Virus record (IMG/VR): IMGVR_UViG_3300037572_000374
Coordinates: 1-64,000 of that record
Length of the DNA: 64,000 nucleotides
Source of the DNA: a virus
Reading direction: 5' to 3' (one strand)
A program made the translations under genes and the position numbers. Positions 1 through 64,000 of the stretch are shown in pieces. The notes beneath the pieces are model-generated. The model saw only the letters and a list, made by a program, of their open reading frames with translations, did no database searches and was not told the origin of the DNA. The first letter of the stretch is position 1; the number at the start of each line of letters is the position of its first letter.

Positions 1-32
1 TAATTTTACTCTGTTAAGTATCAGAGGATTAG

Positions 33-53
33 TTAACCTTCATATAATAGAAG
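33..53 (+). promoter_or_regulatory. Phage-specific 20-nt element, copy 1
   Basis: TAACCTTCATATAATAGAAG preceded by T. The same 20 nt recur at 20034-20054, 21212-21232 and 42838-42858. Copies 1, 3 and 4 also share a downstream AAAGT(C/A)GTT(T/C)TG. It contains TATAAT and a CTTC/GAAG inverted pair and lies about 100 nt before the first late gene, so a phage-type (late or middle) promoter is the best inference. Confidence 0.6.
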
Positions 54-118
54 ATAAAGTCGTTTTGATAAAACAAATGACCGTTTATCAAATAGTTTTT
101 TTATCTTAAAAATTCTTA

Positions 119-132
119 GAGCAATAGTGCTC
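119..132 (+). other. 5' leader hairpin before the outer-membrane-like gene
   Basis: GAGCA-ATAG-TGCTC stem-loop ending 22 nt before the ATG at 155. Almost the same hairpin, in the same TTAGAGCAAT...TGCTCG context, recurs at 1902-1915 before the gene at 1940. Confidence 0.55.
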
Positions 133-154
133 GAACAATATTGAAAATAAAATT

Positions 155-526
155 ATGTCATACAAAGACAAGTTAAAATTAATAATTGTTGTAGGAGTTA
201 TGCTGTTGAGTTTAACTAGCATCTCTGCACAAAGTAAGTTTAGTATGTATACTCAATCAAGTGTACTAAATTTTAATAGAGCAAGTTTTGCTCTGGATGT
301 TAAATACAAATTGAATCCCAAATATACTATATCAAGTTGGTCAGCAATGACTCTTGGCAATACTATACAGATGGGTGGAGATTATAAAACTACAAATGTT
401 TTGTTGAACTATTCTTCAAACAATAATAAAACAACTCTTAGTAGTGGAGTATCTCATTTGAATGTACCTCAATGGAATAGAGGAAGAACTGAATTTGTAA
501 TTAAGTACAGAGTAAAATTATTTTAA
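155..526 (+). CDS. Secreted, outer-membrane beta-barrel-like protein
   Basis: 123 aa. A signal peptide is clear: charged N-terminus, hydrophobic stretch about residues 8-23, and a flavobacterial-style SAQ|S cleavage site near residue 26. The remainder is rich in alternating polar and aromatic residues and ends in a basic-hydrophobic segment closing with Phe, as many outer-membrane beta strands do. No family was recognised. It starts the late operon and is followed 1 nt later by a membrane glycosyltransferase, so an envelope-modifying pair is possible; that is inference only. Confidence 0.6.
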   Translation: MSYKDKLKLIIVVGVMLLSLTSISAQSKFSMYTQSSVLNFNRASFALDVKYKLNPKYTISSWSAMTLGNTIQMGGDYKTTNVLLNYSSNNNKTTLSSGVSHLNVPQWNRGRTEFVIKYRVKLF

Positions 527-527
527 T

Positions 528-1895
528 ATGGCATACACAAGAAGTCAATATAAATTTGCAACATCAGTTAATCTGAAACAAACTTGCAATAATTTATTCA
601 AAGGTAATCATATTTTGAATCTAGGATTACTTTTAGCAAGTGCCTTATATCTAATTGCTTTTGGATATGATGGATTAGTATTTGCTTTAAACATTGGATC
701 ATTTACATTCTTCTTATATAGATTTGTACTTTCGTTAGTAGGTCTAAGAGGAGATACAGAATCAGATCTTAAAGTAGAATATTCAAAAGATCTTCCAAAG
801 TATTGTGTATTACTTCCAATGAGGAATGAACCTATTCCAGTAGTACAAGCATTAGTAAAAAATATGCAGAAGCTAAATTATCCAACTGACAAATTAGATA
901 TAGTCATGTTGGTTGATATAGACGATGATTACTTGGATAGCATTAAACAATTAGATATACCTAGTCACTTTAGAATACTATCTAGCGAAGCTACGTTTCC
1001 ATTTACTAAGCCAAAGGTTTGTAACTTGGGATTGATAACTACAGATGCTGAATTTGTTACAGTATACGATGCAGAGGATGCTCCTGATCCAGATCAGTTG
1101 TTGAAGGTGCTTTATAAATTTAAAGATGAGTCTGTGTCATGTGTTCAGTGTAGATTGAATTACAATAACAAAAGACCTAATTGGTTAGCTAAATTCTTTA
1201 ACCTAGAATATCTAACTTGGTTCTCTATGACAATAGTTGGACTCGATAAGGTACAAGGACAGAATGCAGTTATTCCTTTAGGAGGAACTAGTCAACACCT
1301 AAGAGTTAAAGAGCTCATTGAGATGGGAGGATGGGATGCAGTTAATGTAACTGAAGATTGTGACTTAGGAATAAGATTAGCAAGACAAGGAAAGAGAACT
1401 GTAATAAGTGACTCAGTAACTCAAGAGATTGCTGTAGAACAATTAAAACATTTTATTCCTCAGAGAACAAGATGGCAAATGGGATTCATGGTAACTTACA
1501 TCAATCAATGTAAGACTCCTATCAAGTTGATGAAGGAGTTAGGATTTATGGGTATGATCCATTTCTACTTTAGTATCTTTGGAAACTTTATTAATCCATT
1601 GATCACTCCTTTACTATTTATTATATTCATTAGAAGTTACTTCTTTGGATATAGTGGAGAGACATTTTTAGAAGTGCTTCCTTGGATAACATTAGTAGGT
1701 AACTTTATATTGATAGTAGCAAGTCACTTGATAGCTTCACTCAAATATCAGAATGGAAAGTTTTGGTACATGAGTATTCTACAGCCTTTCTATTATTTAA
1801 TTCAAGTAGTAACTGTTCACAGAGTAGTATATAAATTAATCACAGCTCCTTACAAATGGGAGAAGACAGCTCACGTAGCTGAAGAAGAAGAATAA
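528..1895 (+). CDS. Processive family-2 membrane glycosyltransferase
   Basis: 455 aa. Hydrophobic segments lie near residues 27-70 and several more at about 340-430. The cytosolic catalytic part shows the GT2 signatures in order: LLPMRNE, a DxD-like DAED, TEDCDLG, and QRTRW (QxxRW). QxxRW is typical of processive inverting enzymes such as cellulose, chitin and hyaluronan synthases. The reaction would be transfer of a sugar from a nucleotide-sugar to a growing polysaccharide at the inner membrane; the sugar cannot be read from sequence. It is embedded in the virion operon just upstream of portal and terminase, which is unusual. A role in altering the host surface is inferred. Confidence 0.8.
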   Translation: MAYTRSQYKFATSVNLKQTCNNLFKGNHILNLGLLLASALYLIAFGYDGLVFALNIGSFTFFLYRFVLSLVGLRGDTESDLKVEYSKDLPKYCVLLPMRNEPIPVVQALVKNMQKLNYPTDKLDIVMLVDIDDDYLDSIKQLDIPSHFRILSSEATFPFTKPKVCNLGLITTDAEFVTVYDAEDAPDPDQLLKVLYKFKDESVSCVQCRLNYNNKRPNWLAKFFNLEYLTWFSMTIVGLDKVQGQNAVIPLGGTSQHLRVKELIEMGGWDAVNVTEDCDLGIRLARQGKRTVISDSVTQEIAVEQLKHFIPQRTRWQMGFMVTYINQCKTPIKLMKELGFMGMIHFYFSIFGNFINPLITPLLFIIFIRSYFFGYSGETFLEVLPWITLVGNFILIVASHLIASLKYQNGKFWYMSILQPFYYLIQVVTVHRVVYKLITAPYKWEKTAHVAEEEE

Positions 1896-1901
1896 AACTT
1901 A

Positions 1902-1915
1902 GAGCAATATTGCTC
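1902..1915 (+). other. 5' leader hairpin, second copy
   Basis: GAGCA-ATAT-TGCTC, ending 24 nt before the ATG at 1940. It is nearly identical to the hairpin at 119-132, so two genes of one operon carry the same pre-start element. Confidence 0.55.
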
Positions 1916-1939
1916 GCACAATCCATTTAAAACTAAACA

Positions 1940-2182
1940 ATGGAAAATAGTAAACCAGTAAAAAAGACAGTAGTAAAAAGAAAACCAAGAAAAAGATTCA
2001 TTGCAGTGAATGTTTGGCAGAAGAAGTTTGGACCAGTATCAGAGAGAGCTGTGTATGATGTCTATGCTCAGAAGTTCAATGTAGAGCTTCACAACATGAA
2101 GAAGTATTCTTTTACACATTGTGTTACTGCACTAAGAAAATTAGAAACAGATCTATTAGATTCACAAGAGGAGTCTATTTAA
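1940..2182 (+). CDS. Small basic protein of unknown function
   Basis: 80 aa, with a very Lys/Arg-rich N-terminal 20 residues (KKTVVKRKPRKR) followed by a mixed helical region. No family was recognised. It lies directly before the portal gene; a DNA-binding or head-associated role is possible but not shown. Confidence 0.6.
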   Translation: MENSKPVKKTVVKRKPRKRFIAVNVWQKKFGPVSERAVYDVYAQKFNVELHNMKKYSFTHCVTALRKLETDLLDSQEESI

Positions 2183-2203
2183 CATTAACTAAATAAAATA
2201 AAT

Positions 2204-3388
2204 ATGTCATTCAATATTCAAACTCATCGAGAGTTGACACAAATAGAGACAAGGCAAGATGTCGGATTAGGGATCATGCGTTGGGGAAAGGATAATACTT
2301 TCCCACAGACATTAATTAATGTCATCCAACAATCTCCATCAGCAAAGACAGCTATAAGTAGAACTGCAAAGTTTTATAAAGGAGCAGGCTTTGATGGAGA
2401 GAATGAAATAATTAATGCATATGGATTGACTTTGAAAAAGTTAGTAGGGATCCTTGCAGATGATTATGCAAACTTTGAAGCATTTGCACTTCAATTGAAT
2501 TATAATCTAAAAGGACAAGTTACTTCAATGAATCCAATTAGAATAGCTACATTAAGATTTAATGAGTTTGATGAATTGAACTATGCATCGAAGGTTGGGT
2601 ATCATCCTAACTTTGGAAGAAATAGTGAAGTAGTCAAAAGTATTGATTCAACTGTAGCAGCTGGAGATATCAAATGGTTTAATAGATTCAATCCTAAAGC
2701 TGTTGAAGCTCAGATTGAAAAAACCAAAGGAGGTATTTCAAATTACTTAGGACAAGTACTTTACTTTAGTGAAGCAGGACATTCATCTTATCCTATTCCA
2801 CCATTGCAATCAGGAATCAATTATGTACTTTCAGATGTAGAGAATTCTATATTAGTAAGAAAAGAAACATCAACTGGATTCATTAACACTTATATGTTAA
2901 AGACTACAATGGACTCAGAAGACTCAACTTTGATAGCTTTAGAAAGAGCAATCGAAGAAGCACAAGGTGCAAGAGGAACTGGGAAAGTAATTACATTCTC
3001 AGGATTAAGTCCTGAAGAAGTATCAACTACACTACTTGAAGAAATGGGTGGTGGTGGAGCTGGATCGAAAGCAATTATCGAATCAGCAAGAATGGCATTT
3101 GAATTAGACAGAGAAGTAATTACTGGAGCATATTTGATCCCACCAGCATTGGCAGGTATTGATCAAAAGACTGGTCTTAGTGGAGCTGATCTACAAGAAG
3201 CATATTATGTGTTCAATGCAATTACTCAAGGTGGTAGAGATGCTATCGAAAGTGAATTGAATAATGTACTAGCTAATTCTATATTCAAAACCCAAGATGT
3301 ATCAATCAAGAAATTATCTTTAGACGTTCAAGAAGAACGAATGGAGGGAGAAGATAATGAGGAGATGTTAACTAATAAATCAGAATAA
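2204..3388 (+). CDS. Portal protein
   Basis: 394 aa. The length, the acidic C-terminus and the position immediately upstream of a connector and the terminase pair fit a compact portal of Bacteroidota phages. The segment around WGKDNTFPQTL and the central TGFINTYML/GLSPEEV region are portal-like rather than diagnostic. It would form the dodecameric DNA gate of the capsid. Identification rests on context plus general resemblance. Confidence 0.7.
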   Translation: MSFNIQTHRELTQIETRQDVGLGIMRWGKDNTFPQTLINVIQQSPSAKTAISRTAKFYKGAGFDGENEIINAYGLTLKKLVGILADDYANFEAFALQLNYNLKGQVTSMNPIRIATLRFNEFDELNYASKVGYHPNFGRNSEVVKSIDSTVAAGDIKWFNRFNPKAVEAQIEKTKGGISNYLGQVLYFSEAGHSSYPIPPLQSGINYVLSDVENSILVRKETSTGFINTYMLKTTMDSEDSTLIALERAIEEAQGARGTGKVITFSGLSPEEVSTTLLEEMGGGGAGSKAIIESARMAFELDREVITGAYLIPPALAGIDQKTGLSGADLQEAYYVFNAITQGGRDAIESELNNVLANSIFKTQDVSIKKLSLDVQEERMEGEDNEEMLTNKSE

Positions 3389-3390
3389 CT

Positions 3391-3897
3391 ATGTATGATG
3401 TAAGTTTAGAAAGTAGATTGATATCTTCTGACATTGCTGACATGATGCAAGATTATGTTTCGATTCAGTTAGATATAGACAACACAAAGATTAAAGCAGC
3501 AGCTCTAGTAGCTCAAGAAATAGATATAGCAAGAGTAATTACAAAAGCCAACTTGGATAGAGTAATTGATTTAGATATTTATGATGAGACTATTCCAGAT
3601 GCTGATTTAAGTCTTAGAGCATTGTTGGTGGCACCTTGGTGTTACTATACATATGCAAGATGTCTTACAATGTTCCAAGGAACATTCACAGACTCAGGTT
3701 ATGCTGTTGAAGCAGAAGCCACAGATAAAGATGCTGCTAAGGCTGTAGCACAAGAAATGAAAAGTATAGGTGACAGTTTTATGTTACTTGTTACTGAATT
3801 CCTCACAGCAGAGGATGAAAGTACTTTAGCCGATGATAGCAAACTAGCTCCAAGAATCCGAGTAATGGGAGGAAAGGAGAATAGGGCATCTAATTAG
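3391..3897 (+). CDS. Head-tail connector-like protein
   Basis: 168 aa, starting 2 nt after the portal stop. Largely alpha-helical in character, with a Trp/Tyr-rich centre (APWCYYTYARC). The small size and position right after the portal fit a gp6-type adaptor bridging portal and tail. The exact family is not certain. Confidence 0.5.
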   Translation: MYDVSLESRLISSDIADMMQDYVSIQLDIDNTKIKAAALVAQEIDIARVITKANLDRVIDLDIYDETIPDADLSLRALLVAPWCYYTYARCLTMFQGTFTDSGYAVEAEATDKDAAKAVAQEMKSIGDSFMLLVTEFLTAEDESTLADDSKLAPRIRVMGGKENRASN

Positions 3898-3973
3898 TAT
3901 TCTACTCAGTAGCATGGTTGGCACATTGACATCATCCGATGCATGTGTGGAGGTTCGATTCCTCCACTACTAA
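3895..3973 (+). ncRNA. tRNA-like structured RNA element
   Basis: 79 nt between two late genes, overlapping the stop of the upstream one. The 3' part has a near-perfect T-arm: GTGGAGG, loop TTCGATT, CCTCCAC. The 5' TAGTATT pairs with 3' ACTACTA except for one mismatch, like an acceptor stem. A D-loop-like ACTCAGTAGCATGGTTG follows. The middle hairpin (CACAT/ATGTG with inner CATC/GATG) does not form a normal 7-nt anticodon loop with U33, and no CCA is encoded. It is therefore a tRNA mimic or a decayed tRNA rather than a working one. Confidence 0.5.
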
Positions 3974-4019
3974 CTAAATGCAAAGTAATAGTACTTTGCA
4001 TAATTTAATTTTAATTATT

Positions 4020-4193
4020 ATGAGAGAAACAGAAGCTCTTTTAAAACTAGTGGTATCAATATTGACAGCCATTATTCTTTTCCCACTTACATTAGTTGTA
4101 GGAGTGTTGAGAATAATCAAATCAATCTTATCCATAATAGAAAAAACAATCTTAGCATTCATAAAGAATGTAAGACAAGAACTAATAAAATAA
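4020..4193 (+). CDS. Small hydrophobic protein
   Basis: 57 aa. Start chosen at 4020 (ATTATTATG) rather than 3978, because the earlier ATG overlaps the leader region after the tRNA-like element. Contains one long hydrophobic segment (about residues 8-30), possibly a second amphipathic one, and a basic C-terminus. No family recognised; it lies 5 nt before the small terminase. Confidence 0.55.
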   Translation: MRETEALLKLVVSILTAIILFPLTLVVGVLRIIKSILSIIEKTILAFIKNVRQELIK

Positions 4194-4198
4194 TAACA

Positions 4199-4612
4199 AT
4201 GGCAAGATCAATGAAAAATAGCAAACGAAAGGAAGCTAAGCTTTTGGAAACGAGAGCAGAATTTGTTAGAGCAGCTTTGGATGCAGGACACATATCGAGA
4301 AAGGATATATGTAAGGCAACTGGAATACAACTTCATGAGTTAGCTAATCTATTTACACTAGACAGAAAAGTGTATGGAGAGTATGTAGTGAGAAGAAAGA
4401 CTATTTCAGATATAGCATCTGATAATATTCTTGACATAATAAATGATCCAACTCACCCACAACACTTTCAGGCATCTAAGTACATTTTAACAACATACAA
4501 ATCAGATTTGGATGAAGTACTTGAGAGTCAAGATTCAGAGGCTATGAACGTATCTATAGGAGGAGCAAGTAAAGCATCCCCAATAGTAATTAAGTTCGGA
4601 GATAGCGAGTAG
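4199..4612 (+). CDS. terS: Terminase small subunit
   Basis: 137 aa. Basic N-terminus, then a helix-turn-helix-like region (HISRKDICKATGIQLHELAN, about residues 31-50), a helical centre and an acidic tail. Position 19 nt upstream of the large terminase supports the call. It would recognise the packaging site and load the large subunit. Confidence 0.7.
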   Translation: MARSMKNSKRKEAKLLETRAEFVRAALDAGHISRKDICKATGIQLHELANLFTLDRKVYGEYVVRRKTISDIASDNILDIINDPTHPQHFQASKYILTTYKSDLDEVLESQDSEAMNVSIGGASKASPIVIKFGDSE

Positions 4613-4631
4613 TAATTATTAAAACACAAAG

Positions 4632-5900
4632 ATGGGAAGACCTAGAAAAGTAGAAGCGGCACCAATCGAATTAAATATCAATCCAACATTCAAACCATTA
4701 TTTATGGATGAAATGGATATGCCTAGATACTATCAATTATTTGGTGGAAGGGGATCTGGTAAATCGTTTGTAGCTGCTTTGGCTATGGTTCAATTAACCT
4801 ACAGTAAATATGAACACAAGATACTTTATCTAAGACAGACAATGGCATCTTCAGATGATTCGGTTGTAGCTGATATAAAAGCTGCAATAAGATTAATGAA
4901 TGCAGAAGCTGACTTCAGAGAAAGTAAAGGAACGATCACAAACATTACAACTGGAGCAACAATTTCTTTTAAGGGAATAAGATCAAGTGGATCAGCAACT
5001 GCAAAGTTGAAATCTTTATCTGGAATCACAACTCTAGTAGTTGAGGAAGCAGAGGAGGTAGAATCGTTTGAAGAATTCTCTAAGGTGGATGAATCAATTA
5101 GGATTGCAGGAAAGCCATTAAAGGTTATTCTTATTTACAATCCAACATCTGCATTACAATCTTGGATCCACAAAGAATGGTTCATAGATGGAAGACCGAT
5201 GGAAGGAAGGAGTGATACAATTTACATGCACTCAACTTATTTAGATAACGTTACCAATCTGAATCCATCTGTAGTAAAAAGATATCAAGATCTTCAGGAA
5301 AGTAATCCAACTTACTATCTTAATACAATTATGGCTGAGTGGACTTTAGAGACTGCTGGTAGAATGTATGCTGGATGGGGAATGTATCCTGAGCTAGAAC
5401 AAGAAGGAGATACTTGGTATGGATTAGATTTTGGTTATGGTGGTAAAGATAGAACCTCAATGATTAAGATTACTTGGATTGATGAAGTGTACTATGTTGA
5501 ACAAATGTTCAGTGAGTCCAAACTTTCAATTAGAAGAACTCTTACTAAGATGAGAGAATGTCAGATACCATTCAATGCAAAGATATATGCCGATAGTGCT
5601 ATGCCATTACTTATTGATGAGATAAGAAGAGGTGGTTACAGAACAGTAAGAAAAGCTACTAAAGGAAATGTTGAAGCAGGGATTAAGAAGATTCAGAATA
5701 AGGACATAGTATTAATAGGAGATCAGTCAACACATTTGTTTCATGCTTACATGACATTTGCTAGAGACAAGAATGGAAAACTTCCTCACGAGCCAGATGA
5801 ATTGGCTGCAATGAGATATGGAATTAATTCTAAGACTCCAACTAAGAATCCTGGAAAGAATAGACCAGTAAGAGCAAGAAGAAGAAAAGGCTTCTTATAA
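4632..5900 (+). CDS. terL: Terminase large subunit
   Basis: 422 aa ATPase-nuclease that packages DNA into the prohead. Walker A GGRGSGKS (residues 38-45), Walker B TTLVVEEAEEV (about 132-142), coupling segment VILIYNPTS, then an RNase H-like nuclease with Asp residues in WYGLDFGYGG and IYADSA. It resembles the Terminase_3 (PBSX XtmB) type. It ends the first late operon and is followed by a strong terminator. Confidence 0.92.
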   Translation: MGRPRKVEAAPIELNINPTFKPLFMDEMDMPRYYQLFGGRGSGKSFVAALAMVQLTYSKYEHKILYLRQTMASSDDSVVADIKAAIRLMNAEADFRESKGTITNITTGATISFKGIRSSGSATAKLKSLSGITTLVVEEAEEVESFEEFSKVDESIRIAGKPLKVILIYNPTSALQSWIHKEWFIDGRPMEGRSDTIYMHSTYLDNVTNLNPSVVKRYQDLQESNPTYYLNTIMAEWTLETAGRMYAGWGMYPELEQEGDTWYGLDFGYGGKDRTSMIKITWIDEVYYVEQMFSESKLSIRRTLTKMRECQIPFNAKIYADSAMPLLIDEIRRGGYRTVRKATKGNVEAGIKKIQNKDIVLIGDQSTHLFHAYMTFARDKNGKLPHEPDELAAMRYGINSKTPTKNPGKNRPVRARRRKGFL

Positions 5901-5912
5901 ACATATCAAAAC

Positions 5913-5950
5913 AAAAAAGACTTAACCATTAAACGTTAGGTCTTTTTTTT
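5913..5950 (+). terminator. Rho-independent terminator after terL
   Basis: AAAAAAGAC...TAAC / GTTA...GTCTTTTTT hairpin followed by a T run. It closes the late operon that starts at 155. Confidence 0.85.
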
Positions 5951-5980
5951 GTTTACATTAATTTTAAAAACAAATAAAGA

Positions 5981-6175
5981 ATGGGAAAGATTAGATTAAA
6001 CACAGTAAAGCACTATACTGGAACATTTGCTGAATTACCAGCAAAGCTCCCATATGGTGACACTTACTTCTCCACAGATGATCAAAGACCTGTTCTTACT
6101 GGTTACACAACAATGGATATGCAAAATATGGTATCTAACGATATTGAGAATGTAACAATTCCAGGATTAAGTTAA
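5981..6175 (+). CDS. Small protein, possibly virion-associated
   Basis: 64 aa, between two terminators. The segment GTFAELPAKLPYGDTYFSTD resembles short decoration or fibre N-terminal motifs of phage structural proteins, but no family can be named. No TATCTTT promoter is seen before it, so it may be expressed by read-through from the late operon. Confidence 0.5.
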   Translation: MGKIRLNTVKHYTGTFAELPAKLPYGDTYFSTDDQRPVLTGYTTMDMQNMVSNDIENVTIPGLS

Positions 6176-6213
6176 TAAAGTAATACTGCAGTGATGCACT
6201 ATGAATGTAAATT

Positions 6214-6245
6214 AAGGGAATGGCTTCGGCTGTTCCCTTTTTTTA
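6214..6245 (+). terminator. Terminator with TTCG tetraloop
   Basis: AAGGGAA..GC-TTCG-GC..TTCCCTT stem followed by seven T. It separates late from early rightward transcription. Confidence 0.9.
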
Positions 6246-6279
6246 TTTGTAAAAAATTTCGTTTTTTTTTAATTAAAAG

Positions 6280-6310
6280 TTGCCTCGTATGTTTGAAAAA
6301 GAGTATCTTT
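6280..6310 (+). promoter_or_regulatory. Bacteroidota-type promoter for the gene at 6355
   Basis: TTGC at 6280-6283, 20-nt spacer, TATCTTT at 6304-6310. It is followed by the leader ATCTTGTCAAACA, also seen after the promoters at 10980 and 11720 and, in changed form, 62063. Confidence 0.8.
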
Positions 6311-6354
6311 ATCTTGTCAAACAAATAGAATATTAAAACTTAAAAATTAAAATT

Positions 6355-6708
6355 ATGTTATCAAACGAATTAAGAGTAGGTCAAGAGTTAAGAGAAGATT
6401 TAGAATCAAAAGGGATTAACATCTCAACAGAATTTGTAATCAAAGTATGGGAGAACCAAGCAGAGTTTATCTTAACTGATAAAGATGGTAAAAGAGTGTT
6501 TGGAGGGAATGTAGATGTAAATGGATTTGCAGATTGGAATACTGGAGTAAGAGAAATCAAGATTGGTAAAGGTTCAATGGGAGCTTTTGATATGACTTGT
6601 AAGGCATCAGTAGAGTCTACTTTATTAATGGCTGAGTTAATTAACAACTTTGAAGAGTTTTCTGAGTCAGTAGAGTTTGCAATGGATAGAATTGCTAATC
6701 AAAAATAA
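6355..6708 (+). CDS. Early protein of unknown function
   Basis: 117 aa with its own promoter. Mixed alpha/beta character, no membrane segment, no recognised family. It begins MLSN like the protein encoded at 62125, and both follow the same promoter-leader layout. Confidence 0.7.
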   Translation: MLSNELRVGQELREDLESKGINISTEFVIKVWENQAEFILTDKDGKRVFGGNVDVNGFADWNTGVREIKIGKGSMGAFDMTCKASVESTLLMAELINNFEEFSESVEFAMDRIANQK

Positions 6709-6720
6709 ATCAATTAAATG

Positions 6721-6750
6721 TTGCTCAGTCAGAAATGGCTGAGTATCTTT
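6721..6750 (+). promoter_or_regulatory. Promoter overlapping a small hairpin
   Basis: TTGC 6721-6724 and TATCTTT 6744-6750 with a 19-nt spacer. The spacer forms CTCAG/CTGAG, so the promoter sits inside an inverted repeat. It heads the operon 6767-9331. Confidence 0.75.
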
Positions 6751-6766
6751 ATCAAAAATAATAATC

Positions 6767-6958
6767 ATGGAGACAATAGCAATAGAATTTTTAACACAAG
6801 ATCAAGTAACATTAACTGAAGGATTGCTTCAGATGTTAGACACACAAGTAAGTAGTAACACTTTTATATTCGTAGTAGAGTTTGAAGAGTTAGAAATGCT
6901 TCTAGATGAATTAGACACAGAGATGAACTTAGATTTTGTAGTAACTAAATTAGACTAA
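6767..6958 (+). CDS. Small acidic protein
   Basis: 63 aa, very acidic (many Glu and Asp), predicted helical. First gene of a tightly packed operon of tiny proteins. Function unknown; acidic DNA-mimic or inhibitor roles are common for such early proteins but are not shown here. Confidence 0.65.
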   Translation: METIAIEFLTQDQVTLTEGLLQMLDTQVSSNTFIFVVEFEELEMLLDELDTEMNLDFVVTKLD

Positions 6959-6962
6959 CGAT

Positions 6963-7181
6963 ATGAATAACTTAAAGAAAAAAGTATTAGAAGTAAAGGT
7001 AGGAGATACCTTTAAGTGTATAAAGGAAGGAGACTTCTTTACAGTAGGGAGCGACTATAAAGTTCAAACTTGTGACTATAAGATAGGAACAGAATCTACA
7101 GATGTAGAGTTTCGAGATGACGAATATGATCTTCATATGGTAACAGAATCATTTTTATTAACTAATTTTAAAAAACAATAA
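6963..7181 (+). CDS. Small early protein
   Basis: 72 aa with a beta-rich pattern (VGDTFKCIKEGDFFTVGSDYKV), which could be a small SH3-like barrel. No firm family. Starts 4 nt after the previous stop. Confidence 0.65.
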   Translation: MNNLKKKVLEVKVGDTFKCIKEGDFFTVGSDYKVQTCDYKIGTESTDVEFRDDEYDLHMVTESFLLTNFKKQ

Positions 7182-7184
7182 ACT

Positions 7185-7358
7185 ATGTCAAGAATAGCAC
7201 AGTACATTTTATTACTAAAACAACAACCACAAACATTAGAGGTGAAAAAAGAGATTCAGAACCTACAACAACAATTCGACATTAAGGAAGAGAAAAAATA
7301 TCCTGAAGGATCTTTACTTAATAATTTAACTCCTTCAGATTATCAATTAGACAATTAA
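7185..7358 (+). CDS. Small Gln-rich early protein
   Basis: 57 aa, reading from ATG 7185 to TAA 7358. The first 30 residues are Gln-rich and helical, with the tail PSDYQLDN. Fills exactly the gap between its neighbours, which supports it as a real gene. Function unknown. Confidence 0.6.
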   Translation: MSRIAQYILLLKQQPQTLEVKKEIQNLQQQFDIKEEKKYPEGSLLNNLTPSDYQLDN

Positions 7359-7359
7359 T

Positions 7360-7578
7360 ATGGAAGCAAACGTAACATTCAATGGAGTACCTCTAGTAAT
7401 AATTTATGACTATCATGAAGGAGAAGAAGGTACATGGGACTATCCAGGTAGTGCAGCAGAGGTAGAACTTGAGGCAGTATTCCCAGAAGATAGTGAAACA
7501 GATATCTTAGACATCTTTACATGGAATCAACAAACTGAACTAGAAGATATAATTCTAGAACTTAAAAGAGACTACTAA
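7360..7578 (+). CDS. Small acidic early protein
   Basis: 72 aa, acidic. VTFNGVPLVIIYDYHEGEEGTWDYPGSAAEVELEAV resembles short phage proteins of unknown function that carry a conserved DYPG core. The stop overlaps the next start by 1 nt (TAATG), implying translational coupling. Confidence 0.65.
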   Translation: MEANVTFNGVPLVIIYDYHEGEEGTWDYPGSAAEVELEAVFPEDSETDILDIFTWNQQTELEDIILELKRDY

Positions 7579-7766
7579 TGAAGAACAGAGAATTCAAGTG
7601 GATAGTAGGAGTGATCAAGAGTTGCAAGACTTTCCCACAAATACAGAATGCAGGTAACTTAGTAGACATATACTTTAAAAAGTATGATGATCAATTGGAT
7701 CGCTTTATGTTGAATAAGTGTATGGGAGATACAATGAACAAAGTAATAATGGATAAATATAATTAA
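7578..7766 (+). CDS. Small early protein
   Basis: 62 aa, basic N-terminus and helical throughout (FKWIVGVIKSCKTFPQIQNAGNLVDIYFKKY). Start overlaps the upstream stop. No family recognised. Confidence 0.65.
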   Translation: MKNREFKWIVGVIKSCKTFPQIQNAGNLVDIYFKKYDDQLDRFMLNKCMGDTMNKVIMDKYN

Positions 7767-7767
7767 C

Positions 7768-7980
7768 ATGAAAATATTAAATTTAGTAGAAGAGGCTGAG
7801 ATAGCAATCATCCAGCAAAAAGTAATTACAAAGGCAATGGTAGAGTTATCAGTTGAGATTCAAGCTCAGCATGAGATAGATTTAAAGCATGCTTTCAATA
7901 GAGGTAAGGCTAGTATGATGGGAGCATTTATGATGAATGCAGATCAATACTATGCTAAGTTCTATACAGATGAGATTTAG
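7768..7980 (+). CDS. Small helical early protein
   Basis: 70 aa, predicted nearly all-helical; contains RGKASMMGAFMMNADQYY. No family recognised. Spacing of 1 and 3 nt to its neighbours supports co-translation. Confidence 0.65.
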   Translation: MKILNLVEEAEIAIIQQKVITKAMVELSVEIQAQHEIDLKHAFNRGKASMMGAFMMNADQYYAKFYTDEI

Positions 7981-7983
7981 ATT

Positions 7984-8217
7984 ATGGATAAAAATAAAGA
8001 GAAGAAGGATCCAAAGATGGAGGTCCTTAGTTGGATGGGTACAGCTTGTATGCTAGGCAGTCCATACTTATTAAGTTATCCAATAGGATATGTGTTAGGA
8101 GCAATGGGAGTAGTATTAATAACTCCACCTTGCTATAAAAATAAACAATGGAATCTGGTATTGCTAAATGCAAGTAGCTTTATAGGATACACATTACAAT
8201 TCTTAGAATTAATTTAA
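7984..8217 (+). CDS. Small membrane protein
   Basis: 77 aa with a charged N-terminus (DKNKEKKDPK) and two hydrophobic segments (about residues 18-45 and 55-75). Likely inserts in the inner membrane of the infected cell. Function unknown. Confidence 0.65.
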   Translation: MDKNKEKKDPKMEVLSWMGTACMLGSPYLLSYPIGYVLGAMGVVLITPPCYKNKQWNLVLLNASSFIGYTLQFLELI

Positions 8218-8229
8218 AACAATAATAAA

Positions 8230-8385
8230 ATGGAACTAGTAAGATATGAAGTAAGAGTAGGAATGTTCAAAGGAGTGCTGTTTGGCATGAGGGAATATGA
8301 ATTCATGAATAAAGATGTGAGAGAGAAGGACATTGTATTCTACTTTGGTATCTTTCAATTAGTAATAACTTTAATATATAATTAA
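8230..8385 (+). CDS. Small early protein
   Basis: 51 aa (ATG 8230, TAA 8383-8385). The C-terminal third is hydrophobic and aromatic (IVFYFGIFQLVITLIYN). Fits exactly between neighbours and starts in an AATAAAATG context. Confidence 0.55.
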   Translation: MELVRYEVRVGMFKGVLFGMREYEFMNKDVREKDIVFYFGIFQLVITLIYN

Positions 8386-8386
8386 T

Positions 8387-8605
8387 ATGACAGCAATACA
8401 ATTAATAGCTCTGTATACAATCTATGTAGATATGGTAAAGCAGAACAGAATGACAATAGAGGAAGCAATAAGTAATTTAGCAGCAGCTGGATTAACAACA
8501 ACTGATTATGATACATGGTATGATGAAGAAGGAAAGAGATTCAACTTCCCATTAGAGATACCATTCCCAAAACAAGATACTAATCAATTAAAACTAGAAC
8601 TATAA
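8387..8605 (+). CDS. Small early protein
   Basis: 72 aa, helical N-terminal half and acidic Asp/Tyr-rich centre (TTDYDTWYDEEGKRFNFP). No family recognised. Codons 7-9 contain TAGCTCTGT (8406-8414), a perfect complement to the ACAGAGCTA shared by the two ORF-less transcripts near 11.4 kb; this may be chance. Confidence 0.65.
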   Translation: MTAIQLIALYTIYVDMVKQNRMTIEEAISNLAAAGLTTTDYDTWYDEEGKRFNFPLEIPFPKQDTNQLKLEL

Positions 8606-8634
8606 TTGAGACTAACTAAAAAAATATAACATAT

Positions 8635-8889
8635 ATGGAGACGAATGATATACCTAAGGGTTGGTGGTTGAATGTTACCCTAATGGCTAGAAAGGAGAAC
8701 CCTAGTTGGATAGTTGGAGTACTAAGAGAAGGAAAGACTACTTGGATAACAGAGTATGTTAGAGGCGACTTAAATAACTCTAGAGAGGCATACAAAGTAG
8801 GAGTGGCTTTCATACAAAAGTGGAGAGCTAAGAGAGGATTAACTATAGACCCTAAATGGGAACGACAAATGGAAGAAGGTAAATTCTAA
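8635..8889 (+). CDS. Small early protein
   Basis: 84 aa, Trp-rich (WWLNVTLMARKENPSWIVGV), ending in a basic helical region. No family recognised. Confidence 0.65.
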   Translation: METNDIPKGWWLNVTLMARKENPSWIVGVLREGKTTWITEYVRGDLNNSREAYKVGVAFIQKWRAKRGLTIDPKWERQMEEGKF

Positions 8890-8908
8890 TATAAAAAAAG
8901 AAAAAGAA

Positions 8909-9109
8909 ATGTTGATAGAAACAAAGAAAGCATTACATAGAGTACTAGATGAAATGATAGGACGACTATCTTCAAAGCCAAGTGAGATAGGACTATGTAA
9001 GAGCTACATCTACTTAGACGAGGTGATGTACCTCACAAGAGAATACAAGGGAATGGAGTTAAACTATTTCGCTGAATGGTTTGCTCAAGGTAGGATTATA
9101 ATAAGATAG
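8909..9109 (+). CDS. Small early protein
   Basis: 66 aa, helical, with a Cys-Lys-Ser-Tyr segment in the middle. No family recognised. Starts 19 nt after the previous stop in an A-rich leader. Confidence 0.6.
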   Translation: MLIETKKALHRVLDEMIGRLSSKPSEIGLCKSYIYLDEVMYLTREYKGMELNYFAEWFAQGRIIIR

Positions 9110-9118
9110 AAAGAAATT

Positions 9119-9331
9119 ATGGTACACATAGAATTAGTAACTGGAAAAAAGATTACAGTAAAAGGAACACTGCATGATGTAGTTGGGACGTCTGGACCAA
9201 TCTTTAGATTAACCATGGTAACATTTGAAAGAGTATGGAACATGGATGGGAAACGTTATGTTGTAGAATCAGAAGAACAACAGATATTTTTACATGAAGA
9301 TAAAATAGTTTATATGTATGAATCACAATAA
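9119..9331 (+). CDS. Small beta-rich early protein
   Basis: 70 aa, predicted mostly beta strands; last gene of the operon before about 800 nt without genes. No family recognised. Confidence 0.65.
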   Translation: MVHIELVTGKKITVKGTLHDVVGTSGPIFRLTMVTFERVWNMDGKRYVVESEEQQIFLHEDKIVYMYESQ

Positions 9332-9896
9332 AAACTTCAGCTAGCTAAAAAAAAAATAAAGGAAGAGAATAACCACAACTGGAAGAACTACATAGAAGAC
9401 ATATAAGAAGGAGGGGGAAGAAAGAAGAGAGAGGTCTGTTGATTCATTGAGCCAACATAAACGGTCATTCACTTTTTTTAATGTACTTTGTAGACTAATA
9501 AACATCGTTTCTAAACAATTAACTATCAAAAGTGGTATAGTTTATCGTTTTTTACTTTATAGTTTATTATACGCCTTTAGAATAAGTCTCTGAGGAAGTG
9601 AGTGTTAAAGGAAATAGTTAAAATCTAGTGATTTTTATACAACACAACTTTTGTAAAAAGGGACGTTACAAAAAAGTAGTAAAACAGACCGGAATAAAGT
9701 GAGCGATTTTTTTCGATCTGAGGCAACAAAAATCCAATTTATTTTTAAAATAGTTATGAACCGAGCGAGAAACCTGGTGTTGATAACTTTTCTAGTCAAA
9801 AGTTGCTAGTTTAGAAAATAGTTGAACAGCAAAAATGGAGTAGGGGTCACTTTTTTGAACTTCCCACTATTGGTGCACAAAAGTGTTTTATTCTCT

Positions 9897-9911
9897 GGGG
9901 GAGGGGGGAGG
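9897..9911 (+). other. G-rich tract, possible G-quadruplex
   Basis: GGGGGAGGGGGGAGG in a genome that is otherwise very A+T rich. Runs of five, six and two G could fold into a quadruplex using the long runs. Confidence 0.4.
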
Positions 9912-9924
9912 TGTTTCAAAGCTA

Positions 9925-9966
9925 TACCGGAGTCAAACTCCTTATTTATAATCGTTATAAATAAGG
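9925..9966 (+). repeat. 42-nt repeat A with perfect 12-bp palindrome
   Basis: Begins TACCGGAGTCAAACT and ends in CCTTATTTATAA-TCG-TTATAAATAAGG, a perfect 12-bp inverted repeat. The second copy starts 105 nt downstream. Confidence 0.8.
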
Positions 9967-10029
9967 AAATTATTCATAAAAAGATTGTTTTATTGTTGCT
10001 AGCTAGAAAAGAAGTCCGTATCTTTATAG

Positions 10030-10071
10030 TACCGTAGTCAAACTCCTTATTTGTAATGAGTATAAATAAGG
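10030..10071 (+). repeat. 42-nt repeat B, diverged palindrome
   Basis: Begins TACCGTAGTCAAACT. The palindrome arms CCTTATTTGTA and TATAAATAAGG pair with one G.U, while the loop differs from copy A. Arm pairing kept despite sequence change suggests that the fold matters. Confidence 0.75.
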
Positions 10072-10079
10072 CCCTGCTG

Positions 10080-10110
10080 TTGCACCATTGAAAACTATTT
10101 AGTATCTTTG
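10080..10110 (+). promoter_or_regulatory. Promoter for the homing endonuclease gene
   Basis: TTGC 10080-10083, 19-nt spacer, TATCTTTG 10103-10110; directly downstream of repeat B and 36 nt before the ATG at 10147. Confidence 0.75.
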
Positions 10111-10146
10111 TGCTGATGCTTTACATATATATATAAAACAAAACAC

Positions 10147-10599
10147 ATGAAAGAACAATTCAAAACCATACCAGGCTTCAGTCTGTATGAAGTAAGTGAC
10201 CAAGGAAGAGTGAAGAGCTTCCAACGATGTGGTAAGGAACCTTATAGGATCCTCAAACCTGGAACCAATAAAGGAGGTTACAAAGTAGTTATCATAAAGA
10301 ATGATGAAGGAAAGCTGAGAGGAATGAACATTCATGTACTAGTAGCTATCACCTTCCTCTCCCATGTACCTGAGAGGGGAGTAGTTGTTGTAGATCATAT
10401 TGATAATAATCCTTCTAATAATTTTTTGAATAACTTACAAATAATCTCATGTAGAGAGAATAGTAGTAAGGATCGAAAGAGCTTAGGGATCTATCATAAG
10501 AAGGATGTAGACAAGTATGTAGCTTCTTGGCAAGGTAAGTACATAGGTATCTACAATACAGAGGAGGAGGCTAGGAACGAACAGAGAAAATTTATTTAA
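10147..10599 (+). CDS. NUMOD4/HNH homing endonuclease
   Basis: 150 aa. The N-terminal NUMOD4-like segment (IPGFSLYEVSDQGRVKSF, residues 7-24) is followed by an HNH core: VVDHIDNNPSNNFLNNLQ carries the His-Asn pattern, then SCRENSSK. The C-terminal part (IYHKKDVDKYVASWQGKYIG) looks AP2-like and would bind DNA. Free-standing selfish endonuclease that cuts phage DNA lacking the insertion. It sits alone between non-coding regions with its own promoter. Confidence 0.88.
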   Translation: MKEQFKTIPGFSLYEVSDQGRVKSFQRCGKEPYRILKPGTNKGGYKVVIIKNDEGKLRGMNIHVLVAITFLSHVPERGVVVVDHIDNNPSNNFLNNLQIISCRENSSKDRKSLGIYHKKDVDKYVASWQGKYIGIYNTEEEARNEQRKFI

Positions 10600-10627
10600 A
10601 AAAAAACAAAAATAATTCATTTTATTG

Positions 10628-10657
10628 TTGCACGGGTGGAAACTATGGGGTATCTTT
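10628..10657 (+). promoter_or_regulatory. Facing-promoter cassette A, rightward promoter
   Basis: TTGC 10628-10631 and TATCTTT 10651-10657. Its flank AAATAATTCATTTTA and the AAACTATGGGG spacer match the promoter at 11560 closely, beyond the core motifs. It points at the leftward promoter 10739-10768, with no ORF between. Confidence 0.65.
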
Positions 10658-10738
10658 ATACTGATATTCCAGAAACAGATGATTTAAAAAAAAGAATACA
10701 CTCCCCCTCACTCTTTGTTTACCCCCTCCGGACAGTAT

Positions 10739-10768
10739 AAAGATACTACTATTATATATACTATGCAA
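10739..10768 (-). promoter_or_regulatory. Facing-promoter cassette A, leftward promoter
   Basis: On the minus strand TTGC (10768-10765), 19-nt spacer, TATCTTT (10745-10739). It converges on the promoter at 10628-10657 across 81 nt. A very similar leftward promoter lies at 14986-15015. Confidence 0.65.
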
Positions 10769-10799
10769 CAGTTAACAAGAAAAATATTAAAAAAGATTT

Positions 10800-10943
10800 G
10801 TGCAGTAAAAAGTCTGTACTAAAAAAAAAGAGCATACTAAGTACAGACAGTCCAGGCAAAAGCCTGCACAGTACAGAATGTCCAGACAGTACAGGATAAT
10901 AGTATGCACTAAGTATGCTGGTACAGACAGTGCAGTAAAAAGT
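10800..10943. repeat. Cluster of short direct and inverted repeats (iteron-like)
   Basis: GTACAGACAGT at 10841-10851 and 10921-10931; a related pair in 10869-10895 (GTACAGAATGTCC, CCAGACAGTACAG); GTGCAGTAAAAAGT at 10800-10813 and 10930-10943; inverted AGTCTGTACT near 10811-10820. The remainder of 10600-11038 has no gene. Dense repeats ahead of a promoter suggest an operator array or an initiator-binding origin. Confidence 0.55.
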
Positions 10944-10979
10944 ATGGACAAAAATAATTTAAAATAAATGAAATAAATG

Positions 10980-11009
10980 TTGCCTGGTGTTTGTAAAAGC
11001 ATTATCTTT
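10980..11009 (+). promoter_or_regulatory. Promoter for the gene at 11039
   Basis: TTGC 10980-10983, TATCTTT 11003-11009, followed by the shared leader ATCTTGTCAAACA. Confidence 0.8.
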
Positions 11010-11038
11010 ATCTTGTCAAACAATAACAAATAGAAATT

Positions 11039-11266
11039 ATGAAAAACGATTGGGCAATTATCAAATCAGATTTAACATCAAGTCAAAAGGATGCAGCAGA
11101 ATATTTAGTAGATGAGTATAGAAATCAAAAAGGAAGTAGTATTTTAAAAGCTATCAAAACTTGTAGAAAGAATATGTTAGCTCAAGGGTGGGATATCACG
11201 GAGAGAGATTTACAAGATGCTTGTGCATTCCATAATGTATTGAACGAGTACGCATCAACAATTTAA
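11039..11266 (+). CDS. Small early protein
   Basis: 75 aa, helical, Lys/Asp-rich, no recognised family. Single-gene transcription unit downstream of the repeat cluster. Confidence 0.65.
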   Translation: MKNDWAIIKSDLTSSQKDAAEYLVDEYRNQKGSSILKAIKTCRKNMLAQGWDITERDLQDACAFHNVLNEYASTI

Positions 11267-11288
11267 TTAAAAATAAATCAAATAAAAG

Positions 11289-11318
11289 TTGCCTGGTAAG
11301 TATAAGTAGAGTATCTTT
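11289..11318 (+). promoter_or_regulatory. Promoter of ORF-less unit 1
   Basis: TTGC 11289-11292, 19-nt spacer, TATCTTT 11312-11318. It reads into a terminator about 40 nt later. Confidence 0.75.
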
Positions 11319-11322
11319 ACAT

Positions 11323-11388
11323 CGTCAGGCAAAGGCCTAGGGCATCAGGAAAACAGAGCTACATTTAATTATGTGGCTCTTTCCTTTT
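11323..11388 (+). ncRNA. Candidate small RNA 1
   Basis: Between a good promoter and a good terminator, with no ORF. The predicted transcript of about 65 nt has a small AGGC-AAAG-GCCT hairpin, the shared CATCAGGA..ACAGAGCTA and a terminator stem. Ends are inferred from promoter geometry. Confidence 0.55.
11355..11388 (+). terminator. Terminator of ORF-less unit 1
   Basis: AGAGCTACAT-TTAATT-ATGTGGCTCT followed by TTCCTTTT. Confidence 0.85.
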
Positions 11389-11420
11389 ACAAAAGTTTTT
11401 TAAAATAAATGAAATAAAAG

Positions 11421-11450
11421 TTGCCTAGTGTTTGAAAAAGACTTATCTTT
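11421..11450 (+). promoter_or_regulatory. Promoter of ORF-less unit 2
   Basis: TTGC 11421-11424, 19-nt spacer, TATCTTT 11444-11450. Confidence 0.75.
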
Positions 11451-11454
11451 ACCA

Positions 11455-11527
11455 TGTGAATGGGACATATGAACTCAAAGACATCAGGAGCACAGAGCTA
11501 ATCAGAAATGGTTAGCTCTTTCCTTTT
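11455..11527 (+). ncRNA. Candidate small RNA 2, paralogue of small RNA 1
   Basis: About 73 nt between promoter and terminator, with no ORF. Shares CATCAGGA..ACAGAGCTA and the TTCCTTTT terminator tail with unit 1, while the 5' parts differ. Confidence 0.55.
11494..11527 (+). terminator. Terminator of ORF-less unit 2
   Basis: Perfect AGAGCTAA/TTAGCTCT stem with 10-nt loop, then TTCCTTTT. Confidence 0.88.
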
Positions 11528-11559
11528 GCAAAAACTTTTGAAAATAATTCATTTAACTG

Positions 11560-11589
11560 TTGCTAGTATGAAAACTATGGAGTATCTTT
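11560..11589 (+). promoter_or_regulatory. Facing-promoter cassette B, rightward promoter
   Basis: TTGC 11560-11563, TATCTTT 11583-11589; flank AAATAATTCATTTAA and spacer AAAACTATGGAG match cassette A. No ORF follows. Confidence 0.65.
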
Positions 11590-11634
11590 ATCAGTACCAT
11601 TCGACCCCATTTGATTTGACACCAAAGGGAGTGA

Positions 11635-11666
11635 CAAAGATCCTCCTTATCTTTCTATCTGACAAC
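11635..11666 (-). promoter_or_regulatory. Facing-promoter cassette B, leftward promoter
   Basis: Minus strand TTG (11665-11663), 20-nt spacer, GATCTTTG (11642-11635). Converges on 11560-11589 across a 45-nt centre. The flank GACAACA.AAG.G.TTATTTATATTCA is shared with cassette C. Confidence 0.55.
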
Positions 11667-11719
11667 AGCAAGCGCTTATTTATATTCATTCTGGATAACA
11701 AAAGTTTTTTAAATAATTG

Positions 11720-11750
11720 TTGCCTGGTAGTTGCTTATGGAGTATCTTTG
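11720..11750 (+). promoter_or_regulatory. Promoter for the gene at 11775
   Basis: TTGC 11720-11723, TATCTTTG 11743-11750, leader TCATGTCAAACA. Confidence 0.8.
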
Positions 11751-11774
11751 TCATGTCAAACAGATATAGATATT

Positions 11775-12059
11775 ATGAAAAATCAAGCAAAAGTACAACA
11801 AGTAGAAAACGGATTAAGAGCATTAGGTTTAAACTTCCCAGTAGGAGTAGAGAAGATAGATCATGAAACAGTAATCTTCATTACACACACTCCTAAGAAA
11901 GGGAATGCATTTGGAGTAGATGTAGAGACTTTAGATAGATACTTCAGTGCAGATGTAATGTTAAACAAGTACCATGACATGATCAAGTACTGGAGGTTAA
12001 CTGAGGATGAGAGAATGGCTATACAAGGTCACCCAATGCAGTGGTGTTTAAATAACTAA
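11775..12059 (+). CDS. Small early protein
   Basis: 94 aa. The start at 11775 (TATTATG after the promoter) is used rather than the in-frame ATG at 11508, which lies upstream of two promoters and inside a terminator. Mixed alpha/beta, contains DHETVIFITHTP and a C-terminal RLTEDERMAIQGHPMQWCL. No family recognised. Confidence 0.7.
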   Translation: MKNQAKVQQVENGLRALGLNFPVGVEKIDHETVIFITHTPKKGNAFGVDVETLDRYFSADVMLNKYHDMIKYWRLTEDERMAIQGHPMQWCLNN

Positions 12060-12073
12060 TTCATATAGACAAG

Positions 12074-12355
12074 ATGAAAAAACAAATAAGTAAGACATAT
12101 AAGTGGCAGTGGGTAGATGTAGATGGAAGATGGTGTGGCTGGAATTGGACAACAGCCTTCAGTAAAGCTGAAGCAAGGAGAGCAGCTAAGAAGATGCAAT
12201 CTCCAGTAAGAGAAATTGTATATGATGTTAGAGTAGAGGGAAGGATAGAGCAAAGGACAGAGACGTACAAAGGTATGTTCTTAGATGAGAGTTCTCTTAG
12301 GAGAGTAACCAATAAGGAGTTCACAGATACATGGAATAGATCATATCAAGATTAG
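12074..12355 (+). CDS. Small basic early protein
   Basis: 93 aa, Trp-rich N-terminus (KWQWVDVDGRWCGWNW) then basic helices (SKAEARRAAKKM). A nucleic-acid-binding role would fit but is not shown. Same transcription unit as the previous gene. Confidence 0.65.
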   Translation: MKKQISKTYKWQWVDVDGRWCGWNWTTAFSKAEARRAAKKMQSPVREIVYDVRVEGRIEQRTETYKGMFLDESSLRRVTNKEFTDTWNRSYQD

Positions 12356-12375
12356 ATTTGTTTGACGATTAATCT

Positions 12376-12400
12376 AGGAGGGGACCATTATGGTCCTCTC
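12376..12400 (+). terminator. Hairpin after the gene at 12074
   Basis: GAGGGGACC-ATTAT-GGTCCTCTC. A T run is not immediate (ATCTTTTT starts about 15 nt later), so the terminator assignment is moderate. Confidence 0.55.
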
Positions 12401-12442
12401 TACTTGTGTCCAAAATCTTTTTAAAACTTTTTTGGTTTACTG

Positions 12443-12473
12443 TTGCATAGTAAAAAGATAAGGGTGATCTTTA
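12443..12473 (+). promoter_or_regulatory. Facing-promoter cassette C, rightward promoter
   Basis: TTGC 12443-12446 and a variant GATCTTTA 12466-12473. Homologous to cassette B through TGATTTGACA.CA and ACAAAGAT in its centre. No ORF follows. Confidence 0.5.
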
Positions 12474-12517
12474 TGATACTGTTCAGTGTTAAATGATTTG
12501 ACAACAGATTGTATCTA

Positions 12518-12549
12518 CAAAGATACTATAATGGTTTCAACTAGACAAC
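12518..12549 (-). promoter_or_regulatory. Facing-promoter cassette C, leftward promoter
   Basis: Minus strand GTTG (12549-12546), 20-nt spacer, TATCTTTG (12525-12518), facing the promoter at 12443 over a 45-nt centre. The flank GACAACAAGAAAGTGTTATT matches cassette B. Confidence 0.6.
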
Positions 12550-12590
12550 AAGAAAGTGTTATTTATATTCAAACTAAATAACAAACAAAT

Positions 12591-12621
12591 GTTGTGAGAT
12601 CGTTTGATTGGTAGTATCTTT
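12591..12621 (+). promoter_or_regulatory. Promoter for the gene at 12648
   Basis: GTTG 12591-12594, 20-nt spacer, TATCTTT 12615-12621, leader ATATCAAAGAAATAAATAT shared with the promoter at 13052. Confidence 0.75.
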
Positions 12622-12647
12622 ATATCAAAGAAATAAATATAAGTATT

Positions 12648-12860
12648 ATGAAAATTCAAGTATTAGATTTAATTAAAGACCTACAAGCTCAGATAGCTGT
12701 ACTCGAACCTATGTTAGGGGAAGAGGTAGATGTACATTATTCTTCAGATGACATTAATGGTTATGGAGGAGACATTACTCAAGTACAATATTGTTCAACT
12801 GACATTCATGTTGTAGAGGAAGGAGTAATACATATTGCAACTAACTTTGAAAAGATATAG
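12648..12860 (+). CDS. Small early protein
   Basis: 70 aa. The N-terminal helix is coiled-coil-like (LDLIKDLQAQIAVLEPMLGE), followed by a beta-rich acidic part. No family recognised. Confidence 0.65.
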   Translation: MKIQVLDLIKDLQAQIAVLEPMLGEEVDVHYSSDDINGYGGDITQVQYCSTDIHVVEEGVIHIATNFEKI

Positions 12861-12862
12861 GT

Positions 12863-13033
12863 ATGGAAAGATATGATGTGGAATACAGAGATGTAGAAGG
12901 AGACAATTATGAACAGAGCTTTGATACAGAGAGAGAGGCTTGGGAGTTCATTAGAAGGCTTCAAAAGGAGGACTGCACAGTAGTTCAAACTTGGGTTTAT
13001 ATTGATGATGAATATAAGGGAGGATTTTATTAA
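12863..13033 (+). CDS. Small acidic early protein
   Basis: 56 aa, from ATG 12863, 2 nt after the previous stop. Very charged; pattern YEQSFDTEREAWEFIRRLQ suggests a compact alpha/beta fold. No family recognised. Confidence 0.6.
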   Translation: MERYDVEYRDVEGDNYEQSFDTEREAWEFIRRLQKEDCTVVQTWVYIDDEYKGGFY

Positions 13034-13051
13034 AAATAATTTAGGTAGCTG

Positions 13052-13081
13052 TTGTGTAGTAAATATATAATGGCTATCTTT
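13052..13081 (+). promoter_or_regulatory. Promoter for the gene at 13102
   Basis: TTG 13052-13054, 20-nt spacer, TATCTTT 13075-13081; same leader as at 12591. Confidence 0.7.
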
Positions 13082-13101
13082 ATATCAAAGAAATAAATAT
13101 T

Positions 13102-13251
13102 ATGACAGTAGAAACAACTTATTTTGTAAAGAACAAATCAACAAACGAACTTTTACTTTCAACTGGAATCAAATCTAGAGCAATACTAAATTGTGACACT
13201 AGAACTGAGTACATAGAGGAGAGAGTAACAACAATAAAAACCATATACTAA
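13102..13251 (+). CDS. Small protein before the cassette block
   Basis: 49 aa, from TATTATG. Ends TAC TAA. The stop runs into the 24-nt sequence ending ACGTTATAAAC that also occurs at 15931-15954. No family recognised. Confidence 0.55.
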   Translation: MTVETTYFVKNKSTNELLLSTGIKSRAILNCDTRTEYIEERVTTIKTIY

Positions 13252-13272
13252 TACGTTATAAACTGAAAAATT

Positions 13273-13428
13273 ATGAATTGGATAACTAAAAAGTTGATGC
13301 AGTACCAACTTAAAAAAGCAAAGAAACAATTAACAAAGCAAGAATATTCATTTACAAAACGTGCCTTTGGTGATATGGTGAAAAGTTATGAAAGTGCAAT
13401 ACGCTTTCTTGAAGCAAATAGTAGATAA
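13273..13428 (+). CDS. Small basic protein (cassette gene)
   Basis: 51 aa, Lys/Gln-rich and helical (KKLMQYQLKKAKKQLTKQEY). It is followed by TTGTTTATAACTTATATGGTTA, a spacer type seen between the leftward cassette genes at 15.9 kb. No family recognised. Confidence 0.6.
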   Translation: MNWITKKLMQYQLKKAKKQLTKQEYSFTKRAFGDMVKSYESAIRFLEANSR

Positions 13429-13494
13429 TTTTATTGTTTATAACTTATATGGTTATGATTAGTTGAGATTTATTAAAACTTAAAATTAAATAAA

Positions 13495-13899
13495 ATGAAA
13501 AATTTAGAAAAACAAGCAATAGGAATAGTAGCACAACTCTTTGATTTAGCAGAAGTGCCAGTAGATAAGAGGCAACAAATAAATGATGTTGCTTATGACT
13601 ACGTAACTGAACAATTAATTATAACCGATGTTAGCAAATGTAACTGCGATGTCATAAATTTAAAAACGATGATTGATAAAGGACAAAAGATTAAAATTAA
13701 AGACAATGTAGTGGTCGAATTAATGAAATTAGGTTTTGAAAAAGGTTCGGCTGAAAGTATGAAAGTGTTTGAAAATACAGAACAGATTGCTCACGATATT
13801 TACGAAGATGAAGGCACTACATATGTAACTGTTGAAATGTGTTGTGAAATACCACTACAATGTTGTGAAGCGTTGGAAGAAAAAGAAGCTACATCTTAA
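13495..13899 (+). CDS. Hypothetical accessory protein (cassette gene)
   Basis: 134 aa, acidic, with several Cys residues (KCNCDV, MCCEIPLQCCE) near the middle and end. Codon use (GCG, CGG, GAA) is less AGA/GGA-dominated than in the phage core genes, suggesting a host-type origin. No family recognised. Confidence 0.65.
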   Translation: MKNLEKQAIGIVAQLFDLAEVPVDKRQQINDVAYDYVTEQLIITDVSKCNCDVINLKTMIDKGQKIKIKDNVVVELMKLGFEKGSAESMKVFENTEQIAHDIYEDEGTTYVTVEMCCEIPLQCCEALEEKEATS

Positions 13900-13913
13900 A
13901 CATTGATTAAAAG

Positions 13914-13957
13914 AACGAAATCTAGCATAGTTTTTATACTGTGTTAGCTTTCGTTTT
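13914..13957 (+). terminator. Long imperfect hairpin after the gene at 13495
   Basis: AACGAAA...TTTCGTT stem extended through CTA/TAG, CA/TG and AGT/ACT with single mismatches at regular intervals, ending in TTTT. A terminator or an attC-like arm. Confidence 0.6.
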
Positions 13958-14009
13958 AATGTTTGCTAACGTATTTGTATAACCGCAGTTGCGATAAATT
14001 AAAAACAAA

Positions 14010-14276
14010 ATGAGTAAAGAAGCAGAAGAATTTTTTAGACAAAAGACAATAGAAAATGCTAAAAGACCAAGGATGAAGAAATTCCTTGCATTAGTAAACA
14101 GAGAAGCGGAAGGAAAGATTATGCAAGAATACGCTGACCAGCAATTCCGGCTATACGATGTTAGCCAACAACGTGAACTGTTATTAGCTTATCACAGATA
14201 TTTAACAAAAGAACTTAGTTTAGATTTAAACGAGTTGTGGGTAGATGAACATTTAAAAGCTAATAATTATTACTAA
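14010..14276 (+). CDS. Hypothetical helical protein (cassette gene)
   Basis: 88 aa, helical and charged (LLAYHRYLTKELSLDLNELW). Resembles small proteins of unknown function from flavobacterial genomes and phages in style only. Preceded by GTTTGCTAACGTATTTGTATAACCGC, a cassette-type spacer. Confidence 0.65.
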   Translation: MSKEAEEFFRQKTIENAKRPRMKKFLALVNREAEGKIMQEYADQQFRLYDVSQQRELLLAYHRYLTKELSLDLNELWVDEHLKANNYY

Positions 14277-14298
14277 CCAATACATAAAGATAAATAAC

Positions 14299-14445
14299 AT
14301 GAAGATAAAAATTACATTTGAACCTGGGATAGATTTCAAACCTATGGAAGGATGTGACAGTTGTATGACAATATATAATCCTGAGATACTAGACGATCCA
14401 AGTGTGAAAGAATACTTGAGGAGAACTAGTAAGAATAACGAATAA
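14299..14445 (+). CDS. Small protein with a CDSC motif
   Basis: 48 aa from ATG 14299. GCDSCMTI gives a CxxC pair. No family recognised; the A-rich start context and position between genes support it. Confidence 0.5.
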   Translation: MKIKITFEPGIDFKPMEGCDSCMTIYNPEILDDPSVKEYLRRTSKNNE

Positions 14446-14525
14446 GTAATTTGTTTTTAATTTGTTTGATAGAGAGGTGGGACTTGTTATCCCACCTTTC
14501 GACATACACAAAAACTAATAAAGAT

Positions 14526-14987
14526 ATGACACTAAATGAGAAAAGAAAACTTTGGAGAGATGCTAACCCTGATAAGGTTAAAGCATCTAGAGATAAATGG
14601 AATCAATCTAACAAAGATAAGCTAGCAGGCTACAATAAGAAATGGAATGAGGATAATAAGGAAGCTAACAGAGCCATTAACTTAGAGAGACAGAGAGCCT
14701 ACAGAAAGACAAAGGTTGGTGTAGTTACTTGCATATATGGAGGTATGAAGGTTAGTAGTAAGAGAAGACAACACCCTGCACCAAACTTTTCTTCAAAAGA
14801 ATTGAGGGAGTGGATATTCTCTCAACCAAACTTTGAACAACTCTATACTGATTGGGTAGCTTCTGATTACAGCAGATGGATGAAACCTTCTTGTGACAGA
14901 ATAGACAGTTCTCTACCCTACACATTTGATAATCTTCAGCTAATGACTTGGAGAGAGAATGACAAAAAAGAGAAGTCTAACCTATAA
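14526..14987 (+). CDS. HNH-like phage endonuclease
   Basis: 153 aa. Start at 14526 (AAGATATG), because the earlier ATG at 14451 lies in a hairpin-containing leader. The N-terminus repeats a W..NPDK / KW..SNKDK / KW pattern typical of DNA-binding tails of HNH nucleases. The C-terminus has PSCDRIDSSLPYTFDNLQLM, matching the core ID....Y...N(L/I)Q of phage HNH homing enzymes. The stop codon overlaps a leftward promoter. Confidence 0.7.
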   Translation: MTLNEKRKLWRDANPDKVKASRDKWNQSNKDKLAGYNKKWNEDNKEANRAINLERQRAYRKTKVGVVTCIYGGMKVSSKRRQHPAPNFSSKELREWIFSQPNFEQLYTDWVASDYSRWMKPSCDRIDSSLPYTFDNLQLMTWRENDKKEKSNL

Positions 14988-15015
14988 AGATCACCTATTA
15001 CTTTCAACCATGCAA
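14986..15015 (-). promoter_or_regulatory. Leftward promoter antisense to the HNH gene
   Basis: Minus strand TTGC (15015-15012), 19-nt spacer, GATCTTT (14992-14986). Nearly the same sequence, including GCAACAGTTAA, as the leftward promoter of cassette A. Reads into the 3' end of the HNH gene. Confidence 0.55.
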
Positions 15016-15159
15016 CAGTTAATATCATAAAGTAATAGCATAATCACTAATGGACATAACCAAAAGTGAATAGAGATAGAGAGGACCTCTGAGGATTGAA
15101 CACAGGTAAATAAACAAGGAAAGGACCTTTGTTCAATCAAACATAGGTAACAAAAAAAA
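15016..15159. other. Non-coding stretch with inverted repeats
   Basis: GATTGAACA and TGTTCAATC form a 9-bp inverted repeat near 15096-15140, with AAGG/CCTT inside; AGAGG-A-CCTCT lies just upstream. Two related copies of (A)ACA(C/T)AGGTAA are present. No gene seen. Confidence 0.5.
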
Positions 15160-15200
15160 AGACCCTAGAGATTAATTACTTCTCTAGAGTCTTAGTTTTA
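15160..15200. terminator. Bidirectional terminator
   Basis: AAGACCCTAGAGA/TCTCTAGAGTCTT stem with nine A on the left and TTTT on the right, so it works on both strands. It ends the leftward cassette transcription unit. Confidence 0.85.
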
Positions 15201-15432
15201 TTAAGTGAGGCTGTGCCTTAGGAGATCTCTTTTGAGATACAGAGCTGATACTCTTTCATCCTCCTCTCCTATCAGAGAGAGTTATTTTGTTACACAGTTA
15301 TGAGAAACTTCTTCTCGTCCTTTGCTCAAGTTCATTATCTTGTCCTATTATTATAGATGCTCTACTTTAAGCTAACCTCCGTCTGGAGACTTGGTAGTAA
15401 TGTTACCCCAAGACCTTCTATAAACAATTAAA
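15201..15432 (-). ncRNA. Structured 3' non-coding region of the leftward unit
   Basis: No ORF on either strand of useful length. On the minus strand several hairpins follow each other: CTTGG..TA/TA-CCAAG, CTCC-AGAC-GGAG, GAGAA/TTCTC, CTGATA/TATCAG and ATCTC-AAAA-GAGAT. It lies between the last cassette gene and the terminator. Could be an RNA in its own right. Confidence 0.45.
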
Positions 15433-15600
15433 TTAATCATTTCCGTTAGGGCAACACCAGCCGTTTACCTTTATAGTTTTACCATCACCATATTTTTCAA
15501 TTATCTTAATTGCTTTTTTCATAGCTTTACCGTCTAACGGCTTACCGTCTGTTTGTGTAGGACACCCACACCACCCACATCTAAATAAGTTTGCATTCAT
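15433..15600 (-). CDS. Small zinc-ribbon-like protein (cassette gene)
   Basis: 55 aa. RCGWCGCPTQTDGK carries CxxCxC and GWCCPNG a further Cys pair, so a small zinc-binding protein is likely. Composition (GGC, CCG, GGG codons) differs from phage core genes. Function unknown. Confidence 0.6.
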   Translation of the reverse strand: MNANLFRCGWCGCPTQTDGKPLDGKAMKKAIKIIEKYGDGKTIKVNGWCCPNGND

Positions 15601-15642
15601 AATTATTAATTTAAAAGTTCATATACAATTCGTTGTAGGCAA

Positions 15643-15891
15643 TTAAAGCCTTTCCATTATTTCCGAAAGCCTATCACTATTATGCGGTTGGCAGTTATCA
15701 TAAGCAAAGTCTTTTAAATCTTCTAAAGCTTTTAACTGTTCGCTTCGCCCCACAACATCGGTTAAAGTTAATTGCTCAGTTTTGTACTCGTTTAAATAAG
15801 CATCCATTGCTTTATGTATTTCATCCCATTGCATAGGCGTTAATCTACCTATCATTGGGTGTAATTTTAAAATGTCTTGTTTGTTTTTCAT
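15643..15891 (-). CDS. Hypothetical protein (cassette gene)
   Basis: 82 aa. Start at 15891 (AAAATGAAAAAC) rather than the upstream ATG at 15927, which lies in the spacer. Helical and acidic, contains HPMIGRLTPMQWDEIHKAMD. No family recognised. Confidence 0.6.
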   Translation of the reverse strand: MKNKQDILKLHPMIGRLTPMQWDEIHKAMDAYLNEYKTEQLTLTDVVGRSEQLKALEDLKDFAYDNCQPHNSDRLSEIMERL

Positions 15892-15930
15892 TTTATGTTT
15901 ATTTAATTCTGTTAATATCCCACGCAACTA

Positions 15931-15954
15931 ACCATATACTAATACGTTATAAAC
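15931..15954 (-). repeat. 24-nt repeat, also at 13240-13263
   Basis: ACCATATACTAATACGTTAT plus AAAC, in the same orientation at both places. It lies in the spacer between cassette genes here and at the end of the gene at 13102 there. Confidence 0.7.
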
Positions 15955-15956
15955 AA

Positions 15957-16097
15957 TTAAAAATAACCGCTTTCGTGCAATCTAATATAAGCCTCGCAAT
16001 TTGCAAGGTTGCTTTGGTACGCAACACTATCATCATCTGCATTTAATACTTGGTAAGTATCGTTCATAAGTAATTGTACTCTAAAATTTCGTTCCAT
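15957..16097 (-). CDS. Small protein (cassette gene)
   Basis: 46 aa, MERNFRVQLLMNDTYQVLNA at the start. Stop followed by TTGTTTATAACG. No family recognised. Confidence 0.55.
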   Translation of the reverse strand: MERNFRVQLLMNDTYQVLNADDDSVAYQSNLANCEAYIRLHESGYF

Positions 16098-16120
16098 AAT
16101 TCATTTATTTTTAAAAGTTA

Positions 16121-16193
16121 ATAACACCGCATATAATTCATTTGCAACTTGTCTGTGCGGTAAGGCAAACAAATCATATTCGTTTCCGTTATA
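16121..16193 (-). repeat. attC-like imperfect palindrome 1
   Basis: Ends ATAAC and GTTAT. Arms 16131-16145 (ATATAATTCATTTGC) and 16165-16179 (GCAAACAAATCATAT) pair with three mismatches, two of them G.T. The stop codon of the upstream leftward gene lies inside the outer ATAAC core, as in integron cassettes. Confidence 0.5.
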
Positions 16194-16392
16194 AACAATT
16201 TAATACTAAACTTTTACCTTTCAATATAGCATAGTCTTGTATCTGTGTCATAAAAAGCACAACTCCACTATTATTAGGTCTGTGCTTACTGTACATTAAA
16301 AGCATACCAAAAGAATTATTGTATTGTTCAATAGTTTTACTGCTTTTTAAACACTTGTAAATTTTGTCTAATTTTTTAAATTCTGTTTTCAT
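16189..16392 (-). CDS. Hypothetical protein (cassette gene)
   Basis: 67 aa, helical, basic N-terminus. Stop TAA is the TAA of the downstream TATAACGG spacer core. No family recognised. Confidence 0.6.
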   Translation of the reverse strand: MKTEFKKLDKIYKCLKSSKTIEQYNNSFGMLLMYSKHRPNNSGVVLFMTQIQDYAILKGKSLVLNCL

Positions 16393-16411
16393 ATTTCCGT
16401 ATTAAAAAGTT

Positions 16412-16503
16412 AATAACAACGTATAAAATTAATACGCTATGATGGTCAGTACTTTAATTTAAACTTCTGTAATAGGCGTACTAACCTTATACCTATCAGT
16501 TGG
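16412..16503 (-). repeat. attC-like imperfect palindrome 2
   Basis: Arms 16421-16437 (GTATAAAATTAATACGC) and 16476-16492 (GCGTACTAACCTTATAC) pair over 17 nt with three G.T positions. The outer parts read ATAACAAC and GTTGG. The core (TAAG.TTAGTA opposite TATTAATTTTA) is shared with palindrome 3. Confidence 0.55.
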
Positions 16504-16509
16504 TGATAA

Positions 16510-16734
16510 TTAGGGCTTATCTCCTAAAAAAGAAAGTCCTTCAAACAACTCTACATATTTGCCAAATACGTTCTTAACTCCAAGTATATTAAATATAATA
16601 AGGCTTATAAGCATAGGTACATATAGCAAGGCTACTACAAACAAAACCCTAACTATAACCAACACCCTATATAAAATATTAAATAGTATTGTTTCTTTAA
16701 AAGGCTTGTCGTTTACTTTTAATTGTATTTTCAT
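16510..16734 (-). CDS. Small membrane protein (cassette gene)
   Basis: 74 aa with one long or two adjacent membrane segments (about residues 22-55) and charged ends. No family recognised. Confidence 0.6.
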   Translation of the reverse strand: MKIQLKVNDKPFKETILFNILYRVLVIVRVLFVVALLYVPMLISLIIFNILGVKNVFGKYVELFEGLSFLGDKP

Positions 16735-16747
16735 TTTTATAAAATTT

Positions 16748-16795
16748 AAGTTATTATTAATTTAACATTCCATATATGCGAAACGTTATATGCAA
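16748..16795 (-). repeat. Short cassette spacer
   Basis: On the minus strand TATAACGTTTCGCATATATGG then AATGTTA. Shares the TATAACG start and GTTA end with the longer palindromes but has no long arms. The upstream gene's stop is in TATAACG. Confidence 0.4.
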
Positions 16796-16929
16796 TTAAA
16801 CATTCGTTGTATATCTTCGTTTGGTACATCTTTCCAAAACATCTGTCTAAACATACAATAGTATTTATTTGTTTTCTCTTGTTTTTCTGTTGGCGTTAAG
16901 TTATTCCACCATATATTAAAGTTCTTCAT
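16786..16929 (-). CDS. Small Trp/Gln-rich protein (cassette gene)
   Basis: 47 aa from ATG 16929: begins MKNFNIWWNNLTPTEKQEK. Helical, no family recognised. Stop codon again embedded in TATAACG. Confidence 0.55.
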   Translation of the reverse strand: MKNFNIWWNNLTPTEKQEKTNKYYCMFRQMFWKDVPNEDIQRMFNCI

Positions 16930-16950
16930 CTCTCAAAGTATTAAAAGCAT

Positions 16951-17044
16951 ATAACAAAGGCTAAAATTAATAGCCTAAATACGCTTAGTTTTTTAATTGA
17001 TTAGTTCATTACTTAGGCTACTAATCTTAGCCAAACCGTTAGGC
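16951..17044 (-). repeat. attC-like imperfect palindrome 3 (best example)
   Basis: On the minus strand it opens with GCCTAAC, which fits the attC core RYYYAAC, and ends with TTTGTTAT. Arms 16959-16978 and 17013-17032 pair over 20 nt with only two G.T exceptions. About 34 nt lie between the arms, as a variable terminal structure would. Confidence 0.6.
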
Positions 17045-17059
17045 AGAACATTAAAACGA

Positions 17060-17385
17060 TTTGCCAACAATGTATATAAACAATTTCTCAAATGATTGGA
17101 TCCTCTTTCAACCCATTTCACTCTTTTATTTAACTACATCCCTTAGGGATGTAAGCAATTGTCCTTAATGTATTGAAGTTTGTTAGTGGGATTGCAATGC
17201 CATCTTTGAATAGCTAGCCTATTATTTAACGTGACTTACACACGGTAGTATTACTATAGCTTGACAAGCCTATTAACATGTTACTTCAAAATTTTCAATG
17301 AACTTATGTCTTGGTAGGCTAGTGAGAGACTTGCTCTGCTTCTTCGAGAACCTTTCCTAAAAAGGCTGCCTTCTTTCGACATGAT
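17060..17385 (-). ncRNA. Structured non-coding 5' region of the leftward unit
   Basis: About 325 nt downstream of the leftward promoter 17386-17416 with no credible ORF. Pairings: TAGGCTAG 17315-17322 with CTAGCCTA 17214-17221; GCTTG-A-CAAGC; ACATCCC-TTA-GGGATGT; CCTTT/AAAGG. Either a leader RNA of the cassette genes or an independent structured RNA. Confidence 0.5.
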
Positions 17386-17416
17386 AAAGATACTCTTATT
17401 TAAACATACGGGGCAA
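17386..17416 (-). promoter_or_regulatory. Leftward promoter of the cassette unit
   Basis: Minus strand TTGC (17416-17413), 20-nt spacer, TATCTTT (17392-17386). Confidence 0.78.
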
Positions 17417-17434
17417 CAAAAAGTTTAATTATTT

Positions 17435-17680
17435 TTAATTATTTTTTTGAGGCAAAGTTAAAATTAACACTACCACCTTTACTAGTGTGGCTCCCATGAT
17501 TGAAAAAGCTATATGTTTATTTGGCATATCTGCAAACTCTTTAAAGCCATACACAAGCATGCCATCCATTACTAACATAAGTATTAAAGGTAACATTGCA
17601 AATTCTTGAGGTAGTAATCTACCTATTCTCTGAGATACTAATGCTATCAAAAGCATCCCTACTATTAGTCCTATTATCAT
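17435..17680 (-). CDS. Small multi-span membrane protein
   Basis: 81 aa with three hydrophobic segments and little else (IIGLIVGMLLIALV, MLPLILMLVMDGMLVYGF, LVKVVVLILTL). Last gene of the nine-gene leftward operon; its start overlaps the SGNH gene stop by 4 nt. A holin-like or transporter-accessory role is possible. Confidence 0.65.
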   Translation of the reverse strand: MIIGLIVGMLLIALVSQRIGRLLPQEFAMLPLILMLVMDGMLVYGFKEFADMPNKHIAFSIMGATLVKVVVLILTLPQKNN

Positions 17681-18351
17681 TTTTTTATTGCTATTGCGAT
17701 TTGTGCAGCCATAATCCTGGCTCCTTGGTCATTATTGTGTACATGATCGTGATAGTTGTTTAAATTGATGCTACCATCTGCATTTAACATTGGGGTTCTT
17801 AAATCAATGATTTCAAACCCTGGTGTGCTGTCAAACATTTGACTTATGATCTCAGTCCTTGCTATGTGATTGCCATCACCATTGTCTGTTCTTGGTATCT
17901 CAGCACAATAGAATACTTTGGATCCTTGAGCTAGCTTCTGTGTTATGATAAAAGATATTGTGTCAACTGATGTTTGTAAATCTCTATCATTCGTTCCAAA
18001 CATGATAACATAAATGTCAGCCAAAGGAATATCATCATACCTATCCATCAAGTTCTGAGAATTGGATCCACCTACAGCATCATGACCAAAGTTGTATTGG
18101 TCTGTTAATGATCCCACAAAGACAAATCTATTCTTTGCCTTGTGGTTGATATAATATCTCAGCTTTGAACTTCCGTGGCTGATGAATCTGCTATCTCCAA
18201 TTGTCGATACAGTTTGAACTGGAGGGGGTGTTGGAATTATCTCAACCTCGTCAAACATTTTTTGTTCAGAATATAATTCTAACTGCTCATTGTCTTGACA
18301 ACTTGTAAACAATACAAGTGCTACTAAAAAATTTCTTATACTACTTATCAT
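17677..18351 (-). CDS. SGNH/GDSL-family hydrolase lipoprotein
   Basis: 224 aa from ATG 18351. Signal peptide with lipobox LFTSC, so the protein should be lipid-anchored in the envelope. Catalytic blocks: IGDSRF (Ser of block I), MFGTNDRD (Asn of block III) and YHDHVHNNDQG (Asp-His of block V). The family hydrolyses esters, often sugar acetyl groups or lipids. A polysaccharide deacetylase or esterase changing the host surface during infection is plausible. The substrate is unknown. Confidence 0.8.
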   Translation of the reverse strand: MISSIRNFLVALVLFTSCQDNEQLELYSEQKMFDEVEIIPTPPPVQTVSTIGDSRFISHGSSKLRYYINHKAKNRFVFVGSLTDQYNFGHDAVGGSNSQNLMDRYDDIPLADIYVIMFGTNDRDLQTSVDTISFIITQKLAQGSKVFYCAEIPRTDNGDGNHIARTEIISQMFDSTPGFEIIDLRTPMLNADGSINLNNYHDHVHNNDQGARIMAAQIAIAIKK

Positions 18352-18631
18352 AATAATTGATTTGGTTTTTATGTTGTTTTGCAATTGGAGTATTAAAGAG
18401 TGGTCCCACATTAACAATATTGTTATCCATTACATAATCAAATGCAGCTGGGCACCCCTCTATCTCCCAAACACGTCCAGTGCTGTCTTCAGTTACTACA
18501 AATATGTTTACATCATACTGCTCTTGCATTATATCATACTCTATGTAGTAATCGTTACCTTCTATTTTAAATTCGTGCACAGCTCCTCTTAGCAAAGCAT
18601 CTACCGATATTACTCCTTCACGCATTGTCAT
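18341..18631 (-). CDS. Hypothetical early protein
   Basis: 96 aa, beta-rich, acidic (YIEYDIMQEQYDVNIFVVTED). Overlaps the SGNH start by 11 nt and the upstream gene by 4 nt. No family recognised. Confidence 0.65.
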   Translation of the reverse strand: MTMREGVISVDALLRGAVHEFKIEGNDYYIEYDIMQEQYDVNIFVVTEDSTGRVWEIEGCPAAFDYVMDNNIVNVGPLFNTPIAKQHKNQINYYDK

Positions 18632-18822
18632 TTTTTTATATTTTTTAAAATTTGTGTAATTGATAATGGCATTACATCTTCCATTGTTGGATTCTCATCC
18701 CATTCTACTATTGCATCCGCCGGGTATCCTTTCAGGATTCTTTCACACTCCTTGTCTTGGACAAAGTCTGTTACTGACGTATTGATAAGGTGTCTCTTAC
18801 CGTTTATGACTAGTACCTCCAT
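18628..18822 (-). CDS. Hypothetical early protein
   Basis: 64 aa; begins with a beta hairpin (VLVINGKRHLI), ends basic. Overlaps both neighbours. No family recognised. Confidence 0.6.
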   Translation of the reverse strand: MEVLVINGKRHLINTSVTDFVQDKECERILKGYPADAIVEWDENPTMEDVMPLSITQILKNIKK

Positions 18823-18962
18823 TAGATTATTGCTTTTAAGATTTTAATAGCTACCATTTGTTCTTCCTTAGTCATAGACATAAACTTTTCATTGAACTGT
18901 TCGTTGTCTACTAAGAACTGTGCTATCTTTTTATTCTGTTGTTTAGTTATAAATTTTTTCAT
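18822..18962 (-). CDS. Small helical early protein
   Basis: 46 aa, Lys/Gln-rich helices (KKFITKQQNKKIAQFLVDNE). Stop and next start overlap by 1 nt (TAATG). No family recognised. Confidence 0.6.
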   Translation of the reverse strand: MKKFITKQQNKKIAQFLVDNEQFNEKFMSMTKEEQMVAIKILKAII

Positions 18963-18964
18963 AA

Positions 18965-19177
18965 TTAATATTTTAAATTTGTTCCAAATGTTTTGTTGAA
19001 GTCTTCACATCCTATCTGAATAGGTCTCTCCTCAACAATGTACTCTCCTTTTCTAAGAATCGTTTCATACCCATCGAACCAATCGTTAAGCTCCTTTTGC
19101 CATTGTGCCTTTTGCTGCTCAGTACTGAGACATGCTCTTACTTGTGTCAATTGTAATTGACTTAAAATTAAATCCAT
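18965..19177 (-). CDS. Hypothetical early protein
   Basis: 70 aa, helical first half with LSQLQLTQVRACLSTEQQ. No family recognised. Overlaps the upstream gene by 10 nt. Confidence 0.6.
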   Translation of the reverse strand: MDLILSQLQLTQVRACLSTEQQKAQWQKELNDWFDGYETILRKGEYIVEERPIQIGCEDFNKTFGTNLKY

Positions 19178-19326
19178 TTATCTTTTGTATTTTGTGTTAT
19201 GATCTCTCCTTGGGTACTATAAAAAGTTTCTACAATTTGATTACCAGCATCTACAAATGCATACATTACATTTCCGCACGTACCATATAATGTTAAATCT
19301 TTTGTGTGTCCTAATATATTTTTCAT
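19168..19326 (-). CDS. Small beta-rich early protein
   Basis: 52 aa from ATG 19326: MKNILGHTKDLTLYGTCGNV then YAFVDAGNQIVETFY. Codons read continuously to the overlap with the next gene. No family recognised. Confidence 0.55.
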   Translation of the reverse strand: MKNILGHTKDLTLYGTCGNVMYAFVDAGNQIVETFYSTQGEIITQNTKDKWI

Positions 19327-19328
19327 AT

Positions 19329-19424
19329 CTATAAATTGAATACTTCAGCAACTGTTAAGGCAACTACCCCTAGTACAATTATCTGCACTATGAAGATTAC
19401 TGTTTGTTTGGTTTCAGCTTTCAT
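19329..19424 (-). CDS. Tiny single-span membrane protein
   Basis: 31 aa with one transmembrane segment (VIFIVQIIVLGVVALTVA). Its ATG overlaps the stop of the upstream gene (TAATG) and its TAG lies 2 nt before the next ATG, which supports it despite its size. Confidence 0.5.
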   Translation of the reverse strand: MKAETKQTVIFIVQIIVLGVVALTVAEVFNL

Positions 19425-19555
19425 TATGCTCTTGGTATAACTTGTTTGTTAGCAAAATGGTCTATCTTTAAACCATTGCTTAGTGTAACTGTGTACAAAG
19501 GTTTTGTACTTGTAATCTTCTTGTAATTAAAAATGTAATTTAATAATGCCCTCAT
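19424..19555 (-). CDS. Tiny early protein, first of the operon
   Basis: 43 aa, basic (NYIFNYKKITSTKPLYTVTL). Starts 21 nt downstream of the -7 element of its promoter. No family recognised. Confidence 0.55.
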   Translation of the reverse strand: MRALLNYIFNYKKITSTKPLYTVTLSNGLKIDHFANKQVIPRA

Positions 19556-19576
19556 AATATTTATTTTAATTTTGGT

Positions 19577-19606
19577 AAAGATACTCTATCTAGAAACATC
19601 TAGCAA
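19577..19606 (-). promoter_or_regulatory. Leftward promoter of the nine-gene operon
   Basis: Minus strand TTGC (19606-19603), 19-nt spacer, TATCTTT (19583-19577). Confidence 0.8.
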
Positions 19607-19626
19607 CTTTTATTTGATTTATTTTT

Positions 19627-19668
19627 AAAACTTATTTGAAAGGCTTCTAAGCGATCCAAATAAGTTTT
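19627..19668 (-). terminator. Terminator after the gene at 19695
   Basis: Perfect 12-bp stem AAAACTTATTTG/CAAATAAGTTTT with T-rich tail on the minus strand; separates two leftward units. Confidence 0.85.
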
Positions 19669-19694
19669 TGATATATCTTATCGTTTAGCAAACA

Positions 19695-19904
19695 TTAAAG
19701 CTCTATAAACAAGTCATATGGAGTCTGAGCAAAGTACATTGGCATCAGTCCTTTAAGGTCTATAACAAATCCATATCTCATGTTGATAAGAAAATCATTG
19801 TTAGTTAATTCTTCAACTAGGGCTTCTCCACAAGTTGGGTACTTTATTGCATATGCATTTAGTGCTTCAAGTACTTGAGGTTTCAATTTTTGTAATAAGT
19901 TCAT
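19695..19904 (-). CDS. Hypothetical early protein
   Basis: 69 aa, start at 19904 (just downstream of the promoter; the ATG at 19943 lies inside the promoter). Helical with a hydrophobic-aromatic C-terminus. No family recognised. Confidence 0.65.
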   Translation of the reverse strand: MNLLQKLKPQVLEALNAYAIKYPTCGEALVEELTNNDFLINMRYGFVIDLKGLMPMYFAQTPYDLFIEL

Positions 19905-19920
19905 AATTTCTATTTTTGGT

Positions 19921-19950
19921 AAAGATACTCTAAATGAAAACACTAGGCAA
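19921..19950 (-). promoter_or_regulatory. Leftward promoter for the gene at 19695-19904
   Basis: Minus strand TTGC (19950-19947), 19-nt spacer, TATCTTT (19927-19921). Confidence 0.8.
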
Positions 19951-20033
19951 CATTTATCTTATTTATTTTCAATTATTTATTAATTTTCTCATTTTTTCTA
20001 CTCTCCTGAGGACCACTTTTTAAAGGGTCTAAC

Positions 20034-20054
20034 TTAACCTTCATATAATAGAAG
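20034..20054 (+). promoter_or_regulatory. Phage-specific 20-nt element, copy 2 (antisense position)
   Basis: Exact TAACCTTCATATAATAGAAG in plus orientation, but downstream lies the 3' end of the leftward gene 20245-20940, not a rightward gene. If it is a promoter, its transcript is antisense to that early gene. Confidence 0.5.
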
Positions 20055-20190
20055 AAATAAAAATAAGAAGAAAAAAAAACAGTTTTATTTAAAGGGGTTT
20101 TTACAAGGTATATTAAAGAGAAGAAGAGGGATAAAAAAAAACGCGATTTCAATAATGCGCGCTTGAGATAAATTCGCCGCTTAAAATATT
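20055..20190. other. Non-coding, purine-rich with a small GC island
   Basis: A long A/G-rich run (20051-20145), then GCGATTTCAATAATGCGCGC near 20150-20170, unusual for this genome. No gene seen. Confidence 0.35.
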
Positions 20191-20240
20191 CCTCTATTTC
20201 ATAAAGACAATAGAGGGATCCAATTACAGATCCCTCTATT
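20191..20240 (-). terminator. Two mutually exclusive hairpins at the end of the gene at 20245
   Basis: AATAGAGGGATC (20209-20220) pairs perfectly with GATCCCTCTATT (20229-20240). The first eight bases can instead pair with CCTCTATT (20191-20198). Both cannot form at once. The longer stem should be the terminator of the leftward gene; the shorter is an alternative fold. Confidence 0.65.
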
Positions 20241-20244
20241 TGAA

Positions 20245-20940
20245 TTATTTGTTAGTTCTTATTATATTTCTAATGTAAGAAATGTGACCTCCTATTAGCA
20301 TTTGAATGTCTTTAGTTGACTTCCCTGCATTGAAAAGAATCATGATTTGTTCTTTCTTGCTTTGCTTGGTATCAACTTCAACTGCTTTTTCTTGAGTAGG
20401 ATTGTTAACTGTACCTGGCTTATCTCTTAATGTACAAATGAATCTCCAGTGAGAAGCTTTTTCAGTACAATTAACCCAAATTAATCTTGCGTGAGCTGTT
20501 CCTAAGAAGTCATTATCACCTCTTTGGTAAATTTCTCCAGTAATTAAGAAAGACATCTCTTGAGCTGACTCAATCCAAGTATCTTTTACTGTCAAATATC
20601 CTTTAGTTAATCCAAATCCTACTAATTTTTGAGATACATTAGCGATTTTTGCATCAAAATTCTCTTTAGCATCAGCTACCCAATCTAATTGGTTGGTGAA
20701 TTTTCTATCTAATTGACCTTGGATACGTCTAATTGACTGATCTAAATCCTTAATTTGACGAGAATCTGTAGTTTCACCTCTCTTATCCCACAATAAATCT
20801 ACTCTATTCTGTAATTGTTTAGTGTGAAAATGAACAACTGCACCATAAAATCTCTCTCTTAATGCGATTGTACTAGAATTCATTGTTCTGTAAGCCTTGT
20901 TATACTCATCTTTTGCTCTTTTTTCTGCTGCTTTTGACAT
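20245..20940 (-). CDS. Hypothetical early protein, DNA-binding-like
   Basis: 231 aa. Start at 20940; the longer frame to 21090 crosses a promoter. Helical, basic N-terminal half (KAAEKRAKDEYNKAYRTM), long helix DLDQSIRRIQGQLDRKF, a beta-rich centre, and a C-terminal ILFNAGKSTKDIQMLIGGHIS that looks like a helix-turn-helix. A regulator or DNA-binding protein is possible; no family recognised. Confidence 0.65.
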   Translation of the reverse strand: MSKAAEKRAKDEYNKAYRTMNSSTIALRERFYGAVVHFHTKQLQNRVDLLWDKRGETTDSRQIKDLDQSIRRIQGQLDRKFTNQLDWVADAKENFDAKIANVSQKLVGFGLTKGYLTVKDTWIESAQEMSFLITGEIYQRGDNDFLGTAHARLIWVNCTEKASHWRFICTLRDKPGTVNNPTQEKAVEVDTKQSKKEQIMILFNAGKSTKDIQMLIGGHISYIRNIIRTNK

Positions 20941-20982
20941 AATTTTGTTGTTTTTTTGTTTGATTGTCCTTATTGACATCAT

Positions 20983-21013
20983 AAAGATACTCTTTTTTAG
21001 ATATACAAAGCAA
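20983..21013 (-). promoter_or_regulatory. Leftward promoter for the gene at 20245-20940
   Basis: Minus strand TTGC (21013-21010), 20-nt spacer, TATCTTT (20989-20983). Confidence 0.8.
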
Positions 21014-21088
21014 CTTTTTGCTAAAAAAAGTGCCCTTTTTTTTAAAATAATTTTAAAATACCTATAATTACACTCCCAAACAACCCAC

Positions 21089-21118
21089 AAAGATCCTTTT
21101 TTTTTTAAAGCGAGGCAA
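21089..21118 (-). promoter_or_regulatory. Second leftward promoter
   Basis: Minus strand TTGC (21118-21115), about 19-nt spacer, GATCTTT (21095-21089). Tandem with the promoter at 20983. The rest of 20941-21298 holds only promoters and A/T-rich DNA. Confidence 0.6.
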
Positions 21119-21211
21119 CTTTTTTGTTATTTTTTTTAGATAATCGTCTATTTTTCACAGTATTTAGCTATAATTTTGCCAACATTAACACCCTGATACT
21201 GAGAATAATAG

Positions 21212-21232
21212 TTAACCTTCATATAATAGAAG
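21212..21232 (+). promoter_or_regulatory. Phage-specific 20-nt element, copy 3
   Basis: TTAACCTTCATATAATAGAA plus G, followed by AAAAGTCGTTCTG as at copy 1. Lies 67 nt before the second late operon. Confidence 0.6.
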
Positions 21233-21298
21233 GAAAAGTCGTTCTGTTTTACTGTAACATATTTTTCTTTAATAGTATTAATTTAAAATAATAGAATT

Positions 21299-21748
21299 AT
21301 GAGCAAAAGTATAGTAGTATCAGAACAGGAATTAAAAGAAGTGAAGTATCATGACTTATTAGCTAAGTTTACTGAGCTTGGTATTCCTCAAGTTTGGAAG
21401 GCTGGAAAGAAAAAGGCTACAATGATTGAAAAGGCCATTGAAGAATTAAAGATTAAAAAATCTTTAGAAGCTAAAGGGTTAAGTGAAAAAGAAGTTGAAG
21501 TAGAACTTGAAGCAATCAAAGAAAAGAAAGTTGAACTACAGCAGGCTGAAAAGCTTGAGGTAGCAATACAAGCAGAATTAGAAGAAAAGAAAGAAGTTAA
21601 GAAAGTAGTAGATGCAGATCTCTCGAGAGAAGTAATTGAAGCTAACTTAGTAAACATTAAGAAGCAGATGATACAATGTGTACCAGCTCACAGAATGATT
21701 CTTATCAAGAAGAGAGATTTATTATTAGATCTTCTTTCTAAAATATAA
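21299..21748 (+). CDS. Coiled-coil protein of the late operon
   Basis: 149 aa, very Lys/Glu-rich. Residues about 40-110 form a long charged coiled coil (KGLSEKEVEVELEAIKEKKV). The N-terminal VVSEQELKEVKYHDLLAKF resembles the short SAP-like entry helix of some phage proteins. First gene after the late element. Function unknown. Confidence 0.7.
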   Translation: MSKSIVVSEQELKEVKYHDLLAKFTELGIPQVWKAGKKKATMIEKAIEELKIKKSLEAKGLSEKEVEVELEAIKEKKVELQQAEKLEVAIQAELEEKKEVKKVVDADLSREVIEANLVNIKKQMIQCVPAHRMILIKKRDLLLDLLSKI

Positions 21749-21797
21749 TACATTGGGGAGGCCATGCATGTAAAAGCCCTGTCTCCCTTTTATGTAT
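21748..21797 (+). other. Intergenic hairpin before the gene at 21817
   Basis: ATACAT/ATGTAT outer stem and GGGAG/CTCCC inner stem, with GGC/GCC further in. Ends 19 nt before the ATG. Confidence 0.65.
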
Positions 21798-21816
21798 CTG
21801 CTTAAAAGACAAATAC

Positions 21817-22575
21817 ATGAAAAAGATAAAAGTATTACCAAGCATAAAGTTAAAGCATCTTGATAGTATATCTCAAGAGACTCCAGAGTATGCTACAATA
21901 ATGAAAGAGGAGTTGGGTTTTAAAAATAATTGGTTCAAAAGAAAGTTTCACTTTATAAATAATTTCAAAACAGCTTTCTTGCTTGTTAATGAAATTAGAG
22001 GAATTGATCCAACAGAATTAACTTGGACAGAAGAGTGTCCAATTTTAAAGCCAGACAATATTGACTTCATTACGTTTCAAGCAATGATGGAATTACAAGC
22101 ATTATTAAATGGAGCTAAAGATGTAAAAGATATTACAGATCTAATTGCACAGTCAATTACAATTGCATGCTTCTCAGCTAATCATAAAGAGTTAGATTAT
22201 GATAGTGAGGGTGAAGTATTTGAAAAATTTAAAAATAAAATACTTAACTATAAGTATGTCGACATGATGGGTCTTTACAATTGGATTGTAAAGAGTTTGA
22301 CTCAATCGGCAGATGATTGGAATCAAAGATTCTTTTCAGTTGAGGTTAAAGATGTAGATTATGATTTAGCTGGAGGACATAGAATGTTTCAGTTTAATGT
22401 AATCATGACAATCAAAACAATATGTGAGGACTTCAATCTTCCATTTAAAGAAGCATGGCAGTTGAGTTATAATCTAGTACAGACAAACTCATATGCAAAA
22501 GCAACACAAGCACACATCCAAGATCAAATGAGAATTTTGAAAGAAGGAAAGATGAATGCTAAAAGAGGAAACTAA
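21817..22575 (+). CDS. Possible tail assembly chaperone-like protein
   Basis: 252 aa. The C-terminal third (DFNLPFKEAWQLSYNLVQTN, then SYAKATQAH) resembles phage proteins with a conserved PF.EAW..SY core that lie between connector and tape-measure genes. Role in tail assembly is inferred from this and from position. Confidence 0.5.
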   Translation: MKKIKVLPSIKLKHLDSISQETPEYATIMKEELGFKNNWFKRKFHFINNFKTAFLLVNEIRGIDPTELTWTEECPILKPDNIDFITFQAMMELQALLNGAKDVKDITDLIAQSITIACFSANHKELDYDSEGEVFEKFKNKILNYKYVDMMGLYNWIVKSLTQSADDWNQRFFSVEVKDVDYDLAGGHRMFQFNVIMTIKTICEDFNLPFKEAWQLSYNLVQTNSYAKATQAHIQDQMRILKEGKMNAKRGN

Positions 22576-22579
22576 ATTG

Positions 22580-22662
22580 GCAAGCAATATTACAGTCAGA
22601 AATATATTTCGCAAGTTATAAATTGGAGATATACGTCACGGACGAATTGGCTACTTGCTTGC
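22580..22662 (+). other. Long structured intergenic element, cloverleaf-like
   Basis: GCAAGCAA (22580-22587) pairs perfectly with TTGCTTGC (22655-22662). Inside are GAAATATATTTC, ATTT/AAAT and CGTC-ACG-GACG hairpins. 83 nt in total, ending 21 nt before the ATG at 22684. The outline recalls a tRNA but no tRNA motif is present. Confidence 0.55.
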
Positions 22663-22683
22663 TTTAATTTAAAAATAAACATC

Positions 22684-23136
22684 ATGGATGATAAGAAAAA
22701 AAAGAAAACTAGAATAGGTAGATTTTTACAATCGATCAATTTTAAGAAGGCTGCTGGTGTAGTTGGTAACTTGGTTACCGGAGACATTAAGGGAGCTTTG
22801 GATATCATATCTGACAAGGATAATGGAATGACTGATGCTGAAAGAGATTTTGCATTAACAGTTATGAAATTAGATATCCAAGAAATGGAATCAGTTACTC
22901 AGAGATGGGATTCAGATATGAAGTCTGATTCTTGGTTGAGTAAGAATGTAAGACCTATGAGTTTAGTTTTTCTAACAATATCAACTATGGTATTAATATA
23001 TTTAGATTTCTATCATGGAGTTGAATTAGATGTACCAGGAGAGTGGATTGAGTTACTCAAGTCATTATTGTTAGGAGTATACATTGCATACTTTGGTTCA
23101 AGAGGAGTTGAAAAATATAAATCAATAAGTAAATAA
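22684..23136 (+). CDS. Holin of the 3TM (GTA-holin-like) type
   Basis: 150 aa. Charged N-terminus, amphipathic middle, then WLSKNVRPMSLVFLTISTMV, with two clear membrane segments (about residues 100-117 and 127-142). The SWxxxxVRP signature before the membrane part is typical of 3TM phage holins. It would permeabilise the inner membrane for the endolysin. It is not next to the endolysin (41395). Confidence 0.7.
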   Translation: MDDKKKKKTRIGRFLQSINFKKAAGVVGNLVTGDIKGALDIISDKDNGMTDAERDFALTVMKLDIQEMESVTQRWDSDMKSDSWLSKNVRPMSLVFLTISTMVLIYLDFYHGVELDVPGEWIELLKSLLLGVYIAYFGSRGVEKYKSISK

Positions 23137-23142
23137 AAAAAT

Positions 23143-23592
23143 ATGATAGCAGATATAACAATTGCTGCACAAGCAGTAGGAATTACTGCTGTTGTAACAA
23201 ACAGTAGAGAAAAAATTGAAACTCAATTAAATCGAATTACTGGAATTGAAAATTTACCTTTAATGTTGGTCTCTTGGGATATGGAGTCAACTATTGCGTT
23301 TGATGACAATGGCTTCCTAACTAACCCAGTTACAAATGTAGTTGCTTTATTAATGGATAAAGCAGAAGACACATCGAAAGATGAAGCAGAGGCAACAGCT
23401 GAAGCAATGGGATTATTATATCAAAGATTTTTAATTGAATTAAGAAAGCAATTGATACAATATCAAAAAGTGCAGGGTGCAGATATTCTTTCAGAGATAT
23501 CTTATACCTTAGTGCCAAAGCATGGGCTTGGAAAGCATTCAGGGATCCTTGGAAGATTTACAATGCAATCTCAGATTGTAGATAACTGTTAA
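23143..23592 (+). CDS. Tail terminator or connector-like protein
   Basis: 149 aa, mixed alpha/beta. Size and position between holin and a neck-like protein, ahead of tail genes, fit a head-tail joining protein. No diagnostic motif. Confidence 0.45.
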   Translation: MIADITIAAQAVGITAVVTNSREKIETQLNRITGIENLPLMLVSWDMESTIAFDDNGFLTNPVTNVVALLMDKAEDTSKDEAEATAEAMGLLYQRFLIELRKQLIQYQKVQGADILSEISYTLVPKHGLGKHSGILGRFTMQSQIVDNC

Positions 23593-23604
23593 AATTAAAA
23601 AGAT

Positions 23605-24048
23605 ATGAGTTTTGTTTCAATAGCAAAAGATTTCTTATTACTTGTGAAGGGAGAATTGGATCCTTACACAACACAGAAATCTGAAATTAAGGTGGCAAAC
23701 TTTTTATCAGTTTCAATCTTTACACCAGCACACGTACAATTTGCTGCTTATGGAAGAGGACCAGGAAAACAACCACCACTGGATCCATTAATTGAATGGG
23801 TTAGAAAAAAGGGAATTGTTACTGGAGAAAAGAATATTAGAGGTGCTGCATTTGCAATAGCCAAAAGTATTGGAAAGAAAGGAACAAAGAATTATGTATC
23901 CAATGCTCCCAATGTAATAGAGGAAGCATTAGAAAAGCATTTGCACTTCTATGCAAATAAGCTGAATGACAATCACATAAAGAAAACTATAGAAAAACTT
24001 GATAGTAAGTATAAGAGTGATCTTAAACAAATCAAAGTTAGTTTATAA
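23605..24048 (+). CDS. Neck / tail-completion protein (HK97 gp10-like)
   Basis: 147 aa. The motif GRGPGKQPPLDPLIEWVRKK followed by AAFAIAKSIGKKGTK is typical of phage virion morphogenesis (gp10/gpS-like) proteins that join head and tail. Basic C-terminus. Confidence 0.65.
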   Translation: MSFVSIAKDFLLLVKGELDPYTTQKSEIKVANFLSVSIFTPAHVQFAAYGRGPGKQPPLDPLIEWVRKKGIVTGEKNIRGAAFAIAKSIGKKGTKNYVSNAPNVIEEALEKHLHFYANKLNDNHIKKTIEKLDSKYKSDLKQIKVSL

Positions 24049-24051
24049 AAA

Positions 24052-24106
24052 ATAGCTAGTTGTAAATTAGAATTTACCCAGTCGAAGCAAAATCGAAATT
24101 AGCAAC
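24052..24106 (+). other. Intergenic hairpin before the gene at 24120
   Basis: GTAAAT-TAGA-ATTTAC stem within an outer GTTG...CAAC. Ends about 13 nt before the ATG. Confidence 0.45.
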
Positions 24107-24119
24107 AAAAAATAAAAAT

Positions 24120-24287
24120 ATGAAATCAGAAGGATTAGGAGATTCAATAGAGAAGTTCACTAAGGCTACTGGTATCAAAAAAGCAGTAGAAATGGTCTTG
24201 GGGAAAGATTGTGGATGTGAAGAAAGAAAAGAAATTTTGAATAAGAAGTTTCCATATAGAAATAAAAACGGAAACATAAAAAGATAG
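24120..24287 (+). CDS. Small conserved-looking late protein
   Basis: 55 aa (ATG 24120, TAG 24285-24287). Reads GLGDSIEKFTKATGIKKAVE with DCGCEERKE, a CxC motif. I recall similar short proteins in flavobacterial phages beside tail genes. Function unknown. Confidence 0.6.
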   Translation: MKSEGLGDSIEKFTKATGIKKAVEMVLGKDCGCEERKEILNKKFPYRNKNGNIKR

Positions 24288-24319
24288 GCTTAGGCCATGA
24301 ATTTAAAAACAAAATAAAC

Positions 24320-25327
24320 ATGGCATTAACTATACAGACTGAAATCTTAGGTCAAGAGGCTACAAGTGCAAATACTTATTGTTACTTATATGAGCCTTTA
24401 AGAGTTGTAATTACTGAAAGTGATGCAACAGCAACAAAAATATTTATTGAATTAGAAATTTTAGAAACTTCTAATCACACTACTGTGGTTGAGAATTTAG
24501 TTAACTATGGAGAGTATGATATTAATTCAGGACAATCTCTTTCTGTAGATTTAATGAAACTAGCTCAACAGCATCATGATGCAAGAGTATATAAATATTC
24601 TACAGTTAGTGAAATTACAGACAATACAATTGGATGGCACTCTGTGGTATCTAGATATGTATATAAGTTTAAAATAACTTCAGATATTACTACTACAGCA
24701 ACCAATGTTTTAAAGCAGCCAATTATTGGTGGAAGAGCTTTTCCAGACTTTGTAGCTACAGTAGATTCAACTCAAGATTTAACTGAGGGATATATAGAGA
24801 ATGTTGATATGGTTGGTAGGTTTAAACTATTCCCATCATTCGCATGCTCTCTAGTTTCTCCAACACTTCAAGATTCAAGTCCAAGTATAACTTCTTTCAC
24901 CTCTGGTGTAGGAGCTGATGTATGTGGAGGTTTTCTAATTTGGAAAAGTAGATTTGGAGGATGGATGTCTTGGGGATTCAAGCTGAAGGTAGAAACTCAA
25001 GCAAGACAATACTCAGGAAACATTGAGGGTGGAATGTTTGATTCAACCTTAGATGTGGGAGGTAATCCTTACATAGGAGTTGACTATACTGGAATTACTA
25101 CATCTTATGGAGTAAAGTTAAAAGAACTCAATTTAACGAGCGAAGAATTAAGAGCAGTGGCAGGCTTACAAGCCTCACCAGCTGTTTATTATATGAAAAC
25201 TGCTACAAGTTCATTAGAACTTATGAGAGTGTCTTCAGTTAGTGCACCAATAGATAACAAAGCTAATGGTGGAGACTTTTCTGTAACACTAAAAAGCATT
25301 TCTCAGTCATCACAAAAGACAAGATAA
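24320..25327 (+). CDS. Tail protein, possible distal tail component
   Basis: 335 aa, beta-rich throughout with a long conserved-looking centre (GGFLIWKSRFGGWMSWGFKL). Lies 3 nt upstream of the large hub-like protein. A Dit-like or baseplate role is inferred. Confidence 0.5.
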   Translation: MALTIQTEILGQEATSANTYCYLYEPLRVVITESDATATKIFIELEILETSNHTTVVENLVNYGEYDINSGQSLSVDLMKLAQQHHDARVYKYSTVSEITDNTIGWHSVVSRYVYKFKITSDITTTATNVLKQPIIGGRAFPDFVATVDSTQDLTEGYIENVDMVGRFKLFPSFACSLVSPTLQDSSPSITSFTSGVGADVCGGFLIWKSRFGGWMSWGFKLKVETQARQYSGNIEGGMFDSTLDVGGNPYIGVDYTGITTSYGVKLKELNLTSEELRAVAGLQASPAVYYMKTATSSLELMRVSSVSAPIDNKANGGDFSVTLKSISQSSQKTR

Positions 25328-25330
25328 AGA

Positions 25331-28162
25331 ATGGGAACGAGAATTGAAATATATAAAAATGAAGAGTGGCAAGCTCTTCAGCTGTCTAACAAGACTGCTA
25401 TAAAGTACAATGCTGTTATAAACAAAATTGGAAAAGTTGCATCAAGGGAGATTAGTCACACCAATACTTTCGATCTCCCACCAACACATCAAAATATAAA
25501 GACATTAGGATTGAACGTTTTCAATCCTTCTGATCTTGCAAAAGCAATGAATGCAAAATATGTCGCAAGATATTATGTAGAAGATAAACTTCTACAAAAA
25601 GGATTCATTGTAATTAATAATACAAATGGTGGATCAATTAAAGTAAATTTAATTGACGAAGCCTTAGATTTAACAACCAAGTGGGGATCAATGTCTTATC
25701 AAGACTTACTAATGAGTGAGTCAATAGATATCCCAGCCGATTATGTAACAGCCATTGATGAGTTGAAAGCATACGACATGGACAAGACAGATGTGTTAGA
25801 TCTATTAAGTGAAGTAGGAACAAGAGGATATAATTTATGTTTGTTCCCTCACAACTTAAACATCATTGGAGATGATTTTCAAATCGACGACAATGGAGTA
25901 AGAGTTGACAATGCATTTAATCCATATCAGTCAAGACCAATTTTTAGTGCAAAGGCATTGTTTGATCTTGCAACTGAATCGTTTGGATATACTCCAACGT
26001 ATGATGACACAATAGATTGGGATGTAGTCGATAAGACTTTCATCGTCAATAATGGATTAGAGAAAAATGCAAAAGGAGAAAATGGAATACAGACTAAGGT
26101 TGGAGCTAACATAGCATTCAATGGACCTTACAATGTAGACTATGCAGGAGCTGAATCAAACTTCCATAGTGGATATACATTATTCAATTACCCATCAACA
26201 AGTTCATTGAAACCAAATGACGTTGCAGGTTGGGTCAATCCAACATCGTTGGTATATTACAATTACTTTTTCGATGTTCCAAATTTGGATCCATGGATGA
26301 GTGAGAATTCAATATATGTACCAGATGTTGCAGCAGGAAATGTTGGAACAATAACTATGAGGGGTGTTTATGGAGAATCAGTTGGTACTGAGAATCAAAT
26401 CGTTCATATGATTTGGAAGAATGCCACTCCTGGAGGAAATATAATTACAAGTGAATCTACTACAATAGATGTTACACCAATGGCTTCAAATGCCATAGAG
26501 GTAGTTATAAATAAAACGTTATTTGATACTGTGCCAGCTGGAGCAGATTCTTTAATTGGAATCATGTTTTCATATGGAAGAAGTCAATTACAAGTTGGTC
26601 TGTCTCAGATTAGAAACATGACTGTAACTGAAACGTTTTTACCAGAAGGTGTAGTTGCTTTTGATGAGCAAGGACAATACTTACCTGATGAAGTAGATCT
26701 TAGATATGCAGCACCAAGTAAAAGTATTAAAGACATACTATCTGGTGTGATGCATAAAGAAGGAATCTTGATGAATGTCAATTCGTTTGACAAAACAATT
26801 AAGTTCTTTGCTTATGGAGAATATCAAACGCAAAAAGAAAGTGGAAACTATTATGACTGGTCAGATTATTTGATTAGAGACGGATCCTTTTTACACAATA
26901 CAGATTATGGAAAGAGTTTTGGTAGATCAAATGTCATAGGACTATCTTCTCCATATCCAGGAAATACATTTATCTACTCCTTAGAAAATCAAGGAGAGGA
27001 TTCTAAATATAAAGAATCTGTAAATAATTTTGTATCTCAATTTAGTGATATAATAAATGTTCAAGAAATAAATAATTCACTAGTACCTTATTTTGAATAC
27101 GAACACAAGGGATTTGGATTGGTAGAACAAGAAGGAACTTTGGGTACATTAAGTCAACAAAGATTTAATGGAGTAACTCAAGGAAGTTTAGTAGGATTAC
27201 CCAAGCTAGCAAATGTCAACTATGCAATACTTCCAAGTGGAGTTAGGCAGTGGTATGATCTTGTTGATAAGGCTGTTAGGGTGAATGCTAAATTTCTTCT
27301 ACCAGTTGATGTTGTAAAGAACATTGATCTAAGTCAACCAGTATATGTTGAAGAATTAGGAGGGTTTTATATTATAGAGGAGATTGCAGAATATGTAAAT
27401 GGTCAGCAACAAGTAACTGTTAAGTTGATAAAACTTATAGATAACTTGTTAGGAGATTATGATACTGGAGGAGCAATTGATATAGCTGCTGGAGTAACAT
27501 TAGTTTCAACAGCTTATGCACCCAACAATCTTGTTGGACCATTTAATTATGGAGTGTACAATGTTGTGAATTTTGCAAACTATACTCCAATATCAGCAGA
27601 AATATCTTATCAAAAGTTAACTGATAATATCGATAATGGAGGAGTAGCTACTGGCTCTCCATCTGTTGTAGACTTTACAGCTAATTTAGGATCACCTTAT
27701 ACAAACATCAATATAAATCTTGCGGCATCAATACCAATTACAGCTGCAGAGGAAGGATGGTATGAAATTCAGGTGAGTGCTGATAATGCAGCAAGTGAAG
27801 CATTATCTTCAAATATAGAATATGCTTATTTAGGTGATTCGTCGCCACCACCAGCTCCAAGTGTGAGTGTGTATGTGGATTTATTCCCTACAATTACACC
27901 AGCAAGTGGATCTGAGTATATGGTCTTTTCATACGATAATCATACAGCTCTACCAACAAGTTCAGTACTTACTTGGCAGAAGTGGGGTTATTTAACACAA
28001 GTTCCTTTAGGAATAGAAAGAACAACTACATTCCCAACGAATGTAAGTTCTGGAACACAGTTAGTAGACTTTATAGATGGAGCAGGGTTTTACCATGTAA
28101 CTTTAACAACCAATGAAGGAGAATCTGAAGAATTATTCATAGGAGGACATTTCATAACTTAA
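25331..28162 (+). CDS. Large tail hub / baseplate protein
   Basis: 943 aa. N-terminus follows the pattern of a tail hub seen in Bacteroidota phages (REISHTNTFDLPPTHQNIK, then ARYYVEDKLLQKGFIVI). The C-terminal part (about residues 710-943) is immunoglobulin-like beta repeats. Likely forms the tail tip together with the preceding protein. Confidence 0.6.
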   Translation: MGTRIEIYKNEEWQALQLSNKTAIKYNAVINKIGKVASREISHTNTFDLPPTHQNIKTLGLNVFNPSDLAKAMNAKYVARYYVEDKLLQKGFIVINNTNGGSIKVNLIDEALDLTTKWGSMSYQDLLMSESIDIPADYVTAIDELKAYDMDKTDVLDLLSEVGTRGYNLCLFPHNLNIIGDDFQIDDNGVRVDNAFNPYQSRPIFSAKALFDLATESFGYTPTYDDTIDWDVVDKTFIVNNGLEKNAKGENGIQTKVGANIAFNGPYNVDYAGAESNFHSGYTLFNYPSTSSLKPNDVAGWVNPTSLVYYNYFFDVPNLDPWMSENSIYVPDVAAGNVGTITMRGVYGESVGTENQIVHMIWKNATPGGNIITSESTTIDVTPMASNAIEVVINKTLFDTVPAGADSLIGIMFSYGRSQLQVGLSQIRNMTVTETFLPEGVVAFDEQGQYLPDEVDLRYAAPSKSIKDILSGVMHKEGILMNVNSFDKTIKFFAYGEYQTQKESGNYYDWSDYLIRDGSFLHNTDYGKSFGRSNVIGLSSPYPGNTFIYSLENQGEDSKYKESVNNFVSQFSDIINVQEINNSLVPYFEYEHKGFGLVEQEGTLGTLSQQRFNGVTQGSLVGLPKLANVNYAILPSGVRQWYDLVDKAVRVNAKFLLPVDVVKNIDLSQPVYVEELGGFYIIEEIAEYVNGQQQVTVKLIKLIDNLLGDYDTGGAIDIAAGVTLVSTAYAPNNLVGPFNYGVYNVVNFANYTPISAEISYQKLTDNIDNGGVATGSPSVVDFTANLGSPYTNININLAASIPITAAEEGWYEIQVSADNAASEALSSNIEYAYLGDSSPPPAPSVSVYVDLFPTITPASGSEYMVFSYDNHTALPTSSVLTWQKWGYLTQVPLGIERTTTFPTNVSSGTQLVDFIDGAGFYHVTLTTNEGESEELFIGGHFIT

Positions 28163-28172
28163 AAAAAATGAC

Positions 28173-30824
28173 ATGGCAATAAATAAAAAGAACAGTATTC
28201 GTACTGACATATCAATCAACTCAAGTGGTGCTCAAGCAAGCATCACTAAGTTGTTTGATAAAATAAAGAGAGGACAATCGGACGTTTCGAAAGGAACGAA
28301 GAAAGCCACAACTGGCTTAGGAAAGATGGGATCCACAGCTGCCACTGCCGGAAAAAAGGGTGGTGCTGGAATGGGATTCTTATCAAAAGGATTGAAAGGA
28401 GCTAAGGCAGCAGTATTGTCTATGATCCCAGCATTGGGAGGATTGACTACAGCATTTGCAGCTACTGGAATTGGTGCAATTGTTATTGCAGCAGTAGCTT
28501 TAGGAGCAGCATTTATTGGTGCCATTAAAACTGGAGCAAAGTTTGGAAAAGCACTTAGTGCCTTAAAGGGTATCTCTGGTGCAACAAACGAAGAGATGTC
28601 AGCTTTGTCGACTCAGGCAAAAAACTTAGGAGCTAGTACTGCTTTTACAGCATCTGAAGTAGTTAAGCTACAAACAGAATTGGCAAAATTAGGTTTTGAG
28701 GCAGGGCAAATTCAACAAGCTACACCATCAATCTTAGACTTAGCAGCTTCTTTGGAAGTAGATTTAGCATCAGCAGCAGAATTCGCTGGATCGGTAGTTA
28801 GATCGTTTGGACTTGATGCATCAGAAACTCAAAGAGTAGTTGATGTAATGGCAGCATCTGCAACTGGATCTGCTCAATCATTTGGTTCATTAGTTGAGTC
28901 ATTTAAACTAGCAGCACCAACAGCAAGAGCTTTGGGTGTGTCTGTAGAAGAGACTGGAGCACTATTAGGAGCATTAGCAAATAATGGTTTAAAGGGATCT
29001 ATTGCAGGTACTGGTTTATCTAAAGTATTCATACAGTTAGCAAAAGAAGGATTAACTCTAGATCAAGGTTTAGATAAAGTAAGAAACTCTTCTGACAAAC
29101 TAAACACAGCTATTGATTTAGTAGGTGTGATTGGATCCAAGTCATTATTGACATTGGCAGAATCAGGAGATGATATAGATCGACTGACTGGACAATTATT
29201 AGCAGCAGAAGGAGCTGCACAAGCATTAGCAGAAACAAAGTTAGACAACCTTAGTGGAGACGTAACTAAATTAGGATCTGCATGGGAAGGATTTATCTTA
29301 GGTATCGAAGATGGAAGTGGAGCATTGAATTCACTTGCAAGAGGAGCAATTCAACTTCTAACTGGAGCGATTACTGGAATGACAGACCTATTTTTCTATT
29401 TAGGATTTGCATGGGACGATGGATGGAATCAAATAAAGCTAAGAGCTGAGGGTGGAGCTAAATATATTTCAGGACAGTTTAGTCTTTTAGGAGGAGCTAT
29501 TAAGCTATTTGCAAATGAGGCAATGTTAATGCTTTCTAAAATTCCTATCATAGGAGAAGCTATTGATGAATCAGCAGTAAGAGCTAATATCGATGCAGCC
29601 AAAGAACAATTAATATCTGCAGCAGCACAAATTAGGCAAGCTCAAGCTAAACTTGATAAGGCGAATCTTAATGATGCAACCTTTATGGCTCGACTTATCG
29701 AAGCTAAAAAAGGTGAAGCAATAGCAATTCAAAAGGCTCAAGATCAAAAGGCAGCTGATAAAAAGATTGAGGAAGATCAAGAAGCCTTAATTAAGAGACA
29801 GGAAAAAGATGCTAAAACTTTAGCAGGTATTAAGGAGAAGATAGCAAAGCAAACTGCAGATCAAGAAGCAGTGACTGATGAAGAAAAGTTAGCACTGAAG
29901 AGAGAAAGACAGTTAGCAGAGCTAGATGATCTTTATATTTCGGCAGCAGAAAAGCAAGCAGTAGAGAAAGAGATAAACGATCTTTATGATGCTAAGAAGG
30001 CTGAATTAGACGAAAAGAAAAAAGTCGAAAAGGAGGAAAAAGAAGCAGCAGCTGAAGCCTTACGTTTGGAAAAGCAATTAGAATTAGATGCTTTAGAATT
30101 AGAAAGATTATTACAGAACGATCAATTAACTTATGATGAGAGAGAGAGGCTACAATTAGATTATCTCGAAAAGAAAAGGTTACATGAAGTAAGTAATGAA
30201 AAGCTAACTAAGGAGCAAATTGAATTAATTGACAAGAAGGCTGAAAAAGCCAAGAAGAAAGTACAAGATGCAGAAGCAAAAGCTTCTAAGGATCTTCAAG
30301 ATAAAGTAGTGAATGATGCTCTGAATGGAGCAGCTGAAGCATTTGGTATTGCACAAGAAGTTGCAGTAGCTAAAATGATTATGGCAGCACCTGAAGCAAT
30401 TTCGGGATCATTTAAGAATGCAGCAATGGCATATGCACCACCAATGTCTCAGATAATGGGAGCGCTGGGAGCAGCTGGAGTTGTTGCACCAATAATAAAA
30501 GGACTAGGAGATATAAAGAAGGCTAGATTTGGAAAGAAAGGAAAATCATCAGGTGGTGGTGGTGGAGGTGGAAACATCTCAATGCCACAAGTTGGTGGAG
30601 GAGGAGACATGGCTGGAATAGCATCAAGTGCAATTTCAGATATAGCAGCAAATAATGCAGCTAGAGTAGGAGTAGATCCAAGTATTGGAGGAGCAGCTGG
30701 AGCATCAGCAGCCAACAATGTAATGGGTGGTAGCTCAAACAATGTTACTTTCTCAGAAGGACAATATTCTGACTTCACAAATCAAATAGCATTCAGAGAA
30801 TCGTTAACATCAATAGGAGGATAA
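28173..30824 (+). CDS. Tail tape measure protein
   Basis: 883 aa. A TP901-type core (residues about 125-300) with LGASTAFTASEVVKLQTELA, FAGSVVRSFGLD and LGALANNGLKGSIAGTGL. Two hydrophobic segments near 80-120, a long charged coiled coil at about 460-700 and a Gly-rich stretch near residue 795. It sets tail length; 883 aa would suggest a tail of roughly 130 nm if the usual residue-length relation holds. Ends 2 nt before the protease gene. Confidence 0.88.
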   Translation: MAINKKNSIRTDISINSSGAQASITKLFDKIKRGQSDVSKGTKKATTGLGKMGSTAATAGKKGGAGMGFLSKGLKGAKAAVLSMIPALGGLTTAFAATGIGAIVIAAVALGAAFIGAIKTGAKFGKALSALKGISGATNEEMSALSTQAKNLGASTAFTASEVVKLQTELAKLGFEAGQIQQATPSILDLAASLEVDLASAAEFAGSVVRSFGLDASETQRVVDVMAASATGSAQSFGSLVESFKLAAPTARALGVSVEETGALLGALANNGLKGSIAGTGLSKVFIQLAKEGLTLDQGLDKVRNSSDKLNTAIDLVGVIGSKSLLTLAESGDDIDRLTGQLLAAEGAAQALAETKLDNLSGDVTKLGSAWEGFILGIEDGSGALNSLARGAIQLLTGAITGMTDLFFYLGFAWDDGWNQIKLRAEGGAKYISGQFSLLGGAIKLFANEAMLMLSKIPIIGEAIDESAVRANIDAAKEQLISAAAQIRQAQAKLDKANLNDATFMARLIEAKKGEAIAIQKAQDQKAADKKIEEDQEALIKRQEKDAKTLAGIKEKIAKQTADQEAVTDEEKLALKRERQLAELDDLYISAAEKQAVEKEINDLYDAKKAELDEKKKVEKEEKEAAAEALRLEKQLELDALELERLLQNDQLTYDERERLQLDYLEKKRLHEVSNEKLTKEQIELIDKKAEKAKKKVQDAEAKASKDLQDKVVNDALNGAAEAFGIAQEVAVAKMIMAAPEAISGSFKNAAMAYAPPMSQIMGALGAAGVVAPIIKGLGDIKKARFGKKGKSSGGGGGGGNISMPQVGGGGDMAGIASSAISDIAANNAARVGVDPSIGGAAGASAANNVMGGSSNNVTFSEGQYSDFTNQIAFRESLTSIGG

Positions 30825-30826
30825 TC

Positions 30827-32266
30827 ATGGATAAAGAAACAAAGCAAGTAATTAAAAATGCAGGTGGAGAAATTATCAAAGTCATAAAGATGCATGGTGA
30901 AGTTTTAGATGAGGTTACATTAGCTGATCTTAAAGGACAGACTGGAAAAGTTAGTAATTTTGATACACTTGTTGTAGAGATTGCTAGTCCAGGTGGTTCA
31001 GTATCTGAAGGTTTAGATATCATGGTATGGCTAGATAAGCTATCCCAAGAGGGAAAACAAATTGTAACAGTAGTAACTGCAAACAGTTACTCTATTGCAT
31101 CATTGATAATGTTAGTGGCTGATATAAAATTAATCAGCACACATGGAAAAGTAATGGTCCATAACCCGATGGTTCCATTGTTAGAATATGTGAATGCTAA
31201 CGACTTACAACAATATATAGATAACTTGAGGCAACTTGAGAATACGATGTATGAATTGTATGAATTTTTTACAGGGTTAAAACAAGAGCAGATCAAAATG
31301 CTTATGGATAAAGAGAGTTATCTAACACCACAAGAAGCAGTTGACTTAGGTTTTGCTGACATGGTGGTGGATATCAAACCAAAGTCATATGAAATGACTG
31401 CAAATAATAAAAAACCAATAAATATGTCTAAGACACTAAACATCCTAAACAAAGTGATAGGAATGGTAAACAAGTCTGAGTTCATTAATCAAATTTATTC
31501 TGACCTCGAAGGAGGTGAGGTTGAGATCTTTCAAAGTGATGCTGCAACGTATCAAGTTGGAGATAGAACTTCAATGGAAGAAGGAGAAGTTGTTTTATCT
31601 GATGGTAGTAAATTAACTATCGTTGAGGGTAAAATTTCTGAGATTAGTAGATCAGCAGAAGGTGAAGTAGCTCCAGAAGCTGCTGAATTCAACGAAGGTG
31701 AAGCACCTAAAGAAATCCTAACAGAGGAAATGGTAGAAGAAGAGGCTCCAGCAATGGAACAAGCTGACGAGATCATGGCTGAGGATGAAGTTATCGAAGA
31801 AGCAGCTCCTGCTGTAGAAGAGGTAGTTGAGGCTGCACCTAAATCAATCATCGAAACCAAAAAAGAAACTGTATCGACTAAAGAAATCATCAACGAAGAG
31901 GTTGAGATGAAAGAAGAAGAAATGGTAGCTGAAGAGGTTGAAATGAAAGAAGAAGAAATGATTGAGGAAGAAATGGCTCAAGATGGTTCTGAAGAAGCTC
32001 TAGAAGTAACTGAAGATCATATGGCTGACATGCATGCTACAATCGAAGCTTTGGAATCTAGAATTGCACAACTTGAAGATATGATCTTAGGTTATGATTC
32101 TAAATTTGAAGCACTTTCTAAATTCGAAAACATTGCAACTGAAGCTATTGATACTTTAGCATCTAACACTGTTTCAAACTTTAAACCAGAAGCTAGAGTA
32201 GCAACTACTCCAGTGAAGTCTAAAGGAAGTATATTTTCACAATTAAAAACAAAAAGAGGACTTTAA
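30827..32266 (+). CDS. ClpP-type prohead protease fused to a scaffold domain
   Basis: 479 aa. N-terminal S14-like domain: ASPGGS (residues 53-58), nucleophile Ser in ANSYSIAS (about residue 89), His in KVMVHNP (about 112). The C-terminal half is extremely Glu-rich with MKEEEM repeats and ends in a coiled coil and basic tail, as scaffolds do. It should chaperone capsid assembly and then be cleaved. Lies between tape measure and major capsid gene, an unusual order. Confidence 0.85.
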   Translation: MDKETKQVIKNAGGEIIKVIKMHGEVLDEVTLADLKGQTGKVSNFDTLVVEIASPGGSVSEGLDIMVWLDKLSQEGKQIVTVVTANSYSIASLIMLVADIKLISTHGKVMVHNPMVPLLEYVNANDLQQYIDNLRQLENTMYELYEFFTGLKQEQIKMLMDKESYLTPQEAVDLGFADMVVDIKPKSYEMTANNKKPINMSKTLNILNKVIGMVNKSEFINQIYSDLEGGEVEIFQSDAATYQVGDRTSMEEGEVVLSDGSKLTIVEGKISEISRSAEGEVAPEAAEFNEGEAPKEILTEEMVEEEAPAMEQADEIMAEDEVIEEAAPAVEEVVEAAPKSIIETKKETVSTKEIINEEVEMKEEEMVAEEVEMKEEEMIEEEMAQDGSEEALEVTEDHMADMHATIEALESRIAQLEDMILGYDSKFEALSKFENIATEAIDTLASNTVSNFKPEARVATTPVKSKGSIFSQLKTKRGL

Positions 32267-32268
32267 TT

Positions 32269-32290
32269 AGATCCGATTAAAACCGGATCT
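32269..32290 (+). other. Intergenic hairpin before the major capsid gene
   Basis: AGATCCG-ATTAAAAC-CGGATCT. Ends 65 nt before the ATG, farther than most of this set. Confidence 0.5.
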
Positions 32291-32355
32291 CCTGATCCAA
32301 AATAAACAATCGAGTAAAAGATTACTCAAAAATTTAATATTAAAAATAAAATAAA

Positions 32356-33342
32356 ATGGCATTTAACGTAGGACAAGCTCCAGCAGGAGTATTAGCAAAA
32401 GCATTAACTGGAAACATTTTCGTTGAGCAAAGTTTAGCTTACATGAACGAAGGAGACAAAGATGGATACAATGCTTACAAGCATGACATCAAGAACGTAT
32501 TGAGATCAAGAAGCGACAATCCAGCTTCAGTGGTAGCAAATACTTCTAAAAAACAAAACTATAAGAGAAGTTTGGCAGTAGTTGAGTCTTTTGAGACTTT
32601 CGACCCATCTGACTACTATACTCATTGGAAAGATTACCAACCAGCTGGAGAGTTTCAGTGGGAGGAATTACCAGTAGAAGTAAAGAATGTTCTTGAAGAA
32701 TTATTCTTAGGAAACGCTGCTGAAGCAGTAGAAGATGAATTAACTAACGGAACTTCAGGTTTAGTTGGTGGACTTATCGCTCAGTTAGAGTCTAGCTCAT
32801 TAACATCTTTAGATGGTGCTGAAGCAACTCCAACTCAAAACGTAGATAACACTGCTATCGCTTTTAGAGCATCTGCAGGTTTAGCTGGAGACAGCGAAGG
32901 AGTAGCACTTACAACTTCTAACATCTTCCAAACTTTAGAGAAATTGATCAAGAATCAAACTAAAGCAATGAGAAAAAGAGCTGGTAGAAAATTCATGGTA
33001 TCTCACGGTACTGCTGACTTACTTAGAGAAGCTCAGAGATTAGAATTAAACTTCAAAGGAGTTGATACTACAGAAGAAGGAATCATGAGATATGCAGGTT
33101 ACGATATTATCGAAAACCCAAGTTTCCCAGATGATACTATCTTATTCTGTTCAATGACTGGAGATATGAAAACTGATGCTATCCAATTAGGTACATCTAT
33201 GTCTTCTGACTTCAACAACTTAGAAGTAAACAGAGTTTCTCCATTCGGAAGAACTTATGGAATGCTTTTAACTTTTGCTATCGATATTTTCGTAGTAAGA
33301 CCAGAAGAAGTATGTTTCTATACTACTGCAACTATAGCTTAA
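32356..33342 (+). CDS. Major capsid protein (HK97 fold)
   Basis: 328 aa following the protease-scaffold gene. The pattern of the E-loop/P-domain region and C-terminal VSPFGRTYGMLLTFAIDIFV is typical of HK97-like capsid proteins. GC3 choice (AAC, TTC, ATC) is higher than in neighbours, as expected for a highly expressed gene. Confidence 0.82.
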   Translation: MAFNVGQAPAGVLAKALTGNIFVEQSLAYMNEGDKDGYNAYKHDIKNVLRSRSDNPASVVANTSKKQNYKRSLAVVESFETFDPSDYYTHWKDYQPAGEFQWEELPVEVKNVLEELFLGNAAEAVEDELTNGTSGLVGGLIAQLESSSLTSLDGAEATPTQNVDNTAIAFRASAGLAGDSEGVALTTSNIFQTLEKLIKNQTKAMRKRAGRKFMVSHGTADLLREAQRLELNFKGVDTTEEGIMRYAGYDIIENPSFPDDTILFCSMTGDMKTDAIQLGTSMSSDFNNLEVNRVSPFGRTYGMLLTFAIDIFVVRPEEVCFYTTATIA

Positions 33343-33382
33343 TTTTAATCAATTAGACTAAGTAATTTAATAATAAATATGG

Positions 33383-33408
33383 ATCCCTATTCTTCATTGA
33401 GTAGGGAT
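33383..33408 (+). other. Intergenic hairpin before the tail-tube gene
   Basis: ATCCCTA/TAGGGAT 7-bp stem with 12-nt loop; ends 32 nt before the ATG at 33441. No T run. Confidence 0.6.
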
Positions 33409-33440
33409 ATCATATAATCTAATTTTAAAAATTAACAATT

Positions 33441-34010
33441 ATGGCAATATGTGATGGATTAATCGCAGCTGGTATCGCAAGAGATTGTGATACAGTAAAT
33501 GCTGCAGTTGGTGTAGACAAGGATTTAATCTTGGTAAACTATGATGATTTCGATAAGACTTTATCATTGGCTACAAGAGAAGCTGACGACACTAACAACA
33601 ATATAGGAGGATTATCAAACATCGAATTAAAACTAGATACAGTACAATATGTATTCGCTGGTACTGATTATTCAGTAATTCCAAACATTACTTCAGAAGT
33701 GAAGGATGATGGAGATTCAATGTTTGTACACTCAATAGCTTTTACTGTTTACAGTAAGGCAGCTGCTGATAGAAAAACTCTTGAAGCTTTAGCTGGAGCT
33801 AGAGTAATAGCAATCGCTGTAGACCGTTCAACTGGTTTATACGAACTTTTTGGTGCAGACCAAGGATTGAAATTAAGTGGACTTGAAAGAGCTTACACTG
33901 GTTCTCAATCTTCAAACTTTTACACAGTAACAATAGCTACTCCAGACATCGCGGTTATTCGTGAGTCTAGTATGGGAGAATTAGCTGTAGGAATTAACAC
34001 TGCAGTATAA
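33441..34010 (+). CDS. Major tail tube protein
   Basis: 189 aa, beta-rich, with optimised codons like the capsid gene. Position right after the capsid gene and followed by a strong terminator, as for an abundant virion protein. The fold is inferred from size and pattern. Confidence 0.6.
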   Translation: MAICDGLIAAGIARDCDTVNAAVGVDKDLILVNYDDFDKTLSLATREADDTNNNIGGLSNIELKLDTVQYVFAGTDYSVIPNITSEVKDDGDSMFVHSIAFTVYSKAAADRKTLEALAGARVIAIAVDRSTGLYELFGADQGLKLSGLERAYTGSQSSNFYTVTIATPDIAVIRESSMGELAVGINTAV

Positions 34011-34033
34011 TTACAGCTTAACAATAGTATTTG

Positions 34034-34068
34034 AAAAAAGCATAGGTTTACCTCTATGCTTTTTTTTA
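34034..34068 (+). terminator. Strong terminator after the tail-tube gene
   Basis: AAAAAGCATAG/CTATGCTTTTT with eight T. Confidence 0.92.
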
Positions 34069-34182
34069 ATATTACAACTAAAACTTATTTTTAAGAGCTC
34101 TAATGCACTTAAAAAACTTTATCGATACAATACCTCGATATACACTTAACCTAGCTTAGGGCTTATTAGAATCGCAATCTAA

Positions 34183-34220
34183 AGGTTATCTAAAGAACAA
34201 CACACATAAAACAATAACCT
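34183..34220 (+). other. Intergenic stem before the fibre gene at 34239
   Basis: AGGTTAT/ATAACCT 7-bp stem with a 24-nt A/C-rich loop, ending 18 nt before the ATG. The rest of 34069-34182 is A/T-rich with no promoter of the TATCTTT type. Confidence 0.45.
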
Positions 34221-34238
34221 CTCAAACAGCAATACAAG

Positions 34239-35372
34239 ATGAGTAATAAGGTACAGAAAATAAAAAATCTTCGCACGTTGAAGGCTTTAAGAGGTCAATC
34301 TCTAACAATTGATTTAGGAAAAGCATTCACTGGAACATTGACGGCTTGGATGAAAAGAAAGCCAACTGACTCCACATACAGATCCTTTACGATTGTAGAT
34401 GGAAGATATTTATTTCTTCCAAAAGAAAAGGCACAAGATTTATCAGCTACTGATTTGGTAGAGGGTAAGTGGTACTTTGACGTTAGACAACTTCCAGTTG
34501 GAAGTACAGATCCTAACGACGAAGAAATAATTTATACTGGAACAATTGATTTCAGTAATCAAATTACAGATTCCAGTGGAATAGAAGTAGCTACAACTCC
34601 AGAAGTAGAAAGTGGAATGATAAATCTATCAAACACTTCCTCTGTATATGGAACAGTAGGGCAAGTAGTAAAAGCAAAAGAATTAATAAAAGATATTGCT
34701 GAAGTAAAAACAATTAAGGCAATGAGGGGAACCTCTTTGTCAATTGATTTAGGAAAAGATTGGAGTGGATATAAGTTAGAAGCATGGATGAAGAAGGATC
34801 CAAATTCAGCTACCTACAGATCTTTTACAATAGTAGATGATAGATTTTTATTCTTACCAAAAGAAAAAACTCAAGATTATCATAATGCTGATACTGGAGT
34901 TCTTTTAGAGGACATTCAAGGCAAGTGGCATTTTGATGTAAGAGCAGTTCCAGATGCAGCAGTAAATGCTGATGATGAGCAAATTGTATTAAGAGGCGTA
35001 ATATACTTCGAAGAAAATATTACAGACTCAGTAGGAGTTGAGTTGGTATATGATCCAACGAACACAAACTTATTTATCGATAATGCAGATACACCATTGT
35101 CGTACAATGGAGATGCAGGTAAGTTTCTTGTAGTAAACTCTACAGAGACTGCTATAGAATTTGCTACAATAGTACAAGATAAACATTATACACACGACCA
35201 AGGTATACCTAGTCAAGTGTGGACTATAAATCATGGGTTAAATAAATACCCAACAGCAGTAGCTGTAGATACGGCAAAAAGCGTAGTTGTGGGTATGATT
35301 GACTACATAGACTTAAACAATATAACAATAACATTTAATGCTTCTTTTAGTGGAGAGACTTACTTAAACTAA
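34239..35372 (+). CDS. Tail fibre or baseplate protein with duplicated domain
   Basis: 377 aa. Two tandem copies of an approximately 110-residue beta domain: LKALRGQSLTIDLGKAFTG... and IKAMRGTSLSIDLGKDWSG..., each with AWMK...P....YRSFTIVD and FLPKEK. The C-terminal THDQGIPSQVWTINHGLNKY is a fibre-type ending found in many phage fibres. Confidence 0.65.
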   Translation: MSNKVQKIKNLRTLKALRGQSLTIDLGKAFTGTLTAWMKRKPTDSTYRSFTIVDGRYLFLPKEKAQDLSATDLVEGKWYFDVRQLPVGSTDPNDEEIIYTGTIDFSNQITDSSGIEVATTPEVESGMINLSNTSSVYGTVGQVVKAKELIKDIAEVKTIKAMRGTSLSIDLGKDWSGYKLEAWMKKDPNSATYRSFTIVDDRFLFLPKEKTQDYHNADTGVLLEDIQGKWHFDVRAVPDAAVNADDEQIVLRGVIYFEENITDSVGVELVYDPTNTNLFIDNADTPLSYNGDAGKFLVVNSTETAIEFATIVQDKHYTHDQGIPSQVWTINHGLNKYPTAVAVDTAKSVVVGMIDYIDLNNITITFNASFSGETYLN

Positions 35373-35391
35373 TAAAATAAAATAAATAATT

Positions 35392-37305
35392 ATGGCAGTA
35401 ATAAAACACTTAGTAGATTTAGATTTATCAAAAAATCAATTACTAAACGCAGTTATTCAAAACTTAGCTGTAGCTCCAACTTCACCAAACGTAGGTCAAG
35501 TTTATTATGATACCGTAGATGATACAGTATACACATGGAATGGCTCTAGTTGGTTAGACTTAGGAAATCAAGGAACTGGTGGTACAGATTTATCTTACAC
35601 TCCAGCAACGAACCAAGGTACAGTAAATAATACCACAGGAACGAATGCAACTATTCCATTAGCAGATGGAACTAATGCTGGTCTTATGACTGCGTCAGAA
35701 AAAACAATAGTTGGAAATCAAAGTGGAACAAACACAGGAGATAATGCAACTAACTCACAGTATAGTGGATTAGTAAGTAACGTTTCTACAAATTTAAGTG
35801 AAGGAACAACTACAACTACAACTGTAGATGTAAACTCTTCTGATGGTACAAATGCAACTTTGGCTGCAGCATCTACAAGTAGAGCAGGTGTAATGTCATC
35901 AGCTAAATTTGATGAAGTAGAAGCAAACACAACTGCAATAGCAGGATTGGATACAAACACAGTAACTAACATTACTATTGTAGAAGCTCCAACTAATGTG
36001 TCTGTTCAATCTTCGGATGGTTCAAATGATACAATAGCCGCAGCAAATACAACAAATGCTGGGGTTATGACCAAAGCTATGTTTGATGAGCATACGGCAA
36101 ACAACAACAAAGTAAGTGATATCAATCATAACGTTAGTACTAACTTAGGAATAACTAAGAGTGCAACTACAAACATAATCACTTCAAGTGATGGTACGGA
36201 TGCAACTATAACTGCAGCTACTACATCGAATGCTGGTCTTATGACTAAAGCAATCTTTGACGAGCATACTGCAAACAACGCCAAAGTGTCTAACGTAGAC
36301 GAAACATTAACTTCATTGGGTCTCAGTGCAAACATTCTTACATATACTGATGAGGATGGTACAGAAACTGACTTAGATTTATCTCTTTATTTAGATGACT
36401 CTAACTTAGCTAGATTAACTAGTGGTTCTTTAAATAGTACAACTGGATTAGCAACTTTCACAAGAGATGATGCTTCTACTTTTACTATTGATATGTCTGC
36501 ATTCTTAGATGCAATCACATTAAATAATACATTGACTTCAACTTCTACTACGGAAGGTTTAACTGCAGCTCAAGGTAAGGCTTTAAAAGACTTAATTGAC
36601 ACTATCAATACTAACAATACAGGAACTAACACTGGTGACCAAGATTTAAGTGGACTTTTACTTAATACTTCAGATACCCTTACGGGAAATCTATTAGTTG
36701 ATGGTGAAGTACATATTGGTACTGCAGATAACTTTATTAAAGTAGATAGTGGTACTGACCAATTACTCATTAATGCTGATAGTGGTATTAAGATAGAGAG
36801 TGATGATGGAGTTAGCTTATCTATAACAGATGTTGTAGAAATAGCGGGTACTGGTGGAATTTCTGATGGAACTAATAGTTTTGGCTTTCCAGCTTCAAGT
36901 GGTACAATAGCTTTAACAAGTGACTTTAGTGGAACTAACACTGGTGATGAAACTAGTGCCTCTCTTACGAATGAAGGTATAGCATTCTTAGCTTCTCAAG
37001 CAGAAGTTAATGCTGGAACAAATACAACTAAAATTGTAACTCCAAGTAGATTAAGAAGTACTTTAGGAATTACAGCTACACTTTCAACTACACTTACATA
37101 TAGTGAATTGATAGGAGATGGTAGTGCTACTTCAATAGTAGTTACTCATGGTATAGGAAACCAATTCGTACAAGCGCAAGTGTATGAGGTTGCAGGAATG
37201 GATAAGGTAGAGTGTGAAATAGAATTAACTTCTACTACAACTACAACTTTCAAATTCAATGTAGCTCCAGCATCTAATGCCTTAAGGGTAGTAATAATAG
37301 GATAA
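35392..37305 (+). CDS. Tail fibre with internal repeats
   Basis: 637 aa. N-terminal attachment-like segment ([20 protein letters not shown]). Residues about 120-310 repeat a roughly 60-residue unit containing SSDG(T/S)(N/D)(A/D)TI and NAG(V/L)MTKA(M/I)FDEH. C-terminus ends in a TH-type fibre domain ([15 protein letters not shown]). Thr/Ser/Asn-rich, as fibres are. Confidence 0.75.
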
Positions 37306-37343
37306 GAAAATAAATCATATTATTATTTAAACAATAAGAAATT

Positions 37344-37375
37344 AATAGGGGTGACTTTGGTCGCTCCTATTTTTT
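37344..37375 (+). terminator. Terminator between fibre genes
   Basis: AATAGGGGTGAC/GTCGCTCCTATT stem with two G.U pairs followed by six T. It also ends 28 nt before the next ATG (37399), the same spacing as the other pre-start hairpins. Confidence 0.85.
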
Positions 37376-37398
37376 ACAAAATAAAAAATAAAAATAAT

Positions 37399-40050
37399 AT
37401 GGCGAATAAAAAAATATTAACAGATTTAAATATTGGTGGTGACGTTCAAGCTAATTCATTTGTTAAAGATGATGGAATAAGTTCTCAATTCTTAAAAGCA
37501 GATGGTAGTGTAGATTCAACAAGTTATTCTACTTTCGATGGTGCTTACTCTAGTTTAACGGGAGCGCCAAGTATCCCAACAAACACTAGTTTTGTAGATT
37601 TAACCACTGCTCAAACAATAGCGGGAAATAAGACTTTTACGGACGATATATATTTTGATGTTTCAGACAACTCTATTGGAACAAATGCTGAGGACCTTTT
37701 ACATTTCAATGGTGATAGTGGAATTAGATTCGATACTGGTGATGGAATTTCTTTAGAGATGACGGATGCAGTAGTTTTTGGTGGTGCACCAGCAATGTCT
37801 ATTGGTAATGGAAATCTAGCTTTTGGAAATCTTAATGCAGATAGAACCTTTACTTTCCCAGACGCAAGTGGAACTATAGCTTTAACAAGTAACATTCCAA
37901 CAGATTTTGTATCAGGAAGTAATGGTGGAACTTTTGAGGATAATGTTACTTTTGAAGGTGATGTTAGATTGCATGAAGGTAGTAAAGTTATATTTGATAA
38001 CGATGGTGATTCTTTTGCTAATATATTTTACGATGTAGATGGTACTGGTAAAATGATTTACAACTCAGTAGATGAACACCACTTTAAAAATGGTGATGAT
38101 GGTCAATATGATAATGTTAAAGCAAATTCATTTGTTAAAGATGGTGGAACAAGTTCTCAATTCTTAAAAGCAGATGGAACTACGGATTCAAATACATACC
38201 TTACATCTAGTTCAACTCAAAGTAAATACTTAAGAAGTGATGCTGATGATACAACTACTGGTAGTATAACTGCTAAGAGATTTTATGTAGCTAATAATGA
38301 AAGTGCTAATAACTGGGGACTACAACTTAGAAATAATGCAGGTACAGCAGATAGTGGAATATATTTTAATGGTGATAGTTCAGAGCTTTATTTAAGAGAT
38401 AGCTCTAATGCTATTGGCGCAAGAATTAGAAGTAATTCTACTAGTTATTTCAATGGCGGTAACGTTGGTATAGGAACAGATAGCCCTAGCGAGAAGTTAG
38501 AAGTAGATGGAAATATAAAATTAACAGGAAGCCTTAATGTAGGCGGGGATATTTATCCAAACGATGAGTCTGGTAATTTATCTATTTATGGTGGTAATGA
38601 CAATACTAATGATGCTCAAATATTATTACATGGAAATAGTAATCTTTGGGGTTCTTTGGAATTCAACTATGGTTATGATGCTGTAAATAGCTTCTTAAAG
38701 GTTAGCCAAGGTGCTACTGAACACTTACGTGTAACGAATGGTGGTAAAGTAGGTATAGGGACAGATAGCCCATCGTCACAGTTTGATGTGATAGGTGGTA
38801 ATGATTATGAAACTATGTCTTTAGGTAAAAGTTTAACGGACAATGGAGTAAAGAGGTCTGGTATATCATTTAAACATTACGATACAGATGAACAAAATGT
38901 AGCTATGATTAATAGTTATATAGATTCTGGAATAAGTTATGTTTCTATTGGTGGTAGTGCCGCAGCTTTAAACTCTGTTGAGGTTGTTAGATTTTACACA
39001 TCCTCTAACACGACTACTCTTAGTGGTACTGAGAGGATGAGAATTCAAAACAATGGTAGAGTAGGTATTGGTACAAATGCACCAACTCAAATGCTTCATG
39101 TAGATGGAAACATTCTAGCTAATGAAGATGTGTTTTGTGATAATGTAGGAGTTGGTTCAACTGACGTAACATCCAATTTTAATTCATTTACAGTAGTTAA
39201 ATTGAAAAGTGCTGGTAACAATGAGTTGATATTAGACCATACTGATGGTGGTGCTGGTTCCGACCTTGGATTAATTTCATTTGAAAGGAATGGAGACCAT
39301 TTGGCTCACATAAGAGCAGCTCATCAAACAGCTACAGATGATGCTTTAATATCTTTTCACACTCAATCAACTGGTGGAAGTTTTAGTAACGCAGCTTCTA
39401 ATGAGAGGATGAGAATTGATTCTACTGGAAACGTTGGAATAGGGGAAGATGACCCTTCATTTAAACTAGATATAGTTAGTGGGTCTAACAATGGTATTAA
39501 GATTTCTCAACAATCTAGTACAAACACTTGGAATGGTTTAGGAATGTTGAGCTATGTTTCTGAGGCGCAGGCAAATGCCTTGGCAGATTCTAGTTATATA
39601 TTTACAACAAACCCAAGTTCACAAACAGAAACAGCATTTTCTAAATTTGGTGGATTAGTTATTCAAGGAAGAGACGATGGAAACTCTAGTTTTGCTATTA
39701 GATTAGGAAGTGGAAGTGGACACTCTACACGTATGTTTATGAGCGCAACTGGTGTTACAACCTTTAGTAATACAGTTACTGCAACAAACTTTATATTATC
39801 TTCGGATAGTAGACTTAAGGAAAATGTTGAAAAGGTTGACAACAAATCTATTGACGTAGATTGGAAGACTTTTGAAATGAAATCTGACAAGGGTCAAAAG
39901 AGATATGGAGTAATAGCTCAAGAGTTAGAAGAGGCTCATCCAGAGTTTGTGAGAACAGATGATGAAGGAATGAAGTCTGTAGCTTATATAGACTTACTAA
40001 TTGCTAAGATAGCTGAATTAGAAGCTAGATTAAAAAAAGCTGGTATATAA
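37399..40050 (+). CDS. Tail fibre/spike with S74 intramolecular chaperone
   Basis: 883 aa; start at 37399, because an upstream ATG lies within the terminator. Repeated FVKDGG.SSQFLKADG units and many (S/N)VGIGT..P...L.VDG motifs form a long beta fibre. The last 83 residues are a peptidase S74 domain: SSDSRLKENVEKV, RYGVIAQELE, and a coiled-coil end. The domain trimerises the fibre and cleaves itself off at the Ser of the SDSRLKEN motif (Ser-Lys dyad). Confidence 0.9.
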   Translation: MANKKILTDLNIGGDVQANSFVKDDGISSQFLKADGSVDSTSYSTFDGAYSSLTGAPSIPTNTSFVDLTTAQTIAGNKTFTDDIYFDVSDNSIGTNAEDLLHFNGDSGIRFDTGDGISLEMTDAVVFGGAPAMSIGNGNLAFGNLNADRTFTFPDASGTIALTSNIPTDFVSGSNGGTFEDNVTFEGDVRLHEGSKVIFDNDGDSFANIFYDVDGTGKMIYNSVDEHHFKNGDDGQYDNVKANSFVKDGGTSSQFLKADGTTDSNTYLTSSSTQSKYLRSDADDTTTGSITAKRFYVANNESANNWGLQLRNNAGTADSGIYFNGDSSELYLRDSSNAIGARIRSNSTSYFNGGNVGIGTDSPSEKLEVDGNIKLTGSLNVGGDIYPNDESGNLSIYGGNDNTNDAQILLHGNSNLWGSLEFNYGYDAVNSFLKVSQGATEHLRVTNGGKVGIGTDSPSSQFDVIGGNDYETMSLGKSLTDNGVKRSGISFKHYDTDEQNVAMINSYIDSGISYVSIGGSAAALNSVEVVRFYTSSNTTTLSGTERMRIQNNGRVGIGTNAPTQMLHVDGNILANEDVFCDNVGVGSTDVTSNFNSFTVVKLKSAGNNELILDHTDGGAGSDLGLISFERNGDHLAHIRAAHQTATDDALISFHTQSTGGSFSNAASNERMRIDSTGNVGIGEDDPSFKLDIVSGSNNGIKISQQSSTNTWNGLGMLSYVSEAQANALADSSYIFTTNPSSQTETAFSKFGGLVIQGRDDGNSSFAIRLGSGSGHSTRMFMSATGVTTFSNTVTATNFILSSDSRLKENVEKVDNKSIDVDWKTFEMKSDKGQKRYGVIAQELEEAHPEFVRTDDEGMKSVAYIDLLIAKIAELEARLKKAGI

Positions 40051-40592
40051 TGGCAGTACCAGATACAACTACTTTTTCACTACAAGACGTAGTGAGTGAG
40101 ATTAATCCAACGACGGATGATTTGTTAGATTGTGTTTCAGATGCATCTTCTGGAAGCTATGATGGAACGTATTATACTAATCCAGCAACTAGCTTATTAG
40201 AATTTAGAAATTATGGAGCAAGTGCTGCGACAATAGTGGTAGCTGTTTCTGGAAATAATTTCTTAGTAAATGGAGCTACGGCTTTTCAAGGATTTCAAAT
40301 AGAGTTTGAGTTTGTAAGTCAAACAGACAATCTTGATTTTGGTGGTACACCAGCAGTAGTAAAGAAGGGTGGAAGTACCGTTTCCGTAGGAGCTACCGAT
40401 ACTATAAACACAGTTGGTGGTCCAGGCAATTTGTGGAATGCTGACCCTGGAGCTGGTAGTCCATTTACCGTTACTTTACCTCTTGGTGGTCAATCTACAA
40501 TAGTTTGGGGAGTTAAAATTAATTCAACAACAGTAGACACTTTTCCAACTGGACAAGTAACTATGACAAGAGTGTATCAAGGTATAGATTAA
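40050..40592 (+). CDS. Fibre-associated or adhesin-like protein
   Basis: 180 aa, ATG overlapping the previous stop (TAATG). The N-terminal 55 residues look like a short attachment domain, the remainder is a Gly/Thr/Val-rich beta sandwich. Probably a tail-tip or fibre-tip protein, by position. Confidence 0.6.
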   Translation: MAVPDTTTFSLQDVVSEINPTTDDLLDCVSDASSGSYDGTYYTNPATSLLEFRNYGASAATIVVAVSGNNFLVNGATAFQGFQIEFEFVSQTDNLDFGGTPAVVKKGGSTVSVGATDTINTVGGPGNLWNADPGAGSPFTVTLPLGGQSTIVWGVKINSTTVDTFPTGQVTMTRVYQGID

Positions 40593-40621
40593 CAAACAAC
40601 AAAAAATAATAAATCTATATA

Positions 40622-40645
40622 ACTCCTCTCTTAATTGAGGGGAGT
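40622..40645 (+). other. Intergenic hairpin before the gene at 40685
   Basis: ACTCCTCTC-TTAATT-GAGGGGAGT, extended by TATATA on both sides. No T run; ends about 39 nt before the ATG. Confidence 0.6.
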
Positions 40646-40684
40646 ATATATAATGACAAGCCGATAACAACTAACAATACAACA

Positions 40685-41374
40685 ATGAACGAGAAAAGCA
40701 TATTTTCCATTTTGGAAACAATTGAAAATCCTTATTTAATTACATTGATCTTTCTCATCATCTCGCTTGCGGTGATATATAAAGAAGCAATTATTAAGAA
40801 TGTAATAGGTAAGTTTTTCAAAAAGAAAAAACCAGTACAAAAGATTCAAGATCTACTTCTGCATGATGTATTTGCTACATTAGAAAGAGCTACACATGAA
40901 GTTAAGATAATGAAATTTTATACGAACAAAAAGTACGACAAAGTTAAGTCTAAGATGTGTTATGATTTTACAAAAAGCAAATCAAGGACTTGTGCTATGC
41001 ATATGAAAAATCTTGCAAGATATCCTAAAATGGAGACAATGTCTAATGCAGAGTTGAAAAACTTTATTATAGATGCTCAAAACAAGATGCATAAGGATTA
41101 TGTAGATAACACCAGAAATCTTTGGTTAGCGAAAGGAATATTGGAAGAAGATGTTGATCATGTGATACATCTATTTGAGACATTTAGATACGATGTAGTA
41201 AACTCTTTTGAACATAGAATAGAATCTATCTTTGGAAGTAGTTTTCATTCAACAAATTTTGACAAGACTTTAGCTGTTTTTAATATGTGGGCAATGGGAA
41301 TAGATTTACTACCTAGAGATATGCAAATAACTTTTGAAGGATTAAATGGTAAATTTAAGAACATCAAGTACTGA
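40685..41374 (+). CDS. Membrane-anchored lysis-region protein
   Basis: 229 aa with one N-terminal transmembrane segment (YLITLIFLIISLAVIY) followed by a basic patch (FFKKKKP) and a long helical cytoplasmic or periplasmic domain. It directly precedes the endolysin gene, so a holin-accessory or spanin-like role is possible. No family recognised. Confidence 0.6.
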   Translation: MNEKSIFSILETIENPYLITLIFLIISLAVIYKEAIIKNVIGKFFKKKKPVQKIQDLLLHDVFATLERATHEVKIMKFYTNKKYDKVKSKMCYDFTKSKSRTCAMHMKNLARYPKMETMSNAELKNFIIDAQNKMHKDYVDNTRNLWLAKGILEEDVDHVIHLFETFRYDVVNSFEHRIESIFGSSFHSTNFDKTLAVFNMWAMGIDLLPRDMQITFEGLNGKFKNIKY

Positions 41375-41394
41375 TTAACTAAAAACAAAAAATT

Positions 41395-41814
41395 ATGGAA
41401 TTCAAATTAAGTAGAAACTCAAAGAAGAATATTAAAGATATTGACAAACGATTAATCAAGTTAGTGAATAGAGTACTTAAAAAATCAGAAATTGATTTTG
41501 GCATACCAAGCAATGGAGGAATGAGAACTGCACAACAGCAGAACAACTTATTTCATCAAAGACCTAAGGTGACACAAATAGATGGATTTAAAAGAACCTC
41601 ATATCATCAAACGGGAAAGGCTTTTGATATATTTGTTTATGACGAACATGGTGCATGTTGGGATTGTAAAGAAAAATATGTTTCATTAAGTATTTTATTT
41701 AAGGAAGAATTTGCAATAATGCAAAACGAATGTATCTTTGAAGAAGAAGAAGAATTACAATGGGGTGGTGATTGGATTAGATTTAAGGATCTTCCACACT
41801 TCCAACTTGTTTAA
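41395..41814 (+). CDS. M15-family peptidase, probable endolysin
   Basis: 139 aa. The zinc-binding motif SYHQTGKAFD fits SxHxxGxAxD; a later Asp/Glu region and WGGDW...DLPHFQ fit the second and third zinc ligands of M15C (D-Ala-D-Ala carboxypeptidase/L-Ala-D-Glu endopeptidase) enzymes. It should cleave peptidoglycan cross-links at lysis. Last gene of the late block. Confidence 0.88.
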   Translation: MEFKLSRNSKKNIKDIDKRLIKLVNRVLKKSEIDFGIPSNGGMRTAQQQNNLFHQRPKVTQIDGFKRTSYHQTGKAFDIFVYDEHGACWDCKEKYVSLSILFKEEFAIMQNECIFEEEEELQWGGDWIRFKDLPHFQLV

Positions 41815-41838
41815 TACAAGTAAAATAAATAATAAATA

Positions 41839-41877
41839 AACTAGCAACTCAAGTACAAGAGCTGCTAGTTTTTTTTA
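41839..41877 (+). terminator. Terminator of the late block
   Basis: AACTAGCA.CTC/GAG.TGCTAGTT stem followed by eight T. Confidence 0.9.
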
Positions 41878-41904
41878 TTTTTTGTAAAAAATTTCGTTTT
41901 AATG

Positions 41905-41935
41905 TTGCTTCGTATATTTTAAAAGGAGTATCTTT
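41905..41935 (+). promoter_or_regulatory. Promoter for the gene at 41952
   Basis: TTGC 41905-41908, 20-nt spacer, TATCTTT 41929-41935. Confidence 0.8.
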
Positions 41936-41951
41936 ACCAAAAATTAATATT

Positions 41952-42107
41952 ATGAACATTATAGAATTAAAATTTGCAATTGAATTAACAAAGAAGATTG
42001 AGTCAAATGAAGTAACTTGTTTACAGGATGCTTTTGACTTTGGAAAAGGAAAGTCTTTGATCAATAGAAAATTTGTTAATCAAGTTTATACATTAAATCA
42101 AAAATAA
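41952..42107 (+). CDS. Small helical early protein
   Basis: 51 aa (ATG 41952). Amphipathic helices (IELKFAIELTKKIESNE). No family recognised. Confidence 0.6.
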   Translation: MNIIELKFAIELTKKIESNEVTCLQDAFDFGKGKSLINRKFVNQVYTLNQK

Positions 42108-42145
42108 ACACCTCTAAGAGGTTTAAATAATTAAAACGATATATT

Positions 42146-42313
42146 ATGATAGAAGTAGTTAAACATGCCTTAGGACTTTGTGGAGAGCATTATCATCCTA
42201 ACTTATGGACTCTTTTGATTGGAGGATTTGGAATAGGAACAACTATTAAGTTTGCAATATCATATTGTAGATGTAAAATAAAGAGTATCTTTAACGAAAA
42301 AAATGAACTGTAA
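42146..42313 (+). CDS. Small membrane protein
   Basis: 55 aa with one membrane segment (WTLLIGGFGIGTTIKFAI) followed by CRCK. Its end overlaps the HNH start by 11 nt. AGTATCTTTAA within its 3' end (42286-42292) may be an internal promoter for the HNH gene. Confidence 0.55.
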   Translation: MIEVVKHALGLCGEHYHPNLWTLLIGGFGIGTTIKFAISYCRCKIKSIFNEKNEL

Positions 42314-42806
42314 AAATTGTAACACAGAAAAGAATATAGTTAATAAACACTTTGGCTTATGTCAAGAGTGTAATAACGAACGATTACATGGATCTAAATA
42401 TGGTAAGACATATACTATGTCCAAGAAAGAAATTAAACCTCTTAGAAGTCGTAAGAATAAGGCAAAGAAGAGTTTATTTAGTAACGTAGAAGCTACACCT
42501 AAAAAGAATATAAAGAGATTAGCTGAAGATGAAGCATTTTATCAAGAGTGTTTCGATCTATCTAATCACAAATGTGAGGAGTGTGGAGTACAATTACCTA
42601 CAGAATTTAGAAATGATGAAGGAAAGGTAAATGCAAGATGGAGATATAGTCATATAGTAGCTAAAAGCATAGCACCAGAGTTAAGACACGATACAAATAA
42701 TATCAATCATTTATGTCTTAAACATCATACACAATGGGATCATGGTGATAAGAAAAGTATGAAGATATATGATGGCAACAAAGGCCGTTTATCAAGGTAC
42801 TTTTAG
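42303..42806 (+). CDS. HNH endonuclease with zinc ribbons
   Basis: 167 aa. N-terminal CKNCNTEKNIVNKHFGLCQECN gives two CxxC pairs; residues about 90-160 form the HNH core: CEECG...YSHIVAKS..(H)..NNINHLCLKHH..WDHG. Cuts double-stranded DNA; could be a homing enzyme or assist packaging. Confidence 0.82.
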   Translation: MNCKNCNTEKNIVNKHFGLCQECNNERLHGSKYGKTYTMSKKEIKPLRSRKNKAKKSLFSNVEATPKKNIKRLAEDEAFYQECFDLSNHKCEECGVQLPTEFRNDEGKVNARWRYSHIVAKSIAPELRHDTNNINHLCLKHHTQWDHGDKKSMKIYDGNKGRLSRYF

Positions 42807-42837
42807 GTCAATAGCTTATTGAGTATCAGAGGATTAG

Positions 42838-42858
42838 CTAACCTTCATATAATAGAAG
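42838..42858 (+). promoter_or_regulatory. Phage-specific 20-nt element, copy 4
   Basis: CTAACCTTCATATAATAGAA plus G in the extended context GAGTATCAGAGGATTAG that copy 1 also has. Lies 65 nt before the exonuclease gene. Confidence 0.6.
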
Positions 42859-42922
42859 ACAAAGTAGTTTTGAAACAACGGTTATTTGAAAAGAAATTAA
42901 TAATAAATAAAGTAAATATAAT

Positions 42923-43810
42923 ATGCAATCACCTTATAAGAAAGTAATAGTCTATGATTTAGAGACTGGTGGATTAAAACACGATCATAATGCAGTAACA
43001 GAAATTGCTATGGTTGTAATTGATTTAGAAACTTTAAAGATAGAAGATAAGTTTTCATGTATCATAAAGCCAACCTTTGACTTAGAGAACCTAGAAGTAG
43101 ATTCTACAAAAGAAGCTAGAGCAATTTTCAAGTTAGTAGCTGAGAAGGATCCAGAAACAAAAGTAGCTTCTATAATGTATGGAGGGAAGAGGTTAACAAT
43201 TAAGGATCTTGAGTCAGTAGAAGCTGGTATACAAGAGATGGAGATGTTAATTGAAAGAAAGGGTACTCAGTTTGATTCAAAGCAAGTAGCTTTGTTAGAG
43301 AGTAGTGAGAAATATGGAAACATAGCTAAGTTATATTTTGATAAAACTTATAATCCACAAGCAATGAGTGTAACTCATATGTCAAAGGAGATGTTAATTA
43401 ATGAAGGAATTGAACAAGATGAAGCAATTGATCTTATTACAGCTTTCATTGAGAAGTATACAATAGGAAATGCTAAGCCAATACTTGCAGGACACAATAT
43501 AAAGAAGTTTGACAATCCATTCTTAGAGAAATTGTTAAGAAGAAAGGGTCATGACATTTATAAGTTGACAAATGACACTCAAATGATTGATACATTAGAG
43601 TGGGCTAGATTAAGATGGTTTGAATTACCAAGTTATTCTTTAGGAGTTTGTGCTAATGCATCAGGATTAACATTAAAAGAAGCTCATCGTGCAGAAAGTG
43701 ACACAATGGCCAATGCAGAATTCTTAATTGTAATGCTAAAAGGATTGAGATCTAATGGATCTAACTCTGAAGAAAAGTACGAACGTAGGAAGTTTAAATT
43801 TAATTTTTGA
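42923..43810 (+). CDS. DnaQ-like 3'-5' exonuclease
   Basis: 295 aa DEDDh exonuclease: Exo I VYDLETGG (D and E), Exo II LAGHNIKKFDNPFL, Exo III HRAESDTMANA with His and Asp. Exo I and II are separated by an extra helical insertion (about residues 70-150). Probable proofreading partner of the split DNA polymerase III alpha encoded downstream. Confidence 0.85.
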   Translation: MQSPYKKVIVYDLETGGLKHDHNAVTEIAMVVIDLETLKIEDKFSCIIKPTFDLENLEVDSTKEARAIFKLVAEKDPETKVASIMYGGKRLTIKDLESVEAGIQEMEMLIERKGTQFDSKQVALLESSEKYGNIAKLYFDKTYNPQAMSVTHMSKEMLINEGIEQDEAIDLITAFIEKYTIGNAKPILAGHNIKKFDNPFLEKLLRRKGHDIYKLTNDTQMIDTLEWARLRWFELPSYSLGVCANASGLTLKEAHRAESDTMANAEFLIVMLKGLRSNGSNSEEKYERRKFKFNF

Positions 43811-43843
43811 TATGAGAGACTATAAAAATAATTAAAATAATTG

Positions 43844-43875
43844 TTGCTTCGTATGTTTGTTTAACAGTATCTTTG
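43844..43875 (+). promoter_or_regulatory. Promoter for the gene at 43891
   Basis: TTGC 43844-43847, 20-nt spacer, TATCTTTG 43868-43875. Confidence 0.8.
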
Positions 43876-43890
43876 TGGAAAGAAATAATT

Positions 43891-44061
43891 ATGACAGCAA
43901 TTTATCAAAATAAAGCGACAAAAGAAACTTACAAATTAGGAGGAGTGAGTGGAATCGAACAAGCATGGAATATGGCAAACTTTGTTTGCAATAGAAACAA
44001 TTGGAATATCGAAATGTTTCATACAGACGTAAGAGTATCTATAAAACAAGAAACAATTTAA
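43891..44061 (+). CDS. Small early protein
   Basis: 56 aa; start at 43891 (AATTATG), because the earlier ATG at 43873 lies in the promoter. No family recognised. Confidence 0.6.
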   Translation: MTAIYQNKATKETYKLGGVSGIEQAWNMANFVCNRNNWNIEMFHTDVRVSIKQETI

Positions 44062-44072
44062 AAAACAAAATT

Positions 44073-44243
44073 ATGATAGCAACAATTTTAATAGTATTTA
44101 TGATGACATTAAGAATAGGTATTCACCTTGCAAAGCATGGAGAGGAAATGGATACAAAGTTTAATTTCCCTCAACAAGTTTTATTTTTCTTATTATGGAT
44201 GGGGATGTTTTATGCAGCGGGTTTATTCGATAAATTTATTTAA
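44073..44243 (+). CDS. Small two-span membrane protein
   Basis: 56 aa; start at 44073 (AAAATTATG). Two hydrophobic segments (IATILIVFMMTLRIGI and VLFFLLWMGMFYAAGLF). Function unknown. Confidence 0.6.
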   Translation: MIATILIVFMMTLRIGIHLAKHGEEMDTKFNFPQQVLFFLLWMGMFYAAGLFDKFI

Positions 44244-44245
44244 TT

Positions 44246-44449
44246 ATGACAGCAAAAGAAAAAGCAAAAGAGTTAGTAGATATGTTTTGTTGGCATCAAA
44301 GCGATGACTATCCAAATAGTGATGAAGATTATCACGCCAAACAATGTGCATTAATTTGTGTAGATGAGATATTAGATGCAGTTACTACTATAGCAGATAA
44401 GAAATTTGAATTTTATACAGAAGTTAAACAAGAAATAAATAAATTATGA
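44246..44449 (+). CDS. Small acidic protein
   Basis: 67 aa, helical; CWHQSDDYPNSDEDYHAKQC in the middle is rich in Asp, His and Cys. No family recognised. Its TGA overlaps a 12-codon reading frame (44446-44484) that may be a leader or a gene remnant. Confidence 0.6.
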   Translation: MTAKEKAKELVDMFCWHQSDDYPNSDEDYHAKQCALICVDEILDAVTTIADKKFEFYTEVKQEINKL

Positions 44450-44503
44450 AAAACATTTTAGGAACACAGGAAATTTTAAATTAATCAAATAAAACAATAA
44501 ATT

Positions 44504-44974
44504 ATGAGTAACGCAAAGTTTACTTCATCAAAAGTATTTGATGGATTCAGTACAGTATTCAGACAACATTCAGCTGGAGATACACACTGTAGATTCTTAC
44601 ATGGATATGGTATATCTTTCAAAGTATATTTTGAAGGAGAATTAGATCATAGAAATTGGGTATGGGATTTTGGAGGAATGAAAAGAGCCAAAACCAAGAT
44701 TGATGGAATGTCAGCTAAGCAGTGGATGGACTATATGTTCGACCACACACTTGTTATGGCAATAGATGATCCAGCTTTAGAAGACTTTAAAAAGTTAGAT
44801 GATAAAGGACTTGTTCAATTAAGAATAATTCCAGCTACTGGAGCAGAGAAATTTGCAGAGTTCATTTACAATAAGTTAAATGACTTTGTAATTACAGAAA
44901 CAGAAGGAAGAGTTCGTGTAACTAAAGTTGACTTTAGAGAGCATGCTAAGAACGAAGCTTCGTTTGGAGAGTAA
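44504..44974 (+). CDS. queD: 6-carboxy-tetrahydropterin synthase (QueD-like)
   Basis: 156 aa T-fold enzyme that turns dihydroneopterin triphosphate into 6-carboxy-tetrahydropterin in the 7-deazaguanine pathway. His22 in RQHSA, Cys29 and the HCRFLHGY segment correspond to the zinc/Cys site; DFGGMK and FDHTLV are the usual later blocks. Canonical HGH is HGY here (His33, Tyr35), so one zinc ligand looks replaced. First gene of the deazaguanine cluster. Confidence 0.82.
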   Translation: MSNAKFTSSKVFDGFSTVFRQHSAGDTHCRFLHGYGISFKVYFEGELDHRNWVWDFGGMKRAKTKIDGMSAKQWMDYMFDHTLVMAIDDPALEDFKKLDDKGLVQLRIIPATGAEKFAEFIYNKLNDFVITETEGRVRVTKVDFREHAKNEASFGE

Positions 44975-44999
44975 ATAACGTAAAATAAATTATAGTATT

Positions 45000-45854
45000 A
45001 TGAGTGAATTTAAAAAAGTGAATCTATCTAAGTTGATAGTTGCTGACAGAAAAGAGCCTAAAGCTCCTGAAGTAAAACAATTGAAGAGGATTAAAGATAA
45101 AGATAAAACTTTACCAATTGCTGAGATTTATACTGCAGTACAGTCAGAAGGAAGTAGAGCAGGAATGCCTACAGTAGTAATTAGAACGACTGGATGTACA
45201 CATAGATGTTATTTCGGTGAAGGAGGATGGTGTGATTCTTGGTACACAAGTATTCATCCAGACAAGGGAAGTTATAGTTTCAATGATATCATAAAAGCAT
45301 ATGATGATAATCCACATATATCAGAAATGATGTTGACTGGAGGAAGTCCATCAATGCATAGTGCATTAGTAAATGAACTAACACACTTTGCAAATGAACG
45401 CAACATTGTAATTACAATGGAAACAGAAGGTTCTCACTTCTTAGCAACTGATTATCCAATAGGATTATTAAGTATCAGTCCTAAGTTTAGTAATTCAGTA
45501 CCAGTTTTAGGTGTAGAAACTCCTTTAGGTGCAATTACAGATGAGAGAATGATTAAGCAACACAATAAGTTGAGAATTAACACTCCAGCAATATTAGCTT
45601 CAATCGATTATCATACAGACTATCACATTAAACCAGTATGGGGTGGAAGTAATTATGAAGACTTGAAAGAGATTACTGACTATTTAGAAGAGTTAGGAGT
45701 TGAAGAGAGTAAAGTATACTTTATGCCAGCAGGAGATTCAAGAGAGTCATTACAAGTTTCATATCCTTTAGTATTTGATTGGGTAAGAGATAATGGATAC
45801 AGAATGACTTGGAGACCTCACATCATTGCATTTGAAGACCAAAGGGAAGTATAA
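45000..45854 (+). CDS. queE: 7-carboxy-7-deazaguanine synthase (QueE-like, radical SAM)
   Basis: 284 aa. VQSEGSRAGMPTVVIRTTGC is the QueE N-terminal block. The cluster motif reads C66-x3-C70-x7-C78 (GCTHRCYFGEGGWCDSWY) in place of CX3CX2C. LTGGSPS replaces TGGEP. Uses S-adenosylmethionine and an iron-sulphur cluster to convert carboxytetrahydropterin into CDG. ATG of the flavodoxin gene overlaps its stop. Confidence 0.85.
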   Translation: MSEFKKVNLSKLIVADRKEPKAPEVKQLKRIKDKDKTLPIAEIYTAVQSEGSRAGMPTVVIRTTGCTHRCYFGEGGWCDSWYTSIHPDKGSYSFNDIIKAYDDNPHISEMMLTGGSPSMHSALVNELTHFANERNIVITMETEGSHFLATDYPIGLLSISPKFSNSVPVLGVETPLGAITDERMIKQHNKLRINTPAILASIDYHTDYHIKPVWGGSNYEDLKEITDYLEELGVEESKVYFMPAGDSRESLQVSYPLVFDWVRDNGYRMTWRPHIIAFEDQREV

Positions 45855-46357
45855 TGAATATGAAATTAATATATGGATCAGATACAGGAAAGACTGAAGA
45901 GGTATGTGAAATTGTCGAGAGAGAATTTGATCGTATTGATGAAGTAGTTGAAGTGTCTGAGATGGAAGGAGATGATTGGACTAGTCATGATTTTTATATG
46001 ATTGGTCTTTCAACTTGGTACGATGGAGACTTAGTATCGGCTTGGGAAGATTACTTTGATGAATTTAAAACAAAAGATTTTAGAAATAAGACGTTTTGTT
46101 TATTTGGATTAGGAGATCAAGAGGGCTATGGAGAATATTTTATAGATGGAGTAGGAATGTTGGCTGAGGTTATTGTTGAGAATGGTGGAACAATTATTGG
46201 TAATTGGAGTACTGAAGGATATGATTACGAACAGAGCAAGGCTGAAATAAATAAAGAAATGTTTTATGGATTGGCTTTAGATGAAGACAATCAAGACGAA
46301 CTATCTGAAGAGAGAATTTCTCAATGGATTATTCAACTACAAAAAGAATTAGAATAA
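45854..46357 (+). CDS. fldA: Flavodoxin
   Basis: 167 aa. FMN phosphate loop GSDTGKTEE (residues 8-16), 50s loop GLSTWYDGDL and 90s loop FGLGDQEGYGEYF are all present, so a long-chain flavodoxin. Translationally coupled to queE; flavodoxin is the known electron donor of QueE in bacteria, so a dedicated reductant is likely. Confidence 0.9.
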   Translation: MNMKLIYGSDTGKTEEVCEIVEREFDRIDEVVEVSEMEGDDWTSHDFYMIGLSTWYDGDLVSAWEDYFDEFKTKDFRNKTFCLFGLGDQEGYGEYFIDGVGMLAEVIVENGGTIIGNWSTEGYDYEQSKAEINKEMFYGLALDEDNQDELSEERISQWIIQLQKELE

Positions 46358-46371
46358 AGCGAGAGATAAAG

Positions 46372-46400
46372 TTGCTAGATTGAAATAATTTAGTATCTTT
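46372..46400 (+). promoter_or_regulatory. Promoter for folE
   Basis: TTGC 46372-46375, 18-nt spacer, TATCTTT 46394-46400; inside the deazaguanine cluster. Confidence 0.75.
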
Positions 46401-46430
46401 ATCAAAATTATAAACTAAAAACGTAAAATT

Positions 46431-47138
46431 ATGAGTAACAAAACATTCGTAGATAACTTAGAGCTAGCTGAGGCTGGTCATGCTAATGGTATATCTACAC
46501 AATTAGAAATTGCAAGACAGACGTTTGGTCCTGAGGCTGAATTAACTGTAGAGCAAAAACAAGTGATCATCGACAATGCTGCAAAAGCATATGGAGATTT
46601 CTTAACTGCTCTTGGAGTAGATTATAAGAATGATCCTAATTCAAATGACACTCCAAATAGAGTTGCAAAAGCATATGTGAACGACTTATGGGCAGGAAGA
46701 TATAATGCAATGAGTAAGATTACTGGATTTCCATCTGATGGATATGATGGTATTGTACAAGAGTCTCACATTCCAGTAGTGTCTATGTGTTCTCACCACC
46801 ACCAAGCAATTGGAGGTTCTGTAAGTATTGCTTACATTGCATCTCTTGATGGTAAAGTAGTTGGACTTTCTAAATTAAATAGAATAGTTGAATTGTTTGG
46901 AAGAAGAGGTGCTATTCAAGAACAACTTACAGTTGCAATACATAATGCAGTAGATAAGATTTGTGAAGGTAATCAAGGAGTAGCTGTTAATATTTCTGCA
47001 ACACACAACTGTGTATCTTGTAGAGGAGTTAAACATCAGGGAGCTTCAATGCAAACTGCAAAGTTATCTGGATTCTTTAAGGATGATCCAGCAGCTAGAA
47101 ACGAATTTTATACTAACATTTCATTAAGCGCTAAATAA
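46431..47138 (+). CDS. folE: GTP cyclohydrolase I
   Basis: 235 aa. Zinc and catalytic motifs VVSMCSHHHQ (Cys120, His122-123) and ATHNCVSCRGVKH (residues 191-202), with the SKLNRIVELFGRR block between. Converts GTP to dihydroneopterin triphosphate, the first step to 7-deazaguanines. Residues 1-60 are a helical extension before the core. Confidence 0.93.
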   Translation: MSNKTFVDNLELAEAGHANGISTQLEIARQTFGPEAELTVEQKQVIIDNAAKAYGDFLTALGVDYKNDPNSNDTPNRVAKAYVNDLWAGRYNAMSKITGFPSDGYDGIVQESHIPVVSMCSHHHQAIGGSVSIAYIASLDGKVVGLSKLNRIVELFGRRGAIQEQLTVAIHNAVDKICEGNQGVAVNISATHNCVSCRGVKHQGASMQTAKLSGFFKDDPAARNEFYTNISLSAK

Positions 47139-47705
47139 ATGAACTTAAATCAATACCAAAAGCAAGCCATAACGACTAAGATATATGCTGATGAAGCTGC
47201 TCTTAGTTATTTGGCCCTTGGTTTGGGAGGGGAGTCTTCTGAACTATTCGAAAAGATAAAAGAAAGTAGAAAGGAGATCACTACTTTAGAAGGTGATAAA
47301 TTACAATTACTTGCAAAAGAGATTGGTGATGTATATTGGTACTTGGCTGGATTGGCTCAAGAGACTGATCAGAAATTAGGTGATATCTATTTTGATTACT
47401 CTAAAGATTTGCCAGTAGATAGTAAATTTGATAATGTAGTTGACATGCTAGTTGTTGAAACTGGAGCAGTATTGGAAGTATTCAAGAAGGCTTTGAGAGA
47501 TGATTACACACTATTTGTTGATAAGAAATTAGTACCAGGTAAATTTATGAAGATGAATGTAGCGATTGCTAATTTGTTAACCATATGTGAATACCTAGCT
47601 AACTTCTTTGGAGTAGAAGTAAGTACAATCTTACAGCAAAATGTAGATAAGTTAGCATCAAGAGCTAAAAGAGGAACTTTAAGTGGATCAGGAGATGTTA
47701 GATAA
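47139..47705 (+). CDS. mazG: MazG-like nucleotide pyrophosphohydrolase
   Basis: 188 aa. The metal site GGESSELFEKIK with KEIGDVYWYLA is the ExxE..ExxD pattern of all-alpha NTP pyrophosphatases. The second half (VVETGAVLEVFKKAL...) looks like a degenerate second copy, forming a one-chain pseudo-dimer. In this cluster it could remove unmodified dNTPs or by-products; that is inference. Confidence 0.8.
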   Translation: MNLNQYQKQAITTKIYADEAALSYLALGLGGESSELFEKIKESRKEITTLEGDKLQLLAKEIGDVYWYLAGLAQETDQKLGDIYFDYSKDLPVDSKFDNVVDMLVVETGAVLEVFKKALRDDYTLFVDKKLVPGKFMKMNVAIANLLTICEYLANFFGVEVSTILQQNVDKLASRAKRGTLSGSGDVR

Positions 47706-48060
47706 GGTAATTAAAACAATAGGTGTGAAGACTTCGGTAGAAGGGTTTCATGCATTCGCTAAAGCAGTTGAAATGTTTGGACAAGATGTAGATTTTCTTG
47801 CAGTAAGACATAGACATAATTTTGGTGTAGAGATGGAGATTATTGTGAATCACAATGACAGAGATCAAGAGTTTATTCTTGTTCAGAGAAGAGTGCAAAA
47901 GTATTTATATGACAAATATGGTTTTCCAGCTGAGTTTGGAAACTTGAGTTGTGAAGCTATTGCTGAAGAATTAATGAATAAGTTTAATGCAATTGTTGTA
48001 AAGGTAGATGAAGATGGAGAAAACTTTGCAAGAATTAGAAAACAAAATTATTGTTCATGA
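47695..48060 (+). CDS. Second T-fold protein, PTPS/QueD-like
   Basis: 121 aa from ATG 47695, overlapping mazG by 11 nt (the in-frame codon at 47683 is GTG). His19 in GFHAF and H39-x-H41 in RHRHNF give the three-His zinc pattern of PTPS/QueD enzymes, and GNLSCEAIAEEL corresponds to the substrate Glu block. No Cys before the HxH. A paralogue working with, or instead of, the QueD at 44504 is possible. FolX/FolB-like T-fold is the alternative. Confidence 0.55.
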   Translation: MLDKVIKTIGVKTSVEGFHAFAKAVEMFGQDVDFLAVRHRHNFGVEMEIIVNHNDRDQEFILVQRRVQKYLYDKYGFPAEFGNLSCEAIAEELMNKFNAIVVKVDEDGENFARIRKQNYCS

Positions 48061-48518
48061 GTAGAAGAGTAATATTTATTTCAGGAGAGATTTGTAGTGG
48101 AAAAGATACTATGATTGAAAATACATATTCAGGAGTTCAATATCAACAGATTGATTTAGGACAGTTAGTTAGAGAGAAGTTTCAAACAACTGAAAGGATC
48201 TTTGATAACAACTTAGAGGACTACTTTGAAGAAAGGATTAACGATATCATTAATGAGAATCAGCACATATATATTATCACTGGACTAAGACAACCTACAT
48301 TGGCAAGAAAACTTGAGAAGCTATTTGATGTTGTAGAACACAAATACTTAGTTGTGCCAAGAGATATTTTAAAAGAGAGGTATCTTAACAGAGGAGATGA
48401 GAAAGATGCTAAGATCTTATTTGAAGATGCAATTAAGGGAGATCAGTCTTTGGGTATGAAGGAATTGCAATACTATTTATTAACAGAAGTTGAATGTGAC
48501 TTCATAAAGAATTATTAA
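48057..48518 (+). CDS. P-loop nucleotide kinase
   Basis: 153 aa, start ATG 48057 overlapping the previous stop (ATGA). Walker A GEICSGKDT (residues 9-17), a lid-like region with Arg pairs, and YIITGLRQP. Adenylate/deoxynucleoside monophosphate kinase-like. Its place beside MazG and DpdA suggests handling of nucleotides for DNA modification or synthesis. Confidence 0.72.
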   Translation: MSRRVIFISGEICSGKDTMIENTYSGVQYQQIDLGQLVREKFQTTERIFDNNLEDYFEERINDIINENQHIYIITGLRQPTLARKLEKLFDVVEHKYLVVPRDILKERYLNRGDEKDAKILFEDAIKGDQSLGMKELQYYLLTEVECDFIKNY

Positions 48519-48519
48519 T

Positions 48520-49296
48520 ATGGACTTTTATGTAATACCACCTAACTCTCAGATGGAGTTAATGAAGAAAGGAGATAGATACTTTTGTTTATCTCAGATA
48601 TATTTAAGGAATGCAGAATACAGAGCATTCTTTAAAGCAAGAGTAGCTGAAGGAGCATGGGTAACACTAGACAATGGAGCTGGTGATCATGAAACTGTAA
48701 CAAAGGAACAAGTACTTGAGATAGCAAGAGAGTTGCAACCAAGTGAATTGATACCTTTAGACATACTATTCAATAGTAAAGAGACTTATAAAAATCTTTT
48801 ATGGACTATTGAAGAAATGAAAAAGGATCCATTGTTAAAAGACATTGAAGTATTTGCATGTCCACAAGGAGAAGATTTAGACTCATGGTTAGAGTTGTAT
48901 GAAACCTTATTGGGTATGCCAGAAGTAAATACAATTGGAATGAGTAAACTAGCAATACCATTTGTTATCTCTGGAGTTAAATTTGGAGATGTAGGAATTG
49001 CACAAGATAGAAACGATATGTTTAAGATCTTAAAGAATCAAGGTTTATTAGGTAAGCCTTTACATTTCTTAGGAGCTGGAGAAGCATGGGAGTTTGAATT
49101 ATATAAAGGTGAGGAGTTTGTAAGATCAACAGATAGTTGTTTTACAGTTTGGTCAGGAATGAACGATCAGAAGTTTGGTACTGAAGAGTATACAAGAATC
49201 CCAACACCACATGATTACTTTGATAGAATCATGACAGAAGAACAAATACAATTGGCTTTACATAACATAGAGTATATGGCAAAAGTCACAAGTTAA
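48520..49296 (+). CDS. dpdA: DpdA-like DNA transglycosylase (TGT fold)
   Basis: 258 aa with TGT-type TIM-barrel features: VTLDNGAGDHE (Asp51), ELIPLDILFNSKET (Asp81), FACPQGEDLDSW, TIGMSKLAIPF, LHFLGAGEAWEF and RSTDSCFTVW. DpdA-family enzymes exchange guanine in DNA for a 7-deazaguanine. Shorter than bacterial DpdA, as phage forms are. No CxC..C..H zinc site of tRNA TGT is visible, which agrees with a DNA-directed enzyme. Confidence 0.75.
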   Translation: MDFYVIPPNSQMELMKKGDRYFCLSQIYLRNAEYRAFFKARVAEGAWVTLDNGAGDHETVTKEQVLEIARELQPSELIPLDILFNSKETYKNLLWTIEEMKKDPLLKDIEVFACPQGEDLDSWLELYETLLGMPEVNTIGMSKLAIPFVISGVKFGDVGIAQDRNDMFKILKNQGLLGKPLHFLGAGEAWEFELYKGEEFVRSTDSCFTVWSGMNDQKFGTEEYTRIPTPHDYFDRIMTEEQIQLALHNIEYMAKVTS

Positions 49297-49327
49297 TACT
49301 GTAATTTACGTTACATAGATGGATTGG

Positions 49328-49349
49328 CCTCTACTTTAATTAGTAGGGG
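49328..49349 (+). terminator. Hairpin after the deazaguanine cluster
   Basis: CCTCTAC-TTTAATTA-GTAGGGG with a T-rich tail (TTATTCC). A second small hairpin TGTAA/TTACA lies at 49300-49315. Weak terminator. Confidence 0.55.
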
Positions 49350-49392
49350 TTATTCCTAATTTTAAAAATAATTAATCTTTTTTTAATAAAAG

Positions 49393-49423
49393 TAGCTTCG
49401 TATATTCTAAAAGGAGTATCTTT
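49393..49423 (+). promoter_or_regulatory. Promoter for the gene at 49446
   Basis: Variant TAGC 49393-49396, 20-nt spacer, TATCTTT 49417-49423. Confidence 0.65.
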
Positions 49424-49445
49424 ATATCAAAGAAAAACATATATT

Positions 49446-49958
49446 ATGAAATTATCAAACAAAGATGCAAAAAAAGTTTACGGATTGACACAGTTTGTAG
49501 GTGGTGCGGGGTTAAGTACAGCAGGATATACTAGGGGTATTGGATGGGCTTATGTTTTTGATGTAAACGGTTATAAAGTTACTAAGAATGTTTATGATAG
49601 CGGACATGAGTCTTACTCTATAATTGGTAAGAATATACTTCAAAACATCTCTATGGAGGTTTTAGATATGTCTTTAGTAGAGGCTACTAACGAATCTTTA
49701 AGAGTTGAATTATTGTCTACCATTATGGATGCAGATTTAACAAGAGTTATAAAAGTAATGACAGATAATAAAGAAGGATTTACTTTTTTTATGGGTAATA
49801 TAGATAGTTCTAAAGACTTATCTTTTGCTAGTGTAGTTAAAGATTACTACTCTAAAAATTTTCATTTTCCAACTGACACAAACGCAATTATTAAGGTGAT
49901 GGTAAAATATGGTTATGAGTTTACTACTATGGCAAACGCTAATAAATTAATAAGATAA
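49446..49958 (+). CDS. Hypothetical protein before the polymerase
   Basis: 170 aa. Gly-rich N-terminal region (GLTQFVGGAGLSTAGYTRGI) then helical. No family recognised. Ends 3 nt before the polymerase N-terminal gene, so it may belong to the replication operon. Confidence 0.65.
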   Translation: MKLSNKDAKKVYGLTQFVGGAGLSTAGYTRGIGWAYVFDVNGYKVTKNVYDSGHESYSIIGKNILQNISMEVLDMSLVEATNESLRVELLSTIMDADLTRVIKVMTDNKEGFTFFMGNIDSSKDLSFASVVKDYYSKNFHFPTDTNAIIKVMVKYGYEFTTMANANKLIR

Positions 49959-49961
49959 TAT

Positions 49962-51515
49962 ATGAATAAGGAACAAAATAAATTATACAATTACTGTAAA
50001 GCAATGCTTCTAGATTTTACGATCGAAGGAGAATTCTTGCTTATAGATGGTAATAAGTATATGATCTTAAATGATGAAATTAATCTTATAGATGAAGATG
50101 GAGATTTTGAACCTGATTCAGTTTTTAAACTAACTGACGATGTAGATGGATTTGTATATGAATTTGGAGGAAGATTCTATACACAAAATAAAGAACAAGA
50201 TTTAACTTTAACTGAGTTAAATTATATTGGTAAAGCAAAAGAGAAATTACCAACAAAATCTTTTCTAGGAATAAGATCAGGATATGAACTTATGAATGGA
50301 ATGGGATTATATAAGTCATGGATATCAAAAGCAAAGTTCTTAGGAGCTGAGGCTTTAGGAATCTGTGAGAAGAATACTCTTGGTGGAGTGCTAAACTTTC
50401 AGAACGAATGTAAGAATGCAAACATCAAGTCAATAATTGGAATGACTATTTCTGTTGAAGGATCCAAAACATATGATGTAAAATTATATGCAAAGAACTT
50501 TCAAGGATGGTTAAACTTATTGAAGTTCAATACTATAATTAATGTAGATTTGAATTTCAGTGTTCCAATTTCAACATTAGAAAATAACAAAGAAGGATTA
50601 TTCATTGTTGCAGATCCTAAAAGTATGGATTATCACAATGTTAATGAATTAGATGTAGACTTTTATCAATTAGATACTGTAAACTTTTTGAATGCAGATA
50701 GAGATGAGAAGTACATCAATAATTTAGAGCTATTTATTACGAGCGATATTGAACCAATTAGTATTACAGATGCATTTTATTTAGAATCACAAGACTTTCA
50801 GACTAGAGAATCTTTGTGGACTATCAATAAAGCATTTGACGATAAGACTGACAATCAATATTTCAAGTCTAAGTCACAATATGCTGGTGAATTATTAACT
50901 ATGTTTGATTCACAAGATAAGAGTTGGATTGAATTGTATAAAAGAGCAATAAGTAATGAGGTAGTGTTGGTTGAGAATTGTAACTTTAGTTATGATACAG
51001 ATACAAGACACTTGCCAAGATATATAATGACTGAAGAAGAGTCTGAAAACTTTGATACAAATGAACTATTGTTCATGAATATAGTTAAGAAAGGATTTAA
51101 AGATAGAGAAGTTAAGGATGCAGAAAAATATGTAGCAAGATTAAAAAAAGAGATTGCTGTATTGAAGATGGGTGATGTAATAGATTACTTTTTAAGTCTT
51201 CATGATATTATTAGATATGCAAAAAGCAAAAAGATGTTAACTGGAATTGGTCGAGGATCAGCTGGTGGAAGTTTAGTTGCTTATTTGATGGGAATTATTC
51301 AAGTGGATCCTTTAAGATTCGATTTATTATTTGAAAGATTTTTGAATAGTGGAAGGATGGGTAAATTTGAAGAAAGACCTTCTTACATTATTGAAGCAGA
51401 TGGTGAAACTTTAGAATTTGAAGAGGGATCCTTAGTAAGAATAAAAAGAGATAGTAAAGAAACAGTTGTCTTTGTACATGAAGTTGTAGAAGGTGATGAA
51501 ATAATAAGATACTAA
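49962..51515 (+). CDS. dnaE: DNA polymerase III alpha, N-terminal half (split)
   Basis: 517 aa. Residues 1-90 are an extra domain; 90-330 is a degenerate PHP domain (SFLGIRSGYELMNGMG, with the usual metal His missing); the palm begins about residue 395 and includes TGIGRGSAGGSLVAYLMGII and DLLFERFLNSGR. The last approximately 50 residues (ADGETLEFEEGSLVRIKRD...VVEGDEIIRY) are a small beta-rich tail not part of normal DnaE. The catalytic Asp pair is not here but in the next protein. Confidence 0.88.
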   Translation: MNKEQNKLYNYCKAMLLDFTIEGEFLLIDGNKYMILNDEINLIDEDGDFEPDSVFKLTDDVDGFVYEFGGRFYTQNKEQDLTLTELNYIGKAKEKLPTKSFLGIRSGYELMNGMGLYKSWISKAKFLGAEALGICEKNTLGGVLNFQNECKNANIKSIIGMTISVEGSKTYDVKLYAKNFQGWLNLLKFNTIINVDLNFSVPISTLENNKEGLFIVADPKSMDYHNVNELDVDFYQLDTVNFLNADRDEKYINNLELFITSDIEPISITDAFYLESQDFQTRESLWTINKAFDDKTDNQYFKSKSQYAGELLTMFDSQDKSWIELYKRAISNEVVLVENCNFSYDTDTRHLPRYIMTEEESENFDTNELLFMNIVKKGFKDREVKDAEKYVARLKKEIAVLKMGDVIDYFLSLHDIIRYAKSKKMLTGIGRGSAGGSLVAYLMGIIQVDPLRFDLLFERFLNSGRMGKFEERPSYIIEADGETLEFEEGSLVRIKRDSKETVVFVHEVVEGDEIIRY

Positions 51516-51518
51516 AAT

Positions 51519-53540
51519 ATGAAAGTAACTAAGATAACACAAAACACCTCTATGAAGTTGGTAGATGGAACGCTTCCAGATATTGATACAGATTTTGCTG
51601 GTAGAAATAGAGCTGAGATTAAACAATACATGGAAGATAGATTTGGTCAAGAACAAGTGTGTTCAGTAGGATCTTATTCTACTATGAAATTGAAAGGCTT
51701 GGTAAAAGATTTTGCAAGAATATCTTCAGTTGACTTTAAAGAAGCTAATCTAATTACTTCAATAATTGATGCAGGAGATTTAACTATGTTAGATTTAATT
51801 AAAAGAGCTAGTAGTGAGCCAAGATTAAAGTCTTTCATTCAAAGGAACAGTGACATATTCTATATGTTGCCTACTTTGTTAGATCAGCCTAAGACACAAT
51901 CAATTCATCCATGTGCTGTAATTATATTCCCAAGTGTAATGAGTGCATCAGAATGGGTGCCAACAAGGTTACAACAAGGATTAGTAGTTTCAGAATGGGG
52001 AGGTAATGAAATGGATGATGCTGGATTCTTAAAGGATGATATTTTAGGTATTAAGCAATTAGATAAGTTTACAGATATCTTAGATCTCATAAAGATTAAT
52101 GATAAAGAAGTACCTAACATATATGATCTACCACACGATCCAGAAGTATTCAGATACTTTGGTAATGGATGGAATGGAGATGTGTTTCAATTAGGATCCA
52201 CTGGACTTACAGAATATAGTAAAGCACTAAAGCCTCAAAGAATTGAAGATTTAATTGCTGCAACTGCTGTATATAGACCTGGACCAATGGAGAATCACTA
52301 TCATGAGATTTATGTAAAGTGTAAGAATGAAGGTAGAGAGCCTAAATACTTATGGGGTACAGAAGAGATTGCAAAGGATACATTTGGACTTTTGATATAT
52401 CAGGAACAAGTAATGCAAGTGTTCCAATTAGTTGGAGGACTGAGTATGAAAGAAGCTGATGATGTTAGGAGAGCAATGGGTAAAAAGAAGTTATCTGCAT
52501 TGTTAAAGTGGAAAGAGAAAGTAGCTCAGGGATTCTTAGATAAAGGAGCAACACAAGCTCAGTTTGATGAAGTGTGGGTAGCAGTAATGGAGTTTGCAAA
52601 GTATGGATTCAATAAGAGTCACTCTGCTGCATATGCTATGACTGGTTATGCTTCTCAATGGTTAAAAGTTCATTATCCAATTGAATATTGGACAGTGGCT
52701 TTAGATTATGCAAATGAAGAAGATACTTTAAAGTATTTATCTGAAATTATGCAAGCCAAAGCAATTAGTGTGAAGGCTCCAGATATTAATCACTCAGCAA
52801 TGAGTATGATATCTGATCAAGAATCAAGTACAATCTTTTGGGGATTAGGATCCATCAAAGGTATTGGAGAAGATACAGCTAATCAAATTATTCAAGATAG
52901 AATTGAAAAAGGAGATTATAAGTCTTTTGCAGATTTTGTATTCAGACATAACTTCAAAGGTAGTAAAGTAAAGAAACAAACATATGAAGCACTAATTGCA
53001 TCAGGATGTTTTGATGATTTATACAATCTTGAAGGTAGAGAAGAAAGAAGACATCTGTTAATAAAGAGATATAGAAAGTATAAAAAAGTAAAGATAGCCA
53101 ATCCTAAAAGAGATGTTTATACAATAGGACAGACAGATCAAAGATGGTGGTGGTCATTACAGCAAAAGAGATTAACTGGTTTAGCATTCTTAGACTATAA
53201 AGGAATAGCAGAAGACTATGGAGTAGAATCTCAATTTGCTACATTAAGTGAAGTTAGTGGAAAGCAAGAGAAATCTATCTTTAGAAGTTTTGGTGGATAC
53301 ATAGTAGAAGCTAAAGTTGCAAGATCAGCTAAAGGTGAATATTGTAGAATAACAATAGAACATAATTACAAGTTATTTAAGATTATGGTTTGGTCAGAAG
53401 AGTTTGAAAACTTTAAGACTCAACTAAAAGGATCTGAAAAGAATCTGATAATATTTGAGGGTGAATTAAGATATGATGCCAAGTGGGCTAGAGCAAATCA
53501 GTTTACAATCAAAGAAAATTCAAAATTAATTGTTCTCTAG
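51519..53540 (+). CDS. dnaE: DNA polymerase III alpha, C-terminal half (split)
   Basis: 673 aa starting 3 nt after the N-terminal half. DGTLPDIDTDF (residues 17-27) holds the two catalytic Asp of C-family polymerases; further motifs include RPGPMENH, YQEQVMQVFQLVGG, ADDVRRAMGKKK, FNKSHSAAYA, a helix-hairpin-helix region (WGLGSIKGIGEDTANQI) and a C-terminal OB-like domain. Must associate with the upstream protein to be active. Confidence 0.9.
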   Translation: MKVTKITQNTSMKLVDGTLPDIDTDFAGRNRAEIKQYMEDRFGQEQVCSVGSYSTMKLKGLVKDFARISSVDFKEANLITSIIDAGDLTMLDLIKRASSEPRLKSFIQRNSDIFYMLPTLLDQPKTQSIHPCAVIIFPSVMSASEWVPTRLQQGLVVSEWGGNEMDDAGFLKDDILGIKQLDKFTDILDLIKINDKEVPNIYDLPHDPEVFRYFGNGWNGDVFQLGSTGLTEYSKALKPQRIEDLIAATAVYRPGPMENHYHEIYVKCKNEGREPKYLWGTEEIAKDTFGLLIYQEQVMQVFQLVGGLSMKEADDVRRAMGKKKLSALLKWKEKVAQGFLDKGATQAQFDEVWVAVMEFAKYGFNKSHSAAYAMTGYASQWLKVHYPIEYWTVALDYANEEDTLKYLSEIMQAKAISVKAPDINHSAMSMISDQESSTIFWGLGSIKGIGEDTANQIIQDRIEKGDYKSFADFVFRHNFKGSKVKKQTYEALIASGCFDDLYNLEGREERRHLLIKRYRKYKKVKIANPKRDVYTIGQTDQRWWWSLQQKRLTGLAFLDYKGIAEDYGVESQFATLSEVSGKQEKSIFRSFGGYIVEAKVARSAKGEYCRITIEHNYKLFKIMVWSEEFENFKTQLKGSEKNLIIFEGELRYDAKWARANQFTIKENSKLIVL

Positions 53541-53555
53541 AAAGAGCTTAGATTG

Positions 53556-53582
53556 GGCACCTGAGGGTGCCTTTTCTTTTTT
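53556..53582 (+). terminator. Terminator after the polymerase genes
   Basis: GGCACC-TGAG-GGTGCC followed by TTTTCTTTTTT. Confidence 0.9.
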
Positions 53583-53607
53583 ATTTTAAAAATAAATGAA
53601 ATAAATG

Positions 53608-53638
53608 TTGCTTCGTATATTTAATTAGGAGTATCTTT
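53608..53638 (+). promoter_or_regulatory. Promoter for the gene at 53683
   Basis: TTGC 53608-53611, 20-nt spacer, TATCTTT 53632-53638. Confidence 0.8.
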
Positions 53639-53682
53639 ATGGCAAGGAAAAAATATAATATATAAATTTAAAAATAAGTAAG

Positions 53683-53850
53683 ATGAAAACAGTTAAAAAA
53701 GTAAGAGTAAACACAAAATTAGTAAAGAGGTCATTTTTAAGATTGGATGGGGCTGATAAATTTGGAGTACTATTTGGAGTACTATTTTTATTACCATGTG
53801 TTTCAGCAGTAATGATTGATGTAATTCAGAATGGGTCTGGAATGTGGTAA
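53683..53850 (+). CDS. Small single-span membrane protein
   Basis: 55 aa from ATG 53683: basic N-terminus and one membrane segment. The segment contains a tandem duplication TTTGGAGTACTA x2 that encodes FGVLFGVLF. Function unknown. Confidence 0.55.
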   Translation: MKTVKKVRVNTKLVKRSFLRLDGADKFGVLFGVLFLLPCVSAVMIDVIQNGSGMW

Positions 53851-53851
53851 T

Positions 53852-54385
53852 ATGAAGTATACTATACACATTGGTGATAAACCTATCGTTTTAGAACATG
53901 ATGATTTAGATTCTTCTATTAATGTAGATGAGCTTACAAAGATTGATGTTGGAAATGTTTATGGAGATGCTGTAACTATATCAGCTGCTGTAAATAGAAT
54001 TGGACTGCTCAAAGCAGAAGTAGAAGCTTTGATGGCAACTACCAAGTTAGAATATAAGATATATGAAGGAGAGTATAAAGCCAAGTTAAGAAAGCAGGCT
54101 GCAAACAACTCTGGATTCTATTTGGTGAGAGTAGATAACGAAGATGTCAGAGTAAAATTATCTGAGACTTCATTAAGTAGCTCATTTGAGATTGATCCTA
54201 AATGGATTGAACTAAAGAAAGCATTCATTACTGCAGAGAAGAATTTCAATGCACTAAGTAGTTTGTATTGGGCTTGTCAAGATAAAAGTAGAAAATTAAA
54301 TTCATTAGTAAATGGAGTAACTCCAACTGAATTCGTTGAAGAGATGATTCAAGGAAAAGTTAATGGAATATTAATTACAAAATAA
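53852..54385 (+). CDS. Recombination-module protein of unknown function
   Basis: 177 aa; start at 53852 (GGTAATATG). Two long helices (NRIGLLKAEVEALMATTKLE, then KKAFITAEKNFNALSSLYWA) flank a beta segment, a layout I associate with accessory proteins beside phage SSB and RecA genes. No family name can be given. Confidence 0.6.
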   Translation: MKYTIHIGDKPIVLEHDDLDSSINVDELTKIDVGNVYGDAVTISAAVNRIGLLKAEVEALMATTKLEYKIYEGEYKAKLRKQAANNSGFYLVRVDNEDVRVKLSETSLSSSFEIDPKWIELKKAFITAEKNFNALSSLYWACQDKSRKLNSLVNGVTPTEFVEEMIQGKVNGILITK

Positions 54386-54391
54386 AAGAAA

Positions 54392-54416
54392 AGAATGTAC
54401 CCAAGGCATACATTCT
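54392..54416 (+). other. Intergenic hairpin before the SSB-like gene
   Basis: Perfect AGAATGTA/TACATTCT 8-bp stem with 9-nt loop. A second hairpin GTGG/CCAC follows near 54444-54463, ending about 15 nt before the ATG at 54479. Confidence 0.65.
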
Positions 54417-54478
54417 GAAAACTAGAAGACCTTCAGTATTAATCGTGGCATAAGTAAGTCCACAAAAAACTATATATT

Positions 54479-55162
54479 ATGGGATTAGGATCAGTAAATG
54501 ACAACAAAAGATCAACATTTTTAACTATTGCAGGTGGGTACATCTGGGATAGAAAAGCTGACTCAAGTAATGCAAACTTTGCAACACAAGAGTTTAACAG
54601 AGCTGATGGAACAGTAGGTGAAAGAGCAGGAGCTCGTTACGCAGACTTGACTGGATTAGTTACAAAAGTAGAATTTAGAACTCATCCACAGTACGGAGAG
54701 AACTTAAATGTTACAATCGAATCAGAAGGTGAGGCTTTTATCTTATCAATATCTACAAATAATAGATATTCACAAGATATGATGAAGTGTTTATTAGTTG
54801 CAGATTTAAGACAACCGATTTATGTTAAGCCTTACGACTTTGTAGGGAATGACAAAAGAAGAGCAATGGGTATTTCATTCAGACAGAATGGAGAGAAGTT
54901 AACTCTTAGAGTGGAAGGAACTCCAACTCAAGACAGTGCTTGGTTCAAGACTGCAGGATCTAAGAATATCAAAAGATTCTTCGAAGATTTGAATGAGTGG
55001 TTTGTAAATGAGGTAACTGCTCAGGTAGTAGGAAATCTTGATGCTTTAAAGCCAGCACCAGTTGCAAAACCAAAACCAGTAGCTAAAGTAGCAGAAGCTG
55101 CTCCAGTTGCTAAAGTAGAAGAGGGAGATTTAGATTCTCAACTTGATGCTTTATTAGGATAA
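54479..55162 (+). CDS. Single-stranded DNA-binding protein-like
   Basis: 227 aa. The N-terminal 175 residues are beta-rich (OB-like), followed by a Pro/Ala/Lys linker (PAPVAKPKPVAKVAEAAPVA) and the acidic tail GDLDSQLDALLG, the architecture of SSBs that recruit partners by an acidic tail. Placed just before SbcD and RecA. Confidence 0.7.
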   Translation: MGLGSVNDNKRSTFLTIAGGYIWDRKADSSNANFATQEFNRADGTVGERAGARYADLTGLVTKVEFRTHPQYGENLNVTIESEGEAFILSISTNNRYSQDMMKCLLVADLRQPIYVKPYDFVGNDKRRAMGISFRQNGEKLTLRVEGTPTQDSAWFKTAGSKNIKRFFEDLNEWFVNEVTAQVVGNLDALKPAPVAKPKPVAKVAEAAPVAKVEEGDLDSQLDALLG

Positions 55163-55170
55163 TTATAATA

Positions 55171-55194
55171 AGGGGATTGTTAATTCAGTCCCCT
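55171..55194 (+). other. Intergenic hairpin before the gene at 55223
   Basis: AGGGGA/TCCCCT with 12-nt loop; ends 28 nt before the ATG. Confidence 0.6.
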
Positions 55195-55222
55195 ATATTA
55201 TTTAACATTAAAATTATACACC

Positions 55223-55498
55223 ATGGAAAAAAGATACTACGTATTGAAAGCTGGTAATTTTAAGCAAGAAAAGAAGTCAGGTCTAAAAGATAAATGGACT
55301 GATGGAAGATGGGCTAGATTGCTAAGTGCTGGAGGAGCTAAGAAAAGCTTCACAGAAAACAGAGGAGAAGTTATTGTGCATGTTCAAGATGGAACTAAGA
55401 TCCTATATCAAAAAGGATGGGGATCAAAAGTAGATAAGGAGCAAGTATGGATAGCCGATTTCAAGAAAGATAAAGGAAGATTTTTTAAATTCAAATAA
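55223..55498 (+). CDS. Small basic protein of the recombination operon
   Basis: 91 aa, Lys-rich, with repeated KDKW/KGW patterns. Ends directly at the SbcD start. No family recognised; nucleic-acid binding is plausible. Confidence 0.65.
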   Translation: MEKRYYVLKAGNFKQEKKSGLKDKWTDGRWARLLSAGGAKKSFTENRGEVIVHVQDGTKILYQKGWGSKVDKEQVWIADFKKDKGRFFKFK

Positions 55499-56524
55499 AT
55501 GAAAGATAAATTAGCAATAATATTTAATGATGCACATCTCAAGACTGGGAATGAGCAAGATGTAATACACTCTGTAAAGCATATGTTAAAGTATGCCAAG
55601 AAAGAAGGTATTGCTAATTTGATATTTGCTGGAGATTTATTTGATAGTAGATCGTTTCAAAGACAAAGTGTTTTACATGCTTTTGATGAAATATTAGATC
55701 TAATAAATAAAGCTGGATGCACTTTGTATATATTTCCAGGAAACCACGATAAGACAGTTTATGCTTCTTATGATAGTTTCTTAGATGTATACAGACATTA
55801 TCCAAGTGTAGTTTTCAACAGAGAATTATCTGTTATCGAATTAGATGGAGTTACAATTACATTGTTGCCATTCTTTTCAGATGATATGTTGATTCCAATG
55901 TTGGAAGAAGCAAAGCCTACAGATGTGTTGATTAGCCATTTTGAAATGGCAGGATCTACTCACTTAGGAAAAGTTTCTGTAAAAAGTACAATTAATAAAA
56001 AACTTTTGAGTAAGTTTACCAAAACTTATTTAGGACATTATCACAATCATCATGAAATAAGTAAAGACATCGTTCATCTACCTTCATTAAGACAAAGTAA
56101 CTTTGGTGAAGACGAGAACAAAGGATTTGCAGTATTGAATAAAGATTTGTCGTATGAACTAATTAAGGGTGATTTTAAGAGCTTTAAGAAAGTAACTATT
56201 GATATTAATAAAACTACAGCAAAGCAATTAAAAGAATTGATTACAACTTATGAAAATAGCTCAAACACTATTCGTTTTGAATTTGTAGGAGATGAAAGTA
56301 AGTTAAAGGCTCTGGATAAGAGTTTGTTTAATGGATCCGGAATTGATGTGAAGATTAAGTATGATGTTAAGTATGACTATAAAGATGATCAACTAGCATT
56401 ACCAACTGTGATTGAACATTATGGAGAGGAGCAAGTTAAAGATGCTTTTAAGAGTTTTTGTAATGAAAAGGGATATGAATATCAAGAAGGTATTGTATTA
56501 TTAAATGAATATTTAAAGAGATAA
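55499..56524 (+). CDS. sbcD: SbcD/Mre11-type nuclease (T4 gp47-like)
   Basis: 341 aa metallophosphoesterase. Motifs: FNDAHLK (D, H), FAGDLFDSR, FPGNHDK, LISHFE, YLGHYHNHHE. Processes DNA ends with the SbcC-like ATPase encoded at 57841. The two subunits are separated by recA and a lipoprotein gene. Confidence 0.92.
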   Translation: MKDKLAIIFNDAHLKTGNEQDVIHSVKHMLKYAKKEGIANLIFAGDLFDSRSFQRQSVLHAFDEILDLINKAGCTLYIFPGNHDKTVYASYDSFLDVYRHYPSVVFNRELSVIELDGVTITLLPFFSDDMLIPMLEEAKPTDVLISHFEMAGSTHLGKVSVKSTINKKLLSKFTKTYLGHYHNHHEISKDIVHLPSLRQSNFGEDENKGFAVLNKDLSYELIKGDFKSFKKVTIDINKTTAKQLKELITTYENSSNTIRFEFVGDESKLKALDKSLFNGSGIDVKIKYDVKYDYKDDQLALPTVIEHYGEEQVKDAFKSFCNEKGYEYQEGIVLLNEYLKR

Positions 56525-56528
56525 ATAT

Positions 56529-57491
56529 ATGAGCAAAGGAATAAAAAATGCACTAGCTGCCTTAGAGAAAAGATTTGGAGAATCAGTTGTAATGAAAATG
56601 AATGAAGCAAACACTTCAATAGAAACATTTTCATCTGGAAGACCAAGTTTAGATTCTAAGTTGGGTGGTGGATATGGAGTAGGTAAGATCGTTGAGATTT
56701 ATGCTGAATCGGGATGTGGAAAGACTGGACTAGCTTTAGAAGCAATTGCAAGTATGCAATCAAGTGGAGGAATTTGTGCAATCATTGATGCTGAGCATGC
56801 TTTGAATACAGAGTACTGTGAACAAATTGGTGTTGATATTGATGCACTTTATATTTCACAACCTACTTATGGAGAGCAAGCATTTGAAGCTATTAGAGCA
56901 TTAGTTAACACTGGTGAAGTAAATTTGATAGTAATAGATTCAGTTGCAGCTATGATTCCAAAAGCAGAATTAGAAGGTGAAAGTGGAGAAGCTAAAATTG
57001 CATTGCAGGCTAGAATGATGTCTCAAGGTATGAAGTTAATTACTGGAGCAGCATCTGATAACAAATGTACGATCATATTCATTAATCAATTGAGAAAAAC
57101 TATTGCAATGTATGGACCAAGTGAAACCACAGCTGGTGGTAAGGCTTTAAAATTCTATGCAACACAAAGGTTAGAGATTAAGAATAGAGGACAGATCAAA
57201 CAAGGAGATGAAACTATTGGATTCAAACAACAAATCAAAATAGTTAAGAATAAAGTTGCAGCACCATTTCAAGTGTATGCAGAAGATATCATATATGGAA
57301 AAGGAGTAGACAATACACAAGGTTTTGTTGATGCTTTAGTATATGAAGAAATACTTTTAAAGGCAGGAGCTTGGTATAAGTATGATGGAACTAATATTGC
57401 AAAAGGGATGAAAAATCTTAGAGCAGCATTAGAAGATAATCCTGATTTGCAGGATGAACTACAAAGCAAGTTAGATGCTTTAAGAAAATAA
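56529..57491 (+). CDS. recA: RecA/UvsX recombinase
   Basis: 320 aa. Walker A ESGCGKTG, Walker B NLIVIDSVAAMIPKAELEGE, L1/L2 region RMMSQGMKLI..NKCTIIFINQLR and TTAGGKALKFYATQRLEI are classical RecA motifs. Forms filaments on single-stranded DNA for recombination-dependent replication and repair. Confidence 0.95.
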   Translation: MSKGIKNALAALEKRFGESVVMKMNEANTSIETFSSGRPSLDSKLGGGYGVGKIVEIYAESGCGKTGLALEAIASMQSSGGICAIIDAEHALNTEYCEQIGVDIDALYISQPTYGEQAFEAIRALVNTGEVNLIVIDSVAAMIPKAELEGESGEAKIALQARMMSQGMKLITGAASDNKCTIIFINQLRKTIAMYGPSETTAGGKALKFYATQRLEIKNRGQIKQGDETIGFKQQIKIVKNKVAAPFQVYAEDIIYGKGVDNTQGFVDALVYEEILLKAGAWYKYDGTNIAKGMKNLRAALEDNPDLQDELQSKLDALRK

Positions 57492-57505
57492 GTATAAAGA
57501 TCGGA

Positions 57506-57520
57506 CCCAGACGAACTGGG
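57506..57520 (+). other. Intergenic hairpin before the lipoprotein gene
   Basis: CCCAG-ACGAA-CTGGG; ends 24 nt before the ATG at 57545. Confidence 0.65.
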
Positions 57521-57544
57521 GATTAAAATTAAAATAGAGTAAAA

Positions 57545-57763
57545 ATGAAAAATTTAGTATTAGTATTAGTATTAGTGTTTACATTCGGATTAACATCATG
57601 TGAACAAGACGTAATTGAATCTCCACAAAGTGAGTGTTCACAAATCAATGGATATTACGAAAACCTAACTGCAGGATTAACTCCTCAAGAGGCTTCGTTA
57701 TATATTCAAGAATGGCAAGATGCTTTGAATGCAGCAGGATGTCCAAGTTTGGATACAATATAA
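57545..57763 (+). CDS. Small lipoprotein within the recombination operon
   Basis: 72 aa. Signal peptide KNLVLVLVLVFTFGLTSC with lipobox LTSC; mature part acidic with two more Cys (SECSQ and AGCPS). The hydrophobic core is encoded by TTAGTA repeated (57554-57577). An envelope protein between recA and sbcC is out of place functionally; possibly an exclusion factor. Confidence 0.75.
   Translation: MKNLVLVLVLVFTFGLTSCEQDVIESPQSECSQINGYYENLTAGLTPQEASLYIQEWQDALNAAGCPSLDTI
57554..57577 (+). repeat. In-frame hexanucleotide repeat (TTAGTA)
   Basis: Three perfect TTAGTA units plus TTAGTG, coding LVLVLVLV in the signal peptide. Unit length is 6 nt, so slippage keeps the frame and changes signal length. 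Confidence 0.8.
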
Positions 57764-57773
57764 TTAAAAAGAA

Positions 57774-57822
57774 TTGGGTGAGTCTTAGAGCTTAGGCATT
57801 TGATTGCTACACCCAACTAAGA
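57774..57822 (+). other. Intergenic stem with possible pseudoknot before sbcC
   Basis: TTGGGTG (57774-57780) pairs with CACCCAA (57810-57816). TCTTAG inside the loop (57783-57788) can pair with CTAAGA just after the stem (57817-57822). Ends 18-24 nt before the ATG at 57841. Stem 1 is convincing; the second pairing is tentative, as the connecting loops would be very short. Confidence 0.55.
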
Positions 57823-57840
57823 GTACCAAAAAATATACAT

Positions 57841-59772
57841 ATGAGATTAGATAGAGCAGTAGTAAAAAACTTTTTAACTTATGAGAATCTGGATTATAAC
57901 TTTTCCAGAAATCCTCTATTAGTACAAGGTAGAAATTTAACAGAAGAAGATCAGGAATCAAACGGATCCGGAAAGTCTGGTTTGTTTACAGCAATTGAGT
58001 TTTGTATTACAGCTAGTAATTCTAGAGATGTAAGAGATAACGAATTAGTTATGTTTGGAGAGAAACAAGCAAATGCTGAATTGTATGCCTCATGTGATAT
58101 TAGAAAAGAACAATTACATATAGCTTGGCTAATTAAAGTAAAAGGATCCAATGTACTAACACTTAAAAAGAAATCGTACGATGGAGAATGGGAAGAGATA
58201 AGTTTCTCAAATGTAAATGATGGTAAGAAGTATATCATGAATTGGTTTGATATTGAAAAAGAAGACCTATTCAACTATTACATTATTAACAAGAGTAGAT
58301 TTAAAACTTTCTTTAAAGCTAGTAATAAGGAAAAAGTAGAGTTGATAAACAGATTTAGTGATGCATCGATTATTGATGGACTAGATAAAGTTGACAATTC
58401 TGAGTTACAGTTAGAATATGATACTATCAAATCTAATATAGATAAAGTAGTTGGAAAGGTAGAATTCATTACTCAACAACTAACTCAAGAGGAAGAAGTA
58501 ATTGATGAGAGTCAATTAGTAAAAGACATTCAAGATAAGATCTCACAAGTAAATGACGATAAGTTAGATGTACAAGATGAGATTAAAGAGTTTGACCAAA
58601 AGAAGTCAGATGATGCTAAATTGTTAAAAGATGCTGAAGGTAAATTAGCAGCAATAGACGTTAAGGTATCTATGGCTCAAAAGGCATTTGATAATTACAA
58701 AACACAATTAATAAGTACAACAGATCAAGAAGATCAAATTGACACATTGTCTACAAAGCAATTGAAGGTAGATAAGTTACTCAATGAATTAGATATAGAA
58801 TTATCTGGATCCATTGAATGTCCTAAATGTTCTTATGAATTTGTATTAGATTCTAAACATGGATCCATTGAACAAGCTAAACAAAAACAGAGTCAAGCGT
58901 GTGAGATAAGAAAAACTATTTCAAGTAAGATTGACCAGTTAGATGTTGAGATTTCAAATATACAATCTTCTAATAAAGAACAAGAAGATAAGAGACAGAA
59001 GTTAAGAGATGATCTAAACCAAGCTTCAACTCAATCTCAATCTTCATCAAGACAAGTACTAAGATATGAAAAACTTATTGCTGAGCACGATAAAGATATA
59101 GCAGACTGTAATAATGATCTAAAACAATTTGATCTAGATATCAAGCAATTGAATATAGATATTAAGAATGTAGGATCCACAAAGCCAAACAATAAAGAAA
59201 ACTTTGAAGAGCAGTTATCAAAACTCTCAACAGAGCAGAAGGATCTTGAAGAGGAGTTATCTACAAAAGGAGATGAGATCTATAAGAGGAATCAATGGGC
59301 CAATAACTTTAAACAGTTTAGAGCTCATCTTGCAAACCAATCATTGGAAGCAATAGAATTTCACATGAATAGATATTTAGATGGAATGGATTCAGATTTG
59401 AAAGTTAAGATGGAAGGATTTAAACTTCTTGCAAATGGAACATTCAAAGATGAGATTACAGCTAAAATTATTAGAACAGTTGAAAGATCGTTCAGTAGCT
59501 TCTCAGGAGGTGAACAAGGAAGACTTTTATTTGCAGCAATACTTGCAAATAGACATATGTTAAATAGTACTCACAAATATGGTGGTTTAGATTTCTTATC
59601 TATTGACGAAGTATTTGAAGGAGTAGATTCTTTAGGATTGAAAAAATTAGTAAAGAGTGCTAAACAATTAGATATTTCTGTTATGATTATTACTCACGTT
59701 ACAGATGAAGAAGTAAGTGATGATATATTATTAATTGAAAAAATAAATGGAATAAGTTATGTCAAAAAATAA
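57841..59772 (+). CDS. sbcC: SbcC/Rad50-type ATPase (T4 gp46-like)
   Basis: 643 aa. Walker A NGSGKSGLF (near residue 40), long coiled coils at about 195-310 and 340-520 around a zinc hook CPKC, ABC signature FSGGEQGRL, and Walker B DFLSIDEVFEG. Partner of the SbcD nuclease. Its 3' end overlaps ruvC by 14 nt. Confidence 0.93.
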   Translation: MRLDRAVVKNFLTYENLDYNFSRNPLLVQGRNLTEEDQESNGSGKSGLFTAIEFCITASNSRDVRDNELVMFGEKQANAELYASCDIRKEQLHIAWLIKVKGSNVLTLKKKSYDGEWEEISFSNVNDGKKYIMNWFDIEKEDLFNYYIINKSRFKTFFKASNKEKVELINRFSDASIIDGLDKVDNSELQLEYDTIKSNIDKVVGKVEFITQQLTQEEEVIDESQLVKDIQDKISQVNDDKLDVQDEIKEFDQKKSDDAKLLKDAEGKLAAIDVKVSMAQKAFDNYKTQLISTTDQEDQIDTLSTKQLKVDKLLNELDIELSGSIECPKCSYEFVLDSKHGSIEQAKQKQSQACEIRKTISSKIDQLDVEISNIQSSNKEQEDKRQKLRDDLNQASTQSQSSSRQVLRYEKLIAEHDKDIADCNNDLKQFDLDIKQLNIDIKNVGSTKPNNKENFEEQLSKLSTEQKDLEEELSTKGDEIYKRNQWANNFKQFRAHLANQSLEAIEFHMNRYLDGMDSDLKVKMEGFKLLANGTFKDEITAKIIRTVERSFSSFSGGEQGRLLFAAILANRHMLNSTHKYGGLDFLSIDEVFEGVDSLGLKKLVKSAKQLDISVMIITHVTDEEVSDDILLIEKINGISYVKK

Positions 59773-60307
59773 AACTATATACATAGGAATAGATCCTGGA
59801 AAGCAAGGTTTCATAGCCATAATAAAGGACGAAGAGAACATCTTTTTCCCTATGCCATATGAAAGACTAGAAGGCAAGTCAGTATTCTGTGAGAAGTGTT
59901 TAAAACCTCTTGTAGAAGAGATTAAAGACTTGTGTGAAGGATATGAGATTAAAGTAGGTATTGAGCAAGTAGGTGGTAGAGGAGGTTGGAGTGCAACAAA
60001 TAACTTCAACTTTGGATACACAGCTGGATTGCAAAAACTTATGATGATTATGATTGATGCTGACATATTAATGGTTAGACCTGCAAAATGGCAATCAGTA
60101 ATGAGAAAGGGCTACGACAACATAAAGAAAGCTAGCTCTACTGGAAAGACTATGGTTAATGATTCAAAAGCAATAGCAGAGTTTATTGCACTAACAGAAT
60201 GGCCAGAGATAGACTTTAGGAAAAGTACAAGAGCTAGAAAGAATGATGACAATAAAATTGATGCATTTTTAATTGCTCAATATTTAAAAAGAATAGATGG
60301 AAAATAG
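59759..60307 (+). CDS. ruvC: RuvC-like Holliday junction resolvase
   Basis: 182 aa, RNase H fold: YIGIDPGKQG (first Asp), KVGIEQVGG (Glu), and DDNKIDAFLIAQY (Asp pair). Resolves branched recombination intermediates before packaging. Overlaps both neighbours. Confidence 0.88.
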   Translation: MSKNKTIYIGIDPGKQGFIAIIKDEENIFFPMPYERLEGKSVFCEKCLKPLVEEIKDLCEGYEIKVGIEQVGGRGGWSATNNFNFGYTAGLQKLMMIMIDADILMVRPAKWQSVMRKGYDNIKKASSTGKTMVNDSKAIAEFIALTEWPEIDFRKSTRARKNDDNKIDAFLIAQYLKRIDGK

Positions 60308-61988
60308 AACATTCTATATCGACAAGGTCAATAAGACTATTAACTTAACTTTTGATTTCGATCACAGTATAGTTAATAGGATTAAGGCTTGTGATTATAA
60401 TACTAGATTCAATCCAGAATTTAAACAATGGATCATTCCAATTACTGAATATTCTAAATCAAGAGCTTTGCAATTGATTAGAGATTTTGACTTTAAACAA
60501 GTTGAACAGATAATAGAAGAAGATGTAGTAGTTGATTACAAACAGACTGAAGTTGATTATGCTTATTTAAGAGGACTATGTGACTCAAGAGGATTTACAT
60601 ATGAACCAAGAGATTATCAAATTGAAGCATTAGGTTATGCATTAGAGAAAGGAAACATCATTAATGGAGATGATGTAGGACTTGGTAAGACATTTGAAAG
60701 TATAATGTATGCTGAGACTACAAATTCATTTCCATGTTTAGTTGTTGTTCCTGCTTCTGTAAAATACAATTGGCAAGAAAAGTGGTTAGAGATTACTGGT
60801 AACAAAAGAAGTGTTGCAGTAATAGAATCTAAAGAAACTAAGAAAAGAGTAAATGATTGGAATGCAGATGTAGTAGTTATTAATTATGACATCATTGGTA
60901 AGAAGCAAGGAAAAGGAGCTACAGTTAAGTTTGCTGAATTAGCCGATACTGAATGGTCGATGATTATATTTGATGAAGCACATTTCTTAAAAGAGAAGAC
61001 TTCTCAAAGAGCAAGGGCTGCTAAGAAGATTACACAAGGAGATATGAAGATCCAAATGTTAACTGGAACTGCTGTAATGAGTAGACCAGTTGAGCTTTGG
61101 AATTTATTAGTTTTAGCTAAACAAGAAAAGAAGATAGCAAAAGACTGGATGCACTTCATAACTAGATACTGTGGTGGATATAGAGGTAAATTTGGATGGG
61201 TTACAGATGGAGCTACAAATACATTAGAACTGAATAGAAAGCTCAGAGAGGTGTGTTATATACGTAGAGAGAAGAGAGATGTACTCTCTGAATTACCTGA
61301 TGTAACAAAACAAGTTATTCAAATGCCAATTACAAATCTTGCAAAGATCAAAAGAGCTTTGACAGACTTCATAGCTTTTGTTAAAGAGACTAAAGGAGAA
61401 GAGAGTGCTGAGAAAGCTCAAGAGGCTGAACACTTAGTTGCTTTAGGAACTATGAGAAAATTAGCTATTGAAGGAAAGCTAAAAGCTGTTGATTTATATC
61501 TTAGGGATTGGAAACAAGCTGAGAAAGGTAAATTATTAATCTTTGGAATTCATAGAGAAGGACTTGATTATCTATCTGAAAAATTCAAAAGCAAATTAAT
61601 TGCTGGTGGAATGAGCAGTAAGGTAAAACAAGAAACAGTTAAGGAGTGGGTAGAGAATGATAATATGTTTCTATTTGCAAATATGCAATCAGCAGGAACT
61701 GGAGTAGATGGATTACAACATGCATGTTCAAATATGCTAATTCTAGAACTACCTTGGAGACCGAGTGATTTAACTCAAGCAATTGGAAGATTGGATAGGA
61801 GTGGACAGAAAGAACCAGTTACAGTTTCTTTTATGTTAAATGATGATACAATAGATAAAGAGATGTTTGAAATGATCTCAGATAAGGAGCTAGTAACTGA
61901 AGCAGTAAACAAAGGTGTTGATATTCGAAAGAATAAGTCAGGATTAAAGTCTGTGATGAGAAAGTTGTTAAAAAGGGGAAAAAAATAA
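60297..61988 (+). CDS. SNF2-family DNA helicase/translocase
   Basis: 563 aa. N-terminal approximately 110 residues resemble a HARP-like module; motif I DDVGLGKT, II FDEAHFLKE, III LTGTAVMSR, V/VI SAGTGVDGLQHA and QAIGRLDRSGQ. ATP-driven remodelling of forks or recombination intermediates, UvsW-like in role. Ends in a basic tail. Confidence 0.92.
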   Translation: MENRTFYIDKVNKTINLTFDFDHSIVNRIKACDYNTRFNPEFKQWIIPITEYSKSRALQLIRDFDFKQVEQIIEEDVVVDYKQTEVDYAYLRGLCDSRGFTYEPRDYQIEALGYALEKGNIINGDDVGLGKTFESIMYAETTNSFPCLVVVPASVKYNWQEKWLEITGNKRSVAVIESKETKKRVNDWNADVVVINYDIIGKKQGKGATVKFAELADTEWSMIIFDEAHFLKEKTSQRARAAKKITQGDMKIQMLTGTAVMSRPVELWNLLVLAKQEKKIAKDWMHFITRYCGGYRGKFGWVTDGATNTLELNRKLREVCYIRREKRDVLSELPDVTKQVIQMPITNLAKIKRALTDFIAFVKETKGEESAEKAQEAEHLVALGTMRKLAIEGKLKAVDLYLRDWKQAEKGKLLIFGIHREGLDYLSEKFKSKLIAGGMSSKVKQETVKEWVENDNMFLFANMQSAGTGVDGLQHACSNMLILELPWRPSDLTQAIGRLDRSGQKEPVTVSFMLNDDTIDKEMFEMISDKELVTEAVNKGVDIRKNKSGLKSVMRKLLKRGKK

Positions 61989-62009
61989 AAAATATTTTAT
62001 TGCATGAAT

Positions 62010-62034
62010 AGGAGCCTTAGGGCTCCTTTCTTTG
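62010..62034 (+). terminator. Terminator after the SNF2 gene
   Basis: AGGAGCC-TTAG-GGCTCCT followed by TTCTTTG. Confidence 0.85.
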
Positions 62035-62062
62035 TTTTGTTAAAAAATAAATGAAATAAATG

Positions 62063-62093
62063 TTGCTTTGAACTTTGGTTTAGGAGTATCTTT
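62063..62093 (+). promoter_or_regulatory. Promoter for the gene at 62125
   Basis: TTGC 62063-62066, 20-nt spacer, TATCTTT 62087-62093, leader ATCTCATCAAACA. Confidence 0.8.
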
Positions 62094-62124
62094 ATCTCAT
62101 CAAACAAATAAAAAAATAGAAATT

Positions 62125-62487
62125 ATGTTATCAAACAACACTTTAGAAGTATTAGAACAAAAATTAGCTTACGTAAAATCTCAGTTAAAAACTGAAGGAA
62201 AGTATTTAAATCCACAAGGGATGGTAATTATCAACAGAGAATTATCTTCTCTTAAAGGTAAGATTAATGAAGCTAAACTTAGACACTTTGTTGGAAAAAC
62301 AACAAAAGGAGCTTTAGTTTACACAGCAGTTAATCCTTATGGATCTACATCAGCTGATAAAGTACTTTATATAGAGGGTCTTCCAAGTGGATGGGATGCT
62401 GCTGCATTTGATCAAACAAGTGGAGCTGAACAAGAAGTTATGATTGATGGAGGTCAAGAGTGGTCAGAAACAATTATCTTCAACTAG
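62125..62487 (+). CDS. Hypothetical early protein
   Basis: 120 aa; start at 62125 (AATTATG), as the ATG at 62068 lies inside the promoter. Helical first half (LEVLEQKLAYVKSQLKTEGK), beta-rich second half. No family recognised. Confidence 0.7.
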   Translation: MLSNNTLEVLEQKLAYVKSQLKTEGKYLNPQGMVIINRELSSLKGKINEAKLRHFVGKTTKGALVYTAVNPYGSTSADKVLYIEGLPSGWDAAAFDQTSGAEQEVMIDGGQEWSETIIFN

Positions 62488-62507
62488 AAAAATACAAAGA
62501 GGGATAT

Positions 62508-62528
62508 GGACCACTCTCTAACTGGTCC
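62508..62528 (+). other. Intergenic hairpin before the lipoprotein gene at 62548
   Basis: GGACCA/TGGTCC with 9-nt loop; ends 19 nt before the ATG. Confidence 0.65.
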
Positions 62529-62547
62529 TATTACGAATAAATACAAT

Positions 62548-62913
62548 ATGAGAATATTAACAATTTTATTATTTGTGATTTCATTAAGTTGTAAGTCACA
62601 AGAGCCACAAAAAGTTCATGCTACAGTTTACAATGCTGTACCAGAACAAACTAATTCAGATCCTGGTCACACAGCATTTATGTTTGAGTTAGATTTACAA
62701 AATCCTTACAAGCACAAAATTATTGCAGTGAGTAGAGATTTATTAAAAAAGTATCCTAAAGGAACCAAAGTACAAGTACAAGGTACTACCTATGATGGGA
62801 TTTTTATTGTAATGGATAAAATGAATAAGAGATATACAAATCGTATTGATCTGTTGATTAATCAAGAAATGCAGATTGGCAATTGGCCAGATGCAACAAT
62901 AACTAAAATCTAG
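62548..62913 (+). CDS. Lipoprotein with a 3D/RlpA-like domain
   Basis: 121 aa; start at 62548. Signal peptide and lipobox SLSC at Cys15. Mature part HATVYNAVPEQTNSDPGHTA ... VSRDLLKKYPKGTKV ... FIVMDKMNKRYTNRIDLL fits a double-psi beta-barrel of the 3D/RlpA type, a fold linked to peptidoglycan. Likely acts in the periplasm on the cell wall. Confidence 0.78.
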   Translation: MRILTILLFVISLSCKSQEPQKVHATVYNAVPEQTNSDPGHTAFMFELDLQNPYKHKIIAVSRDLLKKYPKGTKVQVQGTTYDGIFIVMDKMNKRYTNRIDLLINQEMQIGNWPDATITKI

Positions 62914-62917
62914 TAAT

Positions 62918-63280
62918 ATGAAAAAGTTTATTTTAGCGATCGATTTTGATGGCACAATAGCAACAGATAGTTTTCCAGAAGTAGGAAAGCTAATCAAAGA
63001 TGCAGATAGAATTATACAAAAGCTGTATGAAGATGGTCATGACATAATCATTAACACATGCAGAACAGGAAAGTATGAAGGATTGGCTGAGTACTTCTTA
63101 AAGAAGAATGATATACCATATCATTACATCAATAGTAATTTACCAAGAGTGATTGAATTCTTTAAACAAGATTGTAGAAAGATTTCAGCAGACTATTATA
63201 TAGATAATAGAAGTATTGGTAGATTACCAAGTTGGACAGAAATTTATAAAATAATTAAAAAAGATAGCTTAGGCAAATAA
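62918..63280 (+). CDS. HAD-like phosphatase
   Basis: 120 aa. AIDFDGTIA (DxDGT motif I, residues 6-14), INTCRTGK (motif II Thr), and a motif IV Asp pair replaced by SADYYIDNRS. Small HAD without a cap; a nucleotide or sugar phosphatase is possible. Confidence 0.8.
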   Translation: MKKFILAIDFDGTIATDSFPEVGKLIKDADRIIQKLYEDGHDIIINTCRTGKYEGLAEYFLKKNDIPYHYINSNLPRVIEFFKQDCRKISADYYIDNRSIGRLPSWTEIYKIIKKDSLGK

Positions 63281-63293
63281 TTTTAGTATCTTT
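63265..63293 (+). promoter_or_regulatory. Promoter for the gene at 63309
   Basis: TAGC 63265-63268, 18-nt spacer, TATCTTT 63287-63293; lies in the 3' end of the HAD gene. Confidence 0.6.
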
Positions 63294-63308
63294 ACCAAAA
63301 ATACAATT

Positions 63309-63584
63309 ATGGCAGAAAGGTTTAATGTAAGTGAAAATAGGTTTGAATGTCTCAAACAGCTAATGGCAGATGCCAAGGCTGGGAGGAAGAAAATCTCAGC
63401 AAAGCAACACAGAGAGTTGTTGAACTTAAAGGCAGCTTATAATGGATTCTCCAAAGACTTCGATCTACAAACTACACTGAGAGTAATTTCTCACTTAGAA
63501 GATATGAAGGCAGGAGAGGCAGCTACAAGTAGCGACTTAATTAGATTAGAGATATTAAAAGATAAAATCTTAGGACATGAATAA
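63309..63584 (+). CDS. Small basic helical protein
   Basis: 91 aa, helical, with GRKKISAKQHRELLNLKAAY. No family recognised. Its end overlaps the RNase H start by 8 nt. Confidence 0.65.
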   Translation: MAERFNVSENRFECLKQLMADAKAGRKKISAKQHRELLNLKAAYNGFSKDFDLQTTLRVISHLEDMKAGEAATSSDLIRLEILKDKILGHE

Positions 63585-64000
63585 GATTATAGCATACACA
63601 GATGGAAGTGCAGTAGTTAGAGGAGTGGCTAAGGGTAATGGAGGTTTTGGAACTTATTTTCCAGATCTGTATGGATCCAAAGCTGCCTTTAGTTTAGGTT
63701 TTAAAACAACTAAGACTGGACGTATGGAAGTGTCTGCTTTATTCTATGCAATCAATGCTATCAAAAAAGATAGTGCAGTAGAACTTGTTATTTACAGTGA
63801 TTCAGAATATGTAGTCAAATCCTTTACAGAGAATAGATTACAAAAGTGGATTGCTAATGGATGGAGAAATTCTGGTGGCAGTATTGCAAACATAGATTTA
63901 TGGAAGCCAATTATACAAGCATTGGAGGATAGACCTTTGATGAAGCTAACAATGATTCATATTAGATCTCATCAAGTCGAAAAGGAGAAGGATCCATATA
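63577..64000 (+). CDS. rnhA: Ribonuclease HI, cut by the window end
   Basis: At least 141 aa, open at the right edge. AYTDGSA (first Asp), GRMEVSAL (Glu), YSDSEYV (Asp) and HIRSHQV (His) are the RNase HI active-site motifs. Removes RNA from RNA-DNA hybrids, for example primers. Confidence 0.9.
   Translation, partial: MNKIIAYTDGSAVVRGVAKGNGGFGTYFPDLYGSKAAFSLGFKTTKTGRMEVSALFYAINAIKKDSAVELVIYSDSEYVVKSFTENRLQKWIANGWRNSGGSIANIDLWKPIIQALEDRPLMKLTMIHIRSHQVEKEKDPY

Follow-up and report, generated by a model that had tools for sequence, protein, structure and literature searches.

In the phage dpdA/preQ0 clusters of 9g, CAjan and nt-1, the enzymes FolE, QueD and QueE feed DpdA, and each cluster carries QueC or Gat-QueC (Hutinet 2019, PMC6884629). 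The same study considered dCDG for Mycobacterium phage Bipper, a phage without QueC, and proposed a boost of tRNA modification for phages that have pathway genes without DpdA. Flavobacterium phage vB_FspM_immuto encodes a DpdA together with QueC, QueF and a formyltransferase but lacks the T-fold protein family phrog_17812, and a preQ1-type product is therefore predicted for it; a thymidylate kinase-like gene lies near its cluster. Beyond these systems, Cui et al. are said to have described in 2023 DpdL, a predicted 7-carboxy-7-deazaguanine (CDG) decarboxylase, along with dDG, dCDG and DpdA3 in phages. The operon described here would fit a pathway that lacks QueC and has dDG or dCDG as its end product. 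That study and a 2024 report by de Crecy-Lagard probably name the families concerned, and the published work on dCDG, dDG, DpdL and DpdA3 probably covers systems of this type.

The operon examined here lies in a window of 64,000 nucleotides, the whole stretch of DNA that was analysed, taken from positions 1 to 64,000 of the 78,505-bp record IMGVR_UViG_3300037572_000374. The uncultured virus is a relative of a marine Cellulophaga phage. Family searches and an ORF check returned the gene set and coordinates listed in the first-pass annotation, with all ORFs on the + strand and tightly packed. As in the 9g, CAjan and nt-1 clusters, FolE, QueD and QueE are encoded together; neither QueC nor Gat-QueC, one of which is carried by members of the preQ0-type subgroup, is encoded in the record.

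The first gene (44504..44974) encodes a QueD-like 6-carboxytetrahydropterin synthase of phage type (PF01242, 2.4e-13; phrog_2389, 5.3e-39). In the QueD alignment its Cys29, Asp80-His81, Glu115 and Glu146 are invariant, and Phe and Tyr stand where the E. coli enzyme has two of its three zinc-binding His. It is followed by a QueE-like radical SAM CDG synthase (45000..45854; PF04055, 5.5e-8; phrog_2076, 3.3e-48) with a CX3CX7C cluster motif, for which QueE models were the top NCBIfam matches and which is 75 % identical to the immuto QueE. A long-chain flavodoxin (45854..46357), scoring 176.6 bits against the NCBIfam TIGR01752 cut-off of 146.75, overlaps the end of queE and is the probable electron donor for QueE. 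GTP cyclohydrolase I (FolE; 46431..47138; PF01227, 1.4e-43; phrog_2197, 9e-62) is followed by a MazG-like nucleotide pyrophosphohydrolase (47139..47705; PF03819, 7e-6; phrog_229, 1e-22), whose ORF overlaps by 23 bp that of the second, QueD-like T-fold protein (47683..48060; phrog_17812, 8e-41). The latter in turn overlaps by 10 bp a P-loop NMP-kinase-like gene of AAA_18 type (48051..48518; phrog_19196, 6e-17; PF13238, 7e-5), and the DpdA-like guanine transglycosylase (48520..49296; phrog_20335, 2e-112) starts 2 bp after the kinase ends.

The arrangement recurs in the Cbastvirus phage phiST, which shares the gene order QueD, QueE, FolE, MazG, phrog_17812, kinase and transglycosylase. The two differ in the flavodoxin, which lies between queE and folE in the operon and was not found at the corresponding place in phiST. 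No QueC was detected in the complete phiST genome. Across the Cellulophaga phages phiST, phi19:2 and phi13:1, the transglycosylase is 63 % and QueE 72 % identical to those of the operon, and the deposited Cbastvirus records label the transglycosylase and T-fold genes hypothetical. The recurrence of the cluster in phiST, and of the transglycosylase in phi19:2 and phi13:1, shows that the cluster is neither a chance association nor a misassembly.

The 258 aa transglycosylase had no significant match in Pfam, NCBIfam or PDB sequences. Its AlphaFold model (pLDDT 94.8), however, has a TGT fold: in a Foldseek comparison with the PDB the best match was archaeosine TGT 1j2b (E 1.5e-7, probability 1.0), and Zymomonas TGT was also matched (E about 1e-7, probability 1.0). 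Likewise, its profile aligned with the deposited immuto DpdA at an hhalign probability of 99.8 % (E 9e-29), and the two fall in the same profile family. Asp51, His182, Leu184-Gly185 and Asp205 are invariant in the family alignment and Asp81 is nearly so. The model thus places the protein in the TGT/DpdA superfamily, with a predicted TGT-like barrel and conserved aspartates of putative catalytic roles. Both the structure and the profile searches, which the first-pass annotation had named as one way to refute its assignment, were TGT-like, and they support its reading of the operon as a phage 7-deazaguanine DNA-modification system with a TGT-like DpdA. They also bear on whether the cluster might instead raise host queuosine or another tRNA modification with no modification of DNA. 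The pathway is partly shared with queuosine synthesis, and such a role was proposed for phages lacking DpdA, but one of the operon's products has a TGT fold and matches the DpdA of a phage, and QueC, the next pathway step, is missing; we consider this explanation highly improbable.

Comparison of the transglycosylase with 9g DpdA or KVP40.0122 gave hhalign probabilities of only 2–3 %, at low power because single sequences stood on one side; KVP40.0122 appears to be of the DpdA2 type, that of KVP40 and nt-1, from its gene position and TGT profile match. Isoelectric points did not clearly separate the transglycosylase types. Relatives of the transglycosylase and the T-fold protein in viral contigs were recovered by alignment-based scans, whereas single-protein scans of viral contigs with the two proteins gave no match. 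QueE sequences, once aligned, proved too diverse for a scan of this kind.

The second T-fold protein, reported in the first-pass annotation, proved to be real by structural model, PDB matches and membership of phrog_17812. Its model (pLDDT 91.4) has a QueD-like fold, with QueD and PTPS as the best structural matches and E. coli QueD among the top PDB matches. His23, His43, His45, Glu63, Cys90, Glu91 and Glu110 are invariant among 63 family sequences, and the protein retains the metal-binding His triad of QueD as well as the glutamate that anchors the base. An invariant Leu39 stands where QueD has its catalytic Cys, and the QueD Asp-His pair is absent. By its alignment, the protein is best described as a QueD paralogue without the catalytic Cys/Asp/His of QueD. 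We weighed whether it could be a non-canonical QueD or a pterin enzyme acting upstream of QueE, as its top structural matches would allow; six T-fold contigs from IMG/VR, including those of 256 and 182 kb, also had no QueD match by PF01242. Against this, the operon itself and 11 of the 12 named phages with the T-fold gene encode a separate PF01242 protein (weak and divergent in D479 and Ahp1), and on this ground the idea that the T-fold protein merely serves as the QueD of the phage was rejected. Given also the altered catalytic residues, and the QueC exclusion described below, which it leaves unexplained, an upstream role is very unlikely.

The absence of QueC, first noted for the window, held when the search was extended to the full record: there were 0 PF06508 matches across all 78,505 bp, and the same search found QueC in 12/14 control genomes. 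The first-pass annotation had the pathway stop before QueC, possibly ending in the 7-carboxy base or in preQ0 completed by the host. A host QueC could indeed divert CDG to preQ0, which the transglycosylase would then insert while the T-fold protein served some other role. Most control bacteria carry QueC by PF06508, Bacteroides ihuae included, and QueC and QueF are found in Cellulophaga phages of another lineage (phi3:1). However, this account leaves unexplained the place of the T-fold gene in clusters without canonical QueC, and we regard it as quite unlikely.

That association was seen at several levels. Among 30 virus contigs with transglycosylase relatives, the T-fold gene was present in 10/11 of the near clade, with QueC in 0/11, and in 0/19 of the far clade, with QueC in 11/19. 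QueC was found in 0/48 T-fold-bearing virus contigs, each searched whole; related contigs in these counts are not independent and many are fragments. Where the T-fold locus spanned 15 kb or more, QueE was encoded in 37/42, FolE in 36/42 and QueC in 0/42. None of the 12 named phages carrying the T-fold gene had canonical QueC. The remote, partial match in Vibrio phage D479 (profile positions 133–201 only, ~100 kb off the cluster) was rejected because it belongs to a PP-loop protein of 268 aa whose motif is degenerate, and the match in phage X1 was below the cut-off and distant from the cluster. Conversely, the T-fold gene, present in the operon, was not found in six QueC-bearing phages (KVP40, 9g, phi3:1, immuto, BSTP12 and Youna2), and immuto is the reverse of the operon for QueC and phrog_17812. 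The T-fold family therefore appears, from these gene distributions, to fill the place of QueC, and the pathway would not simply stop there.

A further possibility is that the phage inserts CDG itself, giving dCDG, with the T-fold protein as an accessory such as a CDG carrier or a shield from host QueC. FolE, QueD and QueE would make CDG and the record lacks QueC; dCDG, moreover, was considered for QueC-less Bipper and has since reportedly been detected in phages. Yet Bipper also lacks the T-fold family (a small gene adjoining its dpdA, expected to be a member, was found not to be one), so dCDG would not need the T-fold protein, and the strongly conserved histidines, Cys90, Glu91 and Glu110 of that protein look catalytic. 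We consider this explanation unlikely.

On balance, the most probable explanation is a CDG pathway in which the T-fold protein acts in place of QueC and the transglycosylase inserts the resulting base. GTP would be converted to CDG by FolE, QueD and QueE, the last reduced by the encoded flavodoxin, and CDG would then be processed by the T-fold protein. Members of the T-fold superfamily characteristically bind pterins and purines, and it is this habit, together with the exclusion pattern, that points to an activity on CDG. Because the family appears to replace QueC, the likeliest product is another CDG-derived base; dCDG and host-completed preQ0 are less likely products. Removal of the carboxylate to give 7-deazaguanine, one among several possible CDG reactions, is the most likely and draws also on the reportedly predicted DpdL; phrog_17812 is a candidate DpdL and the transglycosylase a candidate DpdA3. 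The transglycosylase would exchange guanine for 7-deazaguanine, either within the phage DNA or on a dG nucleotide, MazG and the kinase-like proteins would manage the guanine nucleotide pool, and some or all of the DNA guanine would be replaced, thereby blocking host nucleases.

A kinase-like gene directly adjoins the transglycosylase in 18/39 non-redundant loci of this transglycosylase type; the figure is 0/23 for canonical DpdA and 6 % for background genes. At least four kinase families are involved (phrog_19196, 2107, 761 and 139), as if kinases had been repeatedly recruited. In L110, L111, L112, L114 and L119 the T-fold protein is fused to a P-loop kinase-like protein. In Phosso, a gene adjoining the kinase was not of this transglycosylase type. 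The pairing, which sets this type apart from canonical DpdA, hints at a nucleotide-pool route, in which the transglycosylase would act on free dG nucleotides rather than DNA: MazG would convert dGTP to dGMP, whose guanine the transglycosylase would replace with 7-deazaguanine. A dNMP kinase would then take the first step towards a triphosphate for use by the polymerase, so that replacement could be complete. We hold this route to be doubtful. Alternatively, the kinase may serve to recycle the displaced guanine with a phosphoribosyltransferase, which this record and two further phages encode.

These results suggest a testable rule, that QueC and the phrog_17812 T-fold protein are alternatives in phages, with different DNA bases predicted for each. 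If true, the modified base could be predicted for many uncultured phages, as at least 595 candidate stretches encoding the T-fold family were found in IMG/VR. The T-fold gene, which the records examined label hypothetical, would gain a proposed function, and the pairing of transglycosylase and dNMP kinase raises the question of whether 7-deazaguanine is installed via the nucleotide pool in some phages.

The region 44504–49296 contains eight plus-strand genes packed end to end, in the order QueD-like, QueE-like, long-chain flavodoxin, FolE, MazG-like, phrog_17812 (125 aa), P-loop kinase-like and phrog_20335 (258 aa). Cellulophaga phage phiST (79 kb) has the identical operon order minus the flavodoxin, and the transglycosylase gene (phrog_20335) is also present in Cellulophaga phages phi19:2 and phi13:1. 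The virus record is 78,505 bp, of which the window covers bases 1–64000; though without a completeness flag, it is probably near complete because its length about equals that of phiST. QueC (PF06508), which turns 7-carboxy-7-deazaguanine (CDG) into preQ0 (PMC13329287), was not found in the whole 78,505-bp record, nor in phiST. The cluster observed in the first-pass annotation was confirmed, and its interpretation as a DNA-modification system ending in CDG or completed by host QueC was right in kind but incomplete.

Individual genes displayed several peculiarities. In the QueD-like protein (44504–44974) the catalytic Cys, Glu and Asp-His pair are conserved, but of the three histidines that bind zinc in E. 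coli QueD, two are replaced by Phe and Tyr (HGY for HGH), as also seen in several other phage QueDs. QueE (45000–45854) has an unusual cluster motif, CX3CX7C, common to phiST. Downstream, DNA polymerase III alpha is encoded as two ORFs (49962–51515 and 51519–53540) with the break just before the PDxDxDF active-site motif, and it is split alike, and unannotated, in phiST (9151–10728 and 10730–12751 of locus L001).

The transglycosylase (48520–49296) was named by none of the libraries searched. Its AlphaFold model, built from 28 sequences (pLDDT 94.8), matched archaeosine TGT 1j2b first and Zymomonas TGT structures second in the PDB (E about 1e-7, probability 1.0). Its profile matched the Flavobacterium phage immuto protein deposited as DpdA (hhalign 99.8%, E 9e-29) and gave no significant match to 9g DpdA or KVP40.0122. 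Invariant residues include Asp51, His182, Leu184-Gly185 and Asp205. The structure and profile check on which the TGT-like assignment had been staked thus came out in its favour. The protein is of a type separate from 9g DpdA and may be the one later named DpdA3.

The phrog_17812 protein (47683–48060) was modelled from 63 sequences (pLDDT 91.4), and the model matched E. coli QueD and PTPS first, with the QueF-like archaeosine synthase lower. T-fold members bind pterins and purines. In profile searches against PDB sequences, QueD/PTPS were the only matches and were weak (E 0.02–0.09); in this alignment the three metal-binding histidines and the terminal glutamate of QueD have counterparts, but Leu, invariant in the family, stands in for the catalytic Cys, and there is no Asp-His pair. 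Invariant positions particular to the family are His57, Arg60, Glu63 and Ser89-Cys90-Glu91. Relatives are encoded in at least 595 IMG/VR candidate stretches. Among named phages, the family occurs in unrelated ones of Cellulophaga, Chryseobacterium, Vibrio, Sinorhizobium, Rhizobium, Synechococcus, Pseudomonas, Aeromonas, Xanthomonas, Acidovorax and Faecalibacterium, in most of which FolE or QueE adjoins the T-fold gene. A role as a spare QueD was rejected, as 11 of the 12 named T-fold phages have a separate PF01242 protein. In Chryseobacterium phage MA9V-3 (L002, 6647–7528) and Vibrio phage Bakedbeans (L006, 11242–12393), the domain carries an extra N-terminal domain with no significant Pfam match.

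Among virus contigs encoding transglycosylase relatives, the near clade had the T-fold gene in 10/11 (the exception being a 7-kb fragment) and QueC in 0/11; the far clade had QueC in 11/19 and the T-fold gene in 0/19. QueC, present in 338 phage records, was absent from all 48 T-fold contigs searched whole and from the flanks of all 80 T-fold loci. No canonical QueC was found in 12 named phages with the T-fold gene, and no T-fold gene in six named phages with QueC. The contigs compared are related and often incomplete, so these counts describe a pattern rather than a tally of independent events; the exclusion is nevertheless seen with at least two DpdA types and across several lineages of phage. 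Immuto, whose QueE is 75% identical to that of the window and whose transglycosylase is of the same family, differs in lacking the T-fold gene and in encoding QueC, QueF and a formyltransferase. Vibrio phage D479 encodes a PP-loop protein of the QueC superfamily whose motif is degenerate (L019, 1336–2142), far from its deazaguanine cluster and adjoining a gene whose sequence suggests a nicotinamide phosphoribosyltransferase.

CDG would be made by FolE, QueD and QueE, with the flavodoxin probably supplying electrons to QueE, as expected from radical SAM enzymes generally. The most economical reading is that the T-fold protein is an enzyme acting on CDG, since it appears to take QueC's place, has a pterin/purine-binding fold and does not serve as a redundant QueD. 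Removing the carboxylate would yield 7-deazaguanine; Cui et al. in 2023 reportedly described the DNA nucleosides of 7-deazaguanine and CDG (dDG and dCDG), together with DpdL, a predicted decarboxylase of CDG. In Faecalibacterium phage Roos (L009, 12001–13189), the T-fold gene adjoins a weak TGT-like match; FolE, QueD and QueE were not found within the 14 kb read, and neither QueD nor QueC in the whole record. Such a gene content would be consistent with the phage drawing on CDG made by its host.

The T-fold and kinase-like (48051–48518) proteins probably serve one process, because they are fused as one polypeptide in five loci (L110, L111, L112, L114 and L119). With kinase-like genes called by a Walker-A motif rule, one directly adjoins the window-type transglycosylase in 18/39 non-redundant loci; the corresponding figures are 0/23 for canonical DpdA loci and 6% for background genes. 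The adjoining kinases come from different families and are annotated as dNMP or thymidylate kinases. Their putative role is either entry of the modified base via the nucleotide pool or recycling of displaced guanine. A phosphoribosyltransferase gene (PF00156) lies in the same phage (record 64130–64534, or 130–534 of L005, the record past 64000) and inside the deazaguanine cluster in immuto and Synechococcus phage BUCT-ZZ01, which suggests guanine salvage. The window cluster belongs to an already known kind of system, to which the QueC/T-fold rule and the kinase–transglycosylase pairing are useful additions that can be tested on cultured phages.

Follow-up and report, generated by a model that had tools for sequence, protein, structure and literature searches.

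In the window, the whole 64,000-nucleotide stretch of viral DNA that was analysed, two ORFs on the plus strand code for a polymerase of the DnaE type, and the two chains are probably clamped together non-covalently by what looks like the core of an intein which can no longer splice. The relevant features are as follows.

49962..51515, plus strand: N-chain (517 aa) with the PHP domain and the first part of the palm (ORF, Pfam, PHROG 13169)
51243..51272, plus strand: Gly-rich GIGRGSAGGS motif of the N-chain (sequence and 5-row alignment)
51360..51512, plus strand: N-tail, residues 467-517, putative N-terminal part of a trimmed Hint core (39-tail profile and models)
51516..51518, plus strand: AAT spacer of 3 nt between N-chain stop and C-chain start (sequence)
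51519..53540, plus strand: C-chain (673 aa) with the remainder of the palm, fingers, HHH and C-terminal part (ORF, Pfam, PHROG 12219)
51519..51569, plus strand: C-head, residues 1-17, putative other part of the Hint core (models and conserved start in relatives)
51579..51587, plus strand: D21-I22-D23 codons of PDIDTDF, with the first two presumed catalytic Asps (10 aligned C-chains)
52038..52040, plus strand: D174 codon (FLKDDILG), presumed third catalytic Asp (10 aligned C-chains)

As positions 5-98 of the Pfam domain DNA_pol3_alpha are found on the first protein and positions 100-260 on the second, a single domain has been cut in two. The N-chain additionally matches PHP (4.4e-11) while the C-chain matches the finger domain (4.1e-37) and HHH_6, so that the PHP, palm, fingers and HHH domains occur in DnaE order, divided over both ORFs. 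G428, G430-A434, G436 and S437 are invariant in the 5-row alignment, as are D21-I22-D23 and D174 in 10 aligned C-chains; from E. coli DnaE we take the Asps of PDIDTDF and D174 to be the catalytic residues. The cut lies between the GRGSAGG motif and these Asps. A preliminary description had placed the split at the active site and the C-chain start 3 nt past the N-chain stop, and both statements hold: the Gly-rich motif and PDIDTDF are on separate chains, and the junction reads TAA, AAT, ATG. An artificial read-through chain, with TAA read as Tyr, was modelled with AlphaFold2 (pLDDT 88.4, pTM 0.78). In Foldseek, its first 14 rows consist of entries for DnaE-type polymerase III alpha or DNA polymerase, the best fold match being 7pu7_A (TM 0.71/0.78). 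Domains, conserved Asps and overall fold are thus those of bacterial DnaE (C-family DNA polymerase III alpha), from which the polymerase of the window differs in having two chains, a cut palm and a beta module at the cut.

The same split, together with the tail, occurs in Cellulophaga phage phi19:2, where it is annotated as two CDS, and in Tenacibaculum phage Larrie; in phiST and phi13:1 the matches to the N- and C-chains are separate and adjacent. Surveys of relatives covered the best 80 loci from each of three scans. A split with a tail of this kind is found in 43 of the 46 junction types listed (window included). Of 26 loci in bacterial genomes, among them cultured Bacteroides genomes, 24 are arranged similarly. 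The tail is constrained, with a pooled dN/dS of 0.134 (12 pairs) compared to 0.062 for up to 100 codons preceding it; it changes at roughly double the rate of the polymerase ahead of it. That the split might reflect a sequencing error or a pseudogene, or that a single gene might be read through its stop, is hardly credible and was rejected. The N and C frames of the window do coincide, but among 12 Cbastvirus-type loci all three frame offsets (0, 1 and 2) occur from N stop to C start, so fusion by read-through or frameshift is not conserved. Conserved residues have been retained, tail and core are under purifying selection, and the read-level frameshift error considered in the preliminary description is ruled out by the recurrence of split and tail in independently sequenced phages.

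In the read-through model, the N-tail forms four strands (within 468-504, read-through numbering) and the C-head one long strand (520-534), which is placed in the same beta module; the first 17 residues of the C-chain, whose part in it had escaped the preliminary description, thereby complete the module of the N-tail, and it is predicted as one confident unit. When the module alone was submitted to Foldseek, the first 19 rows were Hint folds (best E 0.035, none at or below 0.001). With VIA-align, ranks 1-46 of the 50 rows shown were Hint folds, with a top Z of 8.5, the tool warning that a Z of 7-8 can be common. In most of these rows the aligned intein stretch omits at least the first 30 residues, and the Hint-like structure covers only part of the fold. 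N-tail plus C-head, as modelled, would resemble a Hint core devoid of its catalytic ends and interrupted at the site at which split inteins are divided.

Sequence comparison of the tails points to the same family. A sequence profile of 39 tails was searched against PDB, and the best 4 of 18 matches are inteins; at E<=0.1, 14 of the 39 tails match PF14890 (best 6.2e-5). The window's own tail gave weak unrelated Pfam matches and none to inteins, and in Pfam some single tails weakly match models of SH3- or OB-like domains. When the C-head profile was searched by itself, PDB yielded no match; the C-head start MK[VI]..I is conserved among relatives. The preliminary description had regarded the tail as a possible leftover of an inserted Hint/intein-type element lacking catalytic Cys and His. 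The N-tail of the window indeed contains neither Cys nor a catalytic His, and the origin as a leftover is well supported by the tail profile, the model of tail plus head and one-chain modules in relatives.

Such one-chain modules, located within an uninterrupted polymerase, were seen in L111, L162 and L229 in a looser survey of long in-frame inserts; a stricter first survey had returned none, and a complete intein at the polymerase site was seen in neither. The looser survey also turned up an unrelated-looking 67-residue insert in L006. L229 is found inside a split clade as sister of L214 (100/98) and thus represents a re-fusion of a split gene. With L111 as query, seven loci were obtained: L111 itself, L248 as a nearer relative (41%) and, for the remaining five, distant polymerases. 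The module is absent from all except L111. Splits with the module occur in three lineages, and both large split clades, as well as L112, have retained the module. In L058 the polymerase is split at the same place, and no module was seen by eye.

In what we consider the likely reading, each ORF supplies one chain of a single functional replicative polymerase of the phage DnaE family. An intein would once have been inserted in the palm loop just ahead of the PDIDTD motif and would have lost both catalytic ends, so that a Hint core incapable of splicing stayed behind in the polymerase. Within this core, at the site of division known from split inteins, the gene may then have been cut, possibly by insertion of a mobile gene. 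Refolded into a Hint core, N-tail and C-head would hold the N-chain, with PHP and the Gly-rich motif, and the C-chain, with catalytic Asps and fingers, together, no splicing being involved. A docking role for the tail, as suggested in the preliminary description, fits the AlphaFold2 read-through models and the one natural re-fusion.

Active inteins carry Cys or Ser at position 1, a TxxH in block B, a C-terminal His-Asn and Cys, Ser or Thr at position +1. A Hint-like module which is broken at a split-intein-like place might suggest that the halves are still spliced in trans into one chain, but the N-tail of the window has no Cys, neither junction shows Cys/Ser1, the TxxH block or the C-terminal His-Asn, and the start of the intein is missing from most alignments. 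Some Bacteroides-type tails do have a Cys (in PERCGL), yet their heads are devoid of a terminal Asn. Active splicing is therefore extremely improbable, and we reject it. A small beta domain unrelated to inteins, Hint-like by convergence, would account for the weak Foldseek E-values, for a short, beta-rich and divergent sequence and for the weak SH3- or OB-like matches of some single tails. We nevertheless consider this improbable, as tail profile and modelled fold of tail plus head agree on the same family, although these two lines overlap in part, since the alignment behind the model contains most of the tails used for the profile. Somewhat less improbable, but still unlikely, is that the chains assemble via the palm surfaces of the polymerase itself, tail and head being incidental or regulatory. 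Split phage enzymes that have no such module are functional (NrdA of Aeh1 and split gp43, PMC2988022), in L058 none was visible by eye, and selection on the tail is weaker than on the core; against this stand the retention of the module by L112 and the two large split clades and its prediction as a single confident unit.

The reading as a splicing-dead clamp has parallels among known phage systems. A Hint-like core is likewise distributed over two products beside a polymerase active site in Aes123 PolB1 (9hth) and in the MIJ3 PolB split intein, which has an HNH gene between its halves (PMC6892783). Endonuclease genes between the halves also occur in some relatives of the window, while the window itself has none, its break consisting of the 3-nt spacer alone. 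The module of the window differs from phage split inteins in that both catalytic ends are missing, so that no splicing is expected. Contiguous enzyme genes have likewise been cut into two chains in Aeh1 nrdA/mobE, in gp43 of phages 25 and 44RR and in T4 genes 39/60; compared to these (PMC2988022), the window has an intein-like module at the cut and no endonuclease gene there.

Junctions of relatives hold helicase, methylase, PAPS-reductase or endonuclease genes. The 20 distinct NUMOD4-type ORFs form three clusters. The largest has 11 members, of which ten directly precede unbroken heads in at least one locus, and members in broken loci have a second ORF in between. In the cluster of five, three members belong to broken junctions, whereas the junctions of the other two are unbroken (L201 and L200, with LP replaced by LA and MS); the cluster of four is confined to broken junctions. 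In L153, a GIY-YIG/NUMOD1 ORF lies ahead of an unbroken head. The cluster distribution and L153 speak against a simple rule by which the endonuclease accompanies the break. The endonuclease ORF of L152, used as query, matched itself alone, and Rfam gave no match at gathering score for eight junction loci.

Seven related junctions among the loci listed, the window not being included, carry a stop codon plus 4-5 nt directly before the first presumed catalytic Asp codon. One of these is in the bacterial isolate genome Bacteroides sp. 224. At all seven, a 10-bp hairpin precedes the stop and an HNH endonuclease gene adjoins on the 5′ side. In L196, L200, L201, L209, L210, L214 and L229 the frame is intact with other residues replacing LP; these were not counted as breaks and are excluded from the comparison set of 40 unbroken junctions, and scoring of breaks left out L193, L204, L208, L241, L244 and L009. 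The insert is 7 or 8 nt, and a single rule for the hop would bring back LPDVD or LPDID at each of the seven, with CCG or CCA as take-off and a presumed landing triplet which is TCG in five cases, GCG in one and identical to the take-off codon in one (L152). The downstream ORF is conserved, being under purifying selection in the two broken pairs for which dN/dS could be estimated.

By these sequence characters the junctions resemble the T4 gene 60 bypass beside mobA and are candidates for recoding. As in T4 (PMC3014915, PMC5009743), an HNH gene lies 5′ of a split gene which has a stop after the presumed take-off codon, a hairpin and a downstream part in a different frame; differences are the 7-8 nt instead of 50 nt, the position of the hairpin 5′ of the take-off codon, and landing on a codon identical to take-off in only one of seven. 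There is a substantial chance, somewhat below even, that the C-half is instead produced by +1/+2 frameshifting or by internal re-initiation. A frameshift would likewise reopen the frame, adding two residues, and upstream TTG starts in the DID frame exist in L007, L037/L225 and L152. However, 7-nt and 8-nt inserts require different shifts while the single hop rule serves all seven, and possible internal starts are not shared, the reopened frame of L179 having no ATG, GTG or TTG before DID.

Clamp and hop may be connected. The palm-loop junction of Bacteroidota-phage DnaE could be a recurrent landing site of mobile elements, with a trimmed intein clamp in the window, replication or endonuclease genes inserted at the cut, and an HNH gene plus a mini-bypass at the seven junctions; we hold this joint reading to be nearly as probable as its opposite. 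The mini-bypass element would consist of hairpin, LP codons, stop and 4-5 nt and would lie exactly in front of the codon for the first catalytic Asp. It would shield the endonuclease's own target, and hopping of the ribosome would reinstate LPDVD or LPDID.

Split phage enzymes and split inteins are already known, each separately. In the literature searched, which lies largely outside subscription journals, no earlier description of the DnaE split or of the stop-carrying junctions was found. The case for bypassing in phages has so far been built on T4 gene 60, which has been called unique (PMC3014915); Streptomyces phage Hau3 may provide a second example (PMC5009743). If the stop-hop junctions are real, they would add several short bypass elements as natural counterparts of T4 gene 60, and the suggested coupling of endonuclease immunity to bypass could be put to the test. 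If the clamp is real, a dead intein core kept by selection at a polymerase seam would show what inactive inteins can become, namely a ready-made clamp, and would provide a natural plan for split polymerases.

The two polymerase ORFs of the window, 49962-51515 (N-chain, 517 aa) and 51519-53540 (C-chain, 673 aa), are present precisely as the preliminary description had them, in a record of 78,505 bases in all. They cut the Pfam model DNA_pol3_alpha in two, with the break between model positions 98 and 100. The cut follows the ERFL motif and precedes DID/DVD, the first presumed catalytic aspartates; it is flanked by the tail (N-chain residues 467-517) and the head (C-chain residues 1-17), together called the module. 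The closest named relatives are the Cellulophaga phages phiST, phi19:2 and phi13:1, with 70% in the C-chain and 56% in the N-chain; the values for Tenacibaculum phage Larrie are 61% and 52%. Phages phi19:2 and Larrie, both classified as Cbastvirus, have the split and the tail as in the window; Chryseobacterium phage MA9V-3 has a single unbroken chain with ten residues from ERFL to DID. By eye, the window also carries QueE-like, GTP cyclohydrolase-like and MazG-like ORFs (45000-47705), which occur in the matching region of phi19:2 too and perhaps serve deazaguanine modification of phage DNA, and an HNH nuclease-like ORF (42303-42806).

IMG/VR was scanned with alignments of the C-chain and the N-chain, and the best 80 loci per scan were kept. 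Of the 46 distinct junction types listed, 43, the window counted, are split with a tail of the window's kind. Two exceptions (L108 and L130) have short in-frame loops; the third, a phage DnaE (L058, 29-8298), is split at the same site, its halves lie several genes apart, and by eye it has neither the module nor any Hint-like tail. One of the genes between its halves contains an intein-like insert. In most uninterrupted loci of this survey ERFL and DID are 24-33 nt apart. Such a tail was also found in 24 of 26 loci from bacterial genomes, one of them on the complete B. fragilis Q1F2 chromosome; the remaining two (L278 and L282) show no N-half within the examined stretch.

What lies between the polymerase halves varies from locus to locus. 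Among 12 Cbastvirus-type loci the spacer is 1-3 nt in six and 21 nt in one, the halves overlap by 4 nt in another, three have a small ORF in a spacer of 219-245 nt, and in L014 a PAPS-reductase-type gene is held in 882 nt. Many of the Bacteroides-type loci carry a helicase gene at this place (PIF1-like in L140, annotated as Dda-like in phage BS-TP1), and others have genes for a DNA methylase or for NUMOD4/HNH or GIY-YIG endonucleases. A 124-aa ORF without Pfam match lies between N-half and helicase gene in L041 (4313-4684) and likewise in L261. Bacillus phage KLEB27-3 (L246, 1561-5931) has its polymerase III alpha annotated as two CDS, with an HNH endonuclease gene separating them; the palm motif FPDFDID of this polymerase is intact.

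A profile built from 39 tails had 18 matches among PDB sequences at E<=10. The top four are inteins (9hth, 1.5e-5; 5o9j, 3.5e-4; 2cw7, 1.8e-3; 2jmz, 1.9e-3), as are 5o9i and 2lcj, which makes six of the 18, and the match starts well past the first intein residue. The head profile on its own had no PDB match. Scanned singly against Pfam at E<=0.1, 14 of the 39 tails matched Intein_splicing (PF14890; best 6.2e-5), and the window's own tail had no match to this family. AlphaFold2 modelled the read-through chain (1192 aa, pLDDT 88.4, pTM 0.78) with four strands in the tail (468-504) and a long fifth strand in the head (520-534); as a whole, this model resembles bacterial DnaE in structure searches. 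When the module was modelled by itself (78 aa, pLDDT 81.5, pTM 0.57), Foldseek placed Hint folds in rows 1-19, none at E<=0.001, and VIA-align placed them at ranks 1-46 among the best 50 rows (Z 8.5 to 3.9), with NusG at ranks 47 and 49. Sequence and fold evidence are not fully independent, most tails being common to both. As the aligned stretch of most Hint matches begins roughly 30-50 residues inside the intein and ends before its C-terminal end, the remnant would be an intein core that lacks the catalytic segments at both ends.

The module also occurs within single chains. Between ERFL and DID there are 62 residues in one-chain L111, where they clearly resemble tail plus head by eye, and 66 in L162, where this is less clear. 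A full Bacteroides-type tail and head lie inside one ORF of L229 (2-3460). In a tree of the N-half (78 rows), onto which the split/unsplit label was mapped, L229 is the sister of L214 (support 100/98) within a Bacteroides-type split clade of 34 rows (100/100), and so this sequence is apparently a re-fused split polymerase gene. The Cbastvirus-type split clade has 11 rows (100/100), and split L112 is the sister of unsplit L130 (100/99). The split label requires four changes, one for each of these two clades, one for L112 and one for the L229 re-fusion, every change being forced by well-supported branches. In the C-half tree (76 rows) the two large split groups separate as well and L112 again groups with L130. 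This distribution may stem from separate fissions, or from an older single fission with later losses.

In seven distinct junctions of relatives the head meets a stop immediately ahead of the codon for the first presumed catalytic Asp:

L152, 3772-3902: stop-carrying junction
L176, 3888-4015: stop-carrying junction, same as L259
L179, 3888-4015: stop-carrying junction
L183, 3889-4015: stop-carrying junction
L225, 3889-4015: stop-carrying junction
L228, 3889-4015: stop-carrying junction
L007, 8183-8309: stop-carrying junction

L176 is identical along 2,500 bases to L259, from the isolate genome Bacteroides sp. 224; it was therefore counted once and is no metagenome artefact. In all seven the head ORF finishes with LP at the stop and the frame reopens at DVD/DID 7 or 8 nt past the P codon. 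An HNH-type ORF ends 99-110 nt upstream of DID in each case (in three of them Pfam recognises NUMOD4 and HNH_3), and a hairpin of 10 bp with a 3-nt loop is always present, its 3' arm ending 2 nt upstream of the stop. Hairpin free energies are -17.3 to -21.0, reached by none of 300 synonymous recodings apiece, whereas 40 unbroken LP junctions, among them that of the window, have values between -2.6 and -12.3 (p = 1.5e-5, with relatedness disregarded). The broken label requires five changes for seven rows on the C-half tree, each forced by well-supported branches, as expected from a mobile thing. Pattern scans of IMG/VR with the 8-nt and 7-nt forms returned three contigs each, all six being already known DnaE junctions.

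The ORF after the stop is under strong purifying selection (0.019 for L225/L228, 0.016 for L179/L183, the two broken pairs in which this could be estimated, three further pairs being saturated) and is therefore very probably translated. A hop from CCG/CCA to the triplet preceding the Asp codon would give LPDVD or LPDID at both insert lengths. A frameshift may occur instead, but it would insert two extra residues where the hop restores LPDVD/LPDID; internal re-initiation may also be at work. Judged from their sequences, the seven junctions appear bypass-like. They have a set of parts comparable to that of T4 gene 60, for which published accounts describe an HNH gene (MobA), a split gene, a stop after the take-off site, a stem-loop and a 50-nt gap (PMC3014915, PMC5009743). 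In L201 and L200 an HNH endonuclease ORF lies directly 5' of an unbroken head (just before 4001), and the LP ahead of Asp has given way to LA and MS, respectively, possibly an alternative means of altering the endonuclease target.

A variant occurs in gut phage scaffold MT835601 (L009, 940-1060), where the same catalytic codon appears as GAT, 37 nt with a hairpin (-19.2 kcal/mol), and GAT again. The ORF ahead of it is GIY-YIG-like by eye and had no Pfam match. The polymerase ORF of L009, ending at 3475, has by eye an apparent complete intein (Cys start, CN/S end) at KYSFNK/SHAAAYA, the site of the cyanobacterial DnaE split intein.

Phage genes split beside homing endonucleases (PMC2988022) and split inteins in phage polymerases (PMC6892783) are already known. 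Databases contain the split implicitly, since PHROGs has families matching the N-chain and the C-chain and the annotation of phi19:2 lists two polymerase genes. As far as literature searches show, the splicing-dead Hint-like core at a polymerase seam is new, and so are its occurrence in one chain, its re-fused form and the stop-hop junctions.

Because the frame offset between N-chain stop and C-chain start is not conserved, the two chains are probably made by separate translation. The tail is under constraint, with a pooled dN/dS of 0.134 in 12 pairs, versus 0.062 for the codons preceding it. Tail and head would complement each other in the manner of split inteins, and their pairing would keep the palm together, with the Gly-rich motif and the presumed catalytic aspartates on different chains. 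On this economical reading, the two polymerase chains would be held to each other non-covalently by tail and head, without ligation.
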